Source of the DNA: Thermoplasmata archaeon
Lineage (GTDB): Archaea; Thermoplasmatota; Thermoplasmata; Lutacidiplasmatales; UBA184
NCBI GenBank assembly: GCA_027315165.1
Contig: DAHUYN010000002.1
Location: forward strand, 1 to 64,000
Length of the DNA stretch: 64,000 bases
Direction of reading: 5' to 3'
The notes under the pieces are model-generated. The model was given only the letters and a program-made list of their open reading frames with translations, had not been told where the DNA came from and ran no database searches. The position numbers and the translations under genes were made by a program. Shown piece by piece: positions 1 through 64,000 of the stretch. The stretch's first letter is position 1; each line of letters starts with the position of its first letter.

Positions 1-12
1 CCGGCCCCCGTA

Positions 13-360
13 GTGCATCAGGTCAGCGATCGCCTCCAGCGCATCGCTCGGGAGGAGTATGGGGATGTCTGCCGCGAGCTGATCATCCGCCCTCGGGGGC
101 GGTCGCTCTACATTGACGTCCACCGGGCGGGCGAGGACGGAGAGCCGACCCATATGTGTCGGCTCGACTGGCTCGGTCGTTCGGACGAGTGGGGGTTCTG
201 GTTCTACCGCTACACGCGTCGGAGGTACGAGCGGAACGTCACCTTCAGTGGGAACTGGACCGGCCCGGCAGAAGACTGCTTCGCCGCTGCGGCGTTCTGT
301 TACCTCGGGTTCTACCGAGCCGGGCTCAACCCCTCAATCAATAATGGCGGGGTGGACTAG
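13..360 (+). CDS. Small soluble protein, possibly 5' partial
   Basis: A protein of at least 115 residues with no signal peptide or membrane segment. It is rich in aromatic residues and Arg in the middle (around WLGRSDEWGFWFYRYTRRRY) and ends in an Ala/Cys-rich stretch. The layout faintly recalls DUF3024-type small proteins, but I cannot confirm that. The first start codon seen is GTG at 13, yet the frame is open to the first base of the window, so the true start may lie outside. A tiny frame opens with ATG immediately after its stop codon. Confidence 0.5.
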   Translation: MHQVSDRLQRIAREEYGDVCRELIIRPRGRSLYIDVHRAGEDGEPTHMCRLDWLGRSDEWGFWFYRYTRRRYERNVTFSGNWTGPAEDCFAAAAFCYLGFYRAGLNPSINNGGVD

Positions 361-483
361 ATGGGGGGTACTGGCCTATCGATCGATCCGGATGACTTCC
401 TTGGGCTCAGGTTCCTCGTCGCCCCCTGCTTCTTGATCGAAGCCGTAACCACCTGGATACGAACACGCGACGTGCAGCGCTAG
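361..483 (+). CDS. Possible 40-residue coupled ORF
   Basis: An ATG directly abuts the stop codon of the preceding gene and opens 40 codons ending in TAG. The predicted peptide is moderately hydrophobic in the middle (FLGLRFLVAPCFLIEAV) and ends in a basic tail. The zero-base spacing would allow translational coupling. There is no recognisable family, so chance occurrence is quite possible. Confidence 0.22.
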   Translation: MGGTGLSIDPDDFLGLRFLVAPCFLIEAVTTWIRTRDVQR

Positions 484-1021
484 CTGTTGGGTCCAAGGCT
501 GCGGGCGAGCGCGCATTCGCCGGGTTAGCCGTGGAGGTAGACCTACTACCCTCGAACCCCAGATGGCGTCCTCGTCACAAGACGCACACCCGGGCCGTCT
601 CGGCGCACGAGCCGCGGCGAAGGAATCCCGGGCAGTTCTCCAGCAGTCGGTAGGGAGGGTCGATTGATGGGGTTCTTATGCAGCTCCACGCCCTCCATGC
701 GTAAACAGCTCGGGGGTGTAGAGCGTCAGCGGACCCATCAGCAAGGCTTGGACGAACCAGCGAGCCGCTACGGAGGTGATGTCGCCACCTCGGTAGAGCG
801 TGCAGGGCTCATGGGCTCCGGAGTCCTCCGCGAAAGTCACAACAACTCCGAATCCGTGTTTCGTTCAGTCGACCGCTGGGGGGAAGGCCAACGATGACGT
901 CACTGCTGACCCGATCGAGGGAGTCGACGGCCTTTAGGCCACGGCTGGCCCGGATGTGGCCTATCGGCAACGCGAGTCTATATGCGAGCGAAGCAGGAAT
1001 GTTGTCGGCGCGGGTACGAAG
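484..1021. other. Gene-free stretch before the Kelch gene
   Basis: I see no convincing coding region on either strand. The open frames here have arginine/serine-rich shadow composition and no recognisable motif. The bases just before 1022 probably hold the promoter of the Kelch gene, but no clear TATA box stands out. Confidence 0.4.
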
Positions 1022-3936
1022 ATGGGGCTGAGCGCGAACGGGCGTGCGAGAGTCGAGATTGGGAGTCGGAACCCGAGGAGAGCCAACCAAGACGGGAGAG
1101 ACCGACGTCGGGTCGGCGTCGGATTTGCAGCGGTCATCGGGGTCGCAGTCCTGATGTTGATTTCTATGTCACCACTGGGTCCTCCCTCGTCCCACGAGGT
1201 GAAGGCGCCGACGAGCCGGCAGGCGGATCCAGGAGTGGGCGGCATAGACGAGAAGCTCAGCCAGGTAGCTTCCCAGAGGAGTTCATCGCCGCCTGCCAGG
1301 GAGTTGGCTGCGGCGGCCTGGGACCCCGCGGCTGGGGGCGTCGTCCTATTCGGAGGCTACGCCGGAGCTGCCGGGCCGGCCTCCTCGTTCGGCGCCTACA
1401 ATGACACCTGGCTGTTTGTGAGAGGAGTGTGGTCACAGGTCTCTCCCGTCGCGTCGCCTCCTCCGACGTGGGGAGCCTCGTTGACCTTCGACAACCAGTC
1501 GCGCTCGATGATCCTCTTCGGAGGCTGGAACTGTTCCGGAGCCTCGACGACCGCCTGCAGTCAGGAGATGGGGAACGAGACTTGGGCGTTTGCGAATGGG
1601 AACTGGACCAAGCTAAGCCCGCTCAGCTCGCCGAGTCCGCGGGTTTCCGCCGCATTCGCGACTGACCCGGTTGGGGGCGAACCAATCCTGTTCGGAGGTC
1701 TTTCCGCCTACCCCCAGAACGAGACCTGGTCGTTCCACAACTCTACCTGGACCGAGATCGGTACGGGCATTGCCCCCGCGCCAAGCCCACGCTGTGAGGC
1801 AGGATTTGCGGCTGACACCACGAACGGCGCCCTCGTCCTTTACGGGGGGGCGTCGAGCGAGTCGTCCTCTGCCCGAACCTTCGCGGATACGTGGAGCTAC
1901 GCTAACGGAAGTTGGACGAACGTGACCAAAATGGGTGGTCCCGCTCCGTCGGCGGCAATGGCCAGGCCGGTGGAGATCCTATCGGCGGGCTGATCCTCTT
2001 CGGTGGGCTCGACCTCGAAACCGGGTTACCCCTATCCTCGACCTTGTCGCTCGGCAGTGGCGACTCGTGGGTACTCCAGCACCCGCAGTATTCTCCCTCC
2101 GCCCGTTGGGGGGCGGCTTTCGCCTGGGACCCGGTCGACGGCTACTATGTTCTCTTCGGCGGCACGACTTCCCAACTTGGGCAGTCGTCGACTCAGGGGC
2201 TCACGAACGACACCTGGAGCTACCTAAACGGGTCGTGGAACCCAGCTCCTTCGTTGGCGCCGCCAGCGTCAACGCCTTACGTTACGGGAGCCGCGATGAC
2301 ATTCGACGCTGCTCTAAACGAGACAATTCTCTACACCCCCGGTGACCGTTCGTCGGGGCCTGCGATTCCAAGTACTTGGGCACTGAAGAACTCGACCTGG
2401 AGCCAGCTGAATGTTACCGGCATTCCCTCCTCTCGGGCCTTTGCCTCCCTAGCATACGACCCCAGCGCGGGTCGAATCGTAATGTTCGGAGGGCTCGTGT
2501 TCGGGAGCCCGGACTTCTACTCGAACGAGACGTTCGAGTTCGACGGAAGGGCTTGGTCGAACACGACCTCAGCGCCGTCCCCCTCGCCCCGAGATGACGC
2601 GGCTGTCACATACGACGCTGGTCGTGGGGATGTCCTGCTACACGGCGGCCGGGGACTGGGGACCACGGCCTACGATACGGATACGTGGGGCTGGTCCAGC
2701 GGTAGATGGAGCCTAGTTTCGGCGTCCGCGCCACCAGGCGCGGGCGTTTGGGGCGACACTTCGATGACCTACGATCCATCGCTCAACGAGACCGTCCTTG
2801 TCGAGGTCCACAACGTCACCTGCGCGGCCGTGGCGAACGACTGTCTAAAGACCTGGGCCTGGAGCGGTTCCGGGTGGACCGCAATCGCGTCCGCCGAAAG
2901 GGTAGCCGTCGCTGACAGCGGCTTCGCGACCGCTTGGGATCCCGCCGACGACGAGCTCCTTCTCTTCGGGGGAGACACTGGCACGGCTGCCAACATAACC
3001 CTGGCGTTCAACGGGACGGCATGGAATACGCTGAATGCAACCGGGGCACCGAATCCACGAATGTACGCGCTGATGACCACAAGCACCGCCAATCAGTCGG
3101 TCATCCTGTTTGGAGGCACTCCCCTGTCGTCGGGGGCTTCAGCAATTCCATTCGGGGACACTTGGCAGTTCAAGAATCGAGCATGGGCTCCCATCGCTCC
3201 CCTCTTGACTCTGAACAAGACAGCGGTGGACGTGAATCACGGGGTTCGAATCCAACTGACGACGGGGTTCCAGGCGGCCCCGGCTGCCGTCGGGCAGAGT
3301 GGGCTCCCGTCGGGCTGCGTCAGCTCGAATCTACTGACGACCGTCTGTACGCCGTCCGAAGAGGGAGTCTACAACGTCACGTCGAGTGTGGCGTACCCGC
3401 TACTGGCCGAGACTGCTCGGGCCTCGCTCGTGGTCAACCCGACACTTACCCTAATCCGAGTAGTGGCAACCGTAACGACCTCCGGCGGGCAAGCGCAACT
3501 CTCCATCAATGTCGTGACCTCGGGGGGGACGCCACCCGACACTACCGCCTACACGGGTCTACCGTCGGGCTGCGTTTCGGTGAACTCTATCTCCCTCACA
3601 TGCTCGCCGAACTCTACAGGAGCGCTCGACCTGACCGTGACCGTCAGCGATAGCGACGGGGAACAGGTCACGGGAACAGCCAACGTCGTAGTCGCCCGGC
3701 CCGGCAGTTCAACGGGATCGATTCTGCCAGTCGACCTCTTGGCATCGGGGGCCGTCGGTGCGTCGGCAGCGCTCATCATATTGGGCACAGCATCGTGGGT
3801 TCGCCAAGAGCAGGGGAGGCGGCTGGTTGCTTCAGTGCGCCGAGCCAAACCTGAAACAGACGGTTCCGAGTTGACGGAAGGTCAAGATCTTCGCGCGGAT
3901 CAACCTGAGCAGGGGAGCGGCGGCATACGAACGTAG
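1022..3936 (+). CDS. Kelch-repeat surface protein, split by a frameshift
   Basis: A large exported protein of the archaeal Kelch/galactose-oxidase-central-domain type. It opens with a basic N-terminus and a membrane segment (around VGVGFAAVIGVAVLMLISM). Many Kelch blades follow, each with the LFGG core and N-glycosylation sequons such as NDTW and NGSW. Ig-like modules with paired Cys (GLPSGCVS) come next, then a C-terminal membrane anchor near 3720-3800 and a charged cytoplasmic tail. The first part reads in one frame to a TGA at 1991-1993; the rest reads in another frame from about 1960. The blade pattern (PSAAMA, then DPIGGLILFGG) continues straight across the junction, so this was one gene of about 970 codons. 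ATG 1022 was chosen as start because it precedes the signal segment closely. The break could be real decay, programmed, or an assembly error. A second, intact relative lies at 48.7-52.5 kb. Confidence 0.75.
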
Positions 3937-4172
3937 TCGCTTTCAGAACACCCCGAACCGAAGGTGGCAAGGGTTGAACGATGCGCCAAGCGCTATCGGC
4001 CGGCAGGCCCCGGCCCGTTTCACGAAGAGATGACGCCAGCGAGGCGTACGGTAGATTCGGGCCTAGTCGGTGAGACACGCTCCGTCGCCTCTGGTGGGGC
4101 CGCCGGCGATACTTGCCGCGTCCCTGCAGCTGGCAAACAACGTGAAACACGCGTAGGGGTTGCGGGTAGCCG

Positions 4173-4757
4173 TTGATCGATCCTCTATCAATTGTCATCG
4201 GGGCCGCCGCGGGAGTAGGAGCCTGGGTGTTGCTCACAAGGCTGCTCCACCGTCGTCGAAGGCCTGTTGAGCGAGAGAGCGCTTCGGAGTCCGATTCGAG
4301 TTCGGCCTCTCTCCGGACCATGCCCCCGCCGGCATCGGAGTTCCGGCTCGAGCATGGCTTGGCCACACCGGCCACCGAAGCGCCGGAACCGACACCCGAT
4401 GGACCTCGGCCTCTTGGAGAGCGTCGAGTTCTCGACCCGACGCCGCGCGAGGTGCGTCTCTCCGGCCGCATAGTCCTCGCGCTTCGTGCCGCGCCGGAGC
4501 GCCAGTTGGGGGAGGCTATGCCTCGAATATCCACCCAAGCCGGCCTGGCCGAAGAGTTGTCGGCCAGCCAGAGTGCTGTGGGAAAAGCGCTACGAAAACT
4601 TGTGGCAGGAGGGGCGGTCCGGGTGCAACTCGCTCACATCGCTGGCGAGCAAAGGCGGCTCAAGTCATACACCCTCTCCCACCTGGGTCGCCAGATTGCT
4701 ATCGAGTTAGGTCCGCATTTCTCTGCCGGACCCAAGCCACCCGAGAAGAGAAACTGA
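4173..4757 (+). CDS. Membrane-anchored winged-helix protein
   Basis: A 194-residue protein starting at TTG. Residues about 5-25 form one hydrophobic segment, followed by a very basic stretch (RLLHRRRRP), so the rest should face the cytoplasm. A long low-complexity Ser/Pro/Glu linker leads to a C-terminal winged-helix domain at about residues 95-180 (TQAGLAEELSASQSAVGKAL, then a wing with RRLKSYTLS), resembling MarR-type regulators. It lies just downstream of the Kelch gene on the same strand. A membrane-tethered transcription regulator is the likely role by inference; its ligand and targets are unknown. Confidence 0.7.
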   Translation: MIDPLSIVIGAAAGVGAWVLLTRLLHRRRRPVERESASESDSSSASLRTMPPPASEFRLEHGLATPATEAPEPTPDGPRPLGERRVLDPTPREVRLSGRIVLALRAAPERQLGEAMPRISTQAGLAEELSASQSAVGKALRKLVAGGAVRVQLAHIAGEQRRLKSYTLSHLGRQIAIELGPHFSAGPKPPEKRN

Positions 4758-4935
4758 GATCTGCCATCGGGTTTCGCAAGAATGGCCGAACACGCAACGC
4801 CCAGGCGACGAACTGCGAGCCGACAGCTCAAGGTAGGACTGCCCTCCGACCACCCCGCCGGATGAAAAGTTGGGGCCCATCACGGGCACGCCTTGAGGAC
4901 GATCAGGCATAGAACCGTCCGACAGTCGAGAAAGA

Positions 4936-4975
4936 ATTCTGAAACAGAATCACGACTCTTGAAACAAGTCGTGAT
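4936..4975. terminator. Two adjoining hairpins between convergent genes
   Basis: Bases 4936-4941 pair with 4945-4950 around an AAA loop. Bases 4949-4957 pair perfectly with 4967-4975 around a nine-base loop. Both loops carry the same GAAAC core. The stretch is AT-rich in a GC-rich genome and lies between the 3' ends of the winged-helix gene and rnp2. A bidirectional terminator or RNA processing element is the simplest reading. Confidence 0.45.
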
Positions 4976-5045
4976 TTAAGATACAAAGCCGTTCCGGCGC
5001 CCCTCGCTCGCATTCGGGGCTCCGATCGTGACACGGAGCTCGCCC

Positions 5046-5441
5046 TCACGGGCGGCGTCGCTCCCGTGTGGGCTCTCGCTCGGCGGCCCGAGGAGCCGCC
5101 ACGCGGGCCGACCGGCGTGCCTGGGACCGGCCCTGAAGCCAGAGCTTGCCGTTGCGAAGCGTCCCGTAGCTACGAACGGTCCGGAGCGCCGGCCCGTCGC
5201 CTCCGGGACCGTTCCATCGCTCTCGGGCCCTCGAGACCTCCATGTGGTCGATCCGAACGAGCGCCCGGGCCCCCTCCGCCCGGATCAGCTTGACGGCGAC
5301 GCCCGGCCGCTCCAGCCGACGCACGAGCTCGCGTTCGAGAAGGGCGGGGGGAAAGGGTTGGCCGCCCGCCACCTCGACCGCGAGGTAGCGGGGGCGCTCT
5401 CGGGGCCTACCGGACGAGGTCGATGACTTCCTCGGACTCAC
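5046..5441 (-). CDS. rnp2: RNase P protein component 2 (Pop5)
   Basis: A 131-residue protein with the Pop5 layout: an N-terminal strand (RERPRYLAVEV), a helix with paired Leu/Glu, an IRAEGARALVRIDH strand, and the family's closing ALRTVRSYGTLRNG segment. In archaea Pop5 joins Rpp30, Rpp21 and Rpp29 on the RNase P RNA to mature tRNA 5' ends. The only usable start is GTG at 5441, which overlaps the end of ftsZ by 35 bases, so the pair is probably one transcript. A basic C-terminal tail of about 30 residues goes beyond the usual core and could contact RNA. Confidence 0.75.
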   Translation of the reverse strand: MSPRKSSTSSGRPRERPRYLAVEVAGGQPFPPALLERELVRRLERPGVAVKLIRAEGARALVRIDHMEVSRARERWNGPGGDGPALRTVRSYGTLRNGKLWLQGRSQARRSARVAAPRAAEREPTRERRRP

Positions 5442-6540
5442 CGGCGGCGTAGCCCCCCTTCTGGCCGAGCAGGCTGGTCGCCCGCACGCCCGTGATGATG
5501 AGGAGCACCTTGATGGTGTTCTCCATCTCGGGGGAGTTCTCGACGGAGCAGCCCCAGATGATCCGGGCCCGCTTGGAAATCTTGCCGCCGACCAGCGCCG
5601 CGGCCTTCTCGGCCTCGGAGACGGTCATCGTCGGCCCGCCGATGACGCGGACGAGCGCACCCGTCGCGTCCTTGAGCTCGACGGAGCCGAGGAGCGGCGA
5701 CGTGAGCGCTTCGGTGACCGCCTCGGTGACGCGGTCCGTCGCGCTCTCGCTCTCGCCGAGACCGATCAGCGCGACCCCGCCGTCCTTCATCACCGTGAGG
5801 ATGTCGGCGTAGTCGAGGTTGACGAGCCCGGGGCGAGTGACGATCTCGGTGATCCCCTTGATCGCCGTCATCAGGACGGCGTCGGCGAGCTTGAACGCGG
5901 AGTCGAGGGGCATCCGCGGGACGAGCTCGAGGAGCTTGTCGTTCTGGATGACGATCGTGGTGTCACAGACGCGGCGGAGCCGCTCGAGGCCGTCCCGGGC
6001 CTGCTCCATGCGCGTCGCCCCCTCGCCGGAGAACGGCAGCGTGACGACGCCCATCGTCAGGGCGCCGGCCTCCTTCGCGAGCCGCGCGACGAGGTGCGCC
6101 GAGCCGGTACCGGTCCCGCCGCCCATTCCCGCCGTGATGAAGACGATGTGAGCGCCGTTGAGGAAGGCACGCAGCTCCTCCTCGTTCTCGCGAGCGGCCT
6201 CCTCGCCGATCTCGGGGCGCGCCCCGGCGCCGAGGCCCTTCGTCGCCCGGCGGCCGATGAGGATCTTCCGCGGCGCATGGATCGTGAGAAGGTGCTTTGC
6301 GTCGGTGTTGATGGCGCACATCTCGGCGCCCTGGATGCCCTCTTCGACGCACCGGTTGATCGTGTTCGACCCGCCACCGCCGCAGCCGACGATGCGGATG
6401 TTGACCTTGAGGGTCTCCGCCAGCTTCGCCAGCTCCGCGTCGTCCGGGTTCACGTACTGAGGTGCCGGCTGCTTTCGGTCGTCGACCAGGGTCTGGTTCT
6501 CCTGGTGCTTCGCGATCGCTTCCTGGATGATGGACTTCAT
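5407..6540 (-). CDS. ftsZ: Cell division GTPase FtsZ
   Basis: A 377-residue tubulin-like GTPase that polymerises at mid-cell. An archaeal N-terminal extension of about 45 residues precedes the first nucleotide loop (GCGGGGSNT, residues 52-60). The tubulin signature GGGTGTGSA follows at about 140-148, and the NLDYADILTVM region supplies the catalytic T7-loop aspartate. The C-terminal domain is complete, but no long variable tail follows (it ends EEVIDLVR). Many archaea carry two ftsZ paralogues; only one is in this window. The gene overlaps rnp2 downstream. Confidence 0.96.
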   Translation of the reverse strand: MKSIIQEAIAKHQENQTLVDDRKQPAPQYVNPDDAELAKLAETLKVNIRIVGCGGGGSNTINRCVEEGIQGAEMCAINTDAKHLLTIHAPRKILIGRRATKGLGAGARPEIGEEAARENEEELRAFLNGAHIVFITAGMGGGTGTGSAHLVARLAKEAGALTMGVVTLPFSGEGATRMEQARDGLERLRRVCDTTIVIQNDKLLELVPRMPLDSAFKLADAVLMTAIKGITEIVTRPGLVNLDYADILTVMKDGGVALIGLGESESATDRVTEAVTEALTSPLLGSVELKDATGALVRVIGGPTMTVSEAEKAAALVGGKISKRARIIWGCSVENSPEMENTIKVLLIITGVRATSLLGQKGGYAAGESEEVIDLVR

Positions 6541-6605
6541 CGGTAGTTCCCGCCCCGTTTGTCAGACGAGCGTCATACGCTCTGCGAAGCCATCCTGAGG
6601 ATTCG

Positions 6606-6613
6606 TACTTAAA
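6606..6613 (-). promoter_or_regulatory. TATA box of ftsZ
   Basis: Minus-strand TTTAAGTA, about 70 bases before the ftsZ ATG. This would give a 5' leader of about 40 bases. The rest of the stretch up to 6879 shows no gene. Confidence 0.45.
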
Positions 6614-6879
6614 CGTTCGCCTTCAAAGGACGGTGTCGCCGCATCCCGTGCCTGTCGCCGATTCGGGACGAGTGTCGTGGAATCCCCGCCTCCGGAGAAC
6701 TCGCCCCGCTTCGAACCCGAGTTGGGTGGCGACCCGTGAAGCCTGGGCCGCCGACTCAGGTCCGGTCGGTCGGCCCTCAACCTCCTCCGGATGCCGGAGG
6801 CGACTCGTGATGCTCGGGTCTATTGCCGGAAGGGAATCACGTCCCAGGACCGGTCAGACCACTGTAAACTCCAACTCAC

Positions 6880-7242
6880 GTGGTGTTTGCATCCGGCTCG
6901 TATAGCTCGACCAGTGGCATCGACGCGTCAAGTGACATCTCTGCCGGCTGGGATGCGGTGAGCATCGGGACGTCTCTGTCGATTCAGTCCGATCTGGCGG
7001 AAGCCCAGCTTCTCGCGGACCCGATTCACCCGGGCGGCGGGACCGTCGTGACGTACTTCAACAACCGTCTCTGGAAGGCGAACCGTCCGTCCGTCTCGAC
7101 TTGTGGGGATCCGTCAGGTATCACGATGTCTGCGTTCGGCTCGGGATTCACGGTGGGATTCAATGCGACATGGGAGGGCACGAGCTACGTCGTGCCGTAC
7201 CACCTCCCATTCAGCCTCAACTTCACCTACCACTTCCGAGCC
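6880..7242 (+). pseudogene. Fragment of an exported surface protein
   Basis: An open frame of about 120 codons reads like the extracellular part of a surface protein (FNATWEGTSYVV, HLPFSLNFTYHF), with Gly/Ser/Thr-rich beta-strand composition and Asn-X-Thr sequons. It has no signal peptide of its own. Around 7240 the sense ends and transposase-derived sequence begins in another frame. I read it as an internal fragment left when an IS630-type element landed here. The parent family cannot be named. Confidence 0.5.
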
Positions 7243-8131
7243 CAACACCGGTGCCTTGTGGCGGCGGCGGTTCCTCGCCGCGCGCCTCCCGGGTTTGAGG
7301 AACGACGCCCCTCGAGCCGGCGGCCCCCTCCTCATCCCCGACACCAAGATCCGTGCCCTCGTCGACGACACGCTCTACCGCCAGCCGCCGAGCGCCACGC
7401 ACTGGTCGAGTCGCACGATGGCGGCCGTCCATGGGGTCAGTCCCTCGACGGTGCGGCGCATCGGGTCGGCCCGTCGCCTCGCGCCGCACCGCCTAGAGCC
7501 GTACAAACACAGCCGGGACCAGCACTTCGAGGAGAAGCGCCGGGACGTGGTGGGTCTCTACCTCAACCCGCCCGAGCCCACGCTGGTGCTGAGCGTGGAC
7601 GAGAAGACCCCGATCCAGGCGCTCGACCGGACCGAGTCGATCCTCCCCCTTCGGGAGGGGGTCCCCGAGCGCCTGACCCACGACGATCGGCGCACTGACG
7701 CCACGAACCTCTTCGCGGCCCTCGACGTGGCCGAGGGCACGCTCCTCGGCGAAGGCCACAAGCGGCCTCGGGCGAGAGAGTTCCTCTCCTTCCTGCGCAC
7801 CCTCGATCGAAGCACCCCTCCCGAGCTCGACCTCCACCTCATCCTCGACAACCTTGCCACGCACTGGACGGCGAAAGTGAAGCGGTGGGTGCTCCGGCAC
7901 CCCCGCATCCACTTTCACGTCGTCCCGACGAGCTCCTCTTGGCGGAACCAAGTGGAGCGAGGGTTCAACGACCTGACACAGAGGCGGATCCGCCGAGGGA
8001 CCTTCCCGAGTGAGCACGAGCTCATCGAGGCGCGGAAGCAGTACGTGGCCACCTGCCACGAGGACCCTCGATCGTTCCGGTGACGGGCCGTCGCCGACCG
8101 GATCCTCACCAAGGTCCGCTGGAACCGGTGA
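7243..8131 (+). mobile_element. Decayed IS630-family transposase
   Basis: The frame from about 7243 matches an IS630 transposase: the end of the helix-turn-helix region (WRRRFLAARLPGL), a linker, ATHWSSRTMAAVHGVSPSTV, then the DDE core. The first Asp is in SVDEKTPIQALDRTE, the second in LHLILDNLATH, and the Glu in WRNQVERGF. About 60-70 N-terminal residues with the first DNA-binding helices are missing. The frame is cut by TGA at 8081-8083, where relatives have Trp; in-frame sequence (AVADRILTKVRWNR) continues to a second TGA at 8129-8131. So the copy is truncated at both ends of the protein and probably inactive. No terminal inverted repeats could be identified. Confidence 0.8.
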
Positions 8132-8315
8132 AACGTAGAACTGGCTGGCGCACCCCACTCGTCCGGGAGATACCACTCGAGCCGCCACCACGCGTACGAG
8201 ACGCGTTGACCTCAGGAACGGGGAGGCGACGAGAGGCTCGGCGGGTCGTCGCCGGGGGCGCGCCGACCCCCCCTTTCGCGGGAGAGCTTATCCTGCCCGA
8301 CCTCCCTCGGGGCGC

Positions 8316-11300
8316 GTGGACCGCTACGGCACGGCGATCGAGTCGTCCGTCGACCGTGCGTATGCGGCCGCGGAGCGTGCCCGCGCCGTCGGCCTCGACC
8401 CGGCGCTCTCGCCGGAGGTCCCGAGGGCCCAGGACATGGCGTCGCGCGTCGAGAAGCTCCTCGGCCATCTGCATCTCGACGGGATCTCGAGCGAGATCCG
8501 CACGCTCTCGGCGACGAAGCCCCGCGAGGAGGTCGCCGTCGAGATGGCCCGCCGCATCGCCCTCGACCCGTCACGGGGGGGTTCCCTCGAGGCTCGCCTG
8601 GACGCCGGCCTCCGGGTCGGGCTCGCCATCCTGACCGAGGGAATCCTCGTGGCCCCGCTCGAGGGGCTCGCGGAGGTGCACATCCGCTCGGACGGCCCGG
8701 GGGCGCCGGGGTATGTCGAGCTGTACTATGCCGGTCCGATCCGGGCCGCGGGCGGTACCGCCCAGGCGCTGTCGGTGCTGCTCGCCGACCTCGTGCGACG
8801 GGACCTCGGCCTCGGCGCCTACCACCCGGACGAGGCTGAGGTCGGTCGCTACAAGGAGGAGATCCCCTTGTACAAGCACCTCCAGCACCTCCAGTACGTC
8901 CCTTCCGCCGAGGAGATCGAGCTCGTGGCCCGACATGTGCCGGTCTGCATCTCGGGCGAGTCCACAGAGGGCGACGCGGAGGTGAGCGCGTTCCGCAATC
9001 TGCCCCGCGTCGGGACGAACGGCATCCGCGGCGGTGCCTGTCTGGTCATCGCCGAGGGACTCTGCCAGAAGGCGGCGAAGCTCCGGAAGGTCGTCGACAA
9101 GCTCGGCGTACCGGGCTGGGGGTTCCTCGAGAAGCTCGGCCGCAAGACCCCCGGGGACGCTGAGCTGAGCCACGCCCCGAAGTACCTCACCGAGGCGGTC
9201 GGCGGTCGGCCGATCCTGGCCTACCCGAACCGGCCGGGCGGCTTTCGTCTTGTCTACGGGCGCGCCAGGACCGGGGGGCTCGCCTCCTGCGGCCTGAACC
9301 CGGCGACGATGGTGGTCTTGCGAAGCTTCGTCGCCGTCGGGACGCAGGTGAAGCTCGAGTACCCGGGGAAGGCGACCGCGATGGCGCTCTGCGACAGCGT
9401 CGAGGGGCCGCTCGTCGAGCTCGACGACGGGAGCTTGCTCGCGGTCCACGACGTCGACCGCGCCCGGGCCCTGCTCCCTCGGATCCGCCGCATCGTCGAC
9501 CTCGGGGAGATCCTCGTCCCGTTCGGGGAGTTCCTCGAGAACAACCGCGCCCTCGTTCCGGGCGCCTACGCGATCGACTGGCACCTCGCCGAGCTCGACG
9601 CGCGAGGGGTTCCCGCGGGGTCGCGAGCTCCCGCTCCCTCCTACGAGGAGGCGGTCCGGCTCTCCGCGGAGTTTGCGGTGCCCCTGCACCCGCGCCACCT
9701 GCTCTTCTGGCACGACCTGGAGCCCGCCGAGGTCGCTGACCTCAGCCGGTTCGTCGAGCGCGAAGGCCGTCTCGACGGCCCGGCTCTGGTCCTCCCGTGG
9801 ACCGAGCCGGACCGTGAGCGCCTCGTCCGGCTCGGCTTCCTGCACGCTCCCCTGTCGGACGGACGACTTCGAGGCGACGCCGCGGCGTCGGCGGCGCTCT
9901 TGGGCGGACTCGGTCTCGCCCCCTCGAGCGACGGGGTCGTGCGCCGCGCGGCGCTCGAGCCGGTCGAGGGTCCGGTCCTCGCCTACGTGAGCCGGCTCGC
10001 GGGCGTTGAGGTGCGCGCGCGGGGCCCCTCTCGGATCGGGGCCCGCGTCGGGCGGCCGGAGAAGGCCCGGCTGCGCAAGATGAGCCCCAACGTGCACGGC
10101 CTGTTCCCGGTCGGCGACGCCGGAGGGGCCCAGCGGTCCGTGAGCCAGGCGGCCCGCGCGACGATGCGCGACGGCGTCCCCGTCCTCCTCGGCGTGCGCC
10201 GCTGCCCCGACTGCCACCGGTCGACGGTGTGGCTCCGGTGCGCGTGCGGCCGGCACACGGAGCCGACCGGCGAGGTCGCGACCCAGCCTCTCCCGGTCGC
10301 GCGGCTCTGGGCGGACGCGGTGAGCCATCTCCATCTGTCGAAGGCCCCCGAGATGAAGGGCGTCAAGGGACTCACCTCGCCGGGGAAGGTCCCCGAGACC
10401 CTCGAGAAGGGGATCCTGCGCGCAGCCCACGGGATCGCCGTCTACCAGGACGGGACGGCCCGGTTCGACCTGACCGACCTCCCGCTGACCCACTTCCGGC
10501 CCCGGGAGGTCGGCCTCAGCGTCGAGCGGGCCCACGCCCTCGGCTACGAGAGCGACTGGGCCGGCGCCCCGCTCGAACGCGAGGACCAGCTCCTCGAGCT
10601 CGAGCCGCAGGATATCATCGTCTCGCGCTCCTGCGGCGAGTACCTCGTCCAGCTCGCCCAGTTCGTCGACGACGAGCTCGTGAAGCTCTACGGGCTCGAG
10701 CCGTTCTACTCGGCGTCGCGTCCCGGGGACCTCGTCGGCGAGCTCGTCGTCGCGCTCGCGCCGCACACCTCGGGCGGCGTCGCGGGCCGGATCGTCGGGT
10801 TCACCGAGGCCGAGGCCTGCTTCGCCCATCCCGTCTTCCACGCCGCGAAGCGTCGGAACTGCGACGGCGACGAGGACTCGGTCACGCTCCTCGTCGACAC
10901 GCTGCTCAACTTCTCCCGCGCCTACCTTCCCGAGAGCCGCGGGGCGCTGATGGACAAGCCCCTCGTGCTGACGACCCGTCTCGACCCGACGGAGGTCGAC
11001 AAGGAGGCGCACAACCTCGACGTCGTCGACCGCTACCCGCTCGCCTTCTACCGTCTGGCCGAGGCCGGGCGCCCGGCGAAGGAGGCCGAGCCGCTCGTGA
11101 CGACGCTCGGTCGCCGGCTCACGCTCGCCGACCCGATGCGGGGGCTCGGGTTCACGCACGACACCTCCGACATCGCGGGAGGGCCCGTGCGCTCGACGTA
11201 CCGTGAGGCGGGCTCGATGGCCCGCGGGGTCGAGCTGTCGCTCGTGCTCACGTCGCAGATCCGGGCCGTCGACGTCGCCGACGCGGTCGCGCTCGTCCTC

Positions 11301-11663
11301 AACAGCCACTTCCTGCCGGACCTGATGGGGAACCTGAAGAGCTACGCGACCCAGCGCTTCCGTTGCAAGAGCTGCAACGCCTCGTACCGGCGGCCCCCGC
11401 TCGCCGGGCGGTGCTCGGCCCGGACGACGGGCGGCCGCGCCTGCGATGGCGAGCTCGTCCCGACGGTCTACGAGGGGGCGGTGCGCAAGTACCTCGGGCT
11501 CTCGCAGAAGCTCGCCGAGACCGCCGGGGTCACGCCGTACCTCCGCCAGCGGATCCGGCTGCTCGAGACCGCTCTCGAGACGATCTTCCCCGGCGGCGCG
11601 AGCCAGACGACGCTCGAGGGGTTCCCTGCCGAGGGATCCCCCGGCACGGCCGGCGCGGGCTAG
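8316..11663 (+). CDS. polC: DNA polymerase II (family D) large subunit DP2
   Basis: The 1115-residue catalytic subunit of the archaeal replicative D-family polymerase, which works with the DP1 exonuclease subunit (not in the window). The N-terminal domain begins at GTG 8316 (DRYGTAIESSVDRAY). A first zinc-binding site lies near residues 630-645 (CPDCHRSTVWLRCACG). The catalytic NCDGDED motif lies near 847-853. A C-terminal zinc region follows near 1017-1050 (FRCKSCNASYRRPP), then the segment that binds DP1. The length is normal and there is no intein, although inteins are frequent at this locus in other archaea. A tRNA gene follows closely. Confidence 0.97.
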   Translation: MDRYGTAIESSVDRAYAAAERARAVGLDPALSPEVPRAQDMASRVEKLLGHLHLDGISSEIRTLSATKPREEVAVEMARRIALDPSRGGSLEARLDAGLRVGLAILTEGILVAPLEGLAEVHIRSDGPGAPGYVELYYAGPIRAAGGTAQALSVLLADLVRRDLGLGAYHPDEAEVGRYKEEIPLYKHLQHLQYVPSAEEIELVARHVPVCISGESTEGDAEVSAFRNLPRVGTNGIRGGACLVIAEGLCQKAAKLRKVVDKLGVPGWGFLEKLGRKTPGDAELSHAPKYLTEAVGGRPILAYPNRPGGFRLVYGRARTGGLASCGLNPATMVVLRSFVAVGTQVKLEYPGKATAMALCDSVEGPLVELDDGSLLAVHDVDRARALLPRIRRIVDLGEILVPFGEFLENNRALVPGAYAIDWHLAELDARGVPAGSRAPAPSYEEAVRLSAEFAVPLHPRHLLFWHDLEPAEVADLSRFVEREGRLDGPALVLPWTEPDRERLVRLGFLHAPLSDGRLRGDAAASAALLGGLGLAPSSDGVVRRAALEPVEGPVLAYVSRLAGVEVRARGPSRIGARVGRPEKARLRKMSPNVHGLFPVGDAGGAQRSVSQAARATMRDGVPVLLGVRRCPDCHRSTVWLRCACGRHTEPTGEVATQPLPVARLWADAVSHLHLSKAPEMKGVKGLTSPGKVPETLEKGILRAAHGIAVYQDGTARFDLTDLPLTHFRPREVGLSVERAHALGYESDWAGAPLEREDQLLELEPQDIIVSRSCGEYLVQLAQFVDDELVKLYGLEPFYSASRPGDLVGELVVALAPHTSGGVAGRIVGFTEAEACFAHPVFHAAKRRNCDGDEDSVTLLVDTLLNFSRAYLPESRGALMDKPLVLTTRLDPTEVDKEAHNLDVVDRYPLAFYRLAEAGRPAKEAEPLVTTLGRRLTLADPMRGLGFTHDTSDIAGGPVRSTYREAGSMARGVELSLVLTSQIRAVDVADAVALVLNSHFLPDLMGNLKSYATQRFRCKSCNASYRRPPLAGRCSARTTGGRACDGELVPTVYEGAVRKYLGLSQKLAETAGVTPYLRQRIRLLETALETIFPGGASQTTLEGFPAEGSPGTAGAG

Positions 11664-11676
11664 GCCATCCCAACGG

Positions 11677-11685
11677 CCAAATACG
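11677..11685 (+). promoter_or_regulatory. TATA-like box of tRNA-Arg
   Basis: CCAAATACG, centred about 27 bases before the first tRNA base, is the expected distance for archaeal transcription of a leaderless tRNA. Confidence 0.45.
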
Positions 11686-11707
11686 CCGGGGGCGCTCCCA
11701 CACCCGC

Positions 11708-11808
11708 GGGCTTGTGGGGTAGTTTGGACTATCCTTTTGGCCTTCGAAGCCAAAGACCTGGGTTCGAATCCGGCGGCGTCGCCGCCGGCGGAACTCCCAG
11801 CAAGCCCG
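11708..11808 (+). tRNA. tRNA-Arg (anticodon TCG) with a 26-base T-arm intron
   Basis: Acceptor strand GGGCTTG (11708-11714) pairs perfectly with CAAGCCC (11801-11807), followed by discriminator G. The D arm is GGGT/ATCC. The anticodon stem TTGGC (11737-11741) pairs with GCCAA (11749-11753) around loop CTTCGAA, giving anticodon TCG for Arg codon CGA. The T stem CTGGG (11758-11762) and loop TTCGAAT (11763-11769) are normal, but the partner strand CCCAG comes only at 11796-11800. The 26 bases between contain a perfect 8-bp hairpin (CCGGCGGC/GCCGCCGG, GTC loop). Removing them leaves a standard 75-base tRNA. Because CC and the preceding T repeat at both edges, the exact splice point is ambiguous by up to three bases (tRNA position 59/60 to 62/63). 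Confidence 0.85.
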
Positions 11809-11827
11809 TCCCCGGCCCGCCCCGCAC

Positions 11828-12139
11828 CTACCGGAAGTAGCCCGGGGCGGCCTGGCTCTCGGCGCGCTTCTCCTCCTCGGGCTTGACGGCCTCGAGGACG
11901 TCGACCGCGAGCAGCGCGTTGAGCGGGATCAACCGGACGAGCCCCTTCTCGCCCTTAACGGAGTCGTCGAGCTCGAGGGCGAGGGAGTTGTCCCCGCCGA
12001 TCGAGACGAGCCCGCGGAAGACGCCGCTCGAGACGAGCGCCTCGTCCCGCGTCCCGGCGGACCGGACCCGGATCTTCGACCCGCCGGTGAGCACGATCGC
12101 GACCTTCTTCGCCGAAGCGCTGGAGCCCTCACCCTTCAT
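11828..12139 (-). CDS. Small Sm/Lsm-like protein (tentative)
   Basis: A 103-residue protein with a compact run of beta strands: VAIVLTGGSKIRVRS, GVFRGLVSIGG, LALELDDSV, LVRLIPLNALLAVDVLE. This is the order of strands seen in Sm-fold proteins, with a function-unknown C-terminal charged tail (EEEKRAESQ). I assign the fold by pattern only. Its ATG overlaps the stop of the upstream winged-helix gene by four bases, so the two are translationally coupled and may act together. Confidence 0.5.
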   Translation of the reverse strand: MKGEGSSASAKKVAIVLTGGSKIRVRSAGTRDEALVSSGVFRGLVSIGGDNSLALELDDSVKGEKGLVRLIPLNALLAVDVLEAVKPEEEKRAESQAAPGYFR

Positions 12140-12681
12140 TGATTGCCTCCCTTCTCCCGTGCTCCCTTCCCGCCGGTCGCGCGTGCGACCGTCGCCACCG
12201 CCGGAGGCGCCTTTGGCGCCGGTGCGGCGGGCGATTGGTCGAGGAGGGATTGGAGATGGTTCACGGTCTCACGGTAGCGCCGGAGCGCGTTCTGGGCGTT
12301 CGCCTCGGTGAAGTCCCAAGCGCGGGCGAGGCTCCCGTAGCGGAGTCGGTAGCCCTTGCGGCCCTTCCCGTCGGCGGCGCCACCGACCTCCTCGAGCATG
12401 TCGAGCGACTTCAGCTTGTTGATGTGCCGGTAGACGGTCGGTTTCGAGGTCTCGAGGACGGCGACGAGCTCTTCGGCGTACCACGGCCGCGCGGGATCGC
12501 GGAGAAGGCACTCCCGCACGAGCCGGTAGGCGAGGCTCGTCGCCACCGGCCCTTCGCCGGCGCGGCGGTCCTCGCCCTCGGGCAGGTAGCCGACCATCCG
12601 CAGGAACTCCTGGAGCACCTCGTCGAGGTCGGAGAGCGGTGTCAGCGGCGTCGTGTAGCGCAGCGTGAGCTCGAAAGGCAT
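12136..12681 (-). CDS. Winged-helix transcription regulator
   Basis: A 181-residue protein. Residues about 45-120 form a winged helix-turn-helix of the ArsR/MarR type (YAEELVAVLETSKPTVYRHI, then NKLKSLDMLEEVG and a basic wing KGRKGYRLRY). The C-terminal third is helical (RRYRETVNHLQSLLDQ) and ends in an Ala/Pro/Lys tail. The frame is open far upstream, but ATG 12681 is preferred because a TATA box sits about 34 bases before it and the upstream residues are Arg/Pro shadow. It is coupled to the Sm-like gene and divergent from the molybdenum-hydroxylase operon, which it could control. Confidence 0.75.
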   Translation of the reverse strand: MPFELTLRYTTPLTPLSDLDEVLQEFLRMVGYLPEGEDRRAGEGPVATSLAYRLVRECLLRDPARPWYAEELVAVLETSKPTVYRHINKLKSLDMLEEVGGAADGKGRKGYRLRYGSLARAWDFTEANAQNALRRYRETVNHLQSLLDQSPAAPAPKAPPAVATVARATGGKGAREKGGNQ

Positions 12682-12710
12682 GAGCCTGAGTCCCTCCCAG
12701 CCGTCCTTGG

Positions 12711-12720
12711 GATAAAAAGG
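12711..12720 (-). promoter_or_regulatory. TATA box of the winged-helix operon
   Basis: Minus-strand CCTTTTTATC, about 34 bases before ATG 12681, in an otherwise GC-rich divergent region. A GGTTAACC palindrome at about 12751-12758 faces the plus-strand operon and may be its TATA region or an operator. Confidence 0.5.
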
Positions 12721-12785
12721 CCGAGCCGCGACCGCGCGGGCCGGCGCCGGGTTAACCCTTTCTCCGCCCGGGCCGTCCCCGGCCG

Positions 12786-13637
12786 ATGGGCTTCGAGCTT
12801 CTTCGGCCGGCGACGGTCCCGCAAGCGGTCGCGCTCGCGTCGGCCGCCGCGCCGGGCGAGCTCGCGGTCCTTGCGGGCGGCACCGACCTCCTCCTCGACG
12901 TCGACCGCGGGCTCGTCGCACCGCGTCGGGTCCTCTCGCTCGCCCGGCTTCCGTGGCACTCGCACCGATGGGCCAAGGGCGGGCTCACCGTCGGCAGCGC
13001 CGAGCCGCTCCGAAACCTCGAGCTCGACCCCCGGCTCGCGCGCCGGCTGCCGGGACTCCACGACGCGATCCGCGCCGTCGGCAGCGTCGCGCTCCGCGAG
13101 CGGGCCACGCTTGGCGGCAACGTCGTCCGTGCGGCGCCCGCGTCCGACCTCCTGCCGATCCTCCTCGCCTACGACGCGGTCGTCGACGTGGTCGGTCCCG
13201 AGGGTCGTCGGTCGGTCGCGCTCGACGCGCTTCTCGCGAGGTCCCGCGAGCCCGCACTCGGCCACGGCGAGCTCGTCGCGTCGGTGGCGATCCCGACGAC
13301 CGCCGACTCGGTCTATCGGTGGCAGCGGGTCCGGCCGGCGAACGACGTCTCCCAGGTCGGCGTCGCCGTCGTCCGCTCGACGGAGCGTCCCTATTGGCGC
13401 GTCGCGCTCGGGGGGGTCCCCTCGAGACCGCTGCGGCTGCACGACGTCGAGCGGGAGCTCGCCCGGGCCCGGCCGACCCGAGAGGAGCTCGGACGAGCGG
13501 CGGCCGTTGCCGGCGCGAGCGCCCCGTTCGTCAGCGACAAGCGCGCCTCCGAGCCGTACCGGCGCCGCGTGGTCGCGCTGCTCCTCACGCGCTCCGTCGA
13601 GCAGCTCCTCGCGCGCGCGACGCCGAAGGCGGGCTGA
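12786..13637 (+). CDS. Molybdenum hydroxylase, FAD-binding subunit
   Basis: The 283-residue medium subunit of a xanthine dehydrogenase/CO dehydrogenase-type enzyme. It holds FAD and passes electrons from the iron-sulfur subunit to an acceptor. The FAD motifs AGGTDLLLD (residues about 31-39) and TLGGNVVRAAPASDLLP (about 110-127) are intact, and a CO_deh_flav_C-like C-terminal domain follows. It is the first gene of a chain with two-base or overlapping junctions. The substrate cannot be told from this subunit. Confidence 0.88.
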   Translation: MGFELLRPATVPQAVALASAAAPGELAVLAGGTDLLLDVDRGLVAPRRVLSLARLPWHSHRWAKGGLTVGSAEPLRNLELDPRLARRLPGLHDAIRAVGSVALRERATLGGNVVRAAPASDLLPILLAYDAVVDVVGPEGRRSVALDALLARSREPALGHGELVASVAIPTTADSVYRWQRVRPANDVSQVGVAVVRSTERPYWRVALGGVPSRPLRLHDVERELARARPTREELGRAAAVAGASAPFVSDKRASEPYRRRVVALLLTRSVEQLLARATPKAG

Positions 13638-13639
13638 CG

Positions 13640-14116
13640 ATGGCGAGAGCGCGCAGGGGCCTCGAGGTGAACGGCCACCGTCGCTCCCTCGACGGCGTCC
13701 CCGACGACGAACGGCTTCTCGACACCCTTCGGGGACGCTGGCGGCTCACGGGGACGAAGGAGGGCTGTCGGAGCGGCGGCTGCGGGGCCTGCACGGTCCT
13801 CGTCGAGGGACGGCCGACGCTGAGCTGCCTCACGCTCTCGAGCGAGGTCGAGGGGTCTGCGGTCACGACGATCGAGGGGATCGCCTCCGATGCCGTCGGA
13901 CGCGTGGTCCGGACCGCCTTCGAGCGCGAGGGAGCGCTCCAGTGCGGCTACTGCACGCCGGGGTTCGTCCTCGCGCTCGTCGGCCTCCTCAAGGAGAGGG
14001 GCGCGCGCGTCGCCTCCGAGACGCTCGTCGAGGAGCTCTCGGGGAACCTGTGCCGGTGCACGGGGTATGTCTCGATCCGACGCGCGGCCGAGGCGGCGCG
14101 GGAGGCCCTCGGATGA
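13640..14116 (+). CDS. Molybdenum hydroxylase, 2Fe-2S subunit
   Basis: The 158-residue small subunit. The plant-type [2Fe-2S] loop GCRSGGCGACTVLVEG with a later C (TLSCLTL) lies in the N-terminal half. The second cluster uses QCGYCTPGF and CRCTGY in the C-terminal helical domain. It carries electrons from the molybdenum site to FAD. It starts two bases after the stop of the FAD subunit, and its stop overlaps the next ATG as ATGA. Confidence 0.92.
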   Translation: MARARRGLEVNGHRRSLDGVPDDERLLDTLRGRWRLTGTKEGCRSGGCGACTVLVEGRPTLSCLTLSSEVEGSAVTTIEGIASDAVGRVVRTAFEREGALQCGYCTPGFVLALVGLLKERGARVASETLVEELSGNLCRCTGYVSIRRAAEAAREALG

Positions 14117-16308
14117 TCCGCCCCGACGCCCGCGAGAAGCTCTCGGGCGAGGCGGTCTACGGGACCGACCTCGCGGTCGAGCGGATGCTCTACGGCGCCT
14201 TCGTCCCCTCGCCGGTCCCGAACGGGGTCGTGCGGCGGCTCGACCTCGGCCCGGCGCGGCGGGTCCCCGGCGTCGTCGCCGCGGTGGGCCCGGACGAGCT
14301 CGACCGGCTCTGCCCGAAGCACGACCTCGAGCGGCCGCTGTTCCCGAAGGTCGCGGTCAGCTACTACGGCCAACCGCTCGCCGCGGTCGCGGCCGAGAGC
14401 CCGGCCGCGGCCCGGGCCGCGGTCCGTGCCGTCGTCCTCGAGGTCGACGCGGCCCCGCCGCTCGTCGACGTCGAGGAGCTCTATCCGGCGTGGCCCGAGG
14501 CGTCGGCACGAGGGGACGCTCGCACGGTCGCGCACGTCCTCGCGCGGGACGGGGACCTCGTCGAGGCGTTCGCGAGGGCCGACCTCGTCCACGAGGAGAC
14601 CTACCGGACGAGCGGCGTGCACCAGGTCGCGATCGAGCCGCACGCCTGCGTCGCCGAGGTCGCCGACGGTCGCTGGAGCGTGACGACGACGACGCAGACG
14701 CCGTTCGGGGTCCGCGAGGACGTCTCCGACCTGCTGGGGATCCCGCCCGAGAAGGTCGTCGTCACGGGGACCTGGGTCGGCGGCGGGTTCGGCGGGAAGG
14801 GGTCGTCGTTCCTCGAACCGTATGCGCTCCTCCTGGCCGCCGCGGCCGGCCGCCCCGTCCGTCTGGCGCTCAGCTACCGCGAGGAGTTCCAGCTCGGCCG
14901 GACGACGCTCCCGATGGTCGTTCGACTCGAGACGGCCGTGCGCGACGGGGCGATCACGGGCCGTCGTGTCCGCCTCCTGCTCGACTCGGGCGCGTCGCTG
15001 CCGGGACGGGACTTCGCCACCGGCTACGCGATCGCCTTCCTGCTCGGACCGTACCGCGTCGGGGCCTTCGAGATGGAGGGCTACGCGATCCGGACGAACA
15101 AGCCGCCGTTCGGGCCCCACCGGGCCCCCCTGGCCCCCCAGTGCGCCTTCGCCCTCGAGTCGCACACCGACTCGCTGGCGCGACGGCTCGGCATCGACCC
15201 GGTCGAGTTCCGCCTGCGCCACGTGTGGCGGGAGGGGGACACGACCCCGCTCGGCCTCCGCGTCGGCCCGTTCGGCCTCGCCGAGGCGCTCGAGCGGGCT
15301 CGAGCCCTTCGGGACCGCTGGCGGGCGGACGGGAGCGGCTCCGGTCGGGGCCTCGGGGTCGCCTGTGGCTTTTGGTCGACGGGCACGGGCGCCGGCGGCG
15401 AGGCACGGCTTCGTCTCGGGCCCGAGGGGCTCGCGATCGTCGAAGGGGAGCGGGAGATCGGCAGCGGGTCGGTCGTCGGCGGCCTCGTCGACGTCGCGGT
15501 CCGCGTCACGGGGCTGCCCCCAACGGCGGTGCGGGTCGTCTACGAGAACACCGCGACGGCGCCGTACGACACCGGGGTCTTCGGCAGCCGGACCGTCGGT
15601 GCCCTCGGGCAGGCCGTCGCGAAGGCGGCCGCCTCGCTCGTGAGGACCCTCGCCGACCGGCTCGGGTCTCGAGCGCCGGTCTCGCTCGAGGTGAAGGGCG
15701 GTCGCGTCGTCGTCGTGAGCGGCCGCCTCCGACGCTCGCTCGAGGCCCTGCTCACCCCCGAGGAGCGCCGCGCGGGCGGGCTCGTCGCCACCGGGAAGCA
15801 CTACGGGCGCTCGGGACCGATCGACGAGCGCCGGGTCGTCGACGGCACCTTCTACGGCTACCAGGACTTCACGGCGACGGTCGCGCTCGCCGAGGTCGCC
15901 GTCGACAAGGAGACGGGCCAGGTCTCCGCGACGCGCGTCGCGGAGTTCCTCGACGTCGGCGTCGCGCTCAACCCCGCGCTCGTGACCGCGCAGGTCGAGG
16001 GAGGGGTCGCGATGGGGCTCGGCACCGCCCTCACCGAGGAGATGCTGTGGCGCGACGACGGTCGGCTCGGGAACCCGGGGCTCCTCGACTACCGGGTGCC
16101 GACGATCACGGAGGTCCCGCCCCTCACCGTCGAGCTCCTCGAGGGCCACAAAGGGGCCGGCCCGTTCGGCGCGAAGGGCGTCGGCGAGCCTCCGATCATC
16201 CCGGTGCCGGCGGCCGTCGCCAACGCCCTGGCCGACGCGACCGGCGCGCGCGTCACCGAGCTCCCGCTCTCGCCCGAGCGCGTGGCCCGAGCCCTTAAGC
16301 CCCTGTGA
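14113..16308 (+). CDS. Molybdenum hydroxylase, catalytic subunit
   Basis: The 731-residue large subunit of the xanthine dehydrogenase family, binding molybdopterin-cytosine dinucleotide. It starts at the overlapping ATG 14113. The cofactor loop GGGFGGKGS lies near residue 222, and the active-site segment GAKGVGEPP (catalytic Glu) near 689. The usual motif G-x-x-R-G-x-G-x-P-Q is altered here to GPHRAPLAPQ, and the Cys loop of true CO dehydrogenase (AYRCSFR) is absent. So this is not a CO dehydrogenase; the substrate may be a purine, aldehyde or N-heterocycle. Its end overlaps purP, which hints at purine chemistry. Confidence 0.88.
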   Translation: MIRPDAREKLSGEAVYGTDLAVERMLYGAFVPSPVPNGVVRRLDLGPARRVPGVVAAVGPDELDRLCPKHDLERPLFPKVAVSYYGQPLAAVAAESPAAARAAVRAVVLEVDAAPPLVDVEELYPAWPEASARGDARTVAHVLARDGDLVEAFARADLVHEETYRTSGVHQVAIEPHACVAEVADGRWSVTTTTQTPFGVREDVSDLLGIPPEKVVVTGTWVGGGFGGKGSSFLEPYALLLAAAAGRPVRLALSYREEFQLGRTTLPMVVRLETAVRDGAITGRRVRLLLDSGASLPGRDFATGYAIAFLLGPYRVGAFEMEGYAIRTNKPPFGPHRAPLAPQCAFALESHTDSLARRLGIDPVEFRLRHVWREGDTTPLGLRVGPFGLAEALERARALRDRWRADGSGSGRGLGVACGFWSTGTGAGGEARLRLGPEGLAIVEGEREIGSGSVVGGLVDVAVRVTGLPPTAVRVVYENTATAPYDTGVFGSRTVGALGQAVAKAAASLVRTLADRLGSRAPVSLEVKGGRVVVVSGRLRRSLEALLTPEERRAGGLVATGKHYGRSGPIDERRVVDGTFYGYQDFTATVALAEVAVDKETGQVSATRVAEFLDVGVALNPALVTAQVEGGVAMGLGTALTEEMLWRDDGRLGNPGLLDYRVPTITEVPPLTVELLEGHKGAGPFGAKGVGEPPIIPVPAAVANALADATGARVTELPLSPERVARALKPL

Positions 16309-17480
16309 GCTACGCGAGCCCCATGGTCGTCGACCGGGCCGCGATCGCCGCGATGGCGCGTGGCTTCGGCCCCGAGCCGGTCGTCGCGTCGGTCGGCTCC
16401 CACTCGGCGCTCGACATCGCCGACGGCGCCTCGACCGAGGGATTCCGGACCCTCGTTCTGGCGGCCCAGGGCCGCGAGAAGACCTACTCGCAGTACTTCC
16501 GTACACGCCGCGACGCCGCCGGCCGCGCCTACCGGGGCTGCGTCGACGAGGTGTGGACGCTCCCGAAGTTCGCCGACCTCGCGGCGGCCGCGCAGCAGGC
16601 CCGGCTCCGCGAGCACCACGCCCTCCTGGTGCCGAACCGGGCCCTCAGCTCCTACGTCGACCTCGCGGCGATCGAGGAGGAGCTCTCGGTGCCGATCGTC
16701 GGCTCGCGGGCGCTCCTGAGGCTCGAGGAGCGGAGCGAGCGGGAGAACTACTACACGCTCCTCGAGGCGGGCGGGATCCCCTTCCCGACGAGGATCCCCG
16801 CTCCGTCCGCGATCGACGCGCTCGCCATCGTCAAGCTGCCCCATGCCAAGCGTCGGCTCGAGCGCGGGTTCTTCACCGCCGCCACCGAGGCCGAGTACGC
16901 GCGAAAGAGCGAAGCGCTGCTCGCGGACGGCACGATCTCCCGCGAGGACCTCGCGCAGGCCCGCATCGAGCGCTACATCCTCGGGCCGGTCTTCAACTTC
17001 AACTTCTTCTACTCCGCGCTGGCCCCCCGGGACGAGGCGCTCGAGCTGCTCGGCGTCGACGAGCGTCGCGAGAGCTCGCTCGACGGCCTCGTGCGGCTGC
17101 CAGCGGCTCAGCAGCTCGAGCTCGGCGCCGCCGCGCGAACGCCCGACTACACGGTCGTCGGCCACGGCACGCTCACCGTTCGCGAGTCGATCCTCGAGGA
17201 GGTCTTCCGCCTGGGGGAGAGGTTCGTCGAGGCGGCCCGCCGCCACGCGGCCCCCGGCATCCTCGGCCCGTTCTGCCTGCAGAGCTGCATCGACCCGGAG
17301 GGCAAGCCCTGGGTCTTCGACGTCGCCGTCCGCATCGGCGGCGGCACCAACATCCATCTCGGCCTCGGTCACCCCTACGGCAACGCGCTCTGGCGCGGCC
17401 CGATGAGCACGGGCCGGCGCATCGCGCGCGAGATCCGGGCGGCGATCGCCGAGGACCGGCTGGCGGAGATCGTCACATGA
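16305..17480 (+). CDS. purP: FAICAR synthetase PurP
   Basis: The 391-residue archaeal ATP-grasp enzyme that makes FAICAR from AICAR, formate and ATP in purine synthesis, replacing the transformylase half of bacterial PurH. The N-terminal domain has VGSHSALDIADGA and KTYSQYFR; the ATP-grasp core has GPVFNFNFFYS; the C-terminal part has FDVAVRIGGGTNIHLGLGHPY. It starts at GTG 16305, overlapping the TGA of the hydroxylase gene, and its end overlaps gcvT. The chain of overlaps implies one mRNA from 12.8 to 18.6 kb. Confidence 0.93.
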   Translation: MSYASPMVVDRAAIAAMARGFGPEPVVASVGSHSALDIADGASTEGFRTLVLAAQGREKTYSQYFRTRRDAAGRAYRGCVDEVWTLPKFADLAAAAQQARLREHHALLVPNRALSSYVDLAAIEEELSVPIVGSRALLRLEERSERENYYTLLEAGGIPFPTRIPAPSAIDALAIVKLPHAKRRLERGFFTAATEAEYARKSEALLADGTISREDLAQARIERYILGPVFNFNFFYSALAPRDEALELLGVDERRESSLDGLVRLPAAQQLELGAAARTPDYTVVGHGTLTVRESILEEVFRLGERFVEAARRHAAPGILGPFCLQSCIDPEGKPWVFDVAVRIGGGTNIHLGLGHPYGNALWRGPMSTGRRIAREIRAAIAEDRLAEIVT

Positions 17481-18649
17481 GCGAGGCCCCACAGGCGCTG
17501 AAGAGGACCGTACTCTACGACTTCCACAAGGCGCACGGCGCCCACCTGGTCCCGTTCGCCGGATGGGAGATGCCGCTCTACTACGACAGCATCCTCAGCG
17601 AGCATGCGGCGGTCCGCGCGAAGCTGGGCCTCTTCGACGTCTCCCACATGGGGATCCTCTCGGTCCATGGCGGCCACGCCGCCGACCTGCTGAGCTACCG
17701 GACGACGGCGAACGTCGGCCGGCTCGAGCCCGGACAGGTGCGCTACACCTTCCTCCTCGACGCCACGGGCGCCATCGTCGACGACCTCCTGATCACGCGG
17801 TTGGACGACGGCACCGTCGCCGACCGCTCCTTCCTGGTCGTCCCGAACGCCGCCCACGCCGAGGACGTCTACGACCTTCTCCGCTCCCACCGACGGCCCG
17901 ACACGACGGTCGGCCACCACAACGGAGCGGTGGCGATCCTGGCCCTCCAGGGTCGCGAGGCGCGCGCGACGCTCGAGACGCGGTTCGGATGGAAGCTCGG
18001 GGGCCTCAAGTTCTACCACGGCCGCGGCTTCCCCGCCGACGGCGGTGCGGCCGCGGCCGAGGGGCGGCTCAACGTCGCGATCCCCTCGGACCTTCCCCAG
18101 ACCTACTGGGTGAGCCGGACGGGCTACACGGGCGAGGCGGGCTACGAGCTGTTCGTTCCCGGCGCCGACGCGGCCCGCGTCGCGGAGCGGCTCGTTCAGG
18201 CGGGCGCGACGCCCGTCGGTCTCGGCGCGCGCGACACCCTCCGCCTCGAGAAGGGCTACCTCCTGAGCGGCCAGGACTTCCACGGCGACCGGAGCCCGCT
18301 CGAGGCGGCGCAGGACCGGTTCGTCGAGCTCGACCACGCGTTCGTCGGCCGGCCGGTGCTCGACAAGCAGAAGGCCGAGGGGCCGGCGGTCCGCCTCGTC
18401 GGGCTCGTCGCCGACGACCCGACGGCGATCCCCCGGCACGGGACGCCGCTCCGCCACGACGGCGCCGTCGTCGCGACCGTCACGAGCGGGGGACTCTCGC
18501 CGTCGCTCAAGGTCGGGATCGCTCTCGCCTACCTCCCGAGCGCGCTCGCGACGGCCGGGACCCCGGTCTCCTTCGAGCTGCGCGGCAAGGAGGTCCCGGG
18601 ACGCGTCGTCGCGCTCCCGTTCTACCCCGCCGCCGCCGCGCGACGCTGA
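17477..18649 (+). CDS. gcvT: Aminomethyltransferase GcvT (T protein)
   Basis: A 390-residue folate/pterin-dependent T protein of the glycine cleavage system. It takes the aminomethyl group from lipoyl-GcvH and makes methylene-tetrahydropterin plus ammonia. Family motifs are all present: FAGWEMPLYY, LFDVSHMGI, a TANVGRLEPGQVRYTF region, SRTGYTGEAGYELF, and LRLEKGYLLSGQDF. The C-terminal barrel (VATVTSGGLSPSLKVGIAL) is complete. No gcvH or gcvP is in the window. ATG 17477 overlaps the purP stop codon. Confidence 0.93.
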   Translation: MSEAPQALKRTVLYDFHKAHGAHLVPFAGWEMPLYYDSILSEHAAVRAKLGLFDVSHMGILSVHGGHAADLLSYRTTANVGRLEPGQVRYTFLLDATGAIVDDLLITRLDDGTVADRSFLVVPNAAHAEDVYDLLRSHRRPDTTVGHHNGAVAILALQGREARATLETRFGWKLGGLKFYHGRGFPADGGAAAAEGRLNVAIPSDLPQTYWVSRTGYTGEAGYELFVPGADAARVAERLVQAGATPVGLGARDTLRLEKGYLLSGQDFHGDRSPLEAAQDRFVELDHAFVGRPVLDKQKAEGPAVRLVGLVADDPTAIPRHGTPLRHDGAVVATVTSGGLSPSLKVGIALAYLPSALATAGTPVSFELRGKEVPGRVVALPFYPAAAARR

Positions 18650-18654
18650 TATAC
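18647..18654 (+). promoter_or_regulatory. TATA box of the STAND ATPase gene
   Basis: TGATATAC starts at the stop codon of gcvT and is centred 26 bases before ATG 18677, implying a leaderless transcript. Confidence 0.6.
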
Positions 18655-18676
18655 CGCGCGGCGCCCCTCTAGGACG

Positions 18677-21091
18677 ATGGCCGGGTCGCCCCGGGTCGAG
18701 CGACCGTTCGTCGGCCGACCCGAGGCCGTCGACGCCCTGCGCCGCCGCAGCGATGCGGTCCGCCTCGGGCGCGGGGGCCTCACGGTGATCGAGGGCGAGG
18801 CCGGCGTCGGGAAGTCGACGCTCGTCGCCGGCCTCCTCGCGGACGCCCGTCTCAAGGGTCTTCGAACGCTGTTCGCCCGGCCGACCGGCTCGGACAACCC
18901 GCCGCCGTTCCAGCTCCTCAAGGAGGCCCTCGGCCGCGGAGAGACCGCGGAGGTCCTTGGGGAGGGTCCGTCGGGCCCGTCGTCGCTCGCGTTCGCGCCG
19001 ACGGCGTTCGACGCCGCCCACGGGCTCTCGGGGAGGCCGCTCGTGGGTCCGGAGTCGTGGCTCCTCGACGAATCCCCGATCGGCGGCGTCGTGCCGGGGG
19101 CGGCCCCGGGCAGCCGGGAGCGCCCCGACCGCTATCTCGCGCACCGGCTCCTCGAGCTCGGGGACGCGGCGCCGACGACCGTCGTCCTCGAGGACGTGCA
19201 CCTCGCCGACGACGGCTCGCTCGACGCGCTCGACACCCTCGCCCCCCTGCTCGAGACGCACCCGCTCTGGGTCGTCCTCACGCGGCTGCCGCTCGCCGCG
19301 ATCCCCGGCCCGCGGCGCGCCCGCCTCGAGGCGATCGAGCGCGCGACCGAGGTCGAGCACGTCCGCGTGCGCCCGTTCACGCCGAGCGAGGCCGAGGAGT
19401 TCGTGCGGGCCGTCGCGGGCGAGGCGACCGTCTCGCCCGAGGAGGTGACGCGCTGGCAGTCGCAGAGCGGCGGCAATCCCGCCTTCCTCGAACAGCTCGT
19501 GCGGCGCCGGGACCGCCTCTCCCACCATCCCCCGGTCCCGGGCGCCGACCAGGCGCCCGAGTTCACGGAGTACCTCGCCCGACAGCTCTCGGCGCTTCTC
19601 GCGCCCGAGGAGCGCGTCCTCGCCGTCGGCTCGGTCCTCGGCCGCGACTTCTCGTTCTCGCTGCTCCTGCGCGCGAGCGGCGAGGAGGAAGAGTCGCTGG
19701 CCGAGCTCGTCCAGGAGCTCGTCGGCCGCGGGATCCTGCGGGAGGGGACCGACGAGGGTCTCAGCTTCGCGCAGGACGCCCTGCGTCACCACGTCTACGA
19801 GCGCCTCACCGAGGCGCGACGGCGTCTCCTGCACCGCCGGGCCGCGGAGGCGCTCGAAGCGGGGGCCCCGGCCGACGTCGCCACGATCTACGCGCTCGCT
19901 CGACACTGCTACCTCGGCCGCGTCGACGACGCGGCGGTGACCTACAACCGGCTCGCCGCCGAGTTCGCGGCCCGCTCCCACGCCCCGACGGTGGCACGCG
20001 AGCACCTCGAGCGGGCGCGTGAGGTCCTCGCGAGGCTCCGGCCGCGGGACCCGGTCGCCGAGCTCGAGGTCGCCGTCGAGCTCGCGGTCCAGCTCGACGT
20101 CCTCGGCCAGCTCGACGCCGCCGAGAACCTTCTCAAGACGACGCTCGCCTCCGTCGAGGGGCTCGACGGCCCCTCGCAGGCGCTCCGGAGCTTCGCGAGC
20201 GTCTGCCTCGCCCGCATCTACGCCGACCAGGGGCGCTGGGACGTCGTCGACCGCATCACCGTCGCGCTTCTCGCCGAGGGATCGGAGGCCGCCGGGCCCC
20301 GCACGCTCCTCGCGGTGTACCGGCTCCGCGGCGAGTACCTGTACTATCGCGGTCGGTATCCCGAGTCGCTCGAGGCCCACGACCGGGCCCTCGCGATCGC
20401 GCGGGCCCAGCCGGACACGAGGGAGGTCGCGCTCGAGCGCGTGCGTCGCGCGAACGTCCTCGGCATGGTCTCGGGCCGGTTCGACGAGGCGGTCCGCGAC
20501 TACCGCGAGGTGACGGCCGAGCTGCTCGCCCGCGGGGACAAGAGCGAGGCGGCCTACGCCGAGCTGTTCCTCGGGGTCGTCCTGAGCCAGCACGGCCGGA
20601 CCGAGGAAGGGCTCGAGGCGCTCCGCGCGGCGCGGGGCCACGCCGACGAGGCCCAGGACCCACGACGGCTCGGCTGGGCGCTCTTCAACATCGCCGACCT
20701 CGAGCGGGACCGGGGGAACCTCGACGCGGCGCGCGCCGCGATGGAGGAGGCCCGCGTCCTCCTCGAGCGGACCGGGGACCGCTACGGCCTCGTGCAGACG
20801 CTGATCGTCGACGGGAAGATCCGCCTCCAGTCCAACGAGCTCCCGGAGGCGGAGCTCGCCCTGCTCGAGGCCTACCGGCTCGCCCGGGAGCTGAACGTGC
20901 CGGCCGACGAGGTCGAGGTGCTGCTGCGATTGGCCGAGCTCGCGCTCGCGCGCTCGGACCGCGGCCAGGCGGAGGCGCGGGCCCGCGAGCTCGAGCGCCT
21001 CGGCGTCGCGACCCTGCGGCCCGACCTCGTCCGCGACTACGAGGCGTTCCGGGCGCGCCTCGCCGGGAGGGGAGAGCATCCCGCGGCGTAG
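18677..21091 (+). CDS. STAND-type ATPase with TPR repeats
   Basis: An 804-residue protein of the MalT/AfsR-like signalling ATPase class. The Walker A loop GEAGVGKST lies at residues 40-48, and the Walker B strand TTVVLEDVHLAD at about 167-178. A winged-helix-like regulatory section follows (about 300-390, QELVGRGILREGTDEGLSFA). The remaining half is tetratricopeptide-like helices (for example GQLDAAENLLKTT, GRYPESLEAHDRALAIA). No DNA-binding domain is visible at either end, unlike bacterial MalT, so partner proteins probably bind the TPR surface. The ligand is unknown. Confidence 0.85.
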   Translation: MAGSPRVERPFVGRPEAVDALRRRSDAVRLGRGGLTVIEGEAGVGKSTLVAGLLADARLKGLRTLFARPTGSDNPPPFQLLKEALGRGETAEVLGEGPSGPSSLAFAPTAFDAAHGLSGRPLVGPESWLLDESPIGGVVPGAAPGSRERPDRYLAHRLLELGDAAPTTVVLEDVHLADDGSLDALDTLAPLLETHPLWVVLTRLPLAAIPGPRRARLEAIERATEVEHVRVRPFTPSEAEEFVRAVAGEATVSPEEVTRWQSQSGGNPAFLEQLVRRRDRLSHHPPVPGADQAPEFTEYLARQLSALLAPEERVLAVGSVLGRDFSFSLLLRASGEEEESLAELVQELVGRGILREGTDEGLSFAQDALRHHVYERLTEARRRLLHRRAAEALEAGAPADVATIYALARHCYLGRVDDAAVTYNRLAAEFAARSHAPTVAREHLERAREVLARLRPRDPVAELEVAVELAVQLDVLGQLDAAENLLKTTLASVEGLDGPSQALRSFASVCLARIYADQGRWDVVDRITVALLAEGSEAAGPRTLLAVYRLRGEYLYYRGRYPESLEAHDRALAIARAQPDTREVALERVRRANVLGMVSGRFDEAVRDYREVTAELLARGDKSEAAYAELFLGVVLSQHGRTEEGLEALRAARGHADEAQDPRRLGWALFNIADLERDRGNLDAARAAMEEARVLLERTGDRYGLVQTLIVDGKIRLQSNELPEAELALLEAYRLARELNVPADEVEVLLRLAELALARSDRGQAEARARELERLGVATLRPDLVRDYEAFRARLAGRGEHPAA

Positions 21092-21149
21092 CGGCGCTCC
21101 CCCGCCCGAGCCGTCGCGCGGCCTCACCGAGGCCGGCGCCCGGAGGCTC

Positions 21150-22001
21150 GTGCGCCGCGCGCTCTCGGAGGACCGGGCCGACGCCGACGCGACGACGCGC
21201 GCGCTGTTCCCGCGCCCGGTCCCTGCGCGGGCCGTCGTCGTCGCGCAGGCGCGCGGGGTCCTCTCCGGCGGCGCGCTCGCGCTCGCGGCGGCCCGGGAGG
21301 CGCGGCTCCGGGCGACCGTTCTCCGACGCGACGGGGCCGCCGTCGTCGCGGGGACGCGGGTCCTCGCGCTCTCGGGAGACCTCCGGCAGATCCTGGCCGT
21401 CGAGCGGACCCTCCTCAACCTCTTGATGCACCTCTCGGGCGTCGCGACACGGACCCGCGACGCGGTGCGAGCGGCGAGGGGCGGCCATCGCCCGCTCGCC
21501 GTCTATGCGACGCGCAAGACGCTCCCGGGTCTGAGGGACGCCGAGAAGCAGGCGGTCCGCGACGGTGGCGGGCACGCGCACCGGCGCGACCTCTCCGACC
21601 AGCTGCTCGTCAAGAACAACCACCTCGCCTACCTCGGGATCGCCGAGGCCGTGGCGAGGGCCCGCCGCGCGAGCGGGGTGCGGAAGTACCTCGAGGTCGA
21701 GGTCCGGACGACGCGCGAGGCGCTCGCGGCCGCGAGCGCCGGCGCCGACGCGCTGCTCCTCGACAACCAGACCCCGGCCCGGGCGCGACGGATCGTCGAG
21801 GCTCTCGAGAGGGCCGGGCTGCGCGAGCGCATCTGGGTCGAGCTCTCGGGCGGGCTCTCGCCGGAGACCCTCGGTCGGTTCCGTCGTGTCGGGGCCGACG
21901 CCGCGAGCCTCGGGACGCTCACCCACTCCGCCCCCGCGCTCCCGTTCCACCTCACGGTCTCGCGCGCGACGCGCTCGCATGAGGCCCGGCGCGCGCCTTA
22001 A
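21150..22001 (+). CDS. nadC: Nicotinate-nucleotide pyrophosphorylase (quinolinate PRTase)
   Basis: A 283-residue enzyme converting quinolinate and PRPP to nicotinate mononucleotide, CO2 and pyrophosphate. It shows the N-terminal DATTRALFP, ERTLLNLLMHLSG, the PRPP/quinolinate loop ATRKTLPGLRDAEKQA, a GGHAHRRDLSDQLLVKNNH region, and the barrel end LLLDNQTPA and ELSGGLSPE. GTG 21150 is the only reasonable start. It lies directly upstream of nadA. Confidence 0.93.
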   Translation: MRRALSEDRADADATTRALFPRPVPARAVVVAQARGVLSGGALALAAAREARLRATVLRRDGAAVVAGTRVLALSGDLRQILAVERTLLNLLMHLSGVATRTRDAVRAARGGHRPLAVYATRKTLPGLRDAEKQAVRDGGGHAHRRDLSDQLLVKNNHLAYLGIAEAVARARRASGVRKYLEVEVRTTREALAAASAGADALLLDNQTPARARRIVEALERAGLRERIWVELSGGLSPETLGRFRRVGADAASLGTLTHSAPALPFHLTVSRATRSHEARRAP

Positions 22002-22934
22002 GTGAGCCCGCACCCTCGTACCGTCGGGATGTCGCTCGAGGCGGAGGTCCGGAGGCTCAAGGACGAGCGCTCGGCGGTCCTCCTCGCCCACAACTACCAG
22101 CGCGGGGAGGTCCAGGACGTCGCCGACTACGTCGGCGACTCCTTGTACCTGTCGAGGAAGGCCGCCGAGACGGACCGCCCGGTGATCTGCTTTGCGGGGG
22201 TCCGCTTCATGGCGGAGACGGCGAAGATCCTCAACCCCACCCGGACGGTGCTCCTCCCGGACCTCAAGGCCGGCTGCGGCCTGGCCGACTCGATCACCGC
22301 CGAGCAGCTCCGGGCCTGGAAGTCGGAGCACCCCGGCGCCGTCGTCGTCGCCTACATCAACACCTCCGCCGAGGTCAAGGCGGAGTCGGACTACTGCTGC
22401 ACGAGCTCGAACGCGACGAAGGTGGTGAGCTCCATCGCCGAGGACAAGGAGATCCTGTTCCTCCCCGACGTCTTTTTGGGCGAGTACGTCCGCAAGAAGA
22501 CCGGGCGCTCGATGCACCTGTGGGTCGGCGACTGCCCCGTCCACGCGAAGATGCGGCCGGAGGACCTGCAACGGGCCCGGCGCGAGCACCCCGGTGCGGA
22601 GATCGTCGCGCATCCGGAGTGCGGCTGCACCTCGGCGGCGCTCCCGCACGTCGACCGGATCCTCTCGACCGACGGGATGGTGCGCTTCGCCGAGGAGACG
22701 CGGCAGAAGGAGGTCCTCGTCGCCACCGAGGTGGGGATCCTCCACCGGATGCGCCGGCTGAACCCGACGACGACGTTCACGCCGCTGAGCGAGGGGACGA
22801 TCTGTCCGTACATGAAGGAGATCGACCTCGCCGACATCCGCGACTCGCTCGCGCAGAACCGCTACGTCATCGAGGTTCCCGAGGCGACCGCGCGGCGCGC
22901 CCGCGTGGCGATCGACCGCATGATCGCGGCGTAG
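22002..22934 (+). CDS. nadA: Quinolinate synthase A
   Basis: A 310-residue [4Fe-4S] enzyme condensing iminoaspartate with dihydroxyacetone phosphate to quinolinate. The three cluster Cys are visible at residues 92 (KAGCGLAD), 207 (HPECGCTS) and 268 (EGTICPYM). The triplicated fold motifs LLAHNYQRGEVQDVADYVGD and YINTSAEVKA are present. The listed GTG abuts the nadC stop; ATG 22029 is an alternative start. The enzyme supplying iminoaspartate is not in the window. Confidence 0.95.
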   Translation: MSPHPRTVGMSLEAEVRRLKDERSAVLLAHNYQRGEVQDVADYVGDSLYLSRKAAETDRPVICFAGVRFMAETAKILNPTRTVLLPDLKAGCGLADSITAEQLRAWKSEHPGAVVVAYINTSAEVKAESDYCCTSSNATKVVSSIAEDKEILFLPDVFLGEYVRKKTGRSMHLWVGDCPVHAKMRPEDLQRARREHPGAEIVAHPECGCTSAALPHVDRILSTDGMVRFAEETRQKEVLVATEVGILHRMRRLNPTTTFTPLSEGTICPYMKEIDLADIRDSLAQNRYVIEVPEATARRARVAIDRMIAA

Positions 22935-22977
22935 CCGGTCGGGGACCGGCGCGGGACCCTCGACGGCCTCGTCGAGG

Positions 22978-23376
22978 CTACGCCCTGAGGTGGGGCAGGA
23001 TCGGGCCGAGCCCGTGGACGAAGTAGCTGTAGGCGACCGCCCACAGGAGCAGCGCCGAGAGGAACACGACCCCGATCGCCGTCCACGACGGCTTGGTCGT
23101 GAGGTAAAAGCCGATCGAGAACGGGTTCATGCGAGTGCCGAGGAACGTGAGGCCCGTCCAGAGGAGGAAGAACCCGAGGAGGAGCGGCACCAGGATCGTG
23201 ACGGTGCCGAGGAGGAGCCCGACGAAGAGGAGCGCCACCGCGAACGGGGCGGCGGCGTGCGAGCGGCGCTTCGGTTCGGGCGTGGGCGCCTCCCGCGGCG
23301 CCGCCCGGAGCTTCGCGCGGAGCGTCGGCCGGTGGGCCGGGCGCTCCTCTCGGGGCCTCTTTCGCCGTCGTGGCAC
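22978..23376 (-). CDS. Three-helix membrane protein of unknown function
   Basis: A 132-residue protein. The first 40 residues are strongly basic and Pro/Arg-rich (RRRKRPREERP). Three hydrophobic segments follow (AVALLFVGLLLGTVTILV, LLLGFFLLWTGLTFLG, IGVVFLSALLLWAVAYS). The basic head should sit in the cytoplasm. No family is recognised. The GTG start at 23376 is the first available. Confidence 0.55.
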   Translation of the reverse strand: MPRRRKRPREERPAHRPTLRAKLRAAPREAPTPEPKRRSHAAAPFAVALLFVGLLLGTVTILVPLLLGFFLLWTGLTFLGTRMNPFSIGFYLTTKPSWTAIGVVFLSALLLWAVAYSYFVHGLGPILPHLRA

Positions 23377-23558
23377 GCTCGCGCGGTTCCCGGCCGACCT
23401 ACAAGAACTCCTCCCTCCACGCGCAGCCGGAGCCCCCCGCCCGGAGGCTCGAGGCTAGCCCGAACCTAGATACGGGCGCGGCCGTTCCCTCGGACCACCG
23501 GGCGGATGCGACAGCAGGGCCGCGCGTTGGACCGCGCCGGGGGACCGGGATCCCCTCG

Positions 23559-24527
23559 ATGACCGCGCGAGCGGGCAGGCCCGTCTACTTCGCGACGACC
23601 GTCGGCGCGGCCCTCGGGCTCCTCGCGTTGGCCGCGCTCGTGCTGCTGGCGGGCGACCTGTGGCTCGCCCCGACCCCCGCGCTCGCGGGCCTGTGGACCC
23701 TTCTCACCGGCCTCGCCCTCCTGTTCGGCGCCATGTTCGTCGCCCTCCTCGCCGAGGTGCGCGCGCCCCTGCCGGAGCCCGCGAGCGAGGCCGTCGCGGC
23801 CGAGGCGCAAGAGCTCGACAGCCGTCCGTCGTCTCCTTCCCTCACGGTCGAGGAGGACGCGGCCGCCCGGCCCTCGACCGGCGGGCCCACGCCGGCCTCG
23901 GCGAGCCTGAGCCGTGTGGCGCCGCTCCTCGGGGGCGGCGTGGGCCGCGCGGCCCCGGCGGCGACCTCGATCATGGGAGCCTATCTCCAGAGCCTCGGCG
24001 ACGGCTCGGACCGGGCGATGGGCCTTTGGACCGAGGTCGCGCCGCCGATCGCGGCCGCGCTCCCGTTCTCCCCGGGGCTCCAGCGGCGGCCGGAGGAGCT
24101 CGAGGGCTCGGAAACGGCGCCGGCGCGGATCGAGGAGCCCCGGCTCGAGCTCGAGCTCGCGCGGCTTCGCGCCCGGCTGCGGGAGCTGGAGCCGATGCCG
24201 GGCCCCGCGCGCGCCGCGCCGCGACCGGTCGCCGCGAGCGGCCCCGAGCCGCCGGCCCCACCGGTCCACCGCGCGGTCGGGAGCCCGGCCTGCCTCGGGT
24301 GCGGCTCGGGCGTCGACGCGCGGAGCCCGAAGCTCCTCTGCTGGGCCTGCGGGCGGACGCTCTGCGCCGCCTGCTACTGGCGGTTCGGCCCGGGTCCCGG
24401 GCTGCACCGGTGCCCCGACTGCGCCGCTCGAGCCCCGAGGACGGCGCCGGTCACGATCTCCGGCGGGAGGAGCGGGCCGCAGCACCCCCTTTCGGGGGCG
24501 GGAGAGGCGCCTCCGGGCTCGCGTTAG
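23559..24527 (+). CDS. Membrane protein with C-terminal zinc-finger-like domain
   Basis: A 322-residue protein. Two membrane helices (residues about 10-65) are followed by a long acidic/Pro-rich linker, with a coiled-coil-like stretch (RLELELARLRARLRELE). A Cys-rich C-terminal module (CLGCGSGVD, LLCWACGRTLCAACYW, HRCPDCAAR) has eight Cys in four CxxC pairs, suggesting two zinc sites. ATG 23559 directly precedes the first helix and was preferred over an upstream GTG. Function unknown. Confidence 0.6.
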   Translation: MTARAGRPVYFATTVGAALGLLALAALVLLAGDLWLAPTPALAGLWTLLTGLALLFGAMFVALLAEVRAPLPEPASEAVAAEAQELDSRPSSPSLTVEEDAAARPSTGGPTPASASLSRVAPLLGGGVGRAAPAATSIMGAYLQSLGDGSDRAMGLWTEVAPPIAAALPFSPGLQRRPEELEGSETAPARIEEPRLELELARLRARLRELEPMPGPARAAPRPVAASGPEPPAPPVHRAVGSPACLGCGSGVDARSPKLLCWACGRTLCAACYWRFGPGPGLHRCPDCAARAPRTAPVTISGGRSGPQHPLSGAGEAPPGSR

Positions 24528-26076
24528 CGACCTGGGCGGCCGTGGCCCACGCGCGTCGCGCCGTTCCGACGACCAGGTCGTTGAGGTCGACACCGTCCCG
24601 CGACGCGAGGACCGACAGGTGGAGGCGCCCTCCGCCCTGCAGGTGCTGTCGGAGCGTCGTCGACTCGGGGCCGTCCGGGCCGACGTCGAGGGGTACGCCC
24701 GCCGGCACGGTGAGGGCCGGGGCGCGCTCGGAGGGACCGGGGGTCGGAGGGAGCGGTCGCACCGCGAGCGCCGGGGGGAACCCCTCGAGCGAGGGCGGCG
24801 GGCCGGAGCTGTCGAGGAGGAGCACCCAGTAGTCGAAGTCGGCGGCCGATGGTGGGCTCTCCGACTCGACCCCGAGGAGGAGATCCGGCCCGCGACCGCC
24901 GACGCGACGTAGCGCGCGGGCCCACGCGGGCGGCGAGGGCGTGGGACCGAGCGAGGCCGGCAGGCAGAGCCCGACGTAGTTGAGGCCGAGCCGCTCGGCC
25001 CTCTCGACGAGAGCCTCGATCGCTCCCGGCGGCGGCGGCTCGGCCAGCCGTTGGTGAAGGTCCCCGCGGACGTCCCCGGGCTCGACGAGCCGGGGGAGCC
25101 GTCCGTCTCGCGCCGCCTCGATCTCCCCGCGGTCCTCGCGCAGTTCCGGGGGGATCCAGGCGAGGCCGAGGGCCGAGTAGACCTCCTCCTCCGTGGCGCC
25201 CGCGATGCGCTCTTCCCCCCGGTAGACCCCGTACTCGTTGACCTTGAGGCCGAGGTCCCGCGCGAGGGTCCGGAGGTGGACGTTGTGGTCCTTTGAGCCC
25301 GTGAAGTACTGGAGCGCCGCACCGAAGGCGGCCGGTGCGACGACGCGGAGGTCGACCTGGAGGCCGCCGTCGACGACGACGGTCTCCTTCGTCCCGCCGC
25401 GCAGCCGCACCTCGGAGATCCCGGGGAGCGCGGAGAAGGCGTCGAAGACCTTCTCCGGCTCGCGCGAGGTCGCGAGGATGTCGAGGTCGCCGACGTGCTC
25501 GCGTCGGCGACGCAGGCTGCCCGCGAGCGCGACGCGGTCGACGGGCGCCCGCTCCGTGAGGTGGCGGAGGATCGCCGTCGCCGTCACGAAGGCGGCCGCG
25601 AGGGGCGTGCGCCGCCCCGCCGTCGACGCCGAGGCGAGGGCGGCGCGGAGGAGTTCGATGCGTCTCGCCCCGAACCCCTTGAGGCCGTCGAGGCGGCCCT
25701 GCTCGATCGCCCGCTGGAGCTCGGCCGGCCCCTCGACGCCGAGCTCCACTGAGAACCGCCGGACCGTCTTCGGCCCGAGGCCCGGCAGGCCGAGGAGGTC
25801 CAAGAGACCCTGGGAGAACTGCTGCCGCAGCCGCTCGTGGTAGCCGATGCGGCCGTCCCGAAGGAACTCACGGGCCTTCTCCGCGATCGCCTCGCCGACG
25901 CCCGGAAGGCTCTCGAGCTCCCCGCGCGCGGCGACGTCGCGGACGTCCTCGACGAGGGACTCGATCGTCCGGGCCGCCCGTCGATACGCCTCCGGTTTGA
26001 ACCTCTCCCCGCCGAGGTCGAGCAGGTCGGCGATCTCGTTGAGGCGTCGGGCCAGCTCGACGTTCGTCGCGCTCAT
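24451..26076 (-). CDS. polX: Family X DNA polymerase with degenerate PHP domain
   Basis: A 541-residue repair polymerase. The 8-kDa helix-hairpin-helix domain includes SLPGVGEAIAEKAREF (residues 56-71) and LPGLGPKTVRRF (97-108). The palm has GSLRRRREHVGDLDI with Asp197 and Asp199, and the third Asp at 242 (QVDLRV), so polymerase chemistry looks intact. From about residue 336 the PHP exonuclease domain is recognisable, but its metal ligands are gone: GDLHxH is GDLHQR, the TDH segment is LCLPAS, and the DAH segment is LASRD. ATG 26076 overlaps the upstream GNAT gene's stop. Confidence 0.85.
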   Translation of the reverse strand: MSATNVELARRLNEIADLLDLGGERFKPEAYRRAARTIESLVEDVRDVAARGELESLPGVGEAIAEKAREFLRDGRIGYHERLRQQFSQGLLDLLGLPGLGPKTVRRFSVELGVEGPAELQRAIEQGRLDGLKGFGARRIELLRAALASASTAGRRTPLAAAFVTATAILRHLTERAPVDRVALAGSLRRRREHVGDLDILATSREPEKVFDAFSALPGISEVRLRGGTKETVVVDGGLQVDLRVVAPAAFGAALQYFTGSKDHNVHLRTLARDLGLKVNEYGVYRGEERIAGATEEEVYSALGLAWIPPELREDRGEIEAARDGRLPRLVEPGDVRGDLHQRLAEPPPPGAIEALVERAERLGLNYVGLCLPASLGPTPSPPAWARALRRVGGRGPDLLLGVESESPPSAADFDYWVLLLDSSGPPPSLEGFPPALAVRPLPPTPGPSERAPALTVPAGVPLDVGPDGPESTTLRQHLQGGGRLHLSVLASRDGVDLNDLVVGTARRAWATAAQVANASPEAPLPPPKGGAAARSSRRRS

Positions 26077-26861
26077 CTCGGCCCCGACGACGGCAGCGGG
26101 GCGTCGATCCACCCGCGCCTCTCGAGGAGGACGAACCCGAGCCGCTCGTAGAGGCGGACCGCCACCGGGTTCGCCTCGAGGACGTAGAGCGCCGGACGGG
26201 CCCCGACGGAGAGGGCCCGCTGCACGATGAGCCGCGTGACGTCGGTGGCGAGGCCGAGGTTCCGGTACCCGGGCAGCGTCCCGACGCCGCCGATCAGCCA
26301 GACCTTGTCGAGCGCGACCTGGACGCGCGCGGCGGCGGCGAGACGGCCGTCGTGGAAGGCGCCGAAGACCCGGTCGGCGACCGGGTCCGCGTCGCGGTAC
26401 GAGGTGAAGATCCGCTCGTCGACGGCCCGACCGAAGGCGTGCAGCGCGGCCGCGTCGGAGGCGACGAGGGGGCGGGCGCGCCCCTCGACCTCGGGCGGGG
26501 CTCCCCTCTCGGGGTCGAAGGCGCGCAGCTGCATCACGCTCGGGACGATCCCTCGGGCTCGGGCCACGAGGTCGGCGTGCTCGAGCGGGACCGAGGCGAC
26601 GACGGGCGGCCTCGGGAACACCGCGAGCAGCGGTCCCGCCTCTCTCGAGGGGCCGACCCAGTGGGCCACGTAGAGCGGCAGTGCGCCGAGCCAGACGAGG
26701 AGGTAGGCGGTCGGCCGGGCGTCCTCGACGAGCGTGTAGCACGCGACGCGGTCGGGGTACCGCTCGAGGTCCCAGACGGCCCAGGCGTGCCGCACCGGAT
26801 CGGCTCGCGCGAGCCGGGCGAGCCACGCCGGGTCGATCCCGGGGACGGCGGTCGCGCCCAT
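26073..26861 (-). CDS. GNAT-family acetyltransferase
   Basis: A 262-residue protein. The C-terminal half is a GNAT domain: strand VWLIGGVGTLPGYRNLGLAT carries the acetyl-CoA pyrophosphate loop (Q/R-x-x-G-x-G/A variant GYRNLGLA), followed by helix DVTRLIVQRAL and the closing YVLEANPVAVRLYERLGFV. The N-terminal half is an additional domain, as in FR47-like or mycothiol-synthase-like two-domain GNATs. It is coupled to polX by a four-base overlap. Substrate unknown. Confidence 0.8.
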   Translation of the reverse strand: MGATAVPGIDPAWLARLARADPVRHAWAVWDLERYPDRVACYTLVEDARPTAYLLVWLGALPLYVAHWVGPSREAGPLLAVFPRPPVVASVPLEHADLVARARGIVPSVMQLRAFDPERGAPPEVEGRARPLVASDAAALHAFGRAVDERIFTSYRDADPVADRVFGAFHDGRLAAAARVQVALDKVWLIGGVGTLPGYRNLGLATDVTRLIVQRALSVGARPALYVLEANPVAVRLYERLGFVLLERRGWIDAPLPSSGPR

Positions 26862-26920
26862 CCGCTCGGAGAGAAGGCTTCGGGGCTACTTGAGGGGCGG
26901 GCCCGGGGCCGGTCGCGGGG

Positions 26921-27841
26921 GTGAATCGTTATCCGACCGAGGTCCCCTCGAGGCCCGTGGTGCGCGGCCACCGTCCCTCGCCCGGGCTCGCCGAGCATCT
27001 CACACGGCTCTACGACGCGTTCCCGTTCGACCGGTCGCTCGCACAGGACCCGGTCTCGATGGTGCGCCCCTACCGGGAGGTGCCGAAGGCCGCGGAGATC
27101 GCGGGGGTCGTCGCGGCCACGCTCGCCATCGGCAACACGACCTCGATCCGTCGGTCGTTCGCCGTCTTCGCCGAGCGCGCCGGCGACCCCGTCGCGTTCG
27201 TCGAGGCGACGACGCCGGCCAACTGGCCGCGACGGCTCGGCCCGTTCGCCCACCGGTGGATCCGGGGCGACCAGCTCGGTTTCCTCGCGCTGCGCCTGCG
27301 CCGGATCTACGAGAGCTACACGAGCCTCGAGGACGTCCTCCTCGAGGGCTGGGGCGAGGACGGCGGCGGCTTCCGCGACGGGATCGACGCGCTGTCGACG
27401 GCGCTCCGCGGCCCCCGAGGCCAGAGGCCCGCCTCCCCTCGGGGCTACGCGAGCCTGTTCCCGTCGCCGAAGGGGCCGCCCGCGAGCCCGTGCAAGCGGC
27501 TCGTCCTCTACGTGCGCTGGATGGTCCGGACCGGCTATCCCGACCTCGGCCTGTGGCGTCGGGTCCCCACGGGGGAGCTCCGCGTCCCGCTGGACCAGCA
27601 CGTCCACTGGATCGCCTACCACACGGGCCTCACCGACCGCCGCACCCGCAGCTGGAGCACCGTCGAAGAGGTCACCGAGGCGCTGCGCCGGGTCGATGCC
27701 GTCGACCCGACCCGGTTCGACTTCGTCCTCTGCCACACGGGGATCTCGGGCGACTGCCCCAAGGAGCGCGACCTCGAGGTCTGCGGCCCCTGCTCGCTGC
27801 GGCCGGACTGCCGGCTCTGGCGCTCGCGGAGGGCCGGATGA
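26921..27841 (+). CDS. DUF2400/TIGR02757 HhH-GPD-like protein with Fe-S Cys motif
   Basis: A 306-residue protein of the TIGR02757 family, related in fold to endonuclease III-type DNA glycosylases. The N-terminal segment has DPVSMVRPYREVPKAAEIAG. The centre has KRLVLYVRWMVR and VPLDQHVHW, and the end carries clustered Cys (CHTGISGDCP, VCGPCSLRPDC), resembling an iron-sulfur cluster loop. A role in DNA repair is likely by family relation, and polX lies next to it on the opposite strand. Start GTG 26921. Confidence 0.75.
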   Translation: MNRYPTEVPSRPVVRGHRPSPGLAEHLTRLYDAFPFDRSLAQDPVSMVRPYREVPKAAEIAGVVAATLAIGNTTSIRRSFAVFAERAGDPVAFVEATTPANWPRRLGPFAHRWIRGDQLGFLALRLRRIYESYTSLEDVLLEGWGEDGGGFRDGIDALSTALRGPRGQRPASPRGYASLFPSPKGPPASPCKRLVLYVRWMVRTGYPDLGLWRRVPTGELRVPLDQHVHWIAYHTGLTDRRTRSWSTVEEVTEALRRVDAVDPTRFDFVLCHTGISGDCPKERDLEVCGPCSLRPDCRLWRSRRAG

Positions 27842-28236
27842 GTCCCGTCGCGGGGGTCTCGGAAGGGCTCCTCGAGCGGTTCCGGGCCGCCGGCGCCCGC
27901 GTCGCCTGGCGGGACGCCCCGACGGCGAAGGGGGAGCGGCGGCGGCGGGGCTCGGCCGCGCGCATCGCCCACCTGCACGACGAGGAGGCGCGGGTCGAGT
28001 CGAGCCCGAGCGTGTGGACGGTCGAGTCGGGACCCGTCGGCGCCCTCCTGCTGCTCCTCGAGGTCGACAGGCGCGGCCCACCGAGCGCGCTCGTGGCCCA
28101 CGCCGCCGGCGCGCGCCCGGGCTTCGGCCAGGGCGCCATCGAGGCGTCGTGGGAGGCGCGCGGCCCCCGGGCCGATCGCGGCAGCCCGGTCCCGCTCGCG
28201 GACCTCGTCGAGCTCGCGCGCTACGCGCTCGCCTGA
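27838..28236 (+). CDS. Small protein coupled to the DUF2400 gene
   Basis: A 132-residue protein starting at ATG 27838, which overlaps the previous stop codon (ATGA). It alternates charged and short hydrophobic strands (SVWTVESGPVGALLLLLEVD) with no Cys and no membrane segment. I do not recognise a family. The coupling suggests a partner of the preceding protein. It converges with nrdJ, five bases away. Confidence 0.5.
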   Translation: MSPVAGVSEGLLERFRAAGARVAWRDAPTAKGERRRRGSAARIAHLHDEEARVESSPSVWTVESGPVGALLLLLEVDRRGPPSALVAHAAGARPGFGQGAIEASWEARGPRADRGSPVPLADLVELARYALA

Positions 28237-28240
28237 GCGC

Positions 28241-31021
28241 CTACGAGCAGCCGCTCGTCGCGCCGCAGACGGTGCAGGCGTAGCAGGTGCCGGAGCGGAC
28301 CATGATGCCGCCGCAGATGTGGCACGACGGCGCGTCCTCGCTGATCCCGCCGGTGGCGGCGCCCTCCCCGAAGGAGTCGAGCGGCTTGGTCTCGAACTTG
28401 ACGACGGAGGAGGCGGTCGCCGCCTTCGGGGCCGCGCCCATGTGGCCGTTCCCGTTGCCGTCGGCCGCCTCGAGGCCGATCGCGCGGCGGTCCTCCTCGG
28501 TCATGAACTCGAGGGCGAGCCAGCGCGCCACGTAGTCCGGGATCGATTTTGCGAACCGGACCTTCGGGTTGTTCGTCGCGCCGGCGGGCTCGAACCTCAG
28601 GTGCGCGAGCTTCCGCACGAGGTCCTTGAGCGGCACGCCGTGCTGGAGCGCCATCGACATCGAGATGCCGAGCGAGTCCATCAGGCCGTTGACGGTCGAG
28701 CCCTCCTTCGTCACGCGGAAGAAGACCTCGCCGGGCCGCCCGTCGGGGTAGAGCCCGACGGTGACGTAGCCGTCGTGGCCGCCGACCTGGAAGTGGTGCG
28801 TGATCGCCTTCCGCTCGTCCGGGAGCCGCTCGCGCGCCGGGGCGCGGCCGCCGGGGCCGACCGGGACGCCGGCCTTGCCCTTGCCGGTCTCGTACGGTTG
28901 CGAGGCCTTGCAGCCGTCGCGATAGAGCGCGACGGACTTCACGCCGAGGCGCCAGGCCTCGAGGTAGATCTTCTCGATGTCCTCGACCGTCGCGTCGTGC
29001 GGGAGGTTGATCGTCTTCGACGCGCCGCCGGAGAGGAACGGCTGCACGGCGCCGAGCATCTTGAGGTGGCCCATCGGGGCGATCGTCCGGCTGCCGGCGG
29101 GGGCGAGCGCAGTGTCGAAGACGGGAATGTGCTCCGGCTTGAGGCCGGGCGCCCCCTCGACGGTCCCGTTCGCCTCGAGGTGGCGGGTGATCGAGAGCGC
29201 CGCCTCGGCGGAGTAGCCGAGGCTCTTCAGCGCGTCCTCGACGGTGTGGTTCACCATCCGCATCACGCCGCCCCCGACGAGGTTCTTTATCTTGACGAGG
29301 GAGAGCTCCGGCTCGAGCCCGAGCGTGTCGCAGCCCATCAGGAGCCCGATCGTGCCCGTCGGCGCGATGACGGAGATCTGCGCGTTGCGGTAGCCCCAGA
29401 GCTCGCCCGCCTTCACCGTGTCGTGCCAGCGGTCCTGGGCGGCCCGAACGTACTCGCCGAGCCGGGCGTCGTTGAGCGGGATCCGGTCCGCCGCCTGCGC
29501 GTGCTTGCTCATCACCCGGAGCATCGGCGCGCGGTTGCGGTCGAAGCCGGCGAACGGCCCCACGCGCTTGGAGATCTCCGCCGACATGTGGTAGCCCTCG
29601 GCGGAGAGGTAGGCCGAGATCGCACCGGCGAGCGTGCGGCCGGCGTCGGAGTCGTAGGGGAGCCCGTAGTGCATCAGCAGCGAGCCCAGGTTCGCGTAGC
29701 CGAGCCCGAGGGGGCGGAAGTCGTGGGAGTTCTGCGCGATCGCCGCGGTCGGATAGCTCGACGCGTCGACGATGATCTCCATCGCGACGATCATCGTGCG
29801 CACCGCGTCGCGGTAGAGCTCGAGGTCGAAGCTCCCGTCCTCGCGAAGGAACCGCATCAGGTTGATCGAGGCGAGGTTGCACGCCGTGTCGTCGAGGAAC
29901 AGGTACTCGCTGCACGGGTTCGACGCGTTGATGCGGCCCGACATCGGGCTCGTGTGCCAGTCGTTCGTGATGTCGTCGTACTGGACGCCCGGGTCGCCGC
30001 ATCGCCACGCCGCGTAGGCGAGCTTGCGCCAGAGGTCCCGGGCGCGGAACGCCCCGGCGACGGAGTGGTCGGTCCGGTTGTAGGTCTTCCATTCGCCGTC
30101 CTTGAGGACGGCGTCCATGAAGGCGTCCGGGATCCGGACCGAGTGGTTGGCGTTCTGGTAGGAGATCGAGGCGTAGGCGCTGTCCGGGTCCGTCCCGTCG
30201 AAGTTCGGCGAGTAGCCCTCGCGGATGAGCGCGTAGGCCTTGTCCTCCTCGCGGACCTTGCACTCGATGAAGTCGACGACGTCGGGGTGGTCCATGTTGA
30301 GGATCACCATCTTCGCGGCCCGGCGCGTCGTGCCGCCCGACTTGATCACGCCGGCGAGCGCGTCGAACGCGCGCATGAAGGAGACCGGCCCGGAGGCGAT
30401 CCCTCCGCCGGAGAGCCGTTCGTGGCTCCCGCGGAGCGACGAGAGGTTCGAGCCCGTGCCGCTGCCGCCCTTGAACAGCCGCCCCTCGCTCGTGGCGAGC
30501 CCGAGGATCGAGTCCATGTCGTCGGCGACGGACTGGATGAAGCAGGCCGAACACTGCGGGGGCTGGCGGACCCCGACGTTGAACCAGACGGGGCTGTTGA
30601 ACGCCGCCATCTGCTGGACCATCAGGTAGGAGAGGCTCTCTTCGAGGACGGTCGCCTCCTCGGGGGTGTCGTAGTAGCCGAGCTCGAGCCCGCGCTCGGC
30701 GATCCAGTGGCAGACGCGGCGGATCATCCCCTCGACGGAGTTCTCGCGCCGTCCCTGGATGACGCGGAAGTACTTCGACGCGGCGATGTTGATCGAGTTC
30801 TCGCTCCAGGGGGTCGGCGCGCGGATCCCCTTGAGCTCGAAGATGACCTTCCCCTCAGCGTTCTTGATCACCGAGTCGTGGGTCTTCCACGCGACGGTGT
30901 CGAACGCGGTCTTGCCTCGGGGGACGAGGCGCGGGATGGGAATCGGTTCCCGCCCGAGCCTCGAGGGGGCTCGACTGCCCTCCTCGGGAACGGAGGCGGT
31001 GCGCTTCTTGGCTGCGGCCAT
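28241..31021 (-). CDS. nrdJ: Adenosylcobalamin-dependent (class II) ribonucleotide reductase
   Basis: A 926-residue enzyme reducing ribonucleotides to deoxyribonucleotides with a B12 radical, in aerobic or anaerobic conditions. The barrel motifs are present: MAAFNSPVWFNVG, CSACFIQSVADDMDSI, FKGGSGTGSNLSSLRG, the finger loop NPCSEYLFLDDTACNLAS, and APTGTIGLLMGCDTLG. The C-terminus carries a Cys-rich tail (CHICGGIMV, CYACTVCGATSGCS) that binds zinc or re-reduces the active site. There is no intein, although this family often has one. RBS-like GGAAGTGA precedes the ATG. Confidence 0.95.
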   Translation of the reverse strand: MAAAKKRTASVPEEGSRAPSRLGREPIPIPRLVPRGKTAFDTVAWKTHDSVIKNAEGKVIFELKGIRAPTPWSENSINIAASKYFRVIQGRRENSVEGMIRRVCHWIAERGLELGYYDTPEEATVLEESLSYLMVQQMAAFNSPVWFNVGVRQPPQCSACFIQSVADDMDSILGLATSEGRLFKGGSGTGSNLSSLRGSHERLSGGGIASGPVSFMRAFDALAGVIKSGGTTRRAAKMVILNMDHPDVVDFIECKVREEDKAYALIREGYSPNFDGTDPDSAYASISYQNANHSVRIPDAFMDAVLKDGEWKTYNRTDHSVAGAFRARDLWRKLAYAAWRCGDPGVQYDDITNDWHTSPMSGRINASNPCSEYLFLDDTACNLASINLMRFLREDGSFDLELYRDAVRTMIVAMEIIVDASSYPTAAIAQNSHDFRPLGLGYANLGSLLMHYGLPYDSDAGRTLAGAISAYLSAEGYHMSAEISKRVGPFAGFDRNRAPMLRVMSKHAQAADRIPLNDARLGEYVRAAQDRWHDTVKAGELWGYRNAQISVIAPTGTIGLLMGCDTLGLEPELSLVKIKNLVGGGVMRMVNHTVEDALKSLGYSAEAALSITRHLEANGTVEGAPGLKPEHIPVFDTALAPAGSRTIAPMGHLKMLGAVQPFLSGGASKTINLPHDATVEDIEKIYLEAWRLGVKSVALYRDGCKASQPYETGKGKAGVPVGPGGRAPARERLPDERKAITHHFQVGGHDGYVTVGLYPDGRPGEVFFRVTKEGSTVNGLMDSLGISMSMALQHGVPLKDLVRKLAHLRFEPAGATNNPKVRFAKSIPDYVARWLALEFMTEEDRRAIGLEAADGNGNGHMGAAPKAATASSVVKFETKPLDSFGEGAATGGISEDAPSCHICGGIMVRSGTCYACTVCGATSGCS

Positions 31022-31600
31022 CTAAGTTCACTTCCTGGAGCGTCGGCGACGGCGTCACGGACGAGCGTGCCGGGGGCCTAGCGAGACCGCAGCGTCTCCT
31101 TTAGGTCTCCGACCGGCCGGTGAAACACCCTCGGAGAAGGTGCGTTTCGCGCCGGTCGGAGAGCCAGGGAACGCGGGTCTCCGTGGCCTCGGGCACCCGT
31201 CGCAAACCCTCCGGGCGCTCCCAAGCGTGTTCGTGTATAAGTGCCGGTGGTCCGACCGTGCGGCGACGCGCGCTTTCCCCGTTCCTTAGGTGGCGTTCGA
31301 CGCTAGCGCGAGCGCAACGCGCGCTCGCCCGGGGCCGGCAGCGGAAGGAGGCGCATCGTGCACGGCCTCGTCACGCCGCCATCGCCGCAGTAGAGCCCCT
31401 CGTCGCTCACCCAGAGGAACTGGCCGCACCGCTCGCCCTTCCTCGGGTCGTCCGGGTCGTTGCGGCAGACCCTCGCGATCGCGATTGGGAGCGTTCGCCG
31501 CTATTTCTGCCGCGTGTTCGAGAGGAAGAAGAGGAAGAGGTTGCGAAAGGGGTTGGGCCCCTCGAGGGAGGGGCCCGACGCGGCGACGAGGAACACCGGT
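31022..31600. other. Gene-poor stretch with an orphan TATA box
   Basis: The start of this stretch holds the nrdJ promoter region. A plus-strand GTATAAG at about 31231-31237 looks like a TATA box, but no credible reading frame begins downstream. On the minus strand, bases 31303-31500 are open for 66 codons with a Cys pattern (CRNDPDDPRKGERCG, LYCGDGG, RPCTM) but no ATG, GTG or TTG start upstream of the first Cys. It could be a gene relic or part of an untranslated RNA. Confidence 0.35.
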
Positions 31601-31816
31601 CTAGGCGTTCTTCATCTTGGCGCGCGAGACGAAGCCCTTCTTGTCGAGGAAGTACATGTAGCCGTCCTCGCGGGAGATCTTCTCGGTGCCAACCTTGGCC
31701 TTCCTGCCCGACTTGTTCAGCTTCGTGGGCGTCTTCCACAGGTACCCGTCCTTGCCAAGGTAGTACAGGTATCCCTTCTCGCGCTTGATCTGCTCCTTGC
31801 CGACCTTCTCCGACAT
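31601..31816 (-). CDS. 71-residue protein made of two repeats
   Basis: A small basic protein from ATG 31816. Residues 8-30 (KREKGYLYYLGKDGYLWKTP) and 44-66 (SREDGYMYFLDKKGFVSRAK) are copies of one unit with the pattern (R/K)E-x-G-Y-(L/M)-Y-(Y/F)-L-x-K-(D/K)-G. Similar short lysine-rich two-repeat proteins occur in several prokaryotes without known function. Its Lys-rich, lower-GC coding is unlike its neighbours. A TATA-like CAAATAGG sits about 40 bases upstream. Confidence 0.75.
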   Translation of the reverse strand: MSEKVGKEQIKREKGYLYYLGKDGYLWKTPTKLNKSGRKAKVGTEKISREDGYMYFLDKKGFVSRAKMKNA

Positions 31817-31873
31817 GCGAGGCGACCTCACCGGCGAGAAGGAAAGCCCTCCTATTTGAATGTGAGGTCCGAC

Positions 31874-33130
31874 TTACCTCGAGGGATGCCGGATTCCCTG
31901 ACGGTAGACCCGCGTCGGAACGGCCCCGATCCGGTAGGGGATCTCCTCGACCGAGCGGGTCGGATAGACGGAGAAATCGGCGTCGCGGCCGACTTGGACG
32001 GTCCCGGCGACGCCGTCGAGGCCGACCGCGTGGGCGGCGTTGACGGTCGCGCCGACGATCGCCTCGGCCGGCGTGAGCCGGGCGCCGTAGACGGCGTGGC
32101 TGAGGACGATCCCCATCGACTCGACCCAGGAGTTCGGCGAGAGGTCGCTCCCGAGCGCGACCGCGAGGCCCGCCGCCGCCATCTCGCGGCCGACCCCCGG
32201 CCTCGGCGCCATCGAGGCGAACGGCGTCACGGGGAGGAGGACCGCCGGCACGCGCGCCGCGGCGAGCGCCTCGAGGTCCCGAGGGGTCGCCGCGAGGAGG
32301 TGGTCGGCCGAGGCGACGTGCAAGCGGGCCGCGAGCCGCGCCCCGCCGAGCCGGTGGAACTCGTCGGCGTGGATCTTCGTCCCGAGCCCGAGCCTCGCGG
32401 CGGCCTTGAGGAGGCGGCCCGACTCGGCGACCGAGAAGAAGCCGGGCTCACAGAAGACGTCGCAGAATCGGGCGAGGCCGCGCCGCGCCACCTCGGGGAG
32501 GCTGTCGCGGACCAGCGTGTCGATGTAGTCCCCGCCCCGACCCTCGTACTCCCGTGGGACCGCGTGGGCCCCGAGGTAGGTGGGGACGAGGCGGAGGCCC
32601 GTGCGTCGGGCGAGCGCGGGCAGGAGCTCTAAGAGCCGGAGCTCCCCGGGTTTGTCGAGCGCGTAGCCGCTCTTGACCTCGACCGACGTCGTCCCGAGCG
32701 CCGCCATGCGCGAGAGGCGCGCGACGGTGTCGTTGAGGAGCGTCGCCGAGGAGGCCGCGCGCGTCGCGCGCACGGTCTCCAAGAGGCCGCCGCCGCGTCG
32801 GGCGATCTCGGCGTAGCTCGCGCCCCGGACCTTCGCGCCGACCTCCCGGTGTCGGTCGCCGGCGAAGATCGCGTGCGTGTGCGCGTCGACCCAACCGGGG
32901 ACGACCGAGGCGCCGCCCGCGTCCCAGGCGACGCCGCCCTTGCGGAGGCGGACCGCCCGCCGGGCCGTCCGCTCGGGGCCGACGAAGACGAAGCGCCCTC
33001 GATCGACGGCGAGCGCGGCGCGCTCGAGGAGGCCGAGCTCGCCGAGCGACCGGCCGGTCCTCGGGATCGGACCCCCCGCGAGCGTCGCGAGCTCCCCGAT
33101 CCCGGTGACGAGGAGCTCCGCCGAGGTCAT
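31874..33130 (-). CDS. hutI: Imidazolonepropionase-like amidohydrolase
   Basis: A 418-residue metal-dependent hydrolase that in the histidine degradation pathway opens imidazolonepropionate to formiminoglutamate. Metal site: VDAHTHAIFAGDR. Other family segments: GASYAEIARRGGGLLETVRA, SVEVKSGYALD, LGAHAVPREYEGRGGDYID, KIHADEFHRLGG, and GSDLSPNSW in place of the more usual SDxNPGTSP. No other hut gene is nearby, so a related cyclic-amide substrate is possible. ATG 33130 overlaps the rnz stop by four bases. Confidence 0.85.
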   Translation of the reverse strand: MTSAELLVTGIGELATLAGGPIPRTGRSLGELGLLERAALAVDRGRFVFVGPERTARRAVRLRKGGVAWDAGGASVVPGWVDAHTHAIFAGDRHREVGAKVRGASYAEIARRGGGLLETVRATRAASSATLLNDTVARLSRMAALGTTSVEVKSGYALDKPGELRLLELLPALARRTGLRLVPTYLGAHAVPREYEGRGGDYIDTLVRDSLPEVARRGLARFCDVFCEPGFFSVAESGRLLKAAARLGLGTKIHADEFHRLGGARLAARLHVASADHLLAATPRDLEALAAARVPAVLLPVTPFASMAPRPGVGREMAAAGLAVALGSDLSPNSWVESMGIVLSHAVYGARLTPAEAIVGATVNAAHAVGLDGVAGTVQVGRDADFSVYPTRSVEEIPYRIGAVPTRVYRQGIRHPSR

Positions 33131-34029
33131 GGCTGTCGCAGCTGGTGGTCGAGGAGGTCGCGAGCGACCCGGCTCTCGGCGAAGACCGTCCGCGCCTCGG
33201 CCTCGAGGGGCCCGAGCTCCTTGTAGCGGGAGGAGAAGTGCGTGAGGAAGAGGAGCTCGACGCGGGCCTCCTGGGCCAGCGTGGCGGCCTGCCGGGCCGA
33301 GGAGTGGCCCCACTGGTTCGCCTCCTTCTCGAGGTCCGTGGCGGTCGTCGCCTCGTGGATCAGGACCGTCGCCCGCTCCGCGAGCCTCGCGATCTCGGGC
33401 GAGGGCGCGGAGTCGCCGGAGTAGACGACCGAGCGGCCCGGCCGGGGCGGGCCCATCACGTCGGAGGGGTGGACGACCCGGTCGCCGACGCGCACCGGCT
33501 CGCCGGCCTCGAGCTGACGGAAGTCGCGGCCGTGGATCCCCAGCGACCGGGCCAGCTCGCCGTCGAACCGTCCGCGCCGCGGCGCCTCGTCGAGCCGGAG
33601 CGCGAGGGCCGGGACGGGATGGTCCGCGCGCGCCGTCGTCAGCGTGTAGCCGTCGAGCTCGACCGAGTGGCCGGGCGGCAGCGCGTGGACGGCGACCGGG
33701 AAGCGGAGCGTGAAGTACCCCATCTGGAGCGCCTTGTCGACCATCTCCTTCGCGTCGGGCGGTCCGTAGATGTCGAGCGGCTCGCTCCGGTTGTTGAGGC
33801 ACATGCTCTGGATGAGCCCGGGCAGGCCGAGGAAGTGGTCGCCGTGGAAGTGCGTGATGAAGATCCGTCGCACCCGCATGAACGACGCCGGTGACTGGAA
33901 GAACTGTCGCTGCGTCCCCTCGCCGCAGTCGAGGAGAACGAGCTCCCGCTCGAGGTCGACGGCGATCGCGCTCGCCGACCGCTCCTTCGTCGGCCAGGAG
34001 CCTGCGGTCCCGAGGAAGGTGACCCGCAT
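33127..34029 (-). CDS. rnz: Ribonuclease Z
   Basis: A 300-residue metallo-beta-lactamase-fold endonuclease that cuts the 3' trailer from pre-tRNAs. The zinc motif ITHFHGDHFLGLPGL, the GPP and LDCGEGTQRQF segments, the exosite arm region (residues about 150-180), VVYSGDS, and the C-terminal FLTHFSSRY are all present. Length is normal. It is first in a two-gene unit with hutI and is preceded by a well-placed TATA box. Confidence 0.95.
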   Translation of the reverse strand: MRVTFLGTAGSWPTKERSASAIAVDLERELVLLDCGEGTQRQFFQSPASFMRVRRIFITHFHGDHFLGLPGLIQSMCLNNRSEPLDIYGPPDAKEMVDKALQMGYFTLRFPVAVHALPPGHSVELDGYTLTTARADHPVPALALRLDEAPRRGRFDGELARSLGIHGRDFRQLEAGEPVRVGDRVVHPSDVMGPPRPGRSVVYSGDSAPSPEIARLAERATVLIHEATTATDLEKEANQWGHSSARQAATLAQEARVELLFLTHFSSRYKELGPLEAEARTVFAESRVARDLLDHQLRQP

Positions 34030-34049
34030 CTCGGGGGAGCGACGGCCGT

Positions 34050-34060
34050 TCCCCTATTAG
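34050..34060 (-). promoter_or_regulatory. TATA box of rnz
   Basis: Minus-strand CTAATAGGGG, centred about 27 bases before the rnz ATG, implying a leaderless mRNA. Confidence 0.55.
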
Positions 34061-34136
34061 GGCGACCCGGGGGCGTCCCGAGCGGCTTTCGGGCCCCAGT
34101 CAAGGAGAAGTACTCTACCGGTCCTCGGAGGTCGAG

Positions 34137-35294
34137 ATGGTCGACTGGGACCAGGTCGAGCGGCTGCGGTCGAAGGGCTGGGACTGGGACCGCATCGCCG
34201 GCGAGCCCAAGGTCGGCTTCCACGCCGAAGAGGGGGCCGGCGAGCCCGGTCGGGCGCTCCGGGCCTTGTACTACCAGCGCCGCTCCCGGGCCCAGCGCCG
34301 GCCCACGAAGGGCGAGGGGGCCGCCGAGGGCGGCCCGAACGCCGAGACCTCGGGCCGCCGTTGGACGCTCGCTCGCGTCGGCTACCTCGCCGTTCCGCTC
34401 CTGGGCGTCTGGTTCGTCCTCGCGATCCTCTTCCCCTCCCCGGTCGGCACCTACGTTCCCGCGATCCCCTGGCTCGGCTTTCTCCTGGCCGTCGCAGGGT
34501 TCGTCCTCGCCTTCGGCCTCCTACGGACGATCCCGGGCGAACGGTGGTCCCGCGCGGCCCGGACGACCCTCGTCGCCGGCCTCGTGCTCGGCGCCGTCGT
34601 CGCGGGGACGCTGGGCCTCGTCGGCAACCTCTCGGGCTGCCCGACCCTCCCCGCGGGCACGACGAGCGAGCCCGGCGGGTGGCAGAAGGTCTCGACGAGC
34701 GCGTGGAAGGACGGCGGCCTGCCGGTCTTCTTCTTCTACGGCTCGGTCGCCTGTCCCTACTGCTCGGCGACGAGCTGGGCGATCCAGCTGGCGCTCGAAC
34801 GGTTCGGCACGTTGAGCGGGACGAGCTGGGGCCACTCCGCGACGAGCGACGTCTACTCGAACACGCCCGAGGTCGTCCTCGGAGGCTCCTCCTTCTCGAG
34901 CCAGTACTTCGCGACGGAGATCAACGAGGCGATGGACGACTCCCACGTGACGTTCCCGGCCGCGGCCTCCTGCATCCAGCAGGCCTACATCAGCGCCTAC
35001 GACTCCTGCTCGACCTGCGGGATCCCGTTCCTCGTGATCGGGGGCGTCTACTGGCACCAGGCGGCCCTCGTCGACCCGGGGTCGATGGGCAGCGGCAACC
35101 CGAACGGGCCGTGGACCGCGATCTCGGCCCAGGAGGTCCAGAACCAGATCGACAACCAGTCCGGGCCCGCCTGGAGTAGCGTGAGCGCCTCCGCCTACCT
35201 CATGGAGGCGTTCATGGTCAAGCTCACCGGTGGGCAGCCGACCGCCGTCGCGAACGACCCGAACGTGGCGCCGCTCCTCAAGCAGATCAGCTAG
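34137..35294 (+). CDS. DUF929 thioredoxin-like membrane protein
   Basis: A 385-residue protein. The first 50 residues form a soluble charged module (VDWDQVERLRSKGWDWDRI). Three membrane helices follow (about 80-165), then an exported DUF929 domain with a thioredoxin-like redox pair, Cys206 and Cys209, in SVACPYCSATSW. More Cys lie near SCIQQAYISAYDSCSTCGIP, followed by the cis-Pro-like segment GIPFLVIGG. It is likely an extracytoplasmic thiol oxidase or disulfide carrier. The VKOR gene begins seven bases after its stop. A weak TATA box (AGTACTCTA, 34109-34117) lies about 24 bases upstream. Confidence 0.8.
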   Translation: MVDWDQVERLRSKGWDWDRIAGEPKVGFHAEEGAGEPGRALRALYYQRRSRAQRRPTKGEGAAEGGPNAETSGRRWTLARVGYLAVPLLGVWFVLAILFPSPVGTYVPAIPWLGFLLAVAGFVLAFGLLRTIPGERWSRAARTTLVAGLVLGAVVAGTLGLVGNLSGCPTLPAGTTSEPGGWQKVSTSAWKDGGLPVFFFYGSVACPYCSATSWAIQLALERFGTLSGTSWGHSATSDVYSNTPEVVLGGSSFSSQYFATEINEAMDDSHVTFPAAASCIQQAYISAYDSCSTCGIPFLVIGGVYWHQAALVDPGSMGSGNPNGPWTAISAQEVQNQIDNQSGPAWSSVSASAYLMEAFMVKLTGGQPTAVANDPNVAPLLKQIS

Positions 35295-35300
35295 GCCGCG

Positions 35301-35786
35301 ATGCGCGCTGAGACCGCCCACGCGCTCGTCCTCCTCGGCCTCGTCGCGGGCCTCGCGTTCTCCGTCTACGCCGGGTTCGAGTCGGTCGACACCTCCCTCC
35401 GCGGCGCGTGCACCTTCGGTTCGTACTTCTCCTGCGCCAAGATCGACACGAGCGGCTACACGAAGACGCTCGGCATCGAGGACTACCTGTGGGGGATCGG
35501 CGGCTTCCTCGTGATGCTCGGCCTCGACATCCCTCTGTACCGGAGCTGGAACCGCCGCCTTCTCGAGGTCCTCACGGGGATCTCGTTCGCCGGCGCGCTC
35601 CTCTCGGTCTACTTCGGCTACCTCGAGCTCGTCGTCATCCAGGGGATCTGCATCATCTGTCTCGGGGCGTACTTCTCGAACCTCTTCGTCTTCGTTCTCC
35701 TGCTCACGCTCCTGCGGATGGGCCGCGCGGAGCGCGCCGCCCGGACGAGCGGCGGGGCCGCGCCGGCCTCGTCCGGCGGCGGCTAG
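35301..35786 (+). CDS. Vitamin K epoxide reductase (VKOR) family protein
   Basis: A 161-residue membrane protein with four to five helices. The loop Cys pair is Cys37 and Cys45 (GACTFGSYFSCAKID), and the quinone-side CxxC is Cys117-Cys120 (QGICIICLGAYFSN) in a late helix, as in VKOR enzymes. It would pass electrons from an exported thioredoxin-like partner to membrane quinone, so re-oxidising the DUF929 domain encoded just upstream. Confidence 0.88.
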   Translation: MRAETAHALVLLGLVAGLAFSVYAGFESVDTSLRGACTFGSYFSCAKIDTSGYTKTLGIEDYLWGIGGFLVMLGLDIPLYRSWNRRLLEVLTGISFAGALLSVYFGYLELVVIQGICIICLGAYFSNLFVFVLLLTLLRMGRAERAARTSGGAAPASSGGG

Positions 35787-35990
35787 CGAGCGGAGCGTCC
35801 CGAGGTCGGGGCGTCGAGCGTCGGCCGCCGCCGGCTCCCCCGACGGACCTCCGCGCACCGTGCCCTCGAGCCCCCGCGCCGAGGCGCTCCCGCTCCCCTC
35901 CGAGGCTCCGCGCCTTCGCCTCCCGAGGCCCTCCCACCGCTCCGAGGTCGCCGGCGCGCCCCGCGGCGCCGACCGGCCGGGGCGCTTTTC

Positions 35991-36000
35991 GTTATATACC
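35991..36000 (+). promoter_or_regulatory. TATA box of the atpK-E-C operon
   Basis: GTTATATACC about 37 bases before the atpK ATG. A GGAG ribosome-binding-like site sits just before the start codon, so this transcript has a short leader rather than none. Confidence 0.6.
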
Positions 36001-36031
36001 CGACCTTTTTCGGCCGCCTCGAGAGACGGAG

Positions 36032-36250
36032 ATGTCGGACCCTACTCTGGCCCTTGCGGCGGGCATCGCGATCGCGGGCGGACTCATCGGTACGGGCATG
36101 GCCCAGTCCGGGATCGGCGCGGCCGGCATGGGCATCATCGCCGAGAAGCCGGAGAAGTTCGGCCAGGTGCTGTTCTTCTTCGTCATTCCCGAGACGCTGT
36201 GGATCATCGGCTTCGTGCTCGGGATCATCCTGCTGCTGGGCATCCTCTAG
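36032..36250 (+). CDS. atpK: A-type ATP synthase proteolipid subunit K
   Basis: A 72-residue two-helix hairpin forming the membrane rotor ring. Helix 1 is Gly-rich (AAGIAIAGGLIGTGMAQSGIG), the loop is AEKPEKFG, and helix 2 carries the ion-binding Glu54 in FFFVIPETLWIIGFVLG. It is a single hairpin, unlike the fused multi-hairpin proteolipids of some methanogens. First gene of the plus-strand block. Confidence 0.93.
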   Translation: MSDPTLALAAGIAIAGGLIGTGMAQSGIGAAGMGIIAEKPEKFGQVLFFFVIPETLWIIGFVLGIILLLGIL

Positions 36251-36266
36251 CGGGTTCCTCCGAAGC

Positions 36267-36821
36267 ATGAGCCTGGAGCGCCTCGTCGAGGAGATCCGCC
36301 AGCGGGCCGAGCGCGAGCTTGCGGCGGAGGAGGCGCGCTCGCGCGAGGGCGTCGAGGGCCTCTCGAAGCAGCGCGACCAGCGCGTCGCGGAGGTGCAGTC
36401 GGAGGGTCGCAAGCTCGCCGAGGCCGAGGCGGCGCGCGAGCGGGCGCAGCGGCTCGCCGCGGCGAAGCTCCAGGCCCGAAAGCTCGTCTACGAGGCGCGG
36501 GAGCGGCGCACCCACCAGCAGCTCGACGCGGTCCGCGCGACCCTCGCCGAGCTCGCCGGCTCGGACGAGTACCCACAGGTCCTCAAGCGGATGTTCGTCT
36601 TCGCCGGGGACCGTCTGGGAAAGCAGCTCCGGGTCCTCGGCCGCAGCGAGGACGCCTCGCTCCTCCGCCAGGTCGCGGGGAAGTCGTACGACGACACCCC
36701 CGTTCCGATCCTCGGCGGCATGATCGCCGAGGCCTCCGACGGGAGCCGTCGGCTCAACCTTTCGTTCGACGAGCTGCTCCGGCTGCGCGAGGACGAGGTC
36801 CGGGCTCTCCTCGCCGAGTAG
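36267..36821 (+). CDS. atpE: A-type ATP synthase subunit E
   Basis: A 184-residue peripheral-stalk subunit. Residues about 5-90 are a long charged coiled coil (RQRAERELAAEEARSREG, LQARKLVYEARERR), and the C-terminal part is the globular domain that docks on the A/B head. ATG 36267 lies 16 bases after the atpK stop. With subunit H it forms the stator. Confidence 0.88.
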   Translation: MSLERLVEEIRQRAERELAAEEARSREGVEGLSKQRDQRVAEVQSEGRKLAEAEAARERAQRLAAAKLQARKLVYEARERRTHQQLDAVRATLAELAGSDEYPQVLKRMFVFAGDRLGKQLRVLGRSEDASLLRQVAGKSYDDTPVPILGGMIAEASDGSRRLNLSFDELLRLREDEVRALLAE

Positions 36822-36831
36822 AGGGGACGCG

Positions 36832-37908
36832 ATGGCCGGCTCCCCCTACGCGAGCTCCCTGGGCCGCCTCCAGTCGCAGTTCCCGTCGTTCCTCTCCAAG
36901 GAGGTCTACGCGAGCCTCGTCCAGGCGAAGGACCTCGGCGAGGTGACTAAGACCCTCGAGGGGACGGGCTACGGCCCCGAGATCGGCCAGTTCGCCGCGT
37001 CGTACAAGGGGGCGCCGCTCCTCGAGCTCGCCGTCAACCGCGCCTTCGTCCGGCGCAACCGCCAGGCCTACGAGGCGACCCCGTTCTCGGGCCGGCTCGC
37101 GGTCTCCTCCTACCTCCGGCGCTGGGACATCCAGAACCTCTCGCTGATCCTCTCGTCGAGGGCCCAGAACCGCCCCCTGCAGGAGGTCGAGGTCTTCCTC
37201 GTCTCCTCGCGCGACATTCCGGCAGGAATGGCCGCGGGCCAGCTCACGATCGACGAGCTGCGCGTCCTCCTGCAACAGCCGTCGCTCGAGGCCGTCGTCC
37301 AGGCCCTCGTCAAGTACGGCTACGGCGCCACGCTCCTCCCGCTGCTCGACGCCTACGAGCGGAGCCACGACATCTTCCCGCTCGTCACCGCGCTCGAGCG
37401 CGAGTACTACGGCCAGCTCCTCGACGCCGCCCGCTTCTTCCAGGGCGACGAGTGGGTGGTCCGCCAGTTCCTCAAGAGCGAGGTCGACGTCCGCAACGTC
37501 CTGCTCCTGCTCAAGGGGAAGGACAACGGGCTGCCGATCGACGCCGTCACGGGGCGCTTCCTCGATGGGGGCGACCTGCCCCGGAGCCAGGTCGAGGACC
37601 TCTACGGAGCGCGGACCGTCCCCGAGGTGGTGGGGAACCTCGAATCCCGCTTCCCGCTGCTCAGCGAGGGGAACGCCTCCTACAACGAGAACCGGAGCCT
37701 CACGGGCTACGAGGCGATCCTCCAGCGCGACCGGGCCGTCCGGGAGCTGAAGCGCCTCCGCTCCTATCCGCTCTCCCTCGGCGTCGTCTTCACCTGGCTC
37801 CTGCTCGCCGAGCTCGAGCGCTCCGACGTCCGTCGGATCGTCTACGGGAAGCTCTACGCGGTGCCGCCGGCCCGCCTGGAGCCGCTGCTGGTCGTCCCGA
37901 AGCTGTAG
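36832..37908 (+). CDS. atpC: A-type ATP synthase subunit C
   Basis: A 358-residue all-helical socket protein (equivalent of V-ATPase subunit d) that joins the central stalk to the K ring. Typical segments include YASSLGRLQSQFPSFLS, LRRWDIQNLSLIL, VRQFLKSEVDVRNVLLLLKG, and the end FTWLLLAELERSDVRRIVYG. It starts ten bases after atpE. Its 3' end faces the end of atpI, 38 bases away, where the two ATP synthase blocks converge. Confidence 0.92.
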   Translation: MAGSPYASSLGRLQSQFPSFLSKEVYASLVQAKDLGEVTKTLEGTGYGPEIGQFAASYKGAPLLELAVNRAFVRRNRQAYEATPFSGRLAVSSYLRRWDIQNLSLILSSRAQNRPLQEVEVFLVSSRDIPAGMAAGQLTIDELRVLLQQPSLEAVVQALVKYGYGATLLPLLDAYERSHDIFPLVTALEREYYGQLLDAARFFQGDEWVVRQFLKSEVDVRNVLLLLKGKDNGLPIDAVTGRFLDGGDLPRSQVEDLYGARTVPEVVGNLESRFPLLSEGNASYNENRSLTGYEAILQRDRAVRELKRLRSYPLSLGVVFTWLLLAELERSDVRRIVYGKLYAVPPARLEPLLVVPKL

Positions 37909-37946
37909 GCGCGACGCGGAGCGCGCGCCCCGGAGTCGGCTCGGCG

Positions 37947-39962
37947 CTACGCGCGGGGTCCCTGCGACGCGCCGACGGGGGCGGCGCCGGCCGCCGCGAG
38001 GTCCGGCCGGTGCAGCGGCAGCGTGTGCGTGCGCCTCGACCCGAACGGCCGGAAGGCGCGGCCGTTGCCGGAGTAGTACTTCGAGAAGTTCTCGACGAAG
38101 ATCAGCCGCGCGCCCTGGATCCCCGGCTCGAAGACCCCGAGGACGATGTTGAAGACCGCGACGACGAAGATGATGAGGGCGCCCGCGACGAGGCCGCCGC
38201 CGCCGCGCCCGATGAGGCTCGTTCCGACGTCCTTGGCGACGAGCGCGAGCACCGCCGAGGCGAGTAGGATCCCGAGCAGCCTCGTGTAGGAGAGGATGTG
38301 ACTCACGACCTCGATCACCCCGAGGCCGGCCTCCTGGATCCCCTCGCGTCCGTGCGCGACGGCCGCACCGCCGAGGAAGAGGAGGAACCCGACGACCAAC
38401 AGCGCGACCGAGCCGAGGATCGTCGCCGTCATCGGCGGGACGATCGCGTGCGCGTGGAGGACGCCGAGGCCGTAGATCGCCACGCCGAGGGCGAGGGAGA
38501 TCCCGCCGACCTTGCTCAGGCCCGCGGCGGGATGGGACTGGAAGAACTCCTTGAGGGCACCGAGGAAGAACCCGAAGCAGACCATCGCGACCCCGATGTA
38601 GCCCGTGAGGAGCAGGAGGGTCGTCACGCCGTAGGTGGTGAGCGGGTCGAGGTACGGCGTCGGCAGGACGTGGAAGCCGAAGAACTCGTTGAACGCGATG
38701 CCGGTCCCGATCGCGATGAGGCAGCCGGGTAAGAGCGCGTAGGCGAGGCTCTGCATCGAGGGCGGGGCCATGATCCGCTTGAGGAAGTCCTTGAGGAACC
38801 TCGGGACGTGCCGGCGCCCGGGGAACCCGTAGATCATCCAGAGGCAGAAGCCGAGGATGACGAGGGCGTAGCCCCAGTCGCCGAGCATGAACCCGAAGAA
38901 GATCGGGAAGACGACCGCGAAGACCCAGGTCGGGTCCCACTCGGTCGCCTGAGGCAGCGAGTAGAATCGGATGAAGAACTCGTAGCGCCGCACGCCCCGC
39001 GGGTTCTCCATCAGCGTCGGCGGGAGCTCCTTCGTCGGGATGTCGTAGAGGTGCACCCTCGACCCGGTCGCCTGCGAGAGCGCGGACTCGAGCTGGGGTC
39101 GCTCGCGCGTCGGGATCCACCCTTCGACGGCGAACGTCCTCGTGCCGGCGCCCATCCTCGCGTAGACCTCGAGCTTGCGGTTCTCGATCGAGAGCGCCTC
39201 GTCGATCGAGAGGACGGTCGCGTACCAGGCCCGCGAGATCTCCCCGAGTCGGCCGCGGATCTCCGCGAGACGCGAGTCGGCGCGCTCCCGCTCGGCGACG
39301 AGCGTCGGCCGGACCTCCTGCGGGCTTCCCGTGCGCCGCGGGGCGACGGTGAGCGCCGCCCGGTGCTGCTGCGCGATCCGCGCGACGCTGTCGGCGACCG
39401 CCGTCGGGACCGTGATCAGGAACGGGACGCTCTCGCCGGTCGGGCCGACCAGGAGGTGGGCGTCCGCCGGGAGCTCGGCCGTGAGGAGCGCGAACCGGTC
39501 CGCCGTCGCCTCGCCGAAGAACGAGACGACGCTCTTCCCCGTGAGGAGCTCGAGCGGGTCGCGGTAGTACGGGTGCGCGTCGAGGAGGGCGATCTCGTCC
39601 CCGAGCGCCTTTCGCTGCGTGAGGAGCCGGTCCTCCTCGCGCTTGAGCGTGCCGACCTCCTCGTCGATCGGGACCTTTCGGGCCGCCTCGAACAGCTCGT
39701 CGAGGTCCCCAAAGCCCCTCGGGGCCCCGGCGGGGGACGGCGGCAGCGCGGCCTTGAGGCCGCGGAAGCGGACGATCAGGTCGCCGAGGCTGCGCTGGAG
39801 CTCGCTGCCGTGCTCCGACCCGAGATGCTCGAGCGCCTCGTGGCTCAACGGCTCGATCTGGAGGACGTTGAGGTCGTGGAGGATCGTGAGGATCCGGTCG
39901 CGGTCGTCCTTGAGACCGACGACGCCGACCTTGGCCATCTGGAGGGGTCGGAGGAACGGCAC
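37947..39962 (-). CDS. atpI: A-type ATP synthase subunit I
   Basis: A 671-residue membrane stator (V-ATPase subunit a relative). The N-terminal half is cytoplasmic with long helices; the C-terminal half has seven or eight membrane segments (for example PTWVFAVVFPIFFGFMLGD, HPAAGLSKVGGISLALGV, LSYTRLLGILLASAVLAL) including the conserved Arg near LSYTRLLG. I chose GTG 39962 over ATG 39938 because FLRPLQMAKVGVVG matches the usual family N-terminus, leaving five bases to the atpH stop. Last gene of the minus block. Confidence 0.92.
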   Translation of the reverse strand: MPFLRPLQMAKVGVVGLKDDRDRILTILHDLNVLQIEPLSHEALEHLGSEHGSELQRSLGDLIVRFRGLKAALPPSPAGAPRGFGDLDELFEAARKVPIDEEVGTLKREEDRLLTQRKALGDEIALLDAHPYYRDPLELLTGKSVVSFFGEATADRFALLTAELPADAHLLVGPTGESVPFLITVPTAVADSVARIAQQHRAALTVAPRRTGSPQEVRPTLVAERERADSRLAEIRGRLGEISRAWYATVLSIDEALSIENRKLEVYARMGAGTRTFAVEGWIPTRERPQLESALSQATGSRVHLYDIPTKELPPTLMENPRGVRRYEFFIRFYSLPQATEWDPTWVFAVVFPIFFGFMLGDWGYALVILGFCLWMIYGFPGRRHVPRFLKDFLKRIMAPPSMQSLAYALLPGCLIAIGTGIAFNEFFGFHVLPTPYLDPLTTYGVTTLLLLTGYIGVAMVCFGFFLGALKEFFQSHPAAGLSKVGGISLALGVAIYGLGVLHAHAIVPPMTATILGSVALLVVGFLLFLGGAAVAHGREGIQEAGLGVIEVVSHILSYTRLLGILLASAVLALVAKDVGTSLIGRGGGGLVAGALIIFVVAVFNIVLGVFEPGIQGARLIFVENFSKYYSGNGRAFRPFGSRRTHTLPLHRPDLAAAGAAPVGASQGPRA

Positions 39963-39967
39963 GGTAC

Positions 39968-40333
39968 CTACTTCCCTGGGGTGTCGCGGAACTCCCCGAG
40001 CACCGCATCGAGCACCTTCGCGCGGACCGCGGTCGTTGTCGCCTTGGCCGACTTCGCGATCTTCTCGGCCCCGGCGCGGCCGTCGGCGACGATCCGGTCG
40101 GCCTCCTGCTGGGCCGTCGCTCGGGCCGAGGTGAGGAGCGCCTCGCGGCCCTTGTCGACCTCGCTCCGCGCCGTGGCGACGGCGGCCTCGGCCTCGTCGC
40201 GGGCCCGTTGGAGTCGCTTCGCGGCCTCGTCGCGGGCCCGGGCGAGCCTCTCCTCCCACTCGGTCTCGATCGCCTTGAGGTGCTTCAGGGCCTCGACGGA
40301 GGCCGCCGGCTGGGGACCCGTTGCGTCGGTCAT
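39968..40333 (-). CDS. atpH: A-type ATP synthase stalk subunit H
   Basis: A 121-residue, almost wholly helical protein with an Ala/Arg/Glu heptad pattern (RARDEAAKRLQRARDEAEAA), the right size and composition for the peripheral-stalk partner of subunit E. Position between the small membrane ORF and atpI supports this. In the usual archaeal order H precedes I, as here. Confidence 0.85.
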   Translation of the reverse strand: MTDATGPQPAASVEALKHLKAIETEWEERLARARDEAAKRLQRARDEAEAAVATARSEVDKGREALLTSARATAQQEADRIVADGRAGAEKIAKSAKATTTAVRAKVLDAVLGEFRDTPGK

Positions 40334-40336
40334 CGA

Positions 40337-40462
40337 CTACCTTCCTCCGAGGACGGCGAGGAGGATCGCGAGGAACGCCGCGAGGGCCACGAGCTTCGCC
40401 AACAGCGAGAGGCGGACCGCCCAGCGGAAGCGGCGGAGCGCGGCATTACGCGGCGGCTCCAT
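40337..40462 (-). CDS. 41-residue single-helix membrane protein in the ATP synthase operon (AhaG-like?)
   Basis: ATG 40462 overlaps the last codons of atpD, and the TAG stop lies three bases before the atpH ATG, so it fills the gap exactly. The peptide has a basic head (NAALRRFRWAVRLS) and one membrane helix (LVALAAFLAILLAVLGG), head probably cytoplasmic. Methanosarcina has a small hydrophobic gene, ahaG, at the same place after ahaD; I infer a possible counterpart. It is short enough to escape most gene finders. Confidence 0.6.
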   Translation of the reverse strand: MEPPRNAALRRFRWAVRLSLLAKLVALAAFLAILLAVLGGR

Positions 40463-41090
40463 GGGCCTCCTCGGCCTCCATCTTGCGCTTCACGGTCTTC
40501 AGCATCGAGAAGGCGTCGCGCTCGAGCTCGTCGAAGACGAACTTGATGTAGCGGACGTTCTGCTGCAGCCTCGGGATCAGGACGTTCTCGATCGCGCTCG
40601 CCCGGCGCTTCGTCCGCTCGATCTCGTGGAGCAGGCGGCGGAGCGCGTTCTCCTTCTCGGCGATGTCGAGGATGACGCGGTAGATCCCCTGGAAGTGGCG
40701 GATCGACTCGTTGATCGAGGTCGGAAGGTCGAGGAGGGCGGGCGCGGCGACGGGCGTGTAGCTCCCCGCGTCGACGCGGGGCGTTCGCACGCCCATCACG
40801 TTCTTCGTCTCGACCTTGACGGGGAGGAGGTCCGGGAGGAGCATCGAGATGCTCTCGAGGCGCGTCGCCCCTTCCATCATCTCGGCCATCCGGATCGACT
40901 CGTAGCCGCGGGCGATCTTCTTCTGGAGGTCCCCGCGGAGGGTCATCGCCTCCTTCGAGATGTTGAAGAACTCGACGATCAGGGCCGAGCGCTTGAGCTT
41001 GAGGAGGTTGAGCCCCTTCTTGGCGAGGACGATGCGACGGCGCGTGCGCAGGAGCTCGAGCCGTGTCGGTCGGACCGTCTCCTGCGCCAT
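40446..41090 (-). CDS. atpD: A-type ATP synthase subunit D
   Basis: A 214-residue central rotor shaft. Long N- and C-terminal helices form the coiled coil: RPTRLELLRTRRRIVLAKKG at the start and RRLLHEIERTKRRASAIENV near the end, with the ENVLIPRLQQNVRYIKF signature. It starts 25 bases after the atpB stop, and its 3' end overlaps the small membrane ORF. Confidence 0.94.
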   Translation of the reverse strand: MAQETVRPTRLELLRTRRRIVLAKKGLNLLKLKRSALIVEFFNISKEAMTLRGDLQKKIARGYESIRMAEMMEGATRLESISMLLPDLLPVKVETKNVMGVRTPRVDAGSYTPVAAPALLDLPTSINESIRHFQGIYRVILDIAEKENALRRLLHEIERTKRRASAIENVLIPRLQQNVRYIKFVFDELERDAFSMLKTVKRKMEAEEAHGAAA

Positions 41091-41115
41091 CGTGCCCCCA
41101 ACCGGCTCGTCGCGG

Positions 41116-42540
41116 CTACGCCTTCGCGGCGCGCTGCGGCCGGTACTTCGCGATCAGCTCGGGCTTGATCCGCTTGAGCTCGGACTCGGGCAGGTCCGCG
41201 AGGATGTCCCAGCCGATGGCGAGGCTCTCGTCGATCGTCCGGTCCTCGTCGGGGCGCTGGTTGACGAACTCGCTCTCGAACCGCTCCGCGATCTTGAGGT
41301 AGACCCGGTCGATGGCGCTGAGCGCCTCCTCGCCGACGATCGCCGAGAGGGCCCGCTGGTCCTTCCCGGTCGCGTAGCTCGCGTAGAGCTGGTCGGCGAC
41401 GCCGCGGTGGTCCTCGCGCGTGCGGCCCTTGCCGATCCCCTGGTTCATCAGGCGCGAGAGCGACGTCAGCACGTCGATCGGCGGGTAGACGCCGCGGCGC
41501 TGCAGGTCGCGGCTCGCCACGATCTGCCCCTCGGTGATGTACCCCGTGAGGTCGGGGATCGGGTGCGTGATGTCGTCGGCGGGCATCGTCAGGATGGGGA
41601 GCTGCGTGATCGACCCCTTGCGCCCCTGGATCTTGCCGGCGCGCTCGTAGAGCGTCGCGAGGTCGGTGTAGAGGTACCCCGGATAGCCGCGGCGGCCCGG
41701 GACCTCCTCGCGCGCGCTCGCGATCTCGCGGAGCGCCTCACAGTAGTTCGTCATGTCGGTGAGCACGACGAGGATGTGCATGTCGCGCTCGTAGGCGAGG
41801 AACTCGGCCGTCGTGAGCGCCATCCTCGGCGTGATGACGCGCTCCATCGACGGGTCGCTCGAGAGGTTCATGAACACGACGGTCCGCTCGAGGGCGCCCG
41901 TCGTCTCGAACTCCTTGAGGAAGAAGTTCGCCTCCTCGCTCGTGATCCCCATCGCCGCGAAGACGACGGCGAAGTTCTCGGTCGAATTGCGGAGCTTCGC
42001 CTGCCGGACGATCTGGGCCGCGAGCTGGTTGTGCGGCAGGCCGGCCCCGGAGAAGATCGGGAGCTTCTGGCCGCGCACGAGCGTGTTCATCACGTCGATG
42101 TTGGACAGTCCCGTCTGGATGAACTCGCTCGGCTCCTCGCGCGAGTACGGGTTCATCGCGTTTCCGACGATCTCGAGGCTCTGCTCCGAGACGATGCGCG
42201 GCCCCCCGTCGCGGGGCTCGCCGAGGCCGGTGAAGACCCGGCCGAGCATCTCGTCGGAGACGGGGAGGCGAGCGACCTCGCCCATGAACTTCACCGACGT
42301 CTGCGTGAGGTTCATGCCCATCGTGGGGCCGAAGACCTGGACGATCGCGAGCCCCTTGCGGCTGTCGAGCACCTGACCCTGGCGGCGCGTGCCGTCCGGG
42401 AGAGCGATCTCGACGATCTCCCCGTAGGCGGCGTTGGCGACGTCTCGGACGAACAGCAGCGGGCCGGCGATCCGGTCGATCGTGCGGTAGTCGATGGGGA
42501 CGTCGGCGTTGGGAACGTTCTTGGATGACTTCGCGGCCAT
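41116..42540 (-). CDS. atpB: A-type ATP synthase regulatory subunit B
   Basis: The 474-residue non-catalytic nucleotide-binding subunit of the A3B3 head. It has family segments [18 protein letters not shown] (in place of a P-loop), [40 protein letters not shown], and [14 protein letters not shown]. It lies one base after the atpA stop, as usual for equimolar A and B. Confidence 0.96.
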
Positions 42541-44292
42541 CTACGCGCCTCCGAGGGCGGCGATCGACTGGCTCATCTCGAGCTCGATCGCGTCGAACTG
42601 GGTGTCGAGCTCCTTCTCGGGGATCCACTTGCCGCGAGAGATCTTCTGGCGCACCGGAAGCTTCTGGATCTCCGCGAGGCTCGTGCCGCGCCCGATCGCC
42701 TCCTGCTCCTTGTCGCCGAACTCGAGGATCGCCTTCAGCATGCGGTACTGCTTCTTGATCGAGGTGTACGTGTCGACGTCATCGTACGCGCTCTGCTGGA
42801 GGTAGTCCTCTCGCAGCATCCGGGCGACGTCGAGGATCCCCTTCTCCCGCTCGGGCAGCGCGTCGACGCCGACGAGCTGGACGATCTCCTGCAGCTCGGA
42901 CTCCTTCTGGAGGATCTCGAGCGCCTTCTGCCGGAGGCCGACCCACTCCTTCGACAGCTCCTGCCGGTACCAGGGCTCGATGTCCCCGACGTAGAGTGAA
43001 TAGCTCTGAAGCCAGTTGATCGACGGGAAGTGCCGTCGCGAGGCGAGCGAGGCATCGAGCGCCCAGAAGACGCGCGCGACCCGGAGCGTGTTCTGCGAGA
43101 CGGGCTCCGAGAAGTCGCCGCCGGGCGGCGAGACGGCGCCGACGACCGTGACCGACCCGGTCCTCCCCTCGGGAGAGACGGTGACGACCCGACCGGCGCG
43201 CTCGTAGAACTCGGCGATACGCCGACCGAGGTAGGCGGGATAGCCCTCCTCGCCGGGCATCTCCTCGAGACGACCGGAGATCTCGCGCATCGCCTCGGCC
43301 CAGCGGGAGGTCGAGTCGGCCATCAGGGCGACGTCGTAGCCCATGTCCCGGTAGTACTCCGCGATCGTGATCCCGGTGTAGACGGAGGCCTCGCGGGCCG
43401 CGACGGGCATGTTCGAGGTGTTGGCGATGAGGATCGTGCGCTCCATCAGGGGGCGCCCGCTCTTCGGGTCCTGCAGGTGCGGGAACGTGGCGAGCACCTC
43501 GGTCATCTCGTTGCCGCGCTCCCCGCAGCCGACGTAGACGACGACGTCGGCGTCGGACCACTTCGCGAGCTGCTGCTGCGTCACCGTCTTGCCGGAGCCG
43601 AACGGCCCCGGAATGCACGCGGTCCCGCCCTTCGCCACCGGGTAGAAGGTGTCGACGACGCGCTGGCCGGTGATCAGGGGGATGCCGGGGGCGAGCTTCT
43701 GCTGGACGGGCCGCGGGACCCGCACCACCCACTTCTGCGAGAGGAACAGCGGGACCTTGCCCGAGGGCGTCGTCAGCGTGCCGATCGGGTCGCGGATCGT
43801 GTAGGCGCCGCTCTTGAGGTCGGTGAGGGTCCCCCGGAGGTTCGGCGGGACCATGATCCTGTGGGCGATGAGCGGGGTCTCCTGGACGGTCCCGAGGATC
43901 GCTCCCGGCGCGACCTCGCCGCCGGCCTTCGCGGTCGCGGTGAACTCCCAGACCTTCTTCTCGTCGAGCGGGGGGGCGACGAACCCTCTCGTGATGAAGT
44001 CGCCGAGGTTCTTCTTGAGGACGTCGAGCGGGCGTTGCACGCCGTCGTAGATCGAGGTGAGGAGCCCCGGGCCGAGCTCGACGGAGAGCGCCTGGCCGGT
44101 GTTGTCGACCTTGTCGCCCGGGCGGACGCCGGTCGTGTCCTCGTAGACCTGGACCGTGGCGGTCTCGCCGACGAGGCGGATGATCTCGCCGACGAGCCCG
44201 AGCTCGCCGACGCGGACGACGTCGAACATCTTGGCGCCCTCGAGCCCTTCGGCGATGACGACCGGACCGCTGACCCTCGAAACGACTCCCAT
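42541..44292 (-). CDS. atpA: A-type ATP synthase catalytic subunit A
   Basis: The 583-residue catalytic subunit. The P-loop GPFGSGKT is intact, followed by [37 protein letters not shown] and the [15 protein letters not shown] region. The family's A-specific non-homologous insert is present at about 120-190. There is no intein, although this gene is a classic intein site in archaea. ATG 44292 ([10 protein letters not shown]) is the normal family start. Confidence 0.97.
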
Positions 44293-44305
44293 GGACCCTT
44301 CTCGT

Positions 44306-44644
44306 CTAGCCGGGCATCGCCAGGGAGACGCCGAGCACACGCTTCGCGAGGGCGCTGATGCTCTCGACCTCGTACTCCCCCGTCGGGGTCGGCACGAAGA
44401 CGACGAGCGGCTTCAGCGACGCCTCCGCGTGCATCCGCTGGCTCTCGGAGAGGGCTCCGGCGATCGACTGGCTCGCGATGACGAGGCTGAACTCGCCGGA
44501 GTCGACGACCCGGCGGAACTCGGCCTGCGCCGTCGCGGGCGTCACCTCGACGACGTCCTTGAACCCGATCAACCGGAACCCGATGGCGAGCTCGCGCTCG
44601 CCGAGGACCACGGTACGACCGGCGTCAGGAACGCTCTCCGGCAC
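44306..44644 (-). CDS. atpF: A-type ATP synthase subunit F
   Basis: A 112-residue small rotor subunit with a Rossmann-like fold: [47 protein letters not shown], then a C-terminal helix. It is the first gene of the minus-strand block F-A-B-D-small ORF-H-I. GTG 44644 is fixed by the TATA box 24-31 bases upstream. Confidence 0.9.
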
Positions 44645-44667
44645 GGCGTCACCGGCGGAGGTTTGCG

Positions 44668-44675
44668 CTATTTAA
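44668..44675 (-). promoter_or_regulatory. TATA box of the atpF-A-B-D-H-I operon
   Basis: Minus-strand TTAAATAG with its centre about 27 bases before GTG 44644, giving a leaderless transcript for the whole block. Confidence 0.65.
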
Positions 44676-44786
44676 CGGCTGCCCCGCGAGCCGCCGGAGC
44701 GGCCCGGTGCGACCGCTCCGAAGCTCGGTGTGCGGGAGGCGCGAGGCCGGTCGGCCCGCCCGGGGCGATGGGTCCTCGCGTCCGAA

Positions 44787-45065
44787 CTACTTGTAGGTCG
44801 AGTGGTGGACGTGGCCTTCGTCGTCCGTGATGATGATGCACTCGCCTTCGCACTCGAAGAGGCAGGCCTCACAGACGATGCACTCGGGGCCGTTGACGGC
44901 GACGGACTTCTCGCCGCGGAACTGGAACTTCGCCCCGACCGCCGGGTCGTCGACGACCTCCGGGAACTGGTCCCGGGGCTTGAGCTCGAAGACGTTGACC
45001 GGGCAGACGTCGCGGCAGTGCGCGCATCCCGTGCACTTGGGGAGCTCGATCTCGACCTGGACCAT
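44787..45065 (-). CDS. Two-cluster [4Fe-4S] ferredoxin
   Basis: A 92-residue electron carrier. The first cluster motif is CTGCAHCRDVCP (residues about 11-22); the second is CIVCEACLFECEGEC (about 63-77). An insert of about 35 residues separates them, as in archaeal ferredoxins of the ZFx/long-insert type, but no N-terminal zinc-binding His is seen. The acidic surface fits a soluble low-potential carrier. Monocistronic, with its own TATA box. Confidence 0.9.
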   Translation of the reverse strand: MVQVEIELPKCTGCAHCRDVCPVNVFELKPRDQFPEVVDDPAVGAKFQFRGEKSVAVNGPECIVCEACLFECEGECIIITDDEGHVHHSTYK

Positions 45066-45100
45066 TTCGGGTCACCCGTCGGAGTTTCCACCCGGGAACC

Positions 45101-45109
45101 GTATATAGG
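45101..45109 (-). promoter_or_regulatory. TATA box of the ferredoxin gene
   Basis: Minus-strand CCTATATAC about 36 bases before the ATG, giving a leader of roughly ten to fifteen bases. Confidence 0.6.
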
Positions 45110-45219
45110 CTTTGGCGGAGACCCCTCGAGCCCGCCGACAAAGGTGAGGAAATTCGACGGTTCGGCCCCCGTCGCCGACGCCTCTTTGGGTCCGCGCGCC
45201 TGACGCGGAAGGGGGCGCC

Positions 45220-45993
45220 GTGGGCGAGATTCGGATCGGCACGAGCGGCTGGGATTATCCGGAGTGGGTCGGCCCCGTCTACCCGAGGCGCGGGAGCACG
45301 GACAAGCTGCGCTACTACACCCAACTGTTCCCGATCGTCGAGGTCAACTCGACGTTCTACCGCCTCCCTCCGGTCTCGGTCGCCGAGTCGTGGGCGCGTC
45401 GCACGCCCGCCCAGTTCCGGTTCACCGCGAAGTTCCCGCAGACGATCACGCACGACAAACGGCTCGTGAACGTCGCCGACGAGCTCCGGGCGTTCCTCCG
45501 CGTCCTCGAGCCCCTGCGCGCCGCGGGGAAGCTCTCGGCCGCGCTCCTCCAGCTCCCGCCGTCGCTCCCGTTCGAGCCGTCGACGGTCCGCTCCTTCTAC
45601 GAGTCGCTGCCACCGGACCTCCCCGTCGCCGTCGAGTTCCGGGAGCCCTCGTGGCTCTCGCCCCCGTCGTTCGAGCTCCTCCGAGAGTTCCGGCTCGCCT
45701 ACGTGATCGTCGACGAACCCCACCTGCCCGTCCGGCTCGAGCGGACCGCGCCGTTCGTCTACGTCCGCTGGCACGGCCACGGGGCCTCGATCTGGTACGA
45801 CTACCTCTACTCGAAGCCCGAGATCGAGGCGTGGGTGCCGCGGATCCGTGCCCTCGCGCAGGCACCCGAGCCGGTCTACGGCTTCTTCAACAACCACTTC
45901 CGCGGCGACGCCGTGGCGAACGCGAGGACGATCTCGGAGCGGCTCGAGCTACCCCCGCCTCCGTGGAGCGCCCGGCTGGACCGGCTCGGGTGA
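45220..45993 (+). CDS. DUF72 (YecE-like) protein
   Basis: A 257-residue TIM-barrel protein of the DUF72 family. The N-terminal signature IRIGTSGWDYPEW, then PIVEVNSTFYRLPP, FRFTAKFPQTITHDKRL, and near the end YVRWHGHG, YDYLYS, and VYGFFNNHFRGDAVANA are all typical. The biochemical function of the family is not settled. Start GTG 45220. Confidence 0.88.
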   Translation: MGEIRIGTSGWDYPEWVGPVYPRRGSTDKLRYYTQLFPIVEVNSTFYRLPPVSVAESWARRTPAQFRFTAKFPQTITHDKRLVNVADELRAFLRVLEPLRAAGKLSAALLQLPPSLPFEPSTVRSFYESLPPDLPVAVEFREPSWLSPPSFELLREFRLAYVIVDEPHLPVRLERTAPFVYVRWHGHGASIWYDYLYSKPEIEAWVPRIRALAQAPEPVYGFFNNHFRGDAVANARTISERLELPPPPWSARLDRLG

Positions 45994-46198
45994 GCGGCGT
46001 ACCGGTACCGTCGTCGCCCCGCCCCCGTCGGACCTCAGGCGCGTGCGTCGGTCCCGCTTGACGGCGGCGACCTCCGCCCAGGATCGTTCCGCTACGGGAG
46101 TGCCTCGCCGGCCTGCGCACGCTCCGTGGCCGCCGCCTCCGTCGGCCCCGCGAAGGGGGGCTGCGCCTTCCGGACCGCCGGCCCCTCCGTCGGCGGCC

Positions 46199-46525
46199 GT
46201 GAGCCGCTCCATCCGACTCGCCGGCGACCTGGCTCTTCTCTACGGCGGCTTCGGTGCGCGGGCCGGTGCCGTCGCGGCTCTGACCTTCCTCCCGTAGGCC
46301 CACGAGAGCACGTTCGAACCGTCGCTCGCGGGGGGGTTCGTGGGGATCGCCGGCCTCGGGGCCGTGGCCGCGGTCCCCGGGATCGTTGCGGCGCTCTGGG
46401 CCGCACCGCTGCCTTCCCGGCCACCGCCGTGCCGGAGCGACGCCGGGGCCCTCGGCCGAGCGTCGACCTCGCGGTCGGGCTCCTCGGGTCAGCTCCAGTC
46501 GGCGAAGTCGACGACGAGATTGTAG
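46199..46525 (+). pseudogene. Possible broken membrane protein
   Basis: A GTG at 46199 opens a hydrophobic frame (LALLYGGFGARAGAVAALTF) that meets TAG at 46295-46297. The same frame then continues to 46525 with a second hydrophobic run (VGIAGLGAVAAVPGIVAALW). Together they look like the remains of a two-helix membrane protein. The overlap with the 3' end of the minus-strand gene and the lack of a known family keep confidence low. Bases 45994-46198 show nothing else. Confidence 0.3.
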
Positions 46526-47709
46526 AATCCGGCCGTCGCGGGGGCCTGGATCCACAGGATCCACTCGACGTAGCTGCCGGCCTGGTCCACGACCCGCAGG
46601 GTGGTCGGCGAGACCGAGACGGCGGTCCAGTTGCTGTTGAGGCCGGTGAACTGGTAGATGTGGGAGGTCGTATCGTTGTTGTAGATCCACGCGTCCAGCG
46701 TGAAGGTCTGTCCGACCCGGATCACGCTCGGCGGCGCCGAGAGGACCGGCGCCACCGAGTAGAACGGGTCGACGTGGTAGGCGAGCGACCAGCTGACGTT
46801 CCCGAGCGTGATCACGGGGGTCGGGTCCGTCGTCACGGTGCCGGTCAGCGTGTAGTTCCCGGCGGTCGGCGCCCTCACGGTCAGCGGCACGTCGAGCGTG
46901 GCGTTCGGGTCGAGCCTCACGGGGAACGAAACGGCGATCGAGACCAGCTGGAAGGGGACGGCGAGCGAGAGGCCGGCGAGCTCCTCGGTGTACCAGGAGG
47001 AGGACTCGAGCTGCAGGGTGATCGGGAAGCTCGTGTTCTCGGGGACCTTCAACGGAACGTCGGGGGAGAGGACGCTCAGGTAGCCGGAGTCGACCCCGAC
47101 GTAGGACGTCAGGAACGAGACCCCGTTGACGGCGACCCCGCCGGGAGGCGGCGTGCCGGTCACGGTCCCGTTGACGGCGTAGTCCCCCGGTGTCGACGGC
47201 ACCGCGAGGTGGAGCAGGAGGGTCACCGGAAGGCTGGAGGTCCAGTTGTACGGAAGCGCGGGGGACGTGCCGAGCAGGCCGAACGGCGACGCGACCGAGA
47301 TCGCCTCGACCTCGGCCGAGCAGCCGAACTCGCTGCAGTGGCGGTCGAGCACGAGGCTGAGGTTGACCTCTCCGCCGGCCGACAGGTTGCCGAACGAGGA
47401 GGCACCCTCCACCGAGACGTTCACGTTCTGGCCGGTGAAGTGGAACGCGGAGATGTCGACGAGAGCCGGCCCGCTCGGTGGGACTCCGATCGTCGTCGTG
47501 GGGGTCTGCGAGCCGTGCGAGACGTACCAGTAGCCACCGACGCCCGCCGCGACGACGAGCACGGCGACGAGCGGGACGAGCCAGCGACGAGAGGTCGCCG
47601 AGGAGCGGCCGGCCCGGCCCCCTGCGTCGGGAGGCGTGTCGCCGTCCGACGCACGGCTCTCCGAGGGGCCGGGCTCGGGAACGAACGGTCGTGCCTCGTC
47701 GGTCGCCAT
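46489..47709 (-). CDS. Anchored exported protein with beta-rich ectodomain
   Basis: A 406-residue protein. A cytoplasmic N-terminal stretch of about 40 Ser/Pro/Asp-rich residues leads to one membrane helix (WLVPLVAVLVVAAGVGGYWY), then about 330 extracellular residues in beta-sandwich-like repeats with many glycosylation sequons (NVSVEG, NLSLVL, NYTLTGT). One Cys pair (HCSEFGCS) is probably a disulfide. I chose ATG 47709 because a TATA-like CTATAGG lies about 38 bases upstream. The 412 bases up to the next gene hold only promoters. Confidence 0.65.
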   Translation of the reverse strand: MATDEARPFVPEPGPSESRASDGDTPPDAGGRAGRSSATSRRWLVPLVAVLVVAAGVGGYWYVSHGSQTPTTTIGVPPSGPALVDISAFHFTGQNVNVSVEGASSFGNLSAGGEVNLSLVLDRHCSEFGCSAEVEAISVASPFGLLGTSPALPYNWTSSLPVTLLLHLAVPSTPGDYAVNGTVTGTPPPGGVAVNGVSFLTSYVGVDSGYLSVLSPDVPLKVPENTSFPITLQLESSSWYTEELAGLSLAVPFQLVSIAVSFPVRLDPNATLDVPLTVRAPTAGNYTLTGTVTTDPTPVITLGNVSWSLAYHVDPFYSVAPVLSAPPSVIRVGQTFTLDAWIYNNDTTSHIYQFTGLNSNWTAVSVSPTTLRVVDQAGSYVEWILWIQAPATAGFYNLVVDFADWS

Positions 47710-48122
47710 GGGGTTGGTCTGCTCGATACGAAGCGAACCCGAACCTATAGCGACTTTGCCGATGTCCACCACCGGTCCCGCGTCCTCGTTGGACAACGGC
47801 GTCGGTTCGGCCTCGTGGACCGAGCGTAGCGGGGGCTCCCCCTACCCTCTGCCGGGCGCGCGAGCCGCCGCCGGTCCGTCGGGGGGTTGCCGGGGGGCTA
47901 CCGGGGGGAGTCCGCCGGCCCCGCGTCGCGCGTCCGTACGGCCAAGGTCGGAGAGCCTGCCTCGCCACGGCGAGCCGGGCCCCGCGTTGGTGCCCTCCGC
48001 GAGGCCGCGTCCTGCCGCCGGCGGGGACTCGGCCCTCCTTTGCCTGAGCGGGCGCGAGGTCCGTTCCACGCCCGCCCGGGGGCCGGGAGCATCGTGATAG
48101 CCGCTCGGGCGATGGCCGCCCG

Positions 48123-48605
48123 ATGCGATTCCCCCGAGCTTCCCTCCTCATCCTGTTGCTCCTGCTCGTCTTCGGTACGCTGGCCTACTCCCTCTACTTG
48201 GGCGCCATCGAGCGTCCTCGATCGCTTCCGGGCCCCGAGCTCCCGCCGCCGCCGTTCGCGCTCGGCGCGCCGACCTCGAGCCTCTCCGGCGCCACCTTCT
48301 GGTACAACTTCACCGTCGGATCGGCCGCTTCGGGCGCTCGCTGGAACGAGACCCGGATCGTCGTCGCGCCGGGCTATCTCGGCGGCCTCGACCCGAACGG
48401 GTCGGTCTGGGTCTCGAACGCTTCCCTCGAGGTCGTCGCCCAGTACGCGAACCTCTCGGGCGGGAACTGGACGACGACCAGCCAGGGGCCGGTCCTCCTC
48501 GGCGAGACGGTCGTGCTCCGATCGGACCGCTGGCTCTCCGGTGCCACCCTCGAGGTGTTCTGGTCGTGGCCGAGCGCCGGCGGGCTCTCCGTCGCGATCC
48601 CCTGA
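48123..48605 (+). CDS. Small exported protein with N-terminal anchor
   Basis: A 160-residue protein. A short basic head and a membrane helix (ASLLILLLLLVFGTLAYSLYL) are followed by a Pro-rich neck (RPRSLPGPELPPPPF) and a beta-rich extracellular domain with sequons (YNFTVG, NASLEV, NLSGGN). It resembles a lone surface-layer-associated subunit. A TATA-like GTGATAGCC sits near 48095, about 25 bases upstream. Confidence 0.6.
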   Translation: MRFPRASLLILLLLLVFGTLAYSLYLGAIERPRSLPGPELPPPPFALGAPTSSLSGATFWYNFTVGSAASGARWNETRIVVAPGYLGGLDPNGSVWVSNASLEVVAQYANLSGGNWTTTSQGPVLLGETVVLRSDRWLSGATLEVFWSWPSAGGLSVAIP

Positions 48606-48737
48606 GTGGCGCGTCCCACTTTCCAACCTCCGTTGACCCCGTGGCGGTCGGTCGCTGGCAACGCCGACGCGGGATTCCCGTGGGAAGGGAACGTTCGGCA
48701 CGATTATCCCCCCGATGCCGTTCGCGACCACGGACCG

Positions 48738-51700
48738 ATGGCCCGCCCCGGCTCGCTCCGGGTCGCACCCGCGATCGCGGCAGTGATCGTCACGGCCCTT
48801 CTCGCCGTCGGTGCTCCCGGGCCGGTGCATCCGTCGTTGTTCCCGGGCTCTCCCCCGGCCCCTCCGCAGACGGTCGCCGTCGCCCCCGACGCCCCCTCGG
48901 CCGGGGTCGTGGCGAATGTCGGACCGCCGACCGGCCCCGGTCCGTCGGCCTCGGTCGGGTGTCTCGCGACACCGCCGAGCGGTCGCTCCTGTTCGAGCCC
49001 CCGACCTGGAGGAGCCCGGACGCTCGCCGACGGCGGGAGCTGGACCGACGCGACCGGGGGCCTCCTCGCCCCGAGCGGAGCCGGCCTGTCGATGGCCTAC
49101 GACGGCGCCGGCGGCCTCCTGCTCCTGGTCGCGCACGGGACCACATGGAAGTACACTCCTGTGGGCTGGATGGAGCTCAGCCTCTCCGTCGAGCCGCCCG
49201 CGCGCCTCTATGGGTCGCTCGCCTACGACGCTCTCGAGAACGAGACGGTGCTGTACGGAGGGAACTCCGTCCAGTCGAACGGGGCGATGGGTCCACCCCT
49301 GAACGACACCTGGATCTTCCGGGACGGAGTGTGGAGTCAGGTCCCTGGGCCGTCCCCTCCGGCCTCGACCGGGGGTCAGATGGCCTACGACTCCGAGGAC
49401 GGCTACCTCGTCGAGGCGAACGGGTTGGACCACCCCGGCACGTGGCGGTTCTCCTCCGGAGCGTGGACCGACCTCGGCTCGAGCGCCGGGGTCGGACCCC
49501 CCGGGCGGTTCGGGGGAGCCTTCGTCGACGACCCCAGAGACGGATACGTCCTGCTGTTCGGCGGGACGAACAACCCCTCGGGCGCCGGTTGTGGAGGGTG
49601 TCCCGGCGAGTTCGACGACACCTGGGCCTTCTCGGGCGGCCGTTGGACCAACCTCACGGACCGGTCTCCCGACCTTCCACCCGCGCGCGACCTGTTCGGC
49701 GCCGCGTTCGATGCGACCGACGGTTACATCCTCTCGCTGGCGGGCTACGACTCGGCGTTCGGGGGTGTCGGCAGCAACGCCTCGTGGACCTACCGAGGCG
49801 GGTCGTGGACGGTCGCAACAGCATCGCCCCTCCCCGACGGGCCGTGCGCTCGATGGGGCGCAGCGGCTGCCTATGACGACTCCTTGAACGAGGTCATCGT
49901 CTACGGCGGCGTCGACCCCGACGGGAATCCCTGCACCTCGGTCGTGAGCTACGAGAACGGTTCCTGGAGCTCGGCCCCCGCGTTCTTGGAACCGCTCGTC
50001 TCGCCGTCAGACGTGATGACCTACGATTCTGGGGACGGCTACGTTCTGCTCTTCGGGGGAGGCGCGTCGTTGGGGAACCAGACCTGGACCTTCCGGGGTG
50101 GGCTCTGGACCGAGCTTACCCCACCCGTCTCCCCGCCGGCCCGGACGGGCGAGTCCCTCGCCTACGACGCCAAGGACGGCTACGTGGTGCTCTTCGGAGG
50201 GAGCTCGGCGACATCGCTGTTGAACGACACCTGGGCGTTCCACGCCGGCCTCTGGACCGAATTCACGAACGCGAGCGTCCCGGCACCGCCGGCCCGCGAG
50301 GAGGCTGCCATGACCTACGACCGCCAGGACGGCTACATCCTGCTGTTCGGCGGGAGTCGGCCCACCGCTTTCGACCTGCTGGCCTGGAACGACACCTGGT
50401 CGTTCCGGGCCGGCGTATGGACCGAGCTCCGTCACGCCGGACCTTCCCCAGGGGAACGGATGGGCGGCGTTCTCGTCGACGATCCGGCCGTCGGCGATGT
50501 CCTCCTCTTCGGTGGGACCTACGGCTGCGACGGCTGGTGCAGCAACTGGGTCTTCTACAACGACACCTGGGCGTTCCACGCCGGCACCTGGCGCCGGCTG
50601 GCTCCGACGGCCTCACCGGCGGGGCGCGCCTTCGAGATGGTCGCCATCGACCCGACGACCGGCGACCCTGTCCTCTTCGGTGGCAGCGCCTGGGGCGCTG
50701 CGCTCAACGATACCTGGAGCTACACGAACGGTACGTGGGCCCGCCTCGACGCGGGCCCGTCGCCACCGGCGGACATGACGGCCGGGTTCGCGAGCGACGT
50801 GGCCGACCGATGCATCGTCATGCTCGCCGAGTACTGGTACCCCAGCCCCGAGACCTGGACGTACCAGGGCGACGCCTTCGGCGCGAACTTCACCGCCCTC
50901 CCCGAGTTCGGCACCTCCCCGCTCGCGGTCCGTCTGAACGCGAGCGCCGAAGGGGGCACCTCCCCCCTCTCGGCGAACTGGACCCTTGGGGATGGCGGCG
51001 TCGCGACCGGGCTCAACGTCCTCCACGTGTACGACCGCGTCGGCACCGGTGTCGTCACGCTCGAGCTCACCGATGCGAACGGCAACCGGACCGAGGTCTC
51101 CCGGGCCGTTTCGGTCGCCTCGGACCTCAGCGCAACGGTCGTCTGCGCCAGCTCCGGAGCGGCCGGCTCTCGAAACGTCTCGTGCCGCGCCGTCGCCACC
51201 GCCGGCGCTCCGCCGTACGCCTACGCCTGGACCTTCGGAGACGGCTCGTCGGGCGCGAGCGGCCCGAACGTCTCCCACGGGTATTCCGCGCCCGGGACGT
51301 ATCGCGCCGTCCTCTCCGTGCGGGACTCCGGCGGGAACGGTACGACGGTCGCGGAGACCCTCGCGATCCCGACCCCGGCCCTTCTCGCGGCGATCACCGC
51401 CTCGCCGCTCGCCGGTGAGGCGCCGCTGACGGAGGCGTTCACGGCCCTCGTCAGCGGGGGCCGAGCCCCGTACACCTTCAACTGGTCCTTCGGGGACGGT
51501 GGGACGACGAGTGGTCCGTCGCCGACGCATCTCTTCGCGGCCCCCGGAAGCTACCGTGTCGACCTGGTCGTGCACGACAGCGGGACCGCGGTCGCGAACG
51601 CTACCCTGGCCCTCACGGTCTACCCGGCCCTCACGGTCGTAGCGACGGCGTTCCCGAGCGCCGGCTCGGCGCCGCTCGTCGTCTCCGTCAGCGCCGCCGG

Positions 51701-52535
51701 CTCTGGAGGGCTCGCGCCGTACGGCTACCTCTGGACGTTCGGCGACGGCTCTCTCGGCAACGCGCGGGCCGTTTCGCACGTCTACGCGTTCCCCGGCATC
51801 TACGACCTCTCGGTGACGGTGACGGATGCCCTCGGCGATTCGGTCGGCTCCGGACAGTACGTCGTCACCGTGAGTCCGCCACCGGCGCCATTCACGCTCC
51901 GCGTGGTCGGGCCGTCCACGCCGATCCCGCTCGGCGGAGCGCTCGCGCTCGACGCCGTGGCGAGTGGCGGGACCGGTCCGTACCGCTTCGGCTGGAGCGG
52001 TCTCCCGCCCGGCTGCGGGGCGTCGCCGAGCAGCTCCGTCAACTGCACGCCGTCGGCGCCGGGTGCGTGGCAGCCTACGGTGACGTCGGTCGATGGCTCC
52101 GGCGCCATGGCCCTTGCCGAGACCACCGTGGTCGTTCTCGCCCGCCAGGTCAGTCTTTCCCTGACGGTGCAACCCCTGCCCGCGCTCGTGGGGAGCCCCG
52201 TTACGGTCTCCGCCCTCGCGTCCGGAGGCGTCTCCCCCTACCGGTACCTCTGGCCCCTGAGCCCCTCGAGCTGCAGCACCGCGGCCCCGACCGCACTCCT
52301 TTGCCGGGCCCTACCGGTCGGAGTCTACCCGATCCGGGTCTTGGTGGAGGACGCAGCGAACGAGAGCGCGTCGCTCAACGGGACCATCGTCATCGTCGCC
52401 TCGCCGAGCGCGGCCGCGGGGACCCCATCGGCCCTTCTCGCCGTCTCGGTCGCCGCCGGGGCTGCGGCTGGCGCGCTGGCCGTTGCGGCGGTCTGGTGGC
52501 GGTACCGGCGCAAGCCGCCCCGCGTTCCCGGGTGA
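48738..52535 (+). CDS. Kelch-PKD surface protein with C-terminal anchor
   Basis: About 1265 residues from ATG 48738, chosen because it begins a signal segment (PAIAAVIVTALLAVGAPG). Some ten Kelch-like blades follow, each ending in a YVLLFGG-type strand and NDTW-type sequon, probably forming one or two propellers. Then come about four PKD domains marked by WTFGDGSSG, WSFGDGGTTSG and WTFGDGSLG, and two Ig-like modules with paired Cys. A final membrane helix (LLAVSVAAGAAAGALAVAAV) and the basic tail WWRYRRKPPR anchor it. The likely role is cell-surface adhesion or glycan binding. It is the intact counterpart of the split gene at 1.0-3.9 kb. Confidence 0.85.
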   Translation: MARPGSLRVAPAIAAVIVTALLAVGAPGPVHPSLFPGSPPAPPQTVAVAPDAPSAGVVANVGPPTGPGPSASVGCLATPPSGRSCSSPRPGGARTLADGGSWTDATGGLLAPSGAGLSMAYDGAGGLLLLVAHGTTWKYTPVGWMELSLSVEPPARLYGSLAYDALENETVLYGGNSVQSNGAMGPPLNDTWIFRDGVWSQVPGPSPPASTGGQMAYDSEDGYLVEANGLDHPGTWRFSSGAWTDLGSSAGVGPPGRFGGAFVDDPRDGYVLLFGGTNNPSGAGCGGCPGEFDDTWAFSGGRWTNLTDRSPDLPPARDLFGAAFDATDGYILSLAGYDSAFGGVGSNASWTYRGGSWTVATASPLPDGPCARWGAAAAYDDSLNEVIVYGGVDPDGNPCTSVVSYENGSWSSAPAFLEPLVSPSDVMTYDSGDGYVLLFGGGASLGNQTWTFRGGLWTELTPPVSPPARTGESLAYDAKDGYVVLFGGSSATSLLNDTWAFHAGLWTEFTNASVPAPPAREEAAMTYDRQDGYILLFGGSRPTAFDLLAWNDTWSFRAGVWTELRHAGPSPGERMGGVLVDDPAVGDVLLFGGTYGCDGWCSNWVFYNDTWAFHAGTWRRLAPTASPAGRAFEMVAIDPTTGDPVLFGGSAWGAALNDTWSYTNGTWARLDAGPSPPADMTAGFASDVADRCIVMLAEYWYPSPETWTYQGDAFGANFTALPEFGTSPLAVRLNASAEGGTSPLSANWTLGDGGVATGLNVLHVYDRVGTGVVTLELTDANGNRTEVSRAVSVASDLSATVVCASSGAAGSRNVSCRAVATAGAPPYAYAWTFGDGSSGASGPNVSHGYSAPGTYRAVLSVRDSGGNGTTVAETLAIPTPALLAAITASPLAGEAPLTEAFTALVSGGRAPYTFNWSFGDGGTTSGPSPTHLFAAPGSYRVDLVVHDSGTAVANATLALTVYPALTVVATAFPSAGSAPLVVSVSAAGSGGLAPYGYLWTFGDGSLGNARAVSHVYAFPGIYDLSVTVTDALGDSVGSGQYVVTVSPPPAPFTLRVVGPSTPIPLGGALALDAVASGGTGPYRFGWSGLPPGCGASPSSSVNCTPSAPGAWQPTVTSVDGSGAMALAETTVVVLARQVSLSLTVQPLPALVGSPVTVSALASGGVSPYRYLWPLSPSSCSTAAPTALLCRALPVGVYPIRVLVEDAANESASLNGTIVIVASPSAAAGTPSALLAVSVAAGAAAGALAVAAVWWRYRRKPPRVPG

Positions 52536-52820
52536 GCCTCGCCCTCGGCGAGCCCGGAGGTCGGGCTCCTGGCGCTGCTCGGCGTACCCGGCGCCCTCGC
52601 GCTCGAGCTCGGGCTCCGCCGGACCGCGCGGGCCTACGACGCCTGGAACGACCTCGCCGCGCGCGTCTACTACCCCGGGCCGTCGTCGTCGCCCCCTCTC
52701 GGAGAGGAGGGCCCGTCGGGCGAGGTCGCCCGACGCTCGCCCTCGGGGCTCCTTCGGTCCCTTGCCGCGCACCGCGGCTGGGCTCTCGCCGCCGTCCTCC
52801 TCCTCTGCGCGCTGGCCGTC

Positions 52821-53240
52821 TTGGCGACGCGGAGCGCCGAGGGGGTGTTCTCGCCGTGGCTGAACGGGTCGGCCCCGAGCGGCACGCGAACGCCGCCTCC
52901 ACCGGCGCCCGTCGTCGTCGCGCCCGCGGGCTCCTCGTGGACGATCCCGCTGGACCACTACGAGTACGACAGCTTCCGGACGAACCACACCGGGACGCTC
53001 ACGGGGTCGTTCTTCTCGAACGGGCCGGTGATCGGCTACGTGATGGACTCGAACGACTACAACCTCTGGCAGGTCGTCGGGAAGGTCAACTACAGCGCGT
53101 ACTCGACCGGGAACGTGACCGTGGGTGCGTTCCAGGTCCCGCTGAACTACAGCGATCGGTGGTACGTCGTCGTGATCAACGAGAGCCCCAACGCGACCGT
53201 CTCGGTGAACTGGACGAGCGAGTGCGTCGCGACCTTCTGA
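52821..53240 (+). CDS. Exported beta-rich protein, 5' end uncertain
   Basis: The listed TTG start gives 139 residues with a glycosylated extracellular domain (NYSAYSTGNVTVGAF, NESPNATVSVNWTS). But the same frame is open back to the Kelch stop at 52535 and encodes plausible protein: a hydrophobic run (LLALLGVPGALALELGL), a charged stretch, and a full membrane helix (GWALAAVLLLCALAVLA) that the TTG start would cut in half. No ATG, GTG or TTG exists in that extension. GTG 52532 overlaps the Kelch stop in another frame, so a one-base frameshift near 52560 is likely. Confidence 0.55.
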   Translation: MATRSAEGVFSPWLNGSAPSGTRTPPPPAPVVVAPAGSSWTIPLDHYEYDSFRTNHTGTLTGSFFSNGPVIGYVMDSNDYNLWQVVGKVNYSAYSTGNVTVGAFQVPLNYSDRWYVVVINESPNATVSVNWTSECVATF

Positions 53241-53295
53241 CGCTCGCGCGGGGGTTCTCCCCGCGACGGAGCCGCGCCGGAACGGCTCGGGACCG

Positions 53296-53910
53296 TTACG
53301 CCGACGGCGTCGCGCCCCCCTTCCGAACGGCTCCGTAGTGCAGGAGAAGCTCCCCGTAGGGCATGTGGCTCACCGAGAGGAACTTCAGGTTCGTCTGCGT
53401 CGTCATCGGGTTCCAGTAGCGGGGACCCCGTCCGTAGACGACGGGCATGACGAAGATCCGGTAGTCGTCGGCGAGGTTGAGCCGAATGACCTCGCTGATG
53501 AGCCGCGGCCCGCCCTCGAGGATGATGTTCCCGCCCTTCTCACGACGGAGCTTCGCCACGATCCTCGCGAGGTCGCCCTTGAGGATCCGCGAGTTCTCCC
53601 AGTCGGTCTTCTTGAGCCGTCGGGAGAGGCAGACCTTGTCGACCTGGTCGAGGAAGCGCGAGTAGTCGAACAGGAACTTGGGGTCGGTCGGCTTGCGCCC
53701 CTTGGTCGAGTGGACCCGCTGATGCCCGGTGAACGAGCGGCGGCCCATGACGACGGTCGTGACATCCTTGTAGCGATCGGCCCACATCGTCCGGAAGAAC
53801 TCGTCCGCCTCCCCCGGCGGACCGGTGTGGGCGTCGGAGCCCGGATACGTCGGGAAGACGCCGCGGCCGTCGAGGGTCATGTACACGTTGGCGGTCACCT
53901 TTCTCGTCAT
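53296..53910 (-). CDS. RibD C-terminal/dihydrofolate reductase-like protein
   Basis: A 204-residue protein of the RibD_C (DHFR-fold) family: TANVYMTLDGRG at the start, TTVVMGRRSFTGH, ILEGGPRLISEVIRLNLAD, RIFVMPVVYGRGPRYW. The family reduces pteridine- or riboflavin-like substrates with NADPH; stand-alone members such as this have mostly unknown substrates. It is the last gene of the ArsR-SRPBCC-RibD cluster, a common set in bacteria and archaea. Confidence 0.85.
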   Translation of the reverse strand: MTRKVTANVYMTLDGRGVFPTYPGSDAHTGPPGEADEFFRTMWADRYKDVTTVVMGRRSFTGHQRVHSTKGRKPTDPKFLFDYSRFLDQVDKVCLSRRLKKTDWENSRILKGDLARIVAKLRREKGGNIILEGGPRLISEVIRLNLADDYRIFVMPVVYGRGPRYWNPMTTQTNLKFLSVSHMPYGELLLHYGAVRKGGATPSA

Positions 53911-53947
53911 TCTTGCTCTTCTCCGATTCGTGCGCTCGCGAGCCCCG

Positions 53948-54451
53948 TCATCGCATCGACTCCAGGAGACGATCGACGGCCGCCCAGGCGGTCTCGATCG
54001 ACCTCTCGAACTCGGGTCCGTACATCCCGTCGCGCTCCTTGCGGGAAGCGAACCTCCACCGGACCCGAAGCCGCGTGCGGTCTCCGACCGGCTCGAACTC
54101 GTCCGTCTCGACGGCGACCGTCCCGGGCAGGTCCGTGACAAGGAACGTGTTGACGATGCGACGGGGAGGGACGATCTCGAGGTACTCCCCGGAGAATCCC
54201 GTCGTCGATCCGTCCCGGTTCCGGACGAGGATCGAGAACCGTCCGCCCGGCCTCACGTCCATCTCCTCGACCTTCACGTCGGCCGGGTTCTCGGCCCAGA
54301 TCGACGGCGCATAGAGGGGATCTGTGAAGACGCGGAAGACCCGGTCGATGGGGGCGTGGAACAGCCGGCTCGCGGCGTTCTCGAGCTCGTCCGGCTGTGA
54401 GAACACGGCCCTCTCGCGCCCCTTCATCGAGCTCTCGGTACCGGCGGCCAC
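53948..54451 (-). CDS. SRPBCC/AHSA1-like protein
   Basis: A 167-residue protein with the START/Bet v1-like fold of AHSA1 proteins: FHAPIDRVFRVFTDP, DVRPGGRFSILVRN, FSGEYLEIVPPRRIVNTF, VRWRFASRKERDGMYG, then a long closing helix. These proteins bind small hydrophobic ligands. GTG 54451 overlaps the ArsR stop by one base, so the two are co-translated. Confidence 0.85.
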   Translation of the reverse strand: MAAGTESSMKGRERAVFSQPDELENAASRLFHAPIDRVFRVFTDPLYAPSIWAENPADVKVEEMDVRPGGRFSILVRNRDGSTTGFSGEYLEIVPPRRIVNTFLVTDLPGTVAVETDEFEPVGDRTRLRVRWRFASRKERDGMYGPEFERSIETAWAAVDRLLESMR

Positions 54452-54807
54452 TATTCATCCCTCCGGCGGGTCGACCTGGTGAGCGCGGATCTCGTCGTCG
54501 AGTCCTCGACGAGCGCTCCGAGCCGGTCCAAGCGCGCCTCGAGCAGGTCCCGGTAGTCCCTGAGCCAGTCCTCGACCTGTTCGAAGGGCCTGCGACGCAG
54601 CGAGTAGAGTCGCAGCTGTCCGACCGCCCGGGCCCCGACGAAGCCCGCGTGGCGCAGGATGCGCAGGTGGCGCGAGACCCCCGGCTGGCTGACGCCCAGG
54701 GCTTCGACGAGCGCGCCGACGGAGCGCTCCCCCGGTCGCAGCTGCTCCAGGATCCGGAGTCGGGTGGGCTCGGCGAGGACCTCGAACGCGACGGTCGGTC
54801 CGCCCAT
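54451..54807 (-). CDS. ArsR-family repressor
   Basis: A 118-residue winged-helix regulator: FEVLAEPTRLRILEQLRPGE, VGALVEALGVSQPGVSRHLR, ILRHAGFVGARAVGQLRLYS. There is no Cys-rich metal site, so it is probably not a metal sensor. I prefer ATG 54807 over GTG 54828 because the TATA box at 54829-54836 then lies exactly 25 bases upstream. It likely represses its own operon. Confidence 0.9.
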   Translation of the reverse strand: MGGPTVAFEVLAEPTRLRILEQLRPGERSVGALVEALGVSQPGVSRHLRILRHAGFVGARAVGQLRLYSLRRRPFEQVEDWLRDYRDLLEARLDRLGALVEDSTTRSALTRSTRRRDE

Positions 54808-54828
54808 CGGACAACCATAATTATCCAC

Positions 54829-54836
54829 TTATATAA
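54829..54836 (-). promoter_or_regulatory. TATA box of the ArsR operon
   Basis: TTATATAA is centred about 25 bases from ATG 54807, inside an AT-rich block (54815-54845). An ArsR operator would be expected to overlap this site. Confidence 0.65.
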
Positions 54837-54922
54837 CTCAATCCGTATGTTATCGCGACCCGCGGGACCGCCCTCGCCCGCCTCGCGGAGTAGATGTAAC
54901 AGGACGACCTGGCCCCCGGAGG

Positions 54923-55534
54923 ATGGCGCCCGGGCTCTCGGCGTGCCCAAGGTGTGGGACTTCCGTTCCGATCGGCTCGCTGTTCTGCCCTCGGTGCGGC
55001 GCGCCGCTCCAGGGACGCCCGTGGGCCGGCAACCCCCCCTTGCCCCCGGGACCGGTCTATGCGCCCCCTCCTCCTCCTCCTCCGATCGGCTACCCCCAGA
55101 CCTACTGGCAGACGCCTCCCCCGACGCCGAAGAATCAGACGACGGTGATCGTCGTCGTCATCGTCGTCGTCGTGCTCCTCGTGGCCGTGATCGCGACCTC
55201 GTTCTACTTCGCCTTCGCCTCGTTCCGCGGGAACGTGACGGTCACGAGCGTCTCCATCCAGTCCACCGACAATGCCTGCAACCTCGGCGGGACGACGGAG
55301 AACGGCTTCCACACGAGCGTCGGGAGCTCTGTCGTCGAGCACTGGACGATCGGTCCCCCCGCGAACGCGAGTTCTTGTACAGTACATTCCGTGACGGCGG
55401 TGACCTCGGGGTTCAACGTTTCGGGGGCCAACGTTCCCCTGACGGTGGCGCCCGGGGTGTCGAGTCAGCTGAGTGTCGTGATCCACGTTCCGGGGAACCT
55501 CTTCATCGGCACCCTCACGGTCGACGTCGAGTAG
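54923..55534 (+). CDS. Zinc-ribbon, single-pass exported protein
   Basis: A 203-residue protein. The N-terminal double-CxxC zinc ribbon (CPRCGTS, FCPRCGAP, residues about 8-27) faces the cytoplasm. A Pro/Tyr-rich linker and one long Val-rich membrane helix (about 73-98) lead to a beta-rich exterior domain with sequons (NVTVTS, NVSGAN) and two Cys. Zinc-ribbon plus anchor plus small ectodomain is a recurring plan in archaeal surface proteins. Function unknown. Confidence 0.7.
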   Translation: MAPGLSACPRCGTSVPIGSLFCPRCGAPLQGRPWAGNPPLPPGPVYAPPPPPPPIGYPQTYWQTPPPTPKNQTTVIVVVIVVVVLLVAVIATSFYFAFASFRGNVTVTSVSIQSTDNACNLGGTTENGFHTSVGSSVVEHWTIGPPANASSCTVHSVTAVTSGFNVSGANVPLTVAPGVSSQLSVVIHVPGNLFIGTLTVDVE

Positions 55535-55744
55535 CGGGATCGGGGATCGCGCCCCGCTCCGCCGAACGGGCTCCGGCCCGACGACCTCGAGGGGGACCCG
55601 GGTCGGGTCGATCGGTGACCCAGCGCTCCGTCCCTCTCGAAGGCCCCGTCCGGGCGCCGAGGCCCTCGAGACCCGACTTCGTCCCGTCGGCTCCGGCAGC
55701 GCCATCGGGCGGCGAGAGGTCGCCACTTCGGCGCGAGCGATGGT

Positions 55745-56278
55745 CTACTTCGAGGACCTGTCTCGGAGTCCTCGAGGCCGTCGGCGTCCCCCCGAGCGCC
55801 CCCCCGCCTTTCGAGGGGGCCCGCGGCGGGTCGCCCCTGACGGTCCGCGGGCCGTCCGCGCTCGGGCGTCCTCCTCGTTGATCCGGAGGGCGTCGCGCAG
55901 GACCCCCGTCAACGCGACCTCGTCGACCCTGACCCCCTCGAAGAAGTCGACCGCCCGGACCGTCCGGCTGTCCAGCCGCGTGTTGAACAGCTTCCGGGGA
56001 TCCTCGAGACGGGCTCCGTCGGGGAACGTCAACCGGACGGCGAGCTTGAGGACGTTCCCGATGCAGACGATCCCTTCGTGGGACCAGACCGGAACGCCCT
56101 CCGGATGGCTGGGCTTCCTCCACTTCACTTCCTCGATGAGCTCAGGGGCCGTCCTTCGGAGGATCGCCCGCAGGTCGGCCAGGGTCGCCTCGCGCCAGTC
56201 GTCGGCCGCTGCGTCGGCCGCAGGAGGGGACTTCGGGGCCTCGACCCTCCGCCGGGCTCGCTTCGACGCCGCCGTCAT
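55745..56278 (-). CDS. DUF1801 (YdhG-like) protein
   Basis: A 177-residue protein with the DUF1801 core at about residues 25-140: LADLRAILRRTAPELIEEVK, WRKPSHPEGVPVWSHEGIVC, LAVRLTFPDGARL, FFEGVRVDEVAL. The C-terminal 40 residues are a very basic Arg/Gly/Pro tail. The family has a frataxin-like fold; some members bind iron. A second family member starts at 63.7 kb. Confidence 0.8.
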   Translation of the reverse strand: MTAASKRARRRVEAPKSPPAADAAADDWREATLADLRAILRRTAPELIEEVKWRKPSHPEGVPVWSHEGIVCIGNVLKLAVRLTFPDGARLEDPRKLFNTRLDSRTVRAVDFFEGVRVDEVALTGVLRDALRINEEDARARTARGPSGATRRGPPRKAGGRSGGRRRPRGLRDRSSK

Positions 56279-56539
56279 GAACCGTGCACCGCTCGGGCTG
56301 CAGCCGTCGGGACTCTTGTCGGAATCGCCCGGGGCCGGGGCGACCCCGGACGCGACCGGGCCCGGGCCGCTCGTCTCGGGACCGTGGAACGTCCCACCGT
56401 TCCTGCCCCTCGCATCTTCCCTCGCCCCCCCGGCACCGTCTCCCTTCCGCGCGTGGAGAGGGGATCTAGGCACCCGCGTCGCGGCGAGCGATCTGCGGGC
56501 TTCGATGTCATTAGGGACCTTCTCTAGCCGGGAGCAGCC

Positions 56540-57499
56540 ATGGTCGTGGGAACGGGAGCGGTGGGGACCGGGGCCTCGAGCGGAGTCGGTGCTGTGACCC
56601 AGGGACCGGTGCTCGTGGTGGGCGCGACCGGGAACCTCGGCGGCCGCGTCGTGGACCACCTCCTCGCGAGAGGCAAGAAGGTCCGCGCCCTCGTGCGCGA
56701 GGGCACCGACGCGTCCCGTCTCGAGCAGAAGGGCGTGGAGGTCGTACGAGGGGACCTCACCGACCGTTCGACGCTGGCCGCTCCTCTGCGCGGCGTCAGC
56801 GCGGTCGTCACGACCGCGGCCGGCTACACGGGTCGCCGTCGAGGAGACTCGCTTGCCACGGTGGACCTTCAGGGAAACCGGAACTTGGTCGATGCGGCCT
56901 CGGAGGCGCGCGTGCCGCGGTTCGTCTTCACGAGCATTCTCCAATGCGATCTCGCGCCGAGCGTCCCCCACTTCTGGACCAAGAAGCTGATCGAGGATCA
57001 CCTCGCGTCCAAGGGCGTCCCGTTCGTGGCGCTCCGGCCGGGAGCGTTCATCGTCCCGCCGGGGGCGGGGTGGGACTTCTGGTCCAAGGGCCTGCGCCAC
57101 GGGCAGCTGCGCTCCTTCGGACCTCACGACGTGCGCTGGACCTGGATCCACATCGACGAGGTGGCCCGCGCGCTCTCTCTCGCGGTCGACGCGGAGGGCG
57201 TCGTGGGTCAGAAGATCGACCTCGGGATGGATCGCTCGCCGTCGATGGACGAGATGGCGGCGGAGTTCGGGCGTCTCCTCAAGCGGCCCATCCGCGTGGT
57301 CGGGATGGGCGGCTTCGGCGTCGTGATGCGCCTGCTCTCCGTCTTCAGCCCTCGGATGCGGGACATGAACGCCATGGTGGCGTTCTTCGCGAGCGGGAAG
57401 TACGTTGCCGACACCCGGGCCCAGGCGGCGTTCTTGGGGCCGGTGCCTACGCTCGAGGACTCCCTACGGCGGTACGTCGCCACCGGTCAGCTCTCCTGA
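56540..57499 (+). CDS. NmrA/atypical SDR-like NAD(P)-binding protein
   Basis: A 319-residue protein. The nucleotide loop GPVLVVGATGNLGGRV lies at about residues 22-37, followed by LARGKKVRALVREGTD, GDLTDRSTLAAPLRGVSAVV, RFVFTSILQCD and LRPGAFIVPPG. The Tyr-x-x-x-Lys pair of classical SDRs is not evident (FWTKKLIEDHL in its place), as in NmrA-like sensors and isoflavone-reductase-like enzymes. A TATA-like TCATTAGGG centred about 29 bases before ATG 56540 suggests a near-leaderless mRNA. Confidence 0.85.
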   Translation: MVVGTGAVGTGASSGVGAVTQGPVLVVGATGNLGGRVVDHLLARGKKVRALVREGTDASRLEQKGVEVVRGDLTDRSTLAAPLRGVSAVVTTAAGYTGRRRGDSLATVDLQGNRNLVDAASEARVPRFVFTSILQCDLAPSVPHFWTKKLIEDHLASKGVPFVALRPGAFIVPPGAGWDFWSKGLRHGQLRSFGPHDVRWTWIHIDEVARALSLAVDAEGVVGQKIDLGMDRSPSMDEMAAEFGRLLKRPIRVVGMGGFGVVMRLLSVFSPRMRDMNAMVAFFASGKYVADTRAQAAFLGPVPTLEDSLRRYVATGQLS

Positions 57500-57565
57500 G
57501 AGCGCGAAGAACCGGGGGCTCGAGACACGCGCGGGCGAGGCCCTGCGTGCCCGGAGGGATCGTGG

Positions 57566-58271
57566 TTATGCCGCAGGCTCGCGGCTCGATCCCGTCCGAC
57601 CCACGATCCCGGCCGCGAACCTCGCGAGGCCTCCACACGCGGAGAGAGACCCGCCCGGCCCGGCCCCCCAGGATTGGGTCGCGTTGACTCCGCAGACGTT
57701 CGGGTCGGCGGCCGACCGGCAGGAGCCCCAGAAGGCGTCGACCGCCGAGCTCGACCCGGCGTGATCCTTCAGGAACGCGGGTGGCAAGGCGAGCAGGATC
57801 GCGATCGGGCCGGAGAGCGCGAGCACGCCCGCGACCCCGAGCGCGACCCAGCCGGGCCTCAGAGGCGTCCGACGATTCCGGCGGGCGAGCCGGAGAGGCC
57901 CCGCGAGCCTGGCCGGTCCCCCGAGGGCCGCCGCCGCGGCCGCGCCGATCTGCGCGGGGAGGGCCCGCGAAGAGCCCTCCCGTCCGCGGCTCCTCGGGCG
58001 AGTACGGCTGGAGGATCCCGGACGTACCCGTCCCCGAAGAGAGGTAGCCGAACCCCGGCAGGGCGGTGTTGTCGACCGAGCACGAGAGCCTGTAGTTCGG
58101 GCCGGGCAGGGAGGTCGGGGTCGCTTGGAACTGGTAGTCGACGCCCGCCACCGTCCAGGGGTTCACATCCGACGAGATCGACCACCCGCCCGACGTCAGG
58201 CTCGCTCGGGCGAACGCCGCTCCGACGGTCCCGAGCCAAAAGGTCGTCACGGCCCGGGTCTTCGAGCGCAT
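57566..58271 (-). CDS. Membrane protein with extracellular domain, split by a frameshift
   Basis: From ATG 58271 the frame encodes a membrane segment (TTFWLGTVGAAFARASL) and an exterior domain (VDYQFQATPTSLPGPNYRLS, one Cys) to about SPEEPRTGG. At about 57970-57985 this frame turns to Arg/Gly shadow. A neighbouring frame then carries sensible protein: an Ala-rich run, a basic stretch, a membrane helix (LALSGPIAILLALPPAF) and a Cys-containing tail (FWGSCRSAADPNVCG) to TGA at 57566. A one-base shift would restore one protein of about 235 residues. Confidence 0.5.
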
Positions 58272-58655
58272 CGGGTCAGGTACCTCGGGTTCGGCCGGAC
58301 GCCCGCCGGGCGAGTCCGGCCGAGTCGTATCTAGAGGAAGGGAACCCCGTTCGACCTGCCTTTCGTTCGGCGACGACCGTCGAGGGCCGCCCGTGCCGAG
58401 GCCGTCGGGGGCCTCGCTCCGCGGCTCCGGCTCCGCGCGGGACCCGGGCCCCCGCGAGGGACCGCGGCCCCGAGGAATACCCCCACGGCTTCGCCGACCG
58501 ACCGAGCAGGAGGACCCGCGACCCCCGAAGGCGGCCGCACCCCGCCCGAGCGCCCCGAGAGCGCTCTCGCGCGCCCCGAGGTCGAGCCGTAGACGGAACG
58601 GACCGAGAGCGACCCGACCGCCCGCCACGAGACACCGGTGCGGCCGGTCTCTCCG
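58272..58655. other. Gene-free stretch
   Basis: No supported gene on either strand; open frames are Arg/Pro shadow. Its left edge must hold the promoter of the minus-strand membrane protein, but no clear TATA box is visible. Confidence 0.35.
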
Positions 58656-58916
58656 TTACGGGGAGACCTGCCGGGCCCGGCGCATCCCCCAGCTGGCCCA
58701 GGCCGCCCCGTTGGCCGCGACGAAGATGAGACCCGAGACCAGCACGACCACGGTGTTCTGGATCCAGTTGTAGGAGCTCGCCCAGAACGCGAGGTAGAGG
58801 AGGACGAAGCTCGCCAGACCGAAGACCGACACGATGCTCACACCGACCCGCCAGCCCATGCCGTCGCTCAGGGAAGGGCGGGGTACGGTCACGGGCGCCG
58901 TCGCTGTCGCCGACAT
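58656..58916 (-). CDS. Small two-helix membrane protein
   Basis: An 86-residue protein from ATG 58916. Two membrane segments (VGVSIVSVFGLASFVLLYLA and VVVLVSGLIFVAANGAAWAS) flank a short Trp/Tyr loop (FWASSYNWIQNT), and both termini are basic or polar. This resembles small SHOCT- or 2TM-type membrane proteins, but no family is assigned. It lies 44 bases downstream of the next membrane gene on the same strand. Confidence 0.6.
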   Translation of the reverse strand: MSATATAPVTVPRPSLSDGMGWRVGVSIVSVFGLASFVLLYLAFWASSYNWIQNTVVVLVSGLIFVAANGAAWASWGMRRARQVSP

Positions 58917-58960
58917 AGACCCTCGCGGCGAGACCGGTGTGGCTGCCCATAACGCGAACG

Positions 58961-59398
58961 TCAGCGCGGGCTGACGGTGTCGAGCGCGCCGGGGAACTGC
59001 GGACCCGGCCCCGCCGCTCCGACGCACGGGAGCGACGAACGAGCGCGCGGTCCCTGAGGCGTTCCGCGGTGTCCGGGCGCCCGGAGATGGTCGCCGAAGG
59101 AGCGGTCCGCGCTGAGGTGAAGGGCCCATCCCCGCAGGGGCCACGGGAGGGTCTCGGTGAGGGCGCTCCAGATCGCGAAGACGGCGATCCCGGTGAGCAG
59201 GGAGTGGAACACCTCGTCGAGGGCCGCGCCCCAGCGCGGCCAAGACCCCGCCCGGCGGCCGAGAGCGATCGGGACGAACGCCGCGAAGTCGGGCCAGTGG
59301 AACGACAACCCCACGGGGCCGAGGAACGAGCCGGTGAGGGGGAGACCCGACCCGCACCGGCCCCCGAAGAGCCAGACGAGGCTCGCCACGGTCGCCAC
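58961..59398 (-). CDS. Membrane protein with metal-dependent-hydrolase-like segments
   Basis: A 145-residue frame with two or three membrane segments. The stretches DEVFHSLLTGIAVFAIW and RGWALHLSADRSFGD recall membrane-bound metal-dependent hydrolases of the YdjM type, which carry conserved His and Asp in such helices. The N-terminus is uncertain: the frame is open and protein-like upstream of GTG 59398 without another start codon. The last 35 residues look like shadow, so a 3' frameshift is possible. Confidence 0.4.
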   Translation of the reverse strand: MATVASLVWLFGGRCGSGLPLTGSFLGPVGLSFHWPDFAAFVPIALGRRAGSWPRWGAALDEVFHSLLTGIAVFAIWSALTETLPWPLRGWALHLSADRSFGDHLRAPGHRGTPQGPRARSSLPCVGAAGPGPQFPGALDTVSPR

Positions 59399-59637
59399 GA
59401 CGTATTCGAGCCGGTACGGCCACGACCCGAATCGAAGGAACGGGGGGCCCCCATCCCTGGGCGGGCAGGTCGTTCGTGGCGGCCACGGGACCGGCAGCCC
59501 ACGCCCCTTCTCGAGGTTCCCGCCGCTCCGAGCCGGTGCTCCGAGGGGTCTCGCGGCCCTCGCGTGGGCGAGGGCGTCGTTCTATGGCCCGGGGCCGAAG
59601 GGGCCACTCGGTGAGCCGACGTGGTCCGGCGCCGAGC

Positions 59638-60669
59638 TCAGAGCGCCTCGTCCATGCGGAGGAGTTGCTTCCCGACGTTCTCTCCTGAGTAGAGTCGCGC
59701 GAGGGCGTCGGGCGCGCTTGGAAGACCCTCGGCGACGTCCTCCTTCGAGACGAGGTGGCCCGACAGCAGCAGGGGCAGCAGCTCCGCGACCGCCTCGGAG
59801 AGCCTTGGGAGGAAGTCCCTGGCGAGGAGCCCTTCCATCCGCCCGTTGACCATCACGAGCTGGAGGTAGTTCGAAGGCCCGGGTACCGGGGCCGCAGCGG
59901 CGTACCGCGAGGTCGCTCCACACAGAACGATGCGACCCCCGCTCCGCAGCCGCTCGAGAGCGAGGTCCAGCGTCGGCCCTCCGACGTTGTCGAAGAAGAC
60001 GTCGATCCCGTCCGGGCAGAGTTCCGTCAGGCGCTGCGCCACGTTCTCGGTGCGCCTGTCGATCGCCGCATCCGCCTTCGCCTCGCGGAGGAGCCACTCG
60101 CACTTGGCGGCGCCGCCGGCGATCCCGATCACGCGGGCGCCGCGCCGCTTGGCGAGCTGCACCGCCATCGAGCCGACCCCGCCCGCCGCTCCGGAGACGA
60201 CGAAGGTCTCGCCCGGCTGGGGCCGCGCCACGTCGCGGACGCCGAAGTAGGCGGCCACGCCGGTGATCCCGAGCGCGCCGAGCGCCCAGTTCGGTGGGAC
60301 GTTCTCGGGGATGCGATAGACCGGGGCGAAGCCGGCGCCGTCGGTCACCGAGTAGTCCTCCCAACCCATGTGGCAGTGGACCAGGTCCCCCGGCCGGACC
60401 GTCGGATGCCGGGACTCGACGACCTTCGACACCGCGAAGCCCTTCATCGGCGAGCCCAGCGGGAGCGCACCGGAGTCGGGACCCGCCTCCTCGCCGAGCC
60501 CCACGAGGAAGAGCTGGGTCGGGTCGAACGAGAACCAGAGGTTGCGAGCGAGGAACTGTCCCTCCCCAGGGCTCGGGACGTCGTCCTCGGCCCAGCGGAA
60601 GTTCTCGGCCGAGACGCTCCCGTGGGAGCGCTTGGCGACGAGCCACTGCCGGTTCCTGCGCGCGGTCAC
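59638..60669 (-). CDS. Zinc-independent MDR NADP-dependent oxidoreductase
   Basis: A 343-residue member of the prostaglandin reductase/leukotriene B4 dehydrogenase-like family. N-terminal NRQWLVAKRSHGSVSAENF, FDPTQL, and GSPMKGFAVSKVVES are typical. The cofactor loop is VVSGAAGGVGSMAVQLAKRR, followed by FDNVGGPTLDLALERLRSGG and GRIVLCGATSRY. It reduces C=C bonds of enones. GTG 60669 was chosen because the TATA box (CGTATATGC, 60714-60722) overlaps the upstream ATG. Confidence 0.9.
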   Translation of the reverse strand: MTARRNRQWLVAKRSHGSVSAENFRWAEDDVPSPGEGQFLARNLWFSFDPTQLFLVGLGEEAGPDSGALPLGSPMKGFAVSKVVESRHPTVRPGDLVHCHMGWEDYSVTDGAGFAPVYRIPENVPPNWALGALGITGVAAYFGVRDVARPQPGETFVVSGAAGGVGSMAVQLAKRRGARVIGIAGGAAKCEWLLREAKADAAIDRRTENVAQRLTELCPDGIDVFFDNVGGPTLDLALERLRSGGRIVLCGATSRYAAAAPVPGPSNYLQLVMVNGRMEGLLARDFLPRLSEAVAELLPLLLSGHLVSKEDVAEGLPSAPDALARLYSGENVGKQLLRMDEAL

Positions 60670-60795
60670 GACCCTCCCTCGAGGTGGGTGAGGCTCGAGA
60701 GAGTCGGCACTCGGCATATACGCGATCCGGGCCGGCGGAATCCCCACGGCCGCGGCTCCGCGGCGCTGCCGTGGGCGCGGCGGGTTCGCGATCGG

Positions 60796-61425
60796 CTACG
60801 GTCGCGGCGGGGGGTGCACGAGCTTGAGGCCGAGGTCCCACCCCAACGACGTGAACGCGCCGAACCGCACGAGCATGACGCCCGCCGCCTCGAGCAGCCG
60901 CGCGGCGTCGAGCGGCCCGGCGTCGATGGGGTCCAGTCCCACGTCACGAACCAGGCCGAGGACCACCCGCTTCGCCTCGCCGTCGTCGGAGGCCACGAAC
61001 CCGGTGAGCTGCTCGCCGAGGGCGCGCCCGCCGCCGCGGAGCCACGCCGCGAAGACGGTGTTGAACGCCTTGACGACGCGGGCCCCCGGTAGCGCGGCCC
61101 GAACTCGCTCCGCGTTCGAGACATCGAACCCGCGCGCCCAGCCCATCTTCTCGGTGAGCGGGTTGGTGACGTCGATGACGATCTGGCCGCGGAGGTCGGC
61201 CTGGCGGATCGTCGAGAGCGCGTCGTCCAGGTGCCACGAAGGCACGACGATCGCGATCACCTCCGCCGAACGGACGGCCGCTTCGACACTCAGGCGCGGC
61301 GCCGGCCCCTCGGTGACGGTCGAAGGCGGATGAGCCACACCGTACCGGACGCTGTGCCCTGCGCGACCGAGCGCCTCGCCGAGAGCCGTTCCCTGATTCC
61401 CCGCGCCGATGACCGCGATCTCCAT
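60796..61425 (-). CDS. NADPH-dependent F420 reductase-like protein
   Basis: A 209-residue Rossmann protein. It has the N-terminal loop EIAVIGAGNQGTALGEALG, a SAEVIAIVVPSWHLDDAL segment, VIDVTNPLTEKMGW, RVVKAFNTVFAAWL and GFVASDDGEAKRVVLGLVRD. This is the plan of F420H2:NADP oxidoreductase and its relatives (oxidoreductase coenzyme F420-dependent family). True F420 specificity cannot be read from sequence alone. Confidence 0.8.
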   Translation of the reverse strand: MEIAVIGAGNQGTALGEALGRAGHSVRYGVAHPPSTVTEGPAPRLSVEAAVRSAEVIAIVVPSWHLDDALSTIRQADLRGQIVIDVTNPLTEKMGWARGFDVSNAERVRAALPGARVVKAFNTVFAAWLRGGGRALGEQLTGFVASDDGEAKRVVLGLVRDVGLDPIDAGPLDAARLLEAAGVMLVRFGAFTSLGWDLGLKLVHPPPRP

Positions 61426-61689
61426 CGGACCCCCGCCCCGGACGGGCCCACCGCCCTAAAGCCCGGTGGGTGGGGCTCCGCCGAGGCCTCCGAAGCCACC
61501 GGCCGGTGCCCGACCGGTCCGGCTCCGACCGAGGGCCGGCTCTCGCGCTCGTACGCGGTTCGTCCTCGAGCACCGAGGCGGAACCCCGGTGCCGTCTCCT
61601 CCGTTCGCCCGGGCGCCCGGCGGCGGCGGGCGAAGACGCCGGGGTTCCGACGGTCCAACGAGCGCCCGGCCCGAGCCATTTTGCAATAT

Positions 61690-61700
61690 AATATATATAC
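61690..61700 (+). promoter_or_regulatory. Strong TATA box of the nucleotidyltransferase pair
   Basis: AATATATATAC lies within a roughly 25-base AT-only island (61677-61708) and is centred 27 bases before GTG 61722. It is the most AT-rich promoter seen in the window. Confidence 0.65.
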
Positions 61701-61721
61701 TTACAATCCCATTCTACCTCC

Positions 61722-62291
61722 GTGCGGCTCGAATCCCGACTCCTCCGAGAGGTCGGCGAGCACCCGCTGCCGGCCCGGATGCGGGTGGCGCAACGGCGCC
61801 GGCGAGGTCGCCCGAGGGCGGAGTACCGGGCCCACGTGCGGTCGGTGCGCGACGTCGCGGCGCTCCGGCGGCACCGCATTCCGGCCTACCTGCTCACCCC
61901 GGAGGCCGTCTCGGAGGCCGGCTACCCCGTGTCGTTCCGGCCCTGGCTCCTGCTGCCTGAACGGCTCGCCTCCCAGGTCACCTCGGAGTTCCGGATCCTC
62001 CCCGTGCGGGACGAGGAGGCCCTCGCGACCGGTCCCGGGCTCCCCGAGCTCGTCACCTTCCTGCTCCGGTTCGACCCGCTGGCGGCGCGGGTCATCGCGA
62101 GCCGAAACCGCGCCGTCCTCAACAAGGACGAGCTCTACCGGCGCGTGCGGAACGAACATATGGAGCGACAGGCCACGAAGGTACGACTCCAGGACTTCTG
62201 CCGGTCGCTCCCCCGCGTGGGGGAGTCGCTCCCGGCGGAGGAGCTCCGATGGATCGAGCGGAACAGCGAGATGCCGGCGCGGGTCGGCTGA
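61722..62291 (+). CDS. Partner protein of the nucleotidyltransferase (putative antitoxin)
   Basis: A 189-residue soluble basic protein starting at GTG. The first 45 residues are Arg-rich (MRVAQRRRRGRPRAEYRAHV). The middle has short helices and VRDVAALRRHRIPAYLLTPE, and the end has ERQATKVRLQDFCRSLP. Its position upstream of and overlapping a nucleotidyltransferase matches the antitoxin slot of AbiE-like pairs, but no antitoxin family is recognised. Confidence 0.55.
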   Translation: MRLESRLLREVGEHPLPARMRVAQRRRRGRPRAEYRAHVRSVRDVAALRRHRIPAYLLTPEAVSEAGYPVSFRPWLLLPERLASQVTSEFRILPVRDEEALATGPGLPELVTFLLRFDPLAARVIASRNRAVLNKDELYRRVRNEHMERQATKVRLQDFCRSLPRVGESLPAEELRWIERNSEMPARVG

Positions 62292-62878
62292 CCGACCCCG
62301 CGGTCGCGCGCGCGGACGAGATCCTCCGACGGCACGCGATCCGCTATGTCGTCGTCGGGGGCCAGGCGATCGCCCGCTCCGCGGCGACGGCGACCCGCGA
62401 CGTCGACATCATGGTGACGACGAGCGACTACCGCAACACCGTCGACCGGCTCGCCAAGGACGACGCGCTCACCTTCGCGTTCGAGAGCGGGCCGGTGGCC
62501 CGCTTCGGCATCCAGTCGCTCCGGGGGATCCCGCTCGACGTGATCGACGCCGGCATCTTCGCGGGCCGCCGACCCGGAACGGAGTTCTTCGACTTCCTCA
62601 CACGCGAGGAGTCGACGTCGTCCAACGGCATCGCCTACGCCTCCCCGGCGATGGTCTGGTACTCACGCCTCCTGACCAAGCGCTGGCGGGCCTACGCCGA
62701 GAAGATCGTCACGAACGTGATCGACGGCATCGAACCGACGATGCTCATGCGGGTCCAGACGATCGCCAGGCGGTTCGGCACCGACAAGACGATCGCCGAG
62801 AGGATCGCCTACGTGCAGGACGAGCTGCGCCGGTCCGATGTCCTCGAGCTGACCCGGGGTTCTCTCGCCGGCCGGTAG
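62249..62878 (+). CDS. DNA polymerase beta-like nucleotidyltransferase (putative toxin)
   Basis: A 209-residue protein with a minimal nucleotidyltransferase core: Gly37-Gly38 in VVVGGQAIARSAATATRDVD, catalytic Asp51 and Asp53 (RDVDIMV), and a candidate third Asp97 (GIPLDVID). The C-terminal half is helical (FGTDKTIAERIAYVQDELRR). The size and layout fit AbiEii/DUF6036-type proteins. Its start overlaps the upstream gene by 43 bases, which suggests co-translation. Confidence 0.75.
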   Translation: MDRAEQRDAGAGRLTDPAVARADEILRRHAIRYVVVGGQAIARSAATATRDVDIMVTTSDYRNTVDRLAKDDALTFAFESGPVARFGIQSLRGIPLDVIDAGIFAGRRPGTEFFDFLTREESTSSNGIAYASPAMVWYSRLLTKRWRAYAEKIVTNVIDGIEPTMLMRVQTIARRFGTDKTIAERIAYVQDELRRSDVLELTRGSLAGR

Positions 62879-62997
62879 CGGCTCCCTCAACGGGATCGGT
62901 GGGGCTCGCGGCTCGAGTCGCCGGTCCCGGACCGCCCTCCCCCGAGCCCGACGGCGGCCGCGCATCCTTTTTCCCCCGGACCGGTACGGGTCGTTCG

Positions 62998-63543
62998 ATG
63001 GCGCCGTCCGCCGAGGGCGTGTACGAGGTCCGGGCCGTGTTTGGGGCCCCGCTCGACTTCGCGTTCCGGTGGTGCCTCGACTACTCGAGCCGGGACCCGG
63101 CCCTCGAGGGCTCGTCGTCGACCCGTCGGGTCCTTGAACGGAAGAAGGGCCGGATCGTCTACGAGGACCTCGAGCGGACGAAGGCCGGCTGGTCCTGGAG
63201 CCGCAGCACCGTCCGGCCCCAGCCCCCCGCGCGATGGCACGCGGACATCCTCGGGAACTACCGGAGCTGGGACCTCGACTACTGGCTCGTCCCGCTCGGC
63301 CCGGAGCGGACCGAGTTCCACCTGCGTGGGCGACGTCGGCCCATGGTCTTGGGCCTTGTGAACCCCTCGAAGGCGGAGCTCGAGCGGGAGCTGACGGGGA
63401 TGTGGAAGCGCTACGCGCGTGCGCTCGAAGCCGACTACCGCCGGTCGCTCTCGCGTCGCACGAGGTCACGCCGGCCCGCCCGGCAGAGCGGCTCGGCGGC
63501 ACCCGCGACGGCTCTTGCGGGACGACGGCCGCGGTCCTCGTGA
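62998..63543 (+). CDS. SRPBCC-like ligand-binding protein
   Basis: A 181-residue protein. VYEVRAVFGAPLDFAFRWCL opens a START/Bet v1-like fold, followed by RIVYEDLERTKAGWSWSRS and NYRSWDLDYWLVPLGPERTE, closing with a long helix (NPSKAELERELTGMWKRYAR). The C-terminal 30 residues are basic and low-complexity. Not closely similar to the SRPBCC gene at 54 kb. Confidence 0.7.
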   Translation: MAPSAEGVYEVRAVFGAPLDFAFRWCLDYSSRDPALEGSSSTRRVLERKKGRIVYEDLERTKAGWSWSRSTVRPQPPARWHADILGNYRSWDLDYWLVPLGPERTEFHLRGRRRPMVLGLVNPSKAELERELTGMWKRYARALEADYRRSLSRRTRSRRPARQSGSAAPATALAGRRPRSS

Positions 63544-63657
63544 CCCTCGACGGCCGGGGCGTCGGCTCGAGCCGCTCGGAGATCGCCCGGCCGCTCACGA
63601 CCTCGCTCGCTCCGGGCCGCGCGCGGCCTTAAGAGGCGGGTCCGAGTCCGGGGCCGC

Positions 63658-64000
63658 GTGGGGCCGGTCCCTGCCGACACTCGGCGGAGCCGTGTCGTCC
63701 GTGGTCGAACGGAGTCCGACCGGTCCAAGGTTCGCTCGAGGCCGAAGCGGAGCCTCCTCAATTCGGCCGACGTCGACCGATACGTGGCCGAAGCCCCCCG
63801 AGAGCATCGCGCGAAGCTCGCGGAGATCCGAGCGGTCATCCAAGCGGCGGTCCCCGACGCGACCGAGCGGTTCAGCTACCGGATGCCCGGCTACGCGTAC
63901 GACGGGTATCGGTACAAAGGGATGTTCGCGTGGTTCGGCCTCCAGTCGGGCCACCTCGGGCTCTACCTCCGGCCCCCGACCCTCGAACGCCACCGACGCG
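63658..64000 (+). CDS. DUF1801-family protein, cut by the window end
   Basis: At least 114 residues, running off the right edge. GTG 63658 is preceded by a TATA-like CTTAAGA (63628-63634) at the leaderless distance. A basic N-terminal stretch of about 35 residues leads to the DUF1801 core: DVDRYVAEAPREHRAKLAEI, RFSYRMPGYAYDG, and FAWFGLQSGHLGLYLRPP. This matches the family better than the copy at 55.7 kb, which has a different surface. Confidence 0.7.
   Translation, partial: MGPVPADTRRSRVVRGRTESDRSKVRSRPKRSLLNSADVDRYVAEAPREHRAKLAEIRAVIQAAVPDATERFSYRMPGYAYDGYRYKGMFAWFGLQSGHLGLYLRPPTLERHRR

Follow-up and report, generated by a model that had tools for sequence, protein, structure and literature searches.

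The window analysed here, a stretch of 64,000 nucleotides, comes from a soil archaeon within Thermoplasmata, in the Lutacidiplasma/UBA184 family. Behind a gene for the large subunit of DNA polymerase D (DP2) and a TATA-like element, it carries the gene of a tRNA-Arg(TCG), which reads CGA codons, with a T arm interrupted by a short insert; a transposase gene lies farther upstream (Table 1).

Table 1. Features of the tRNA-Arg(TCG) locus, with positions counted from the first base of the window
Feature	Positions	Strand	Basis and remarks
Transposase gene, DDE_3 and HTH_32 domains (IS630-like)	7103-8083	+	3.6 kb upstream of the tRNA
DNA polymerase D large subunit DP2	8316-11663	+	Pfam PF24846, PF24844, PF03833; conserved upstream neighbour
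TATA-like element CCAAATAC	11679-11683	+	About 28 bases upstream of the tRNA; present in most orthologous loci
5' exon of tRNA-Arg(TCG), positions 1-59	11708-11768	+	Sequence, Rfam model, fold
Anticodon TCG	11744-11746	+	7-base loop CTTCGAA closed by TTGGC/GCCAA
T stem 5' strand CTGGG (outer exon helix h)	11758-11762	+	Fold; partner 11796-11800
T-loop TTCG (54-57), exon strand of central 4-bp helix H	11763-11766	+	Partner 11789-11792
5' bulge A58 A59 ^ T	11767-11769	+	Predicted cut 11768/11769; fold
26-base intron TCCGGCGGCGTCGCCGCCGGCGGAAC, position 59/60	11769-11794	+	Fold; missing from four related loci
Intron hairpin h' CCGGCGGC-GTC-GCCGCCGG	11770-11788	+	Fold; all 8 pairs covary
Helix H, intron strand CGGA	11789-11792	+	Fold, covariation
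3' bulge A C ^ T60	11793-11795	+	Predicted cut 11794/11795; fold
3' exon, positions 60-73 (T, CCCAG, CAAGCCC, G73)	11795-11808	+	Sequence, fold

A sequence-only reading of the window had proposed a tRNA-Arg(TCG) with a 26-base T-arm intron at positions 11708-11808, and the sequence, a bulge-helix-bulge (BHB) fold, and the orthologous loci all bear it out. Removal of the 26 bases leaves a canonical tRNA with perfect arms, as that reading had stated: acceptor stem GGGCTTG/CAAGCCC (7 bp), anticodon stem TTGGC/GCCAA (5 bp), and T stem CTGGG/CCCAG (5 bp), with TTCGAAT as the T loop and G as the discriminator. With the insert in place, the Rfam tRNA model matches positions 11708-11781 at 29 bits, exactly its gathering score, since the tRNA is disrupted by the insert towards its 3' end, and ARAGORN did not detect the tRNA-Arg(TCG) in the window.

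Folded at minimum energy, the T arm (11756-11808) forms a complete 3-4-3 hBHBh' motif in one consistent register, in which two 3-nt bulges separated by a 4-bp helix (H) lie at the exon-intron junctions. The earlier reading had envisaged a relaxed motif at these junctions; a BHB is indeed there, but it is strict. The 8-bp hairpin described within the insert agrees with the fold, and all of its pairs covary among orthologues. In a BHB each bulge is cut after its second base (NN^N), and this rule together with the two 3-nt bulges fixes the intron at 59/60. The register first given, 11770-11795, was offered as one of four, all of which do yield the same product; the BHB selects its neighbour. That the same intron is instead cut asymmetrically from a relaxed motif at 60/61, 61/62, or 62/63 is improbable. 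The repeated T and CC at the edges give one spliced product in all four registers, but only with 59/60 does each 3-base bulge have its cut after the second base. Moreover, among 90 introns of the family, any base (A, C, G, or T) may stand immediately before the 3' junction, and helix H is paired in 85% of cases at the 59/60 offset versus 70% at the neighbouring offset and 35-54% at most others.

The whole unmodified 101-base precursor does not take the cloverleaf as its minimum-energy fold (-55.2 versus -43.7 kcal/mol); this may reflect the folding method, as the same program likewise misfolds the spliced tRNA. A group I intron was considered and rejected, since the insert is 26 nt long and no Rfam ribozyme matches were found in the window.

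Scanning named genomes with DP2, we located 80 loci, the nearest in Candidatus Lutacidiplasma silvani, UBA184, and other Thermoplasmata assemblies. The tRNA-Arg(TCG) behind DP2 could be read at 50 loci, the window included. An intron of 23-38 nt is present at 46 of the 50 readable loci, in exons that are nearly invariant, and 41 of these 46 have all four H pairs together with at least four of the first five hairpin pairs. At the other four loci (L076, L077, L085, and L094) the T arm is uninterrupted and has the form expected after splicing. Across 17 orthologous introns that have the same length, pairing extends to 95.5% of cells, and two-sided changes occur in all eight hairpin pairs; none of 500 shuffles paired as highly, and slid versions came nowhere near. 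The exon strand of helix H, TTCG, is paired in 100% of cells in alignment A1 of the orthologues. On the DP2 tree, the intronless L077 is nested beside the intron-bearing L084 and L088, with two as the fewest changes, which implies that the intron was lost cleanly there or gained more than once. A TATA-like CC(A/T)(A/T)ATA, with a CCAAATA form, recurs at a similar distance (about 28 bases upstream) in most orthologous loci. An assembly error or chimera, which the sequence-only reading had named as grounds for dismissal, is extremely unlikely: the genome is in 61 contigs and probably comes from a metagenome assembly, but the feature is common to 46 loci from many independent assemblies.

The same reading had supposed a T-arm intron to be uncommon in a Thermoplasmata-like genome, whereas in the Lutacidiplasma/UBA184 family such introns are the rule, at 7-15 per genome. 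From weak tRNA matches in the window's genome we read T-loop introns in Ser(CGA), Glu(CTC), Gly(TCC), Asn(GTT), Arg(TCT), and Ser(GCT), as well as in Ser(GGA), Asp(GTC), Gln(CTG), and Lys(TTT). Leu(TAG) and His(GTG) came to light with R1, a covariance model for split T arms that we used in the genome, family, and phylum searches. The genome thus has 13 tRNAs, Arg(TCG) among them, with a T-loop intron at the same site, versus 29 other recognised tRNA genes. The 11 training isotypes share one geometry, with 90.1% of cells paired and a covariation of 0.663 versus 0.202 in shuffled alignments. ARAGORN missed ten of the 13 and gave the other three wrong 3' ends, which suggests that tRNA counts for Thermoplasmatota may be too low where T-loop introns are not modelled.

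These data also bear on the possibility that the insert is never removed, being an extended T arm in a pseudogene or an unusual functional tRNA, which we consider very unlikely. The failure of ARAGORN at the Arg(TCG) gene would fit such a reading, but this is the sole Arg(TCG) found: a tRNA search of the genome (94% complete) returned no second gene, including the uninterrupted copy whose presence the first reading had left to be checked. Also against it are exons that stay nearly invariant while intron length varies, the uninterrupted T arm of four relatives, and the equal arrangement in 12 other tRNAs of the genome. We rejected a pseudogene on the absence of another Arg(TCG) in that search, the invariant exons, and the 12 similar tRNAs.

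Within the order, R1 matches all 61 genomes, and each of the 58 family genomes has 7-15 matches. For the three genomes from two sister families the counts are 2, 2, and 5, and laxer filters give 2 and 8 in two of them. Across the phylum, R1 has matches in 58 of the 243 genomes at E <= 0.01, and genomes outside the family have 1-7 apiece; 17 of 19 outside-family matches inspected could be parsed as a tRNA with a T-loop intron, and two were left unparsed by the script. When isotypes were compared among eight family genomes, Asp(GTC) carried a T-loop intron in all eight, Ala(GGC), Arg(TCG), Arg(TCT), Asn, Gln(CTG), His, Lys(TTT), Ser(GCT), and Ser(GGA) in seven, and Gly(TCC) in six, while Glu(CTC), Leu(TAG), and Ser(CGA) introns occurred in genera g1, g3, and g7 only. 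The recurrence of the same isotypes across genera indicates that the intron set is mostly older than the genera of the family.

The central helix is less uniform than the site. All four H pairs form in 38 of the 90 family introns, and 48 mispair at the fourth pair only. This pair is mismatched in 8 of the 13 introns of the window's genome, mostly as A57 opposite G; among A57-bearing introns (those of TTCAAA tRNAs), G stands opposite A57 in 43 of 53, which is not a Watson-Crick pair.

Several further observations were made on tRNA introns in these genomes. In the window's genome, inserts in the D arm occur, also or instead, in Lys(TTT) on C1, Leu(TAG) on C9, initiator Met on C1, and Arg(GCG) on C11 (L038, L132, L031, and L033); those of Lys and initiator Met fold in a BHB-like manner, the latter with TCAGG/CCTGA and 3-base bulges. 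In genome G003 of sister family f3 (L300-L304, L243), the T-loop introns of several tRNAs are AT-rich and just 13-14 bases long. In families f12 and f35 (L204, L216, L211, L218, and L222), T-loop introns of different isotypes have a TGCAACYTG core in common, as if one intron had spread among tRNA genes. Most orthologous introns differ strongly, but the 33-base Ser(CGA) intron is identical in G000 and G006 (L131 and L245), two genera, which suggests recent gene transfer.

The genome encodes RtcB along with a single gene for the splicing endonuclease EndA (C11:262.7-263.5 kb), about 340 aa long with two tandem PF01974 units. Two tandem units were found in 44 of 46 genomes of the order, the window's included; of the remaining two, one has a single unit, located on a short contig, and the other gave no match. 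Most intron-bearing genomes sampled elsewhere in the phylum have an EndA of like architecture. The protein aligns over its full length with the alpha'2 EndA of Archaeoglobus fulgidus, carries both units in one chain, and has the invariant catalytic residues Y275, H283, and K314 in the second unit, all of which place it in the alpha'2 class. In the catalytic unit, no insertion relative to the A. fulgidus enzyme was found in the interval from YG to the LSLLEA helix, which we take to be the site of the crenarchaeal loop. An AlphaFold model (pLDDT 83.8) has its best fold matches in 5x89 and then A. fulgidus EndA, and the TM-score is 0.41 to 4fz2 versus about 0.6 to A. fulgidus. Two other classes were considered and rejected: a crenarchaeal (alpha beta)2 EndA with its loop, given a single gene with tandem units and without the insertion, and an epsilon-2 (ARMAN) EndA, which has three units and about 390 aa and is also disfavoured by the lower TM-score to 4fz2. 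In addition, the N-terminal, non-catalytic unit of L042 and its relatives contains a conserved stretch of basic character, VLPRGG-LHKTP--(F/Y)W, which exceeds its A. fulgidus counterpart in length and might contact RNA as special loops do; a similar stretch is also found in sister families with few introns.

Previous studies describe alpha'2 enzymes as limited to canonical motifs, tie non-canonical introns to enzymes with an extra loop, either (alpha beta)2 or epsilon-2, and place euryarchaeal tRNA introns at 37/38 (PMC4090602, PMC6379350, PMC12397907). The Arg(TCG) intron does not contradict the rule for alpha'2 enzymes, because its motif is strict and only its position is unusual. About half of the T-loop introns of the family, those with a mispaired helix H, are in conflict with these stated limits.

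We regard it as very probable that the Arg(TCG) insert is a BHB intron at T-loop position 59/60, excised by the alpha'2 EndA, with the exons joined by RtcB. Splicing is predicted here from the sequence and the fold. In the precursor, as fold and covariation show, T-loop bases 54-57 pair with the closing segment of the intron, and the T stem outside together with the intron hairpin inside leaves two 3-base bulges 4 bp apart. EndA would cut both bulges at exactly the predicted sites, after the second base, and RtcB would ligate the exons into a normal 75-base tRNA. The TTCR and AA of the near-universal T loop would form the exon half of the motif, with the intron ending in GRAA-NN, so that one kind of intron could fit all tRNAs. 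Transcription of tRNA genes in archaea, unlike that in eukaryotes, does not rely on a promoter box in the T arm, and an intron in the T loop would thus not block it.

As to how these introns arose, a neutral spread that is compatible with splicing has, in our estimate, about an even chance of being right: a mobile or convertible intron with specificity for the universal T loop may have multiplied without benefit to the cell. The TTCRAA loop would offer a ready target in every tRNA, the Arg(CCT) and Lys(CTT) introns of the Thermoplasmatota family f12 have a common TGCAACYTGC core, and intron transposition in Thermoproteales is mentioned, with reference to Fujishima 2010, in a passage of PMC4033280. 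Conversely, introns of different isotypes in the Lutacidiplasma family have a median similarity of 0.438 within a genome versus 0.430 across genomes, which leaves recent transposition within the family unsupported, and the presence of the same intron-bearing isotypes in most genera means that any spread is old. Neutral spread also sits poorly with integrase-neighbour tRNAs that lack T-loop introns, as described below.

The introns might instead persist by breaking the 3' tRNA sequence that serves integrating elements as an attachment site. A proposal that tRNA disruptions hinder the integration of viruses and plasmids is credited to Randau and Soll where PMC3293823 cites them. We searched the regions around 68 non-XerA-like tyrosine recombinase matches of the family for tRNAs, and ARAGORN recognised 20 at 19 loci, with the integrase often about 90-500 bases away on the same strand. 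T-loop introns were found in none of these 20 integrase-neighbour tRNAs, which represent 11 distinct isotypes, some of them repeated in related genomes. R1 likewise found no interrupted T arm near the integrases, where its matches were weak and mostly intact T arms of 25 bases. Given a background of 13 in 42, the chance of 11 intron-free isotypes is 0.008, a nominal value that disregards kinship, relies on a single genome for the background, and stems from a test added late. The result is correlative and gives a lead for the hypothesis, which we put forward tentatively, that T-loop introns act as a barrier to integrating elements.

Integrase genes are situated close to tRNA-Lys(CTT), Thr, Gly(CCC), Arg(CCG/CCT), Trp, and Met, for example at G000:C61:16291-16728 (L337) and in relatives, and the adjacent regions are likely integrated elements with tRNA attachment sites. 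At the one site searched (C61:1-74999), a far att site in the form of a second tRNA-Lys(CTT) 3' end was not found. One of the 20 integrase neighbours, a tRNA-like sequence with an intact T arm (L396:1514-1591, reverse strand), is called Ser(GCT) by ARAGORN but is too short for a serine tRNA; perhaps it is element-borne or degenerate.

Non-canonical BHB introns are known from tRNAs of Thermoproteales and other Crenarchaeota, with 59/60 among the listed sites (Yoshihisa 2014, PMC4090602). The family resembles these archaea in its BHB motif, its T-loop site at 59/60, the many isotypes affected, and some genes with two introns (here Lys(TTT) and Leu(TAG)). It differs in its place within Thermoplasmatota, in the concentration of its non-canonical introns at one site, and in an EndA that is alpha'2 without the crenarchaeal loop rather than (alpha beta)2. 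Many non-canonical tRNA introns outside Thermoproteales are also found in the Asgard Atabeyarchaeia and Freyarchaeia, where 92-95% of tRNA genes have introns and over half of these have several (PMC11291895), whereas here about half of the tRNA genes have one intron and T-loop introns prevail. With the euryarchaeal alpha'2 systems (Archaeoglobus, Thermoplasma, and Haloferax) the family has its EndA architecture and, in Arg(TCG), a strict BHB in common, but theirs is described as one intron at 37/38 (PMC4090602), and here the T loop predominates as the site. ARMAN-2 is likewise a lineage with non-canonical introns, but its epsilon-2 EndA has three units and an ARMAN-specific loop (PMC12397907), where we see two units and no insertion.

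In the open literature we found no report of tRNA introns in Lutacidiplasmatales, and the word 'intron' is absent from the main text of the paper describing the order; tRNA databases such as GtRNAdb, or supplements, may list some without comment. T-loop introns are known in other archaea, and what seems undescribed is a family-wide set at one site alongside an alpha'2 EndA.

We hypothesize, as a possibility that is on balance doubtful, that in this family about a third of the tRNAs have the T loop as a permanent intron site, shielding their 3' ends from integrating elements, and that an alpha'2 EndA without the special loops processes the A57/G mispaired BHB. If true, this would run against the accepted view that intron variety goes with enzyme type. 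In the genomes examined, the family departs from the rule that contrasts extra-loop with alpha'2 enzymes, which makes the rule testable. More generally, as each genome has 7-15 T loops with an intron and about 30 without, the family offers a natural experiment on the proposal that introns protect tRNA genes from integration.
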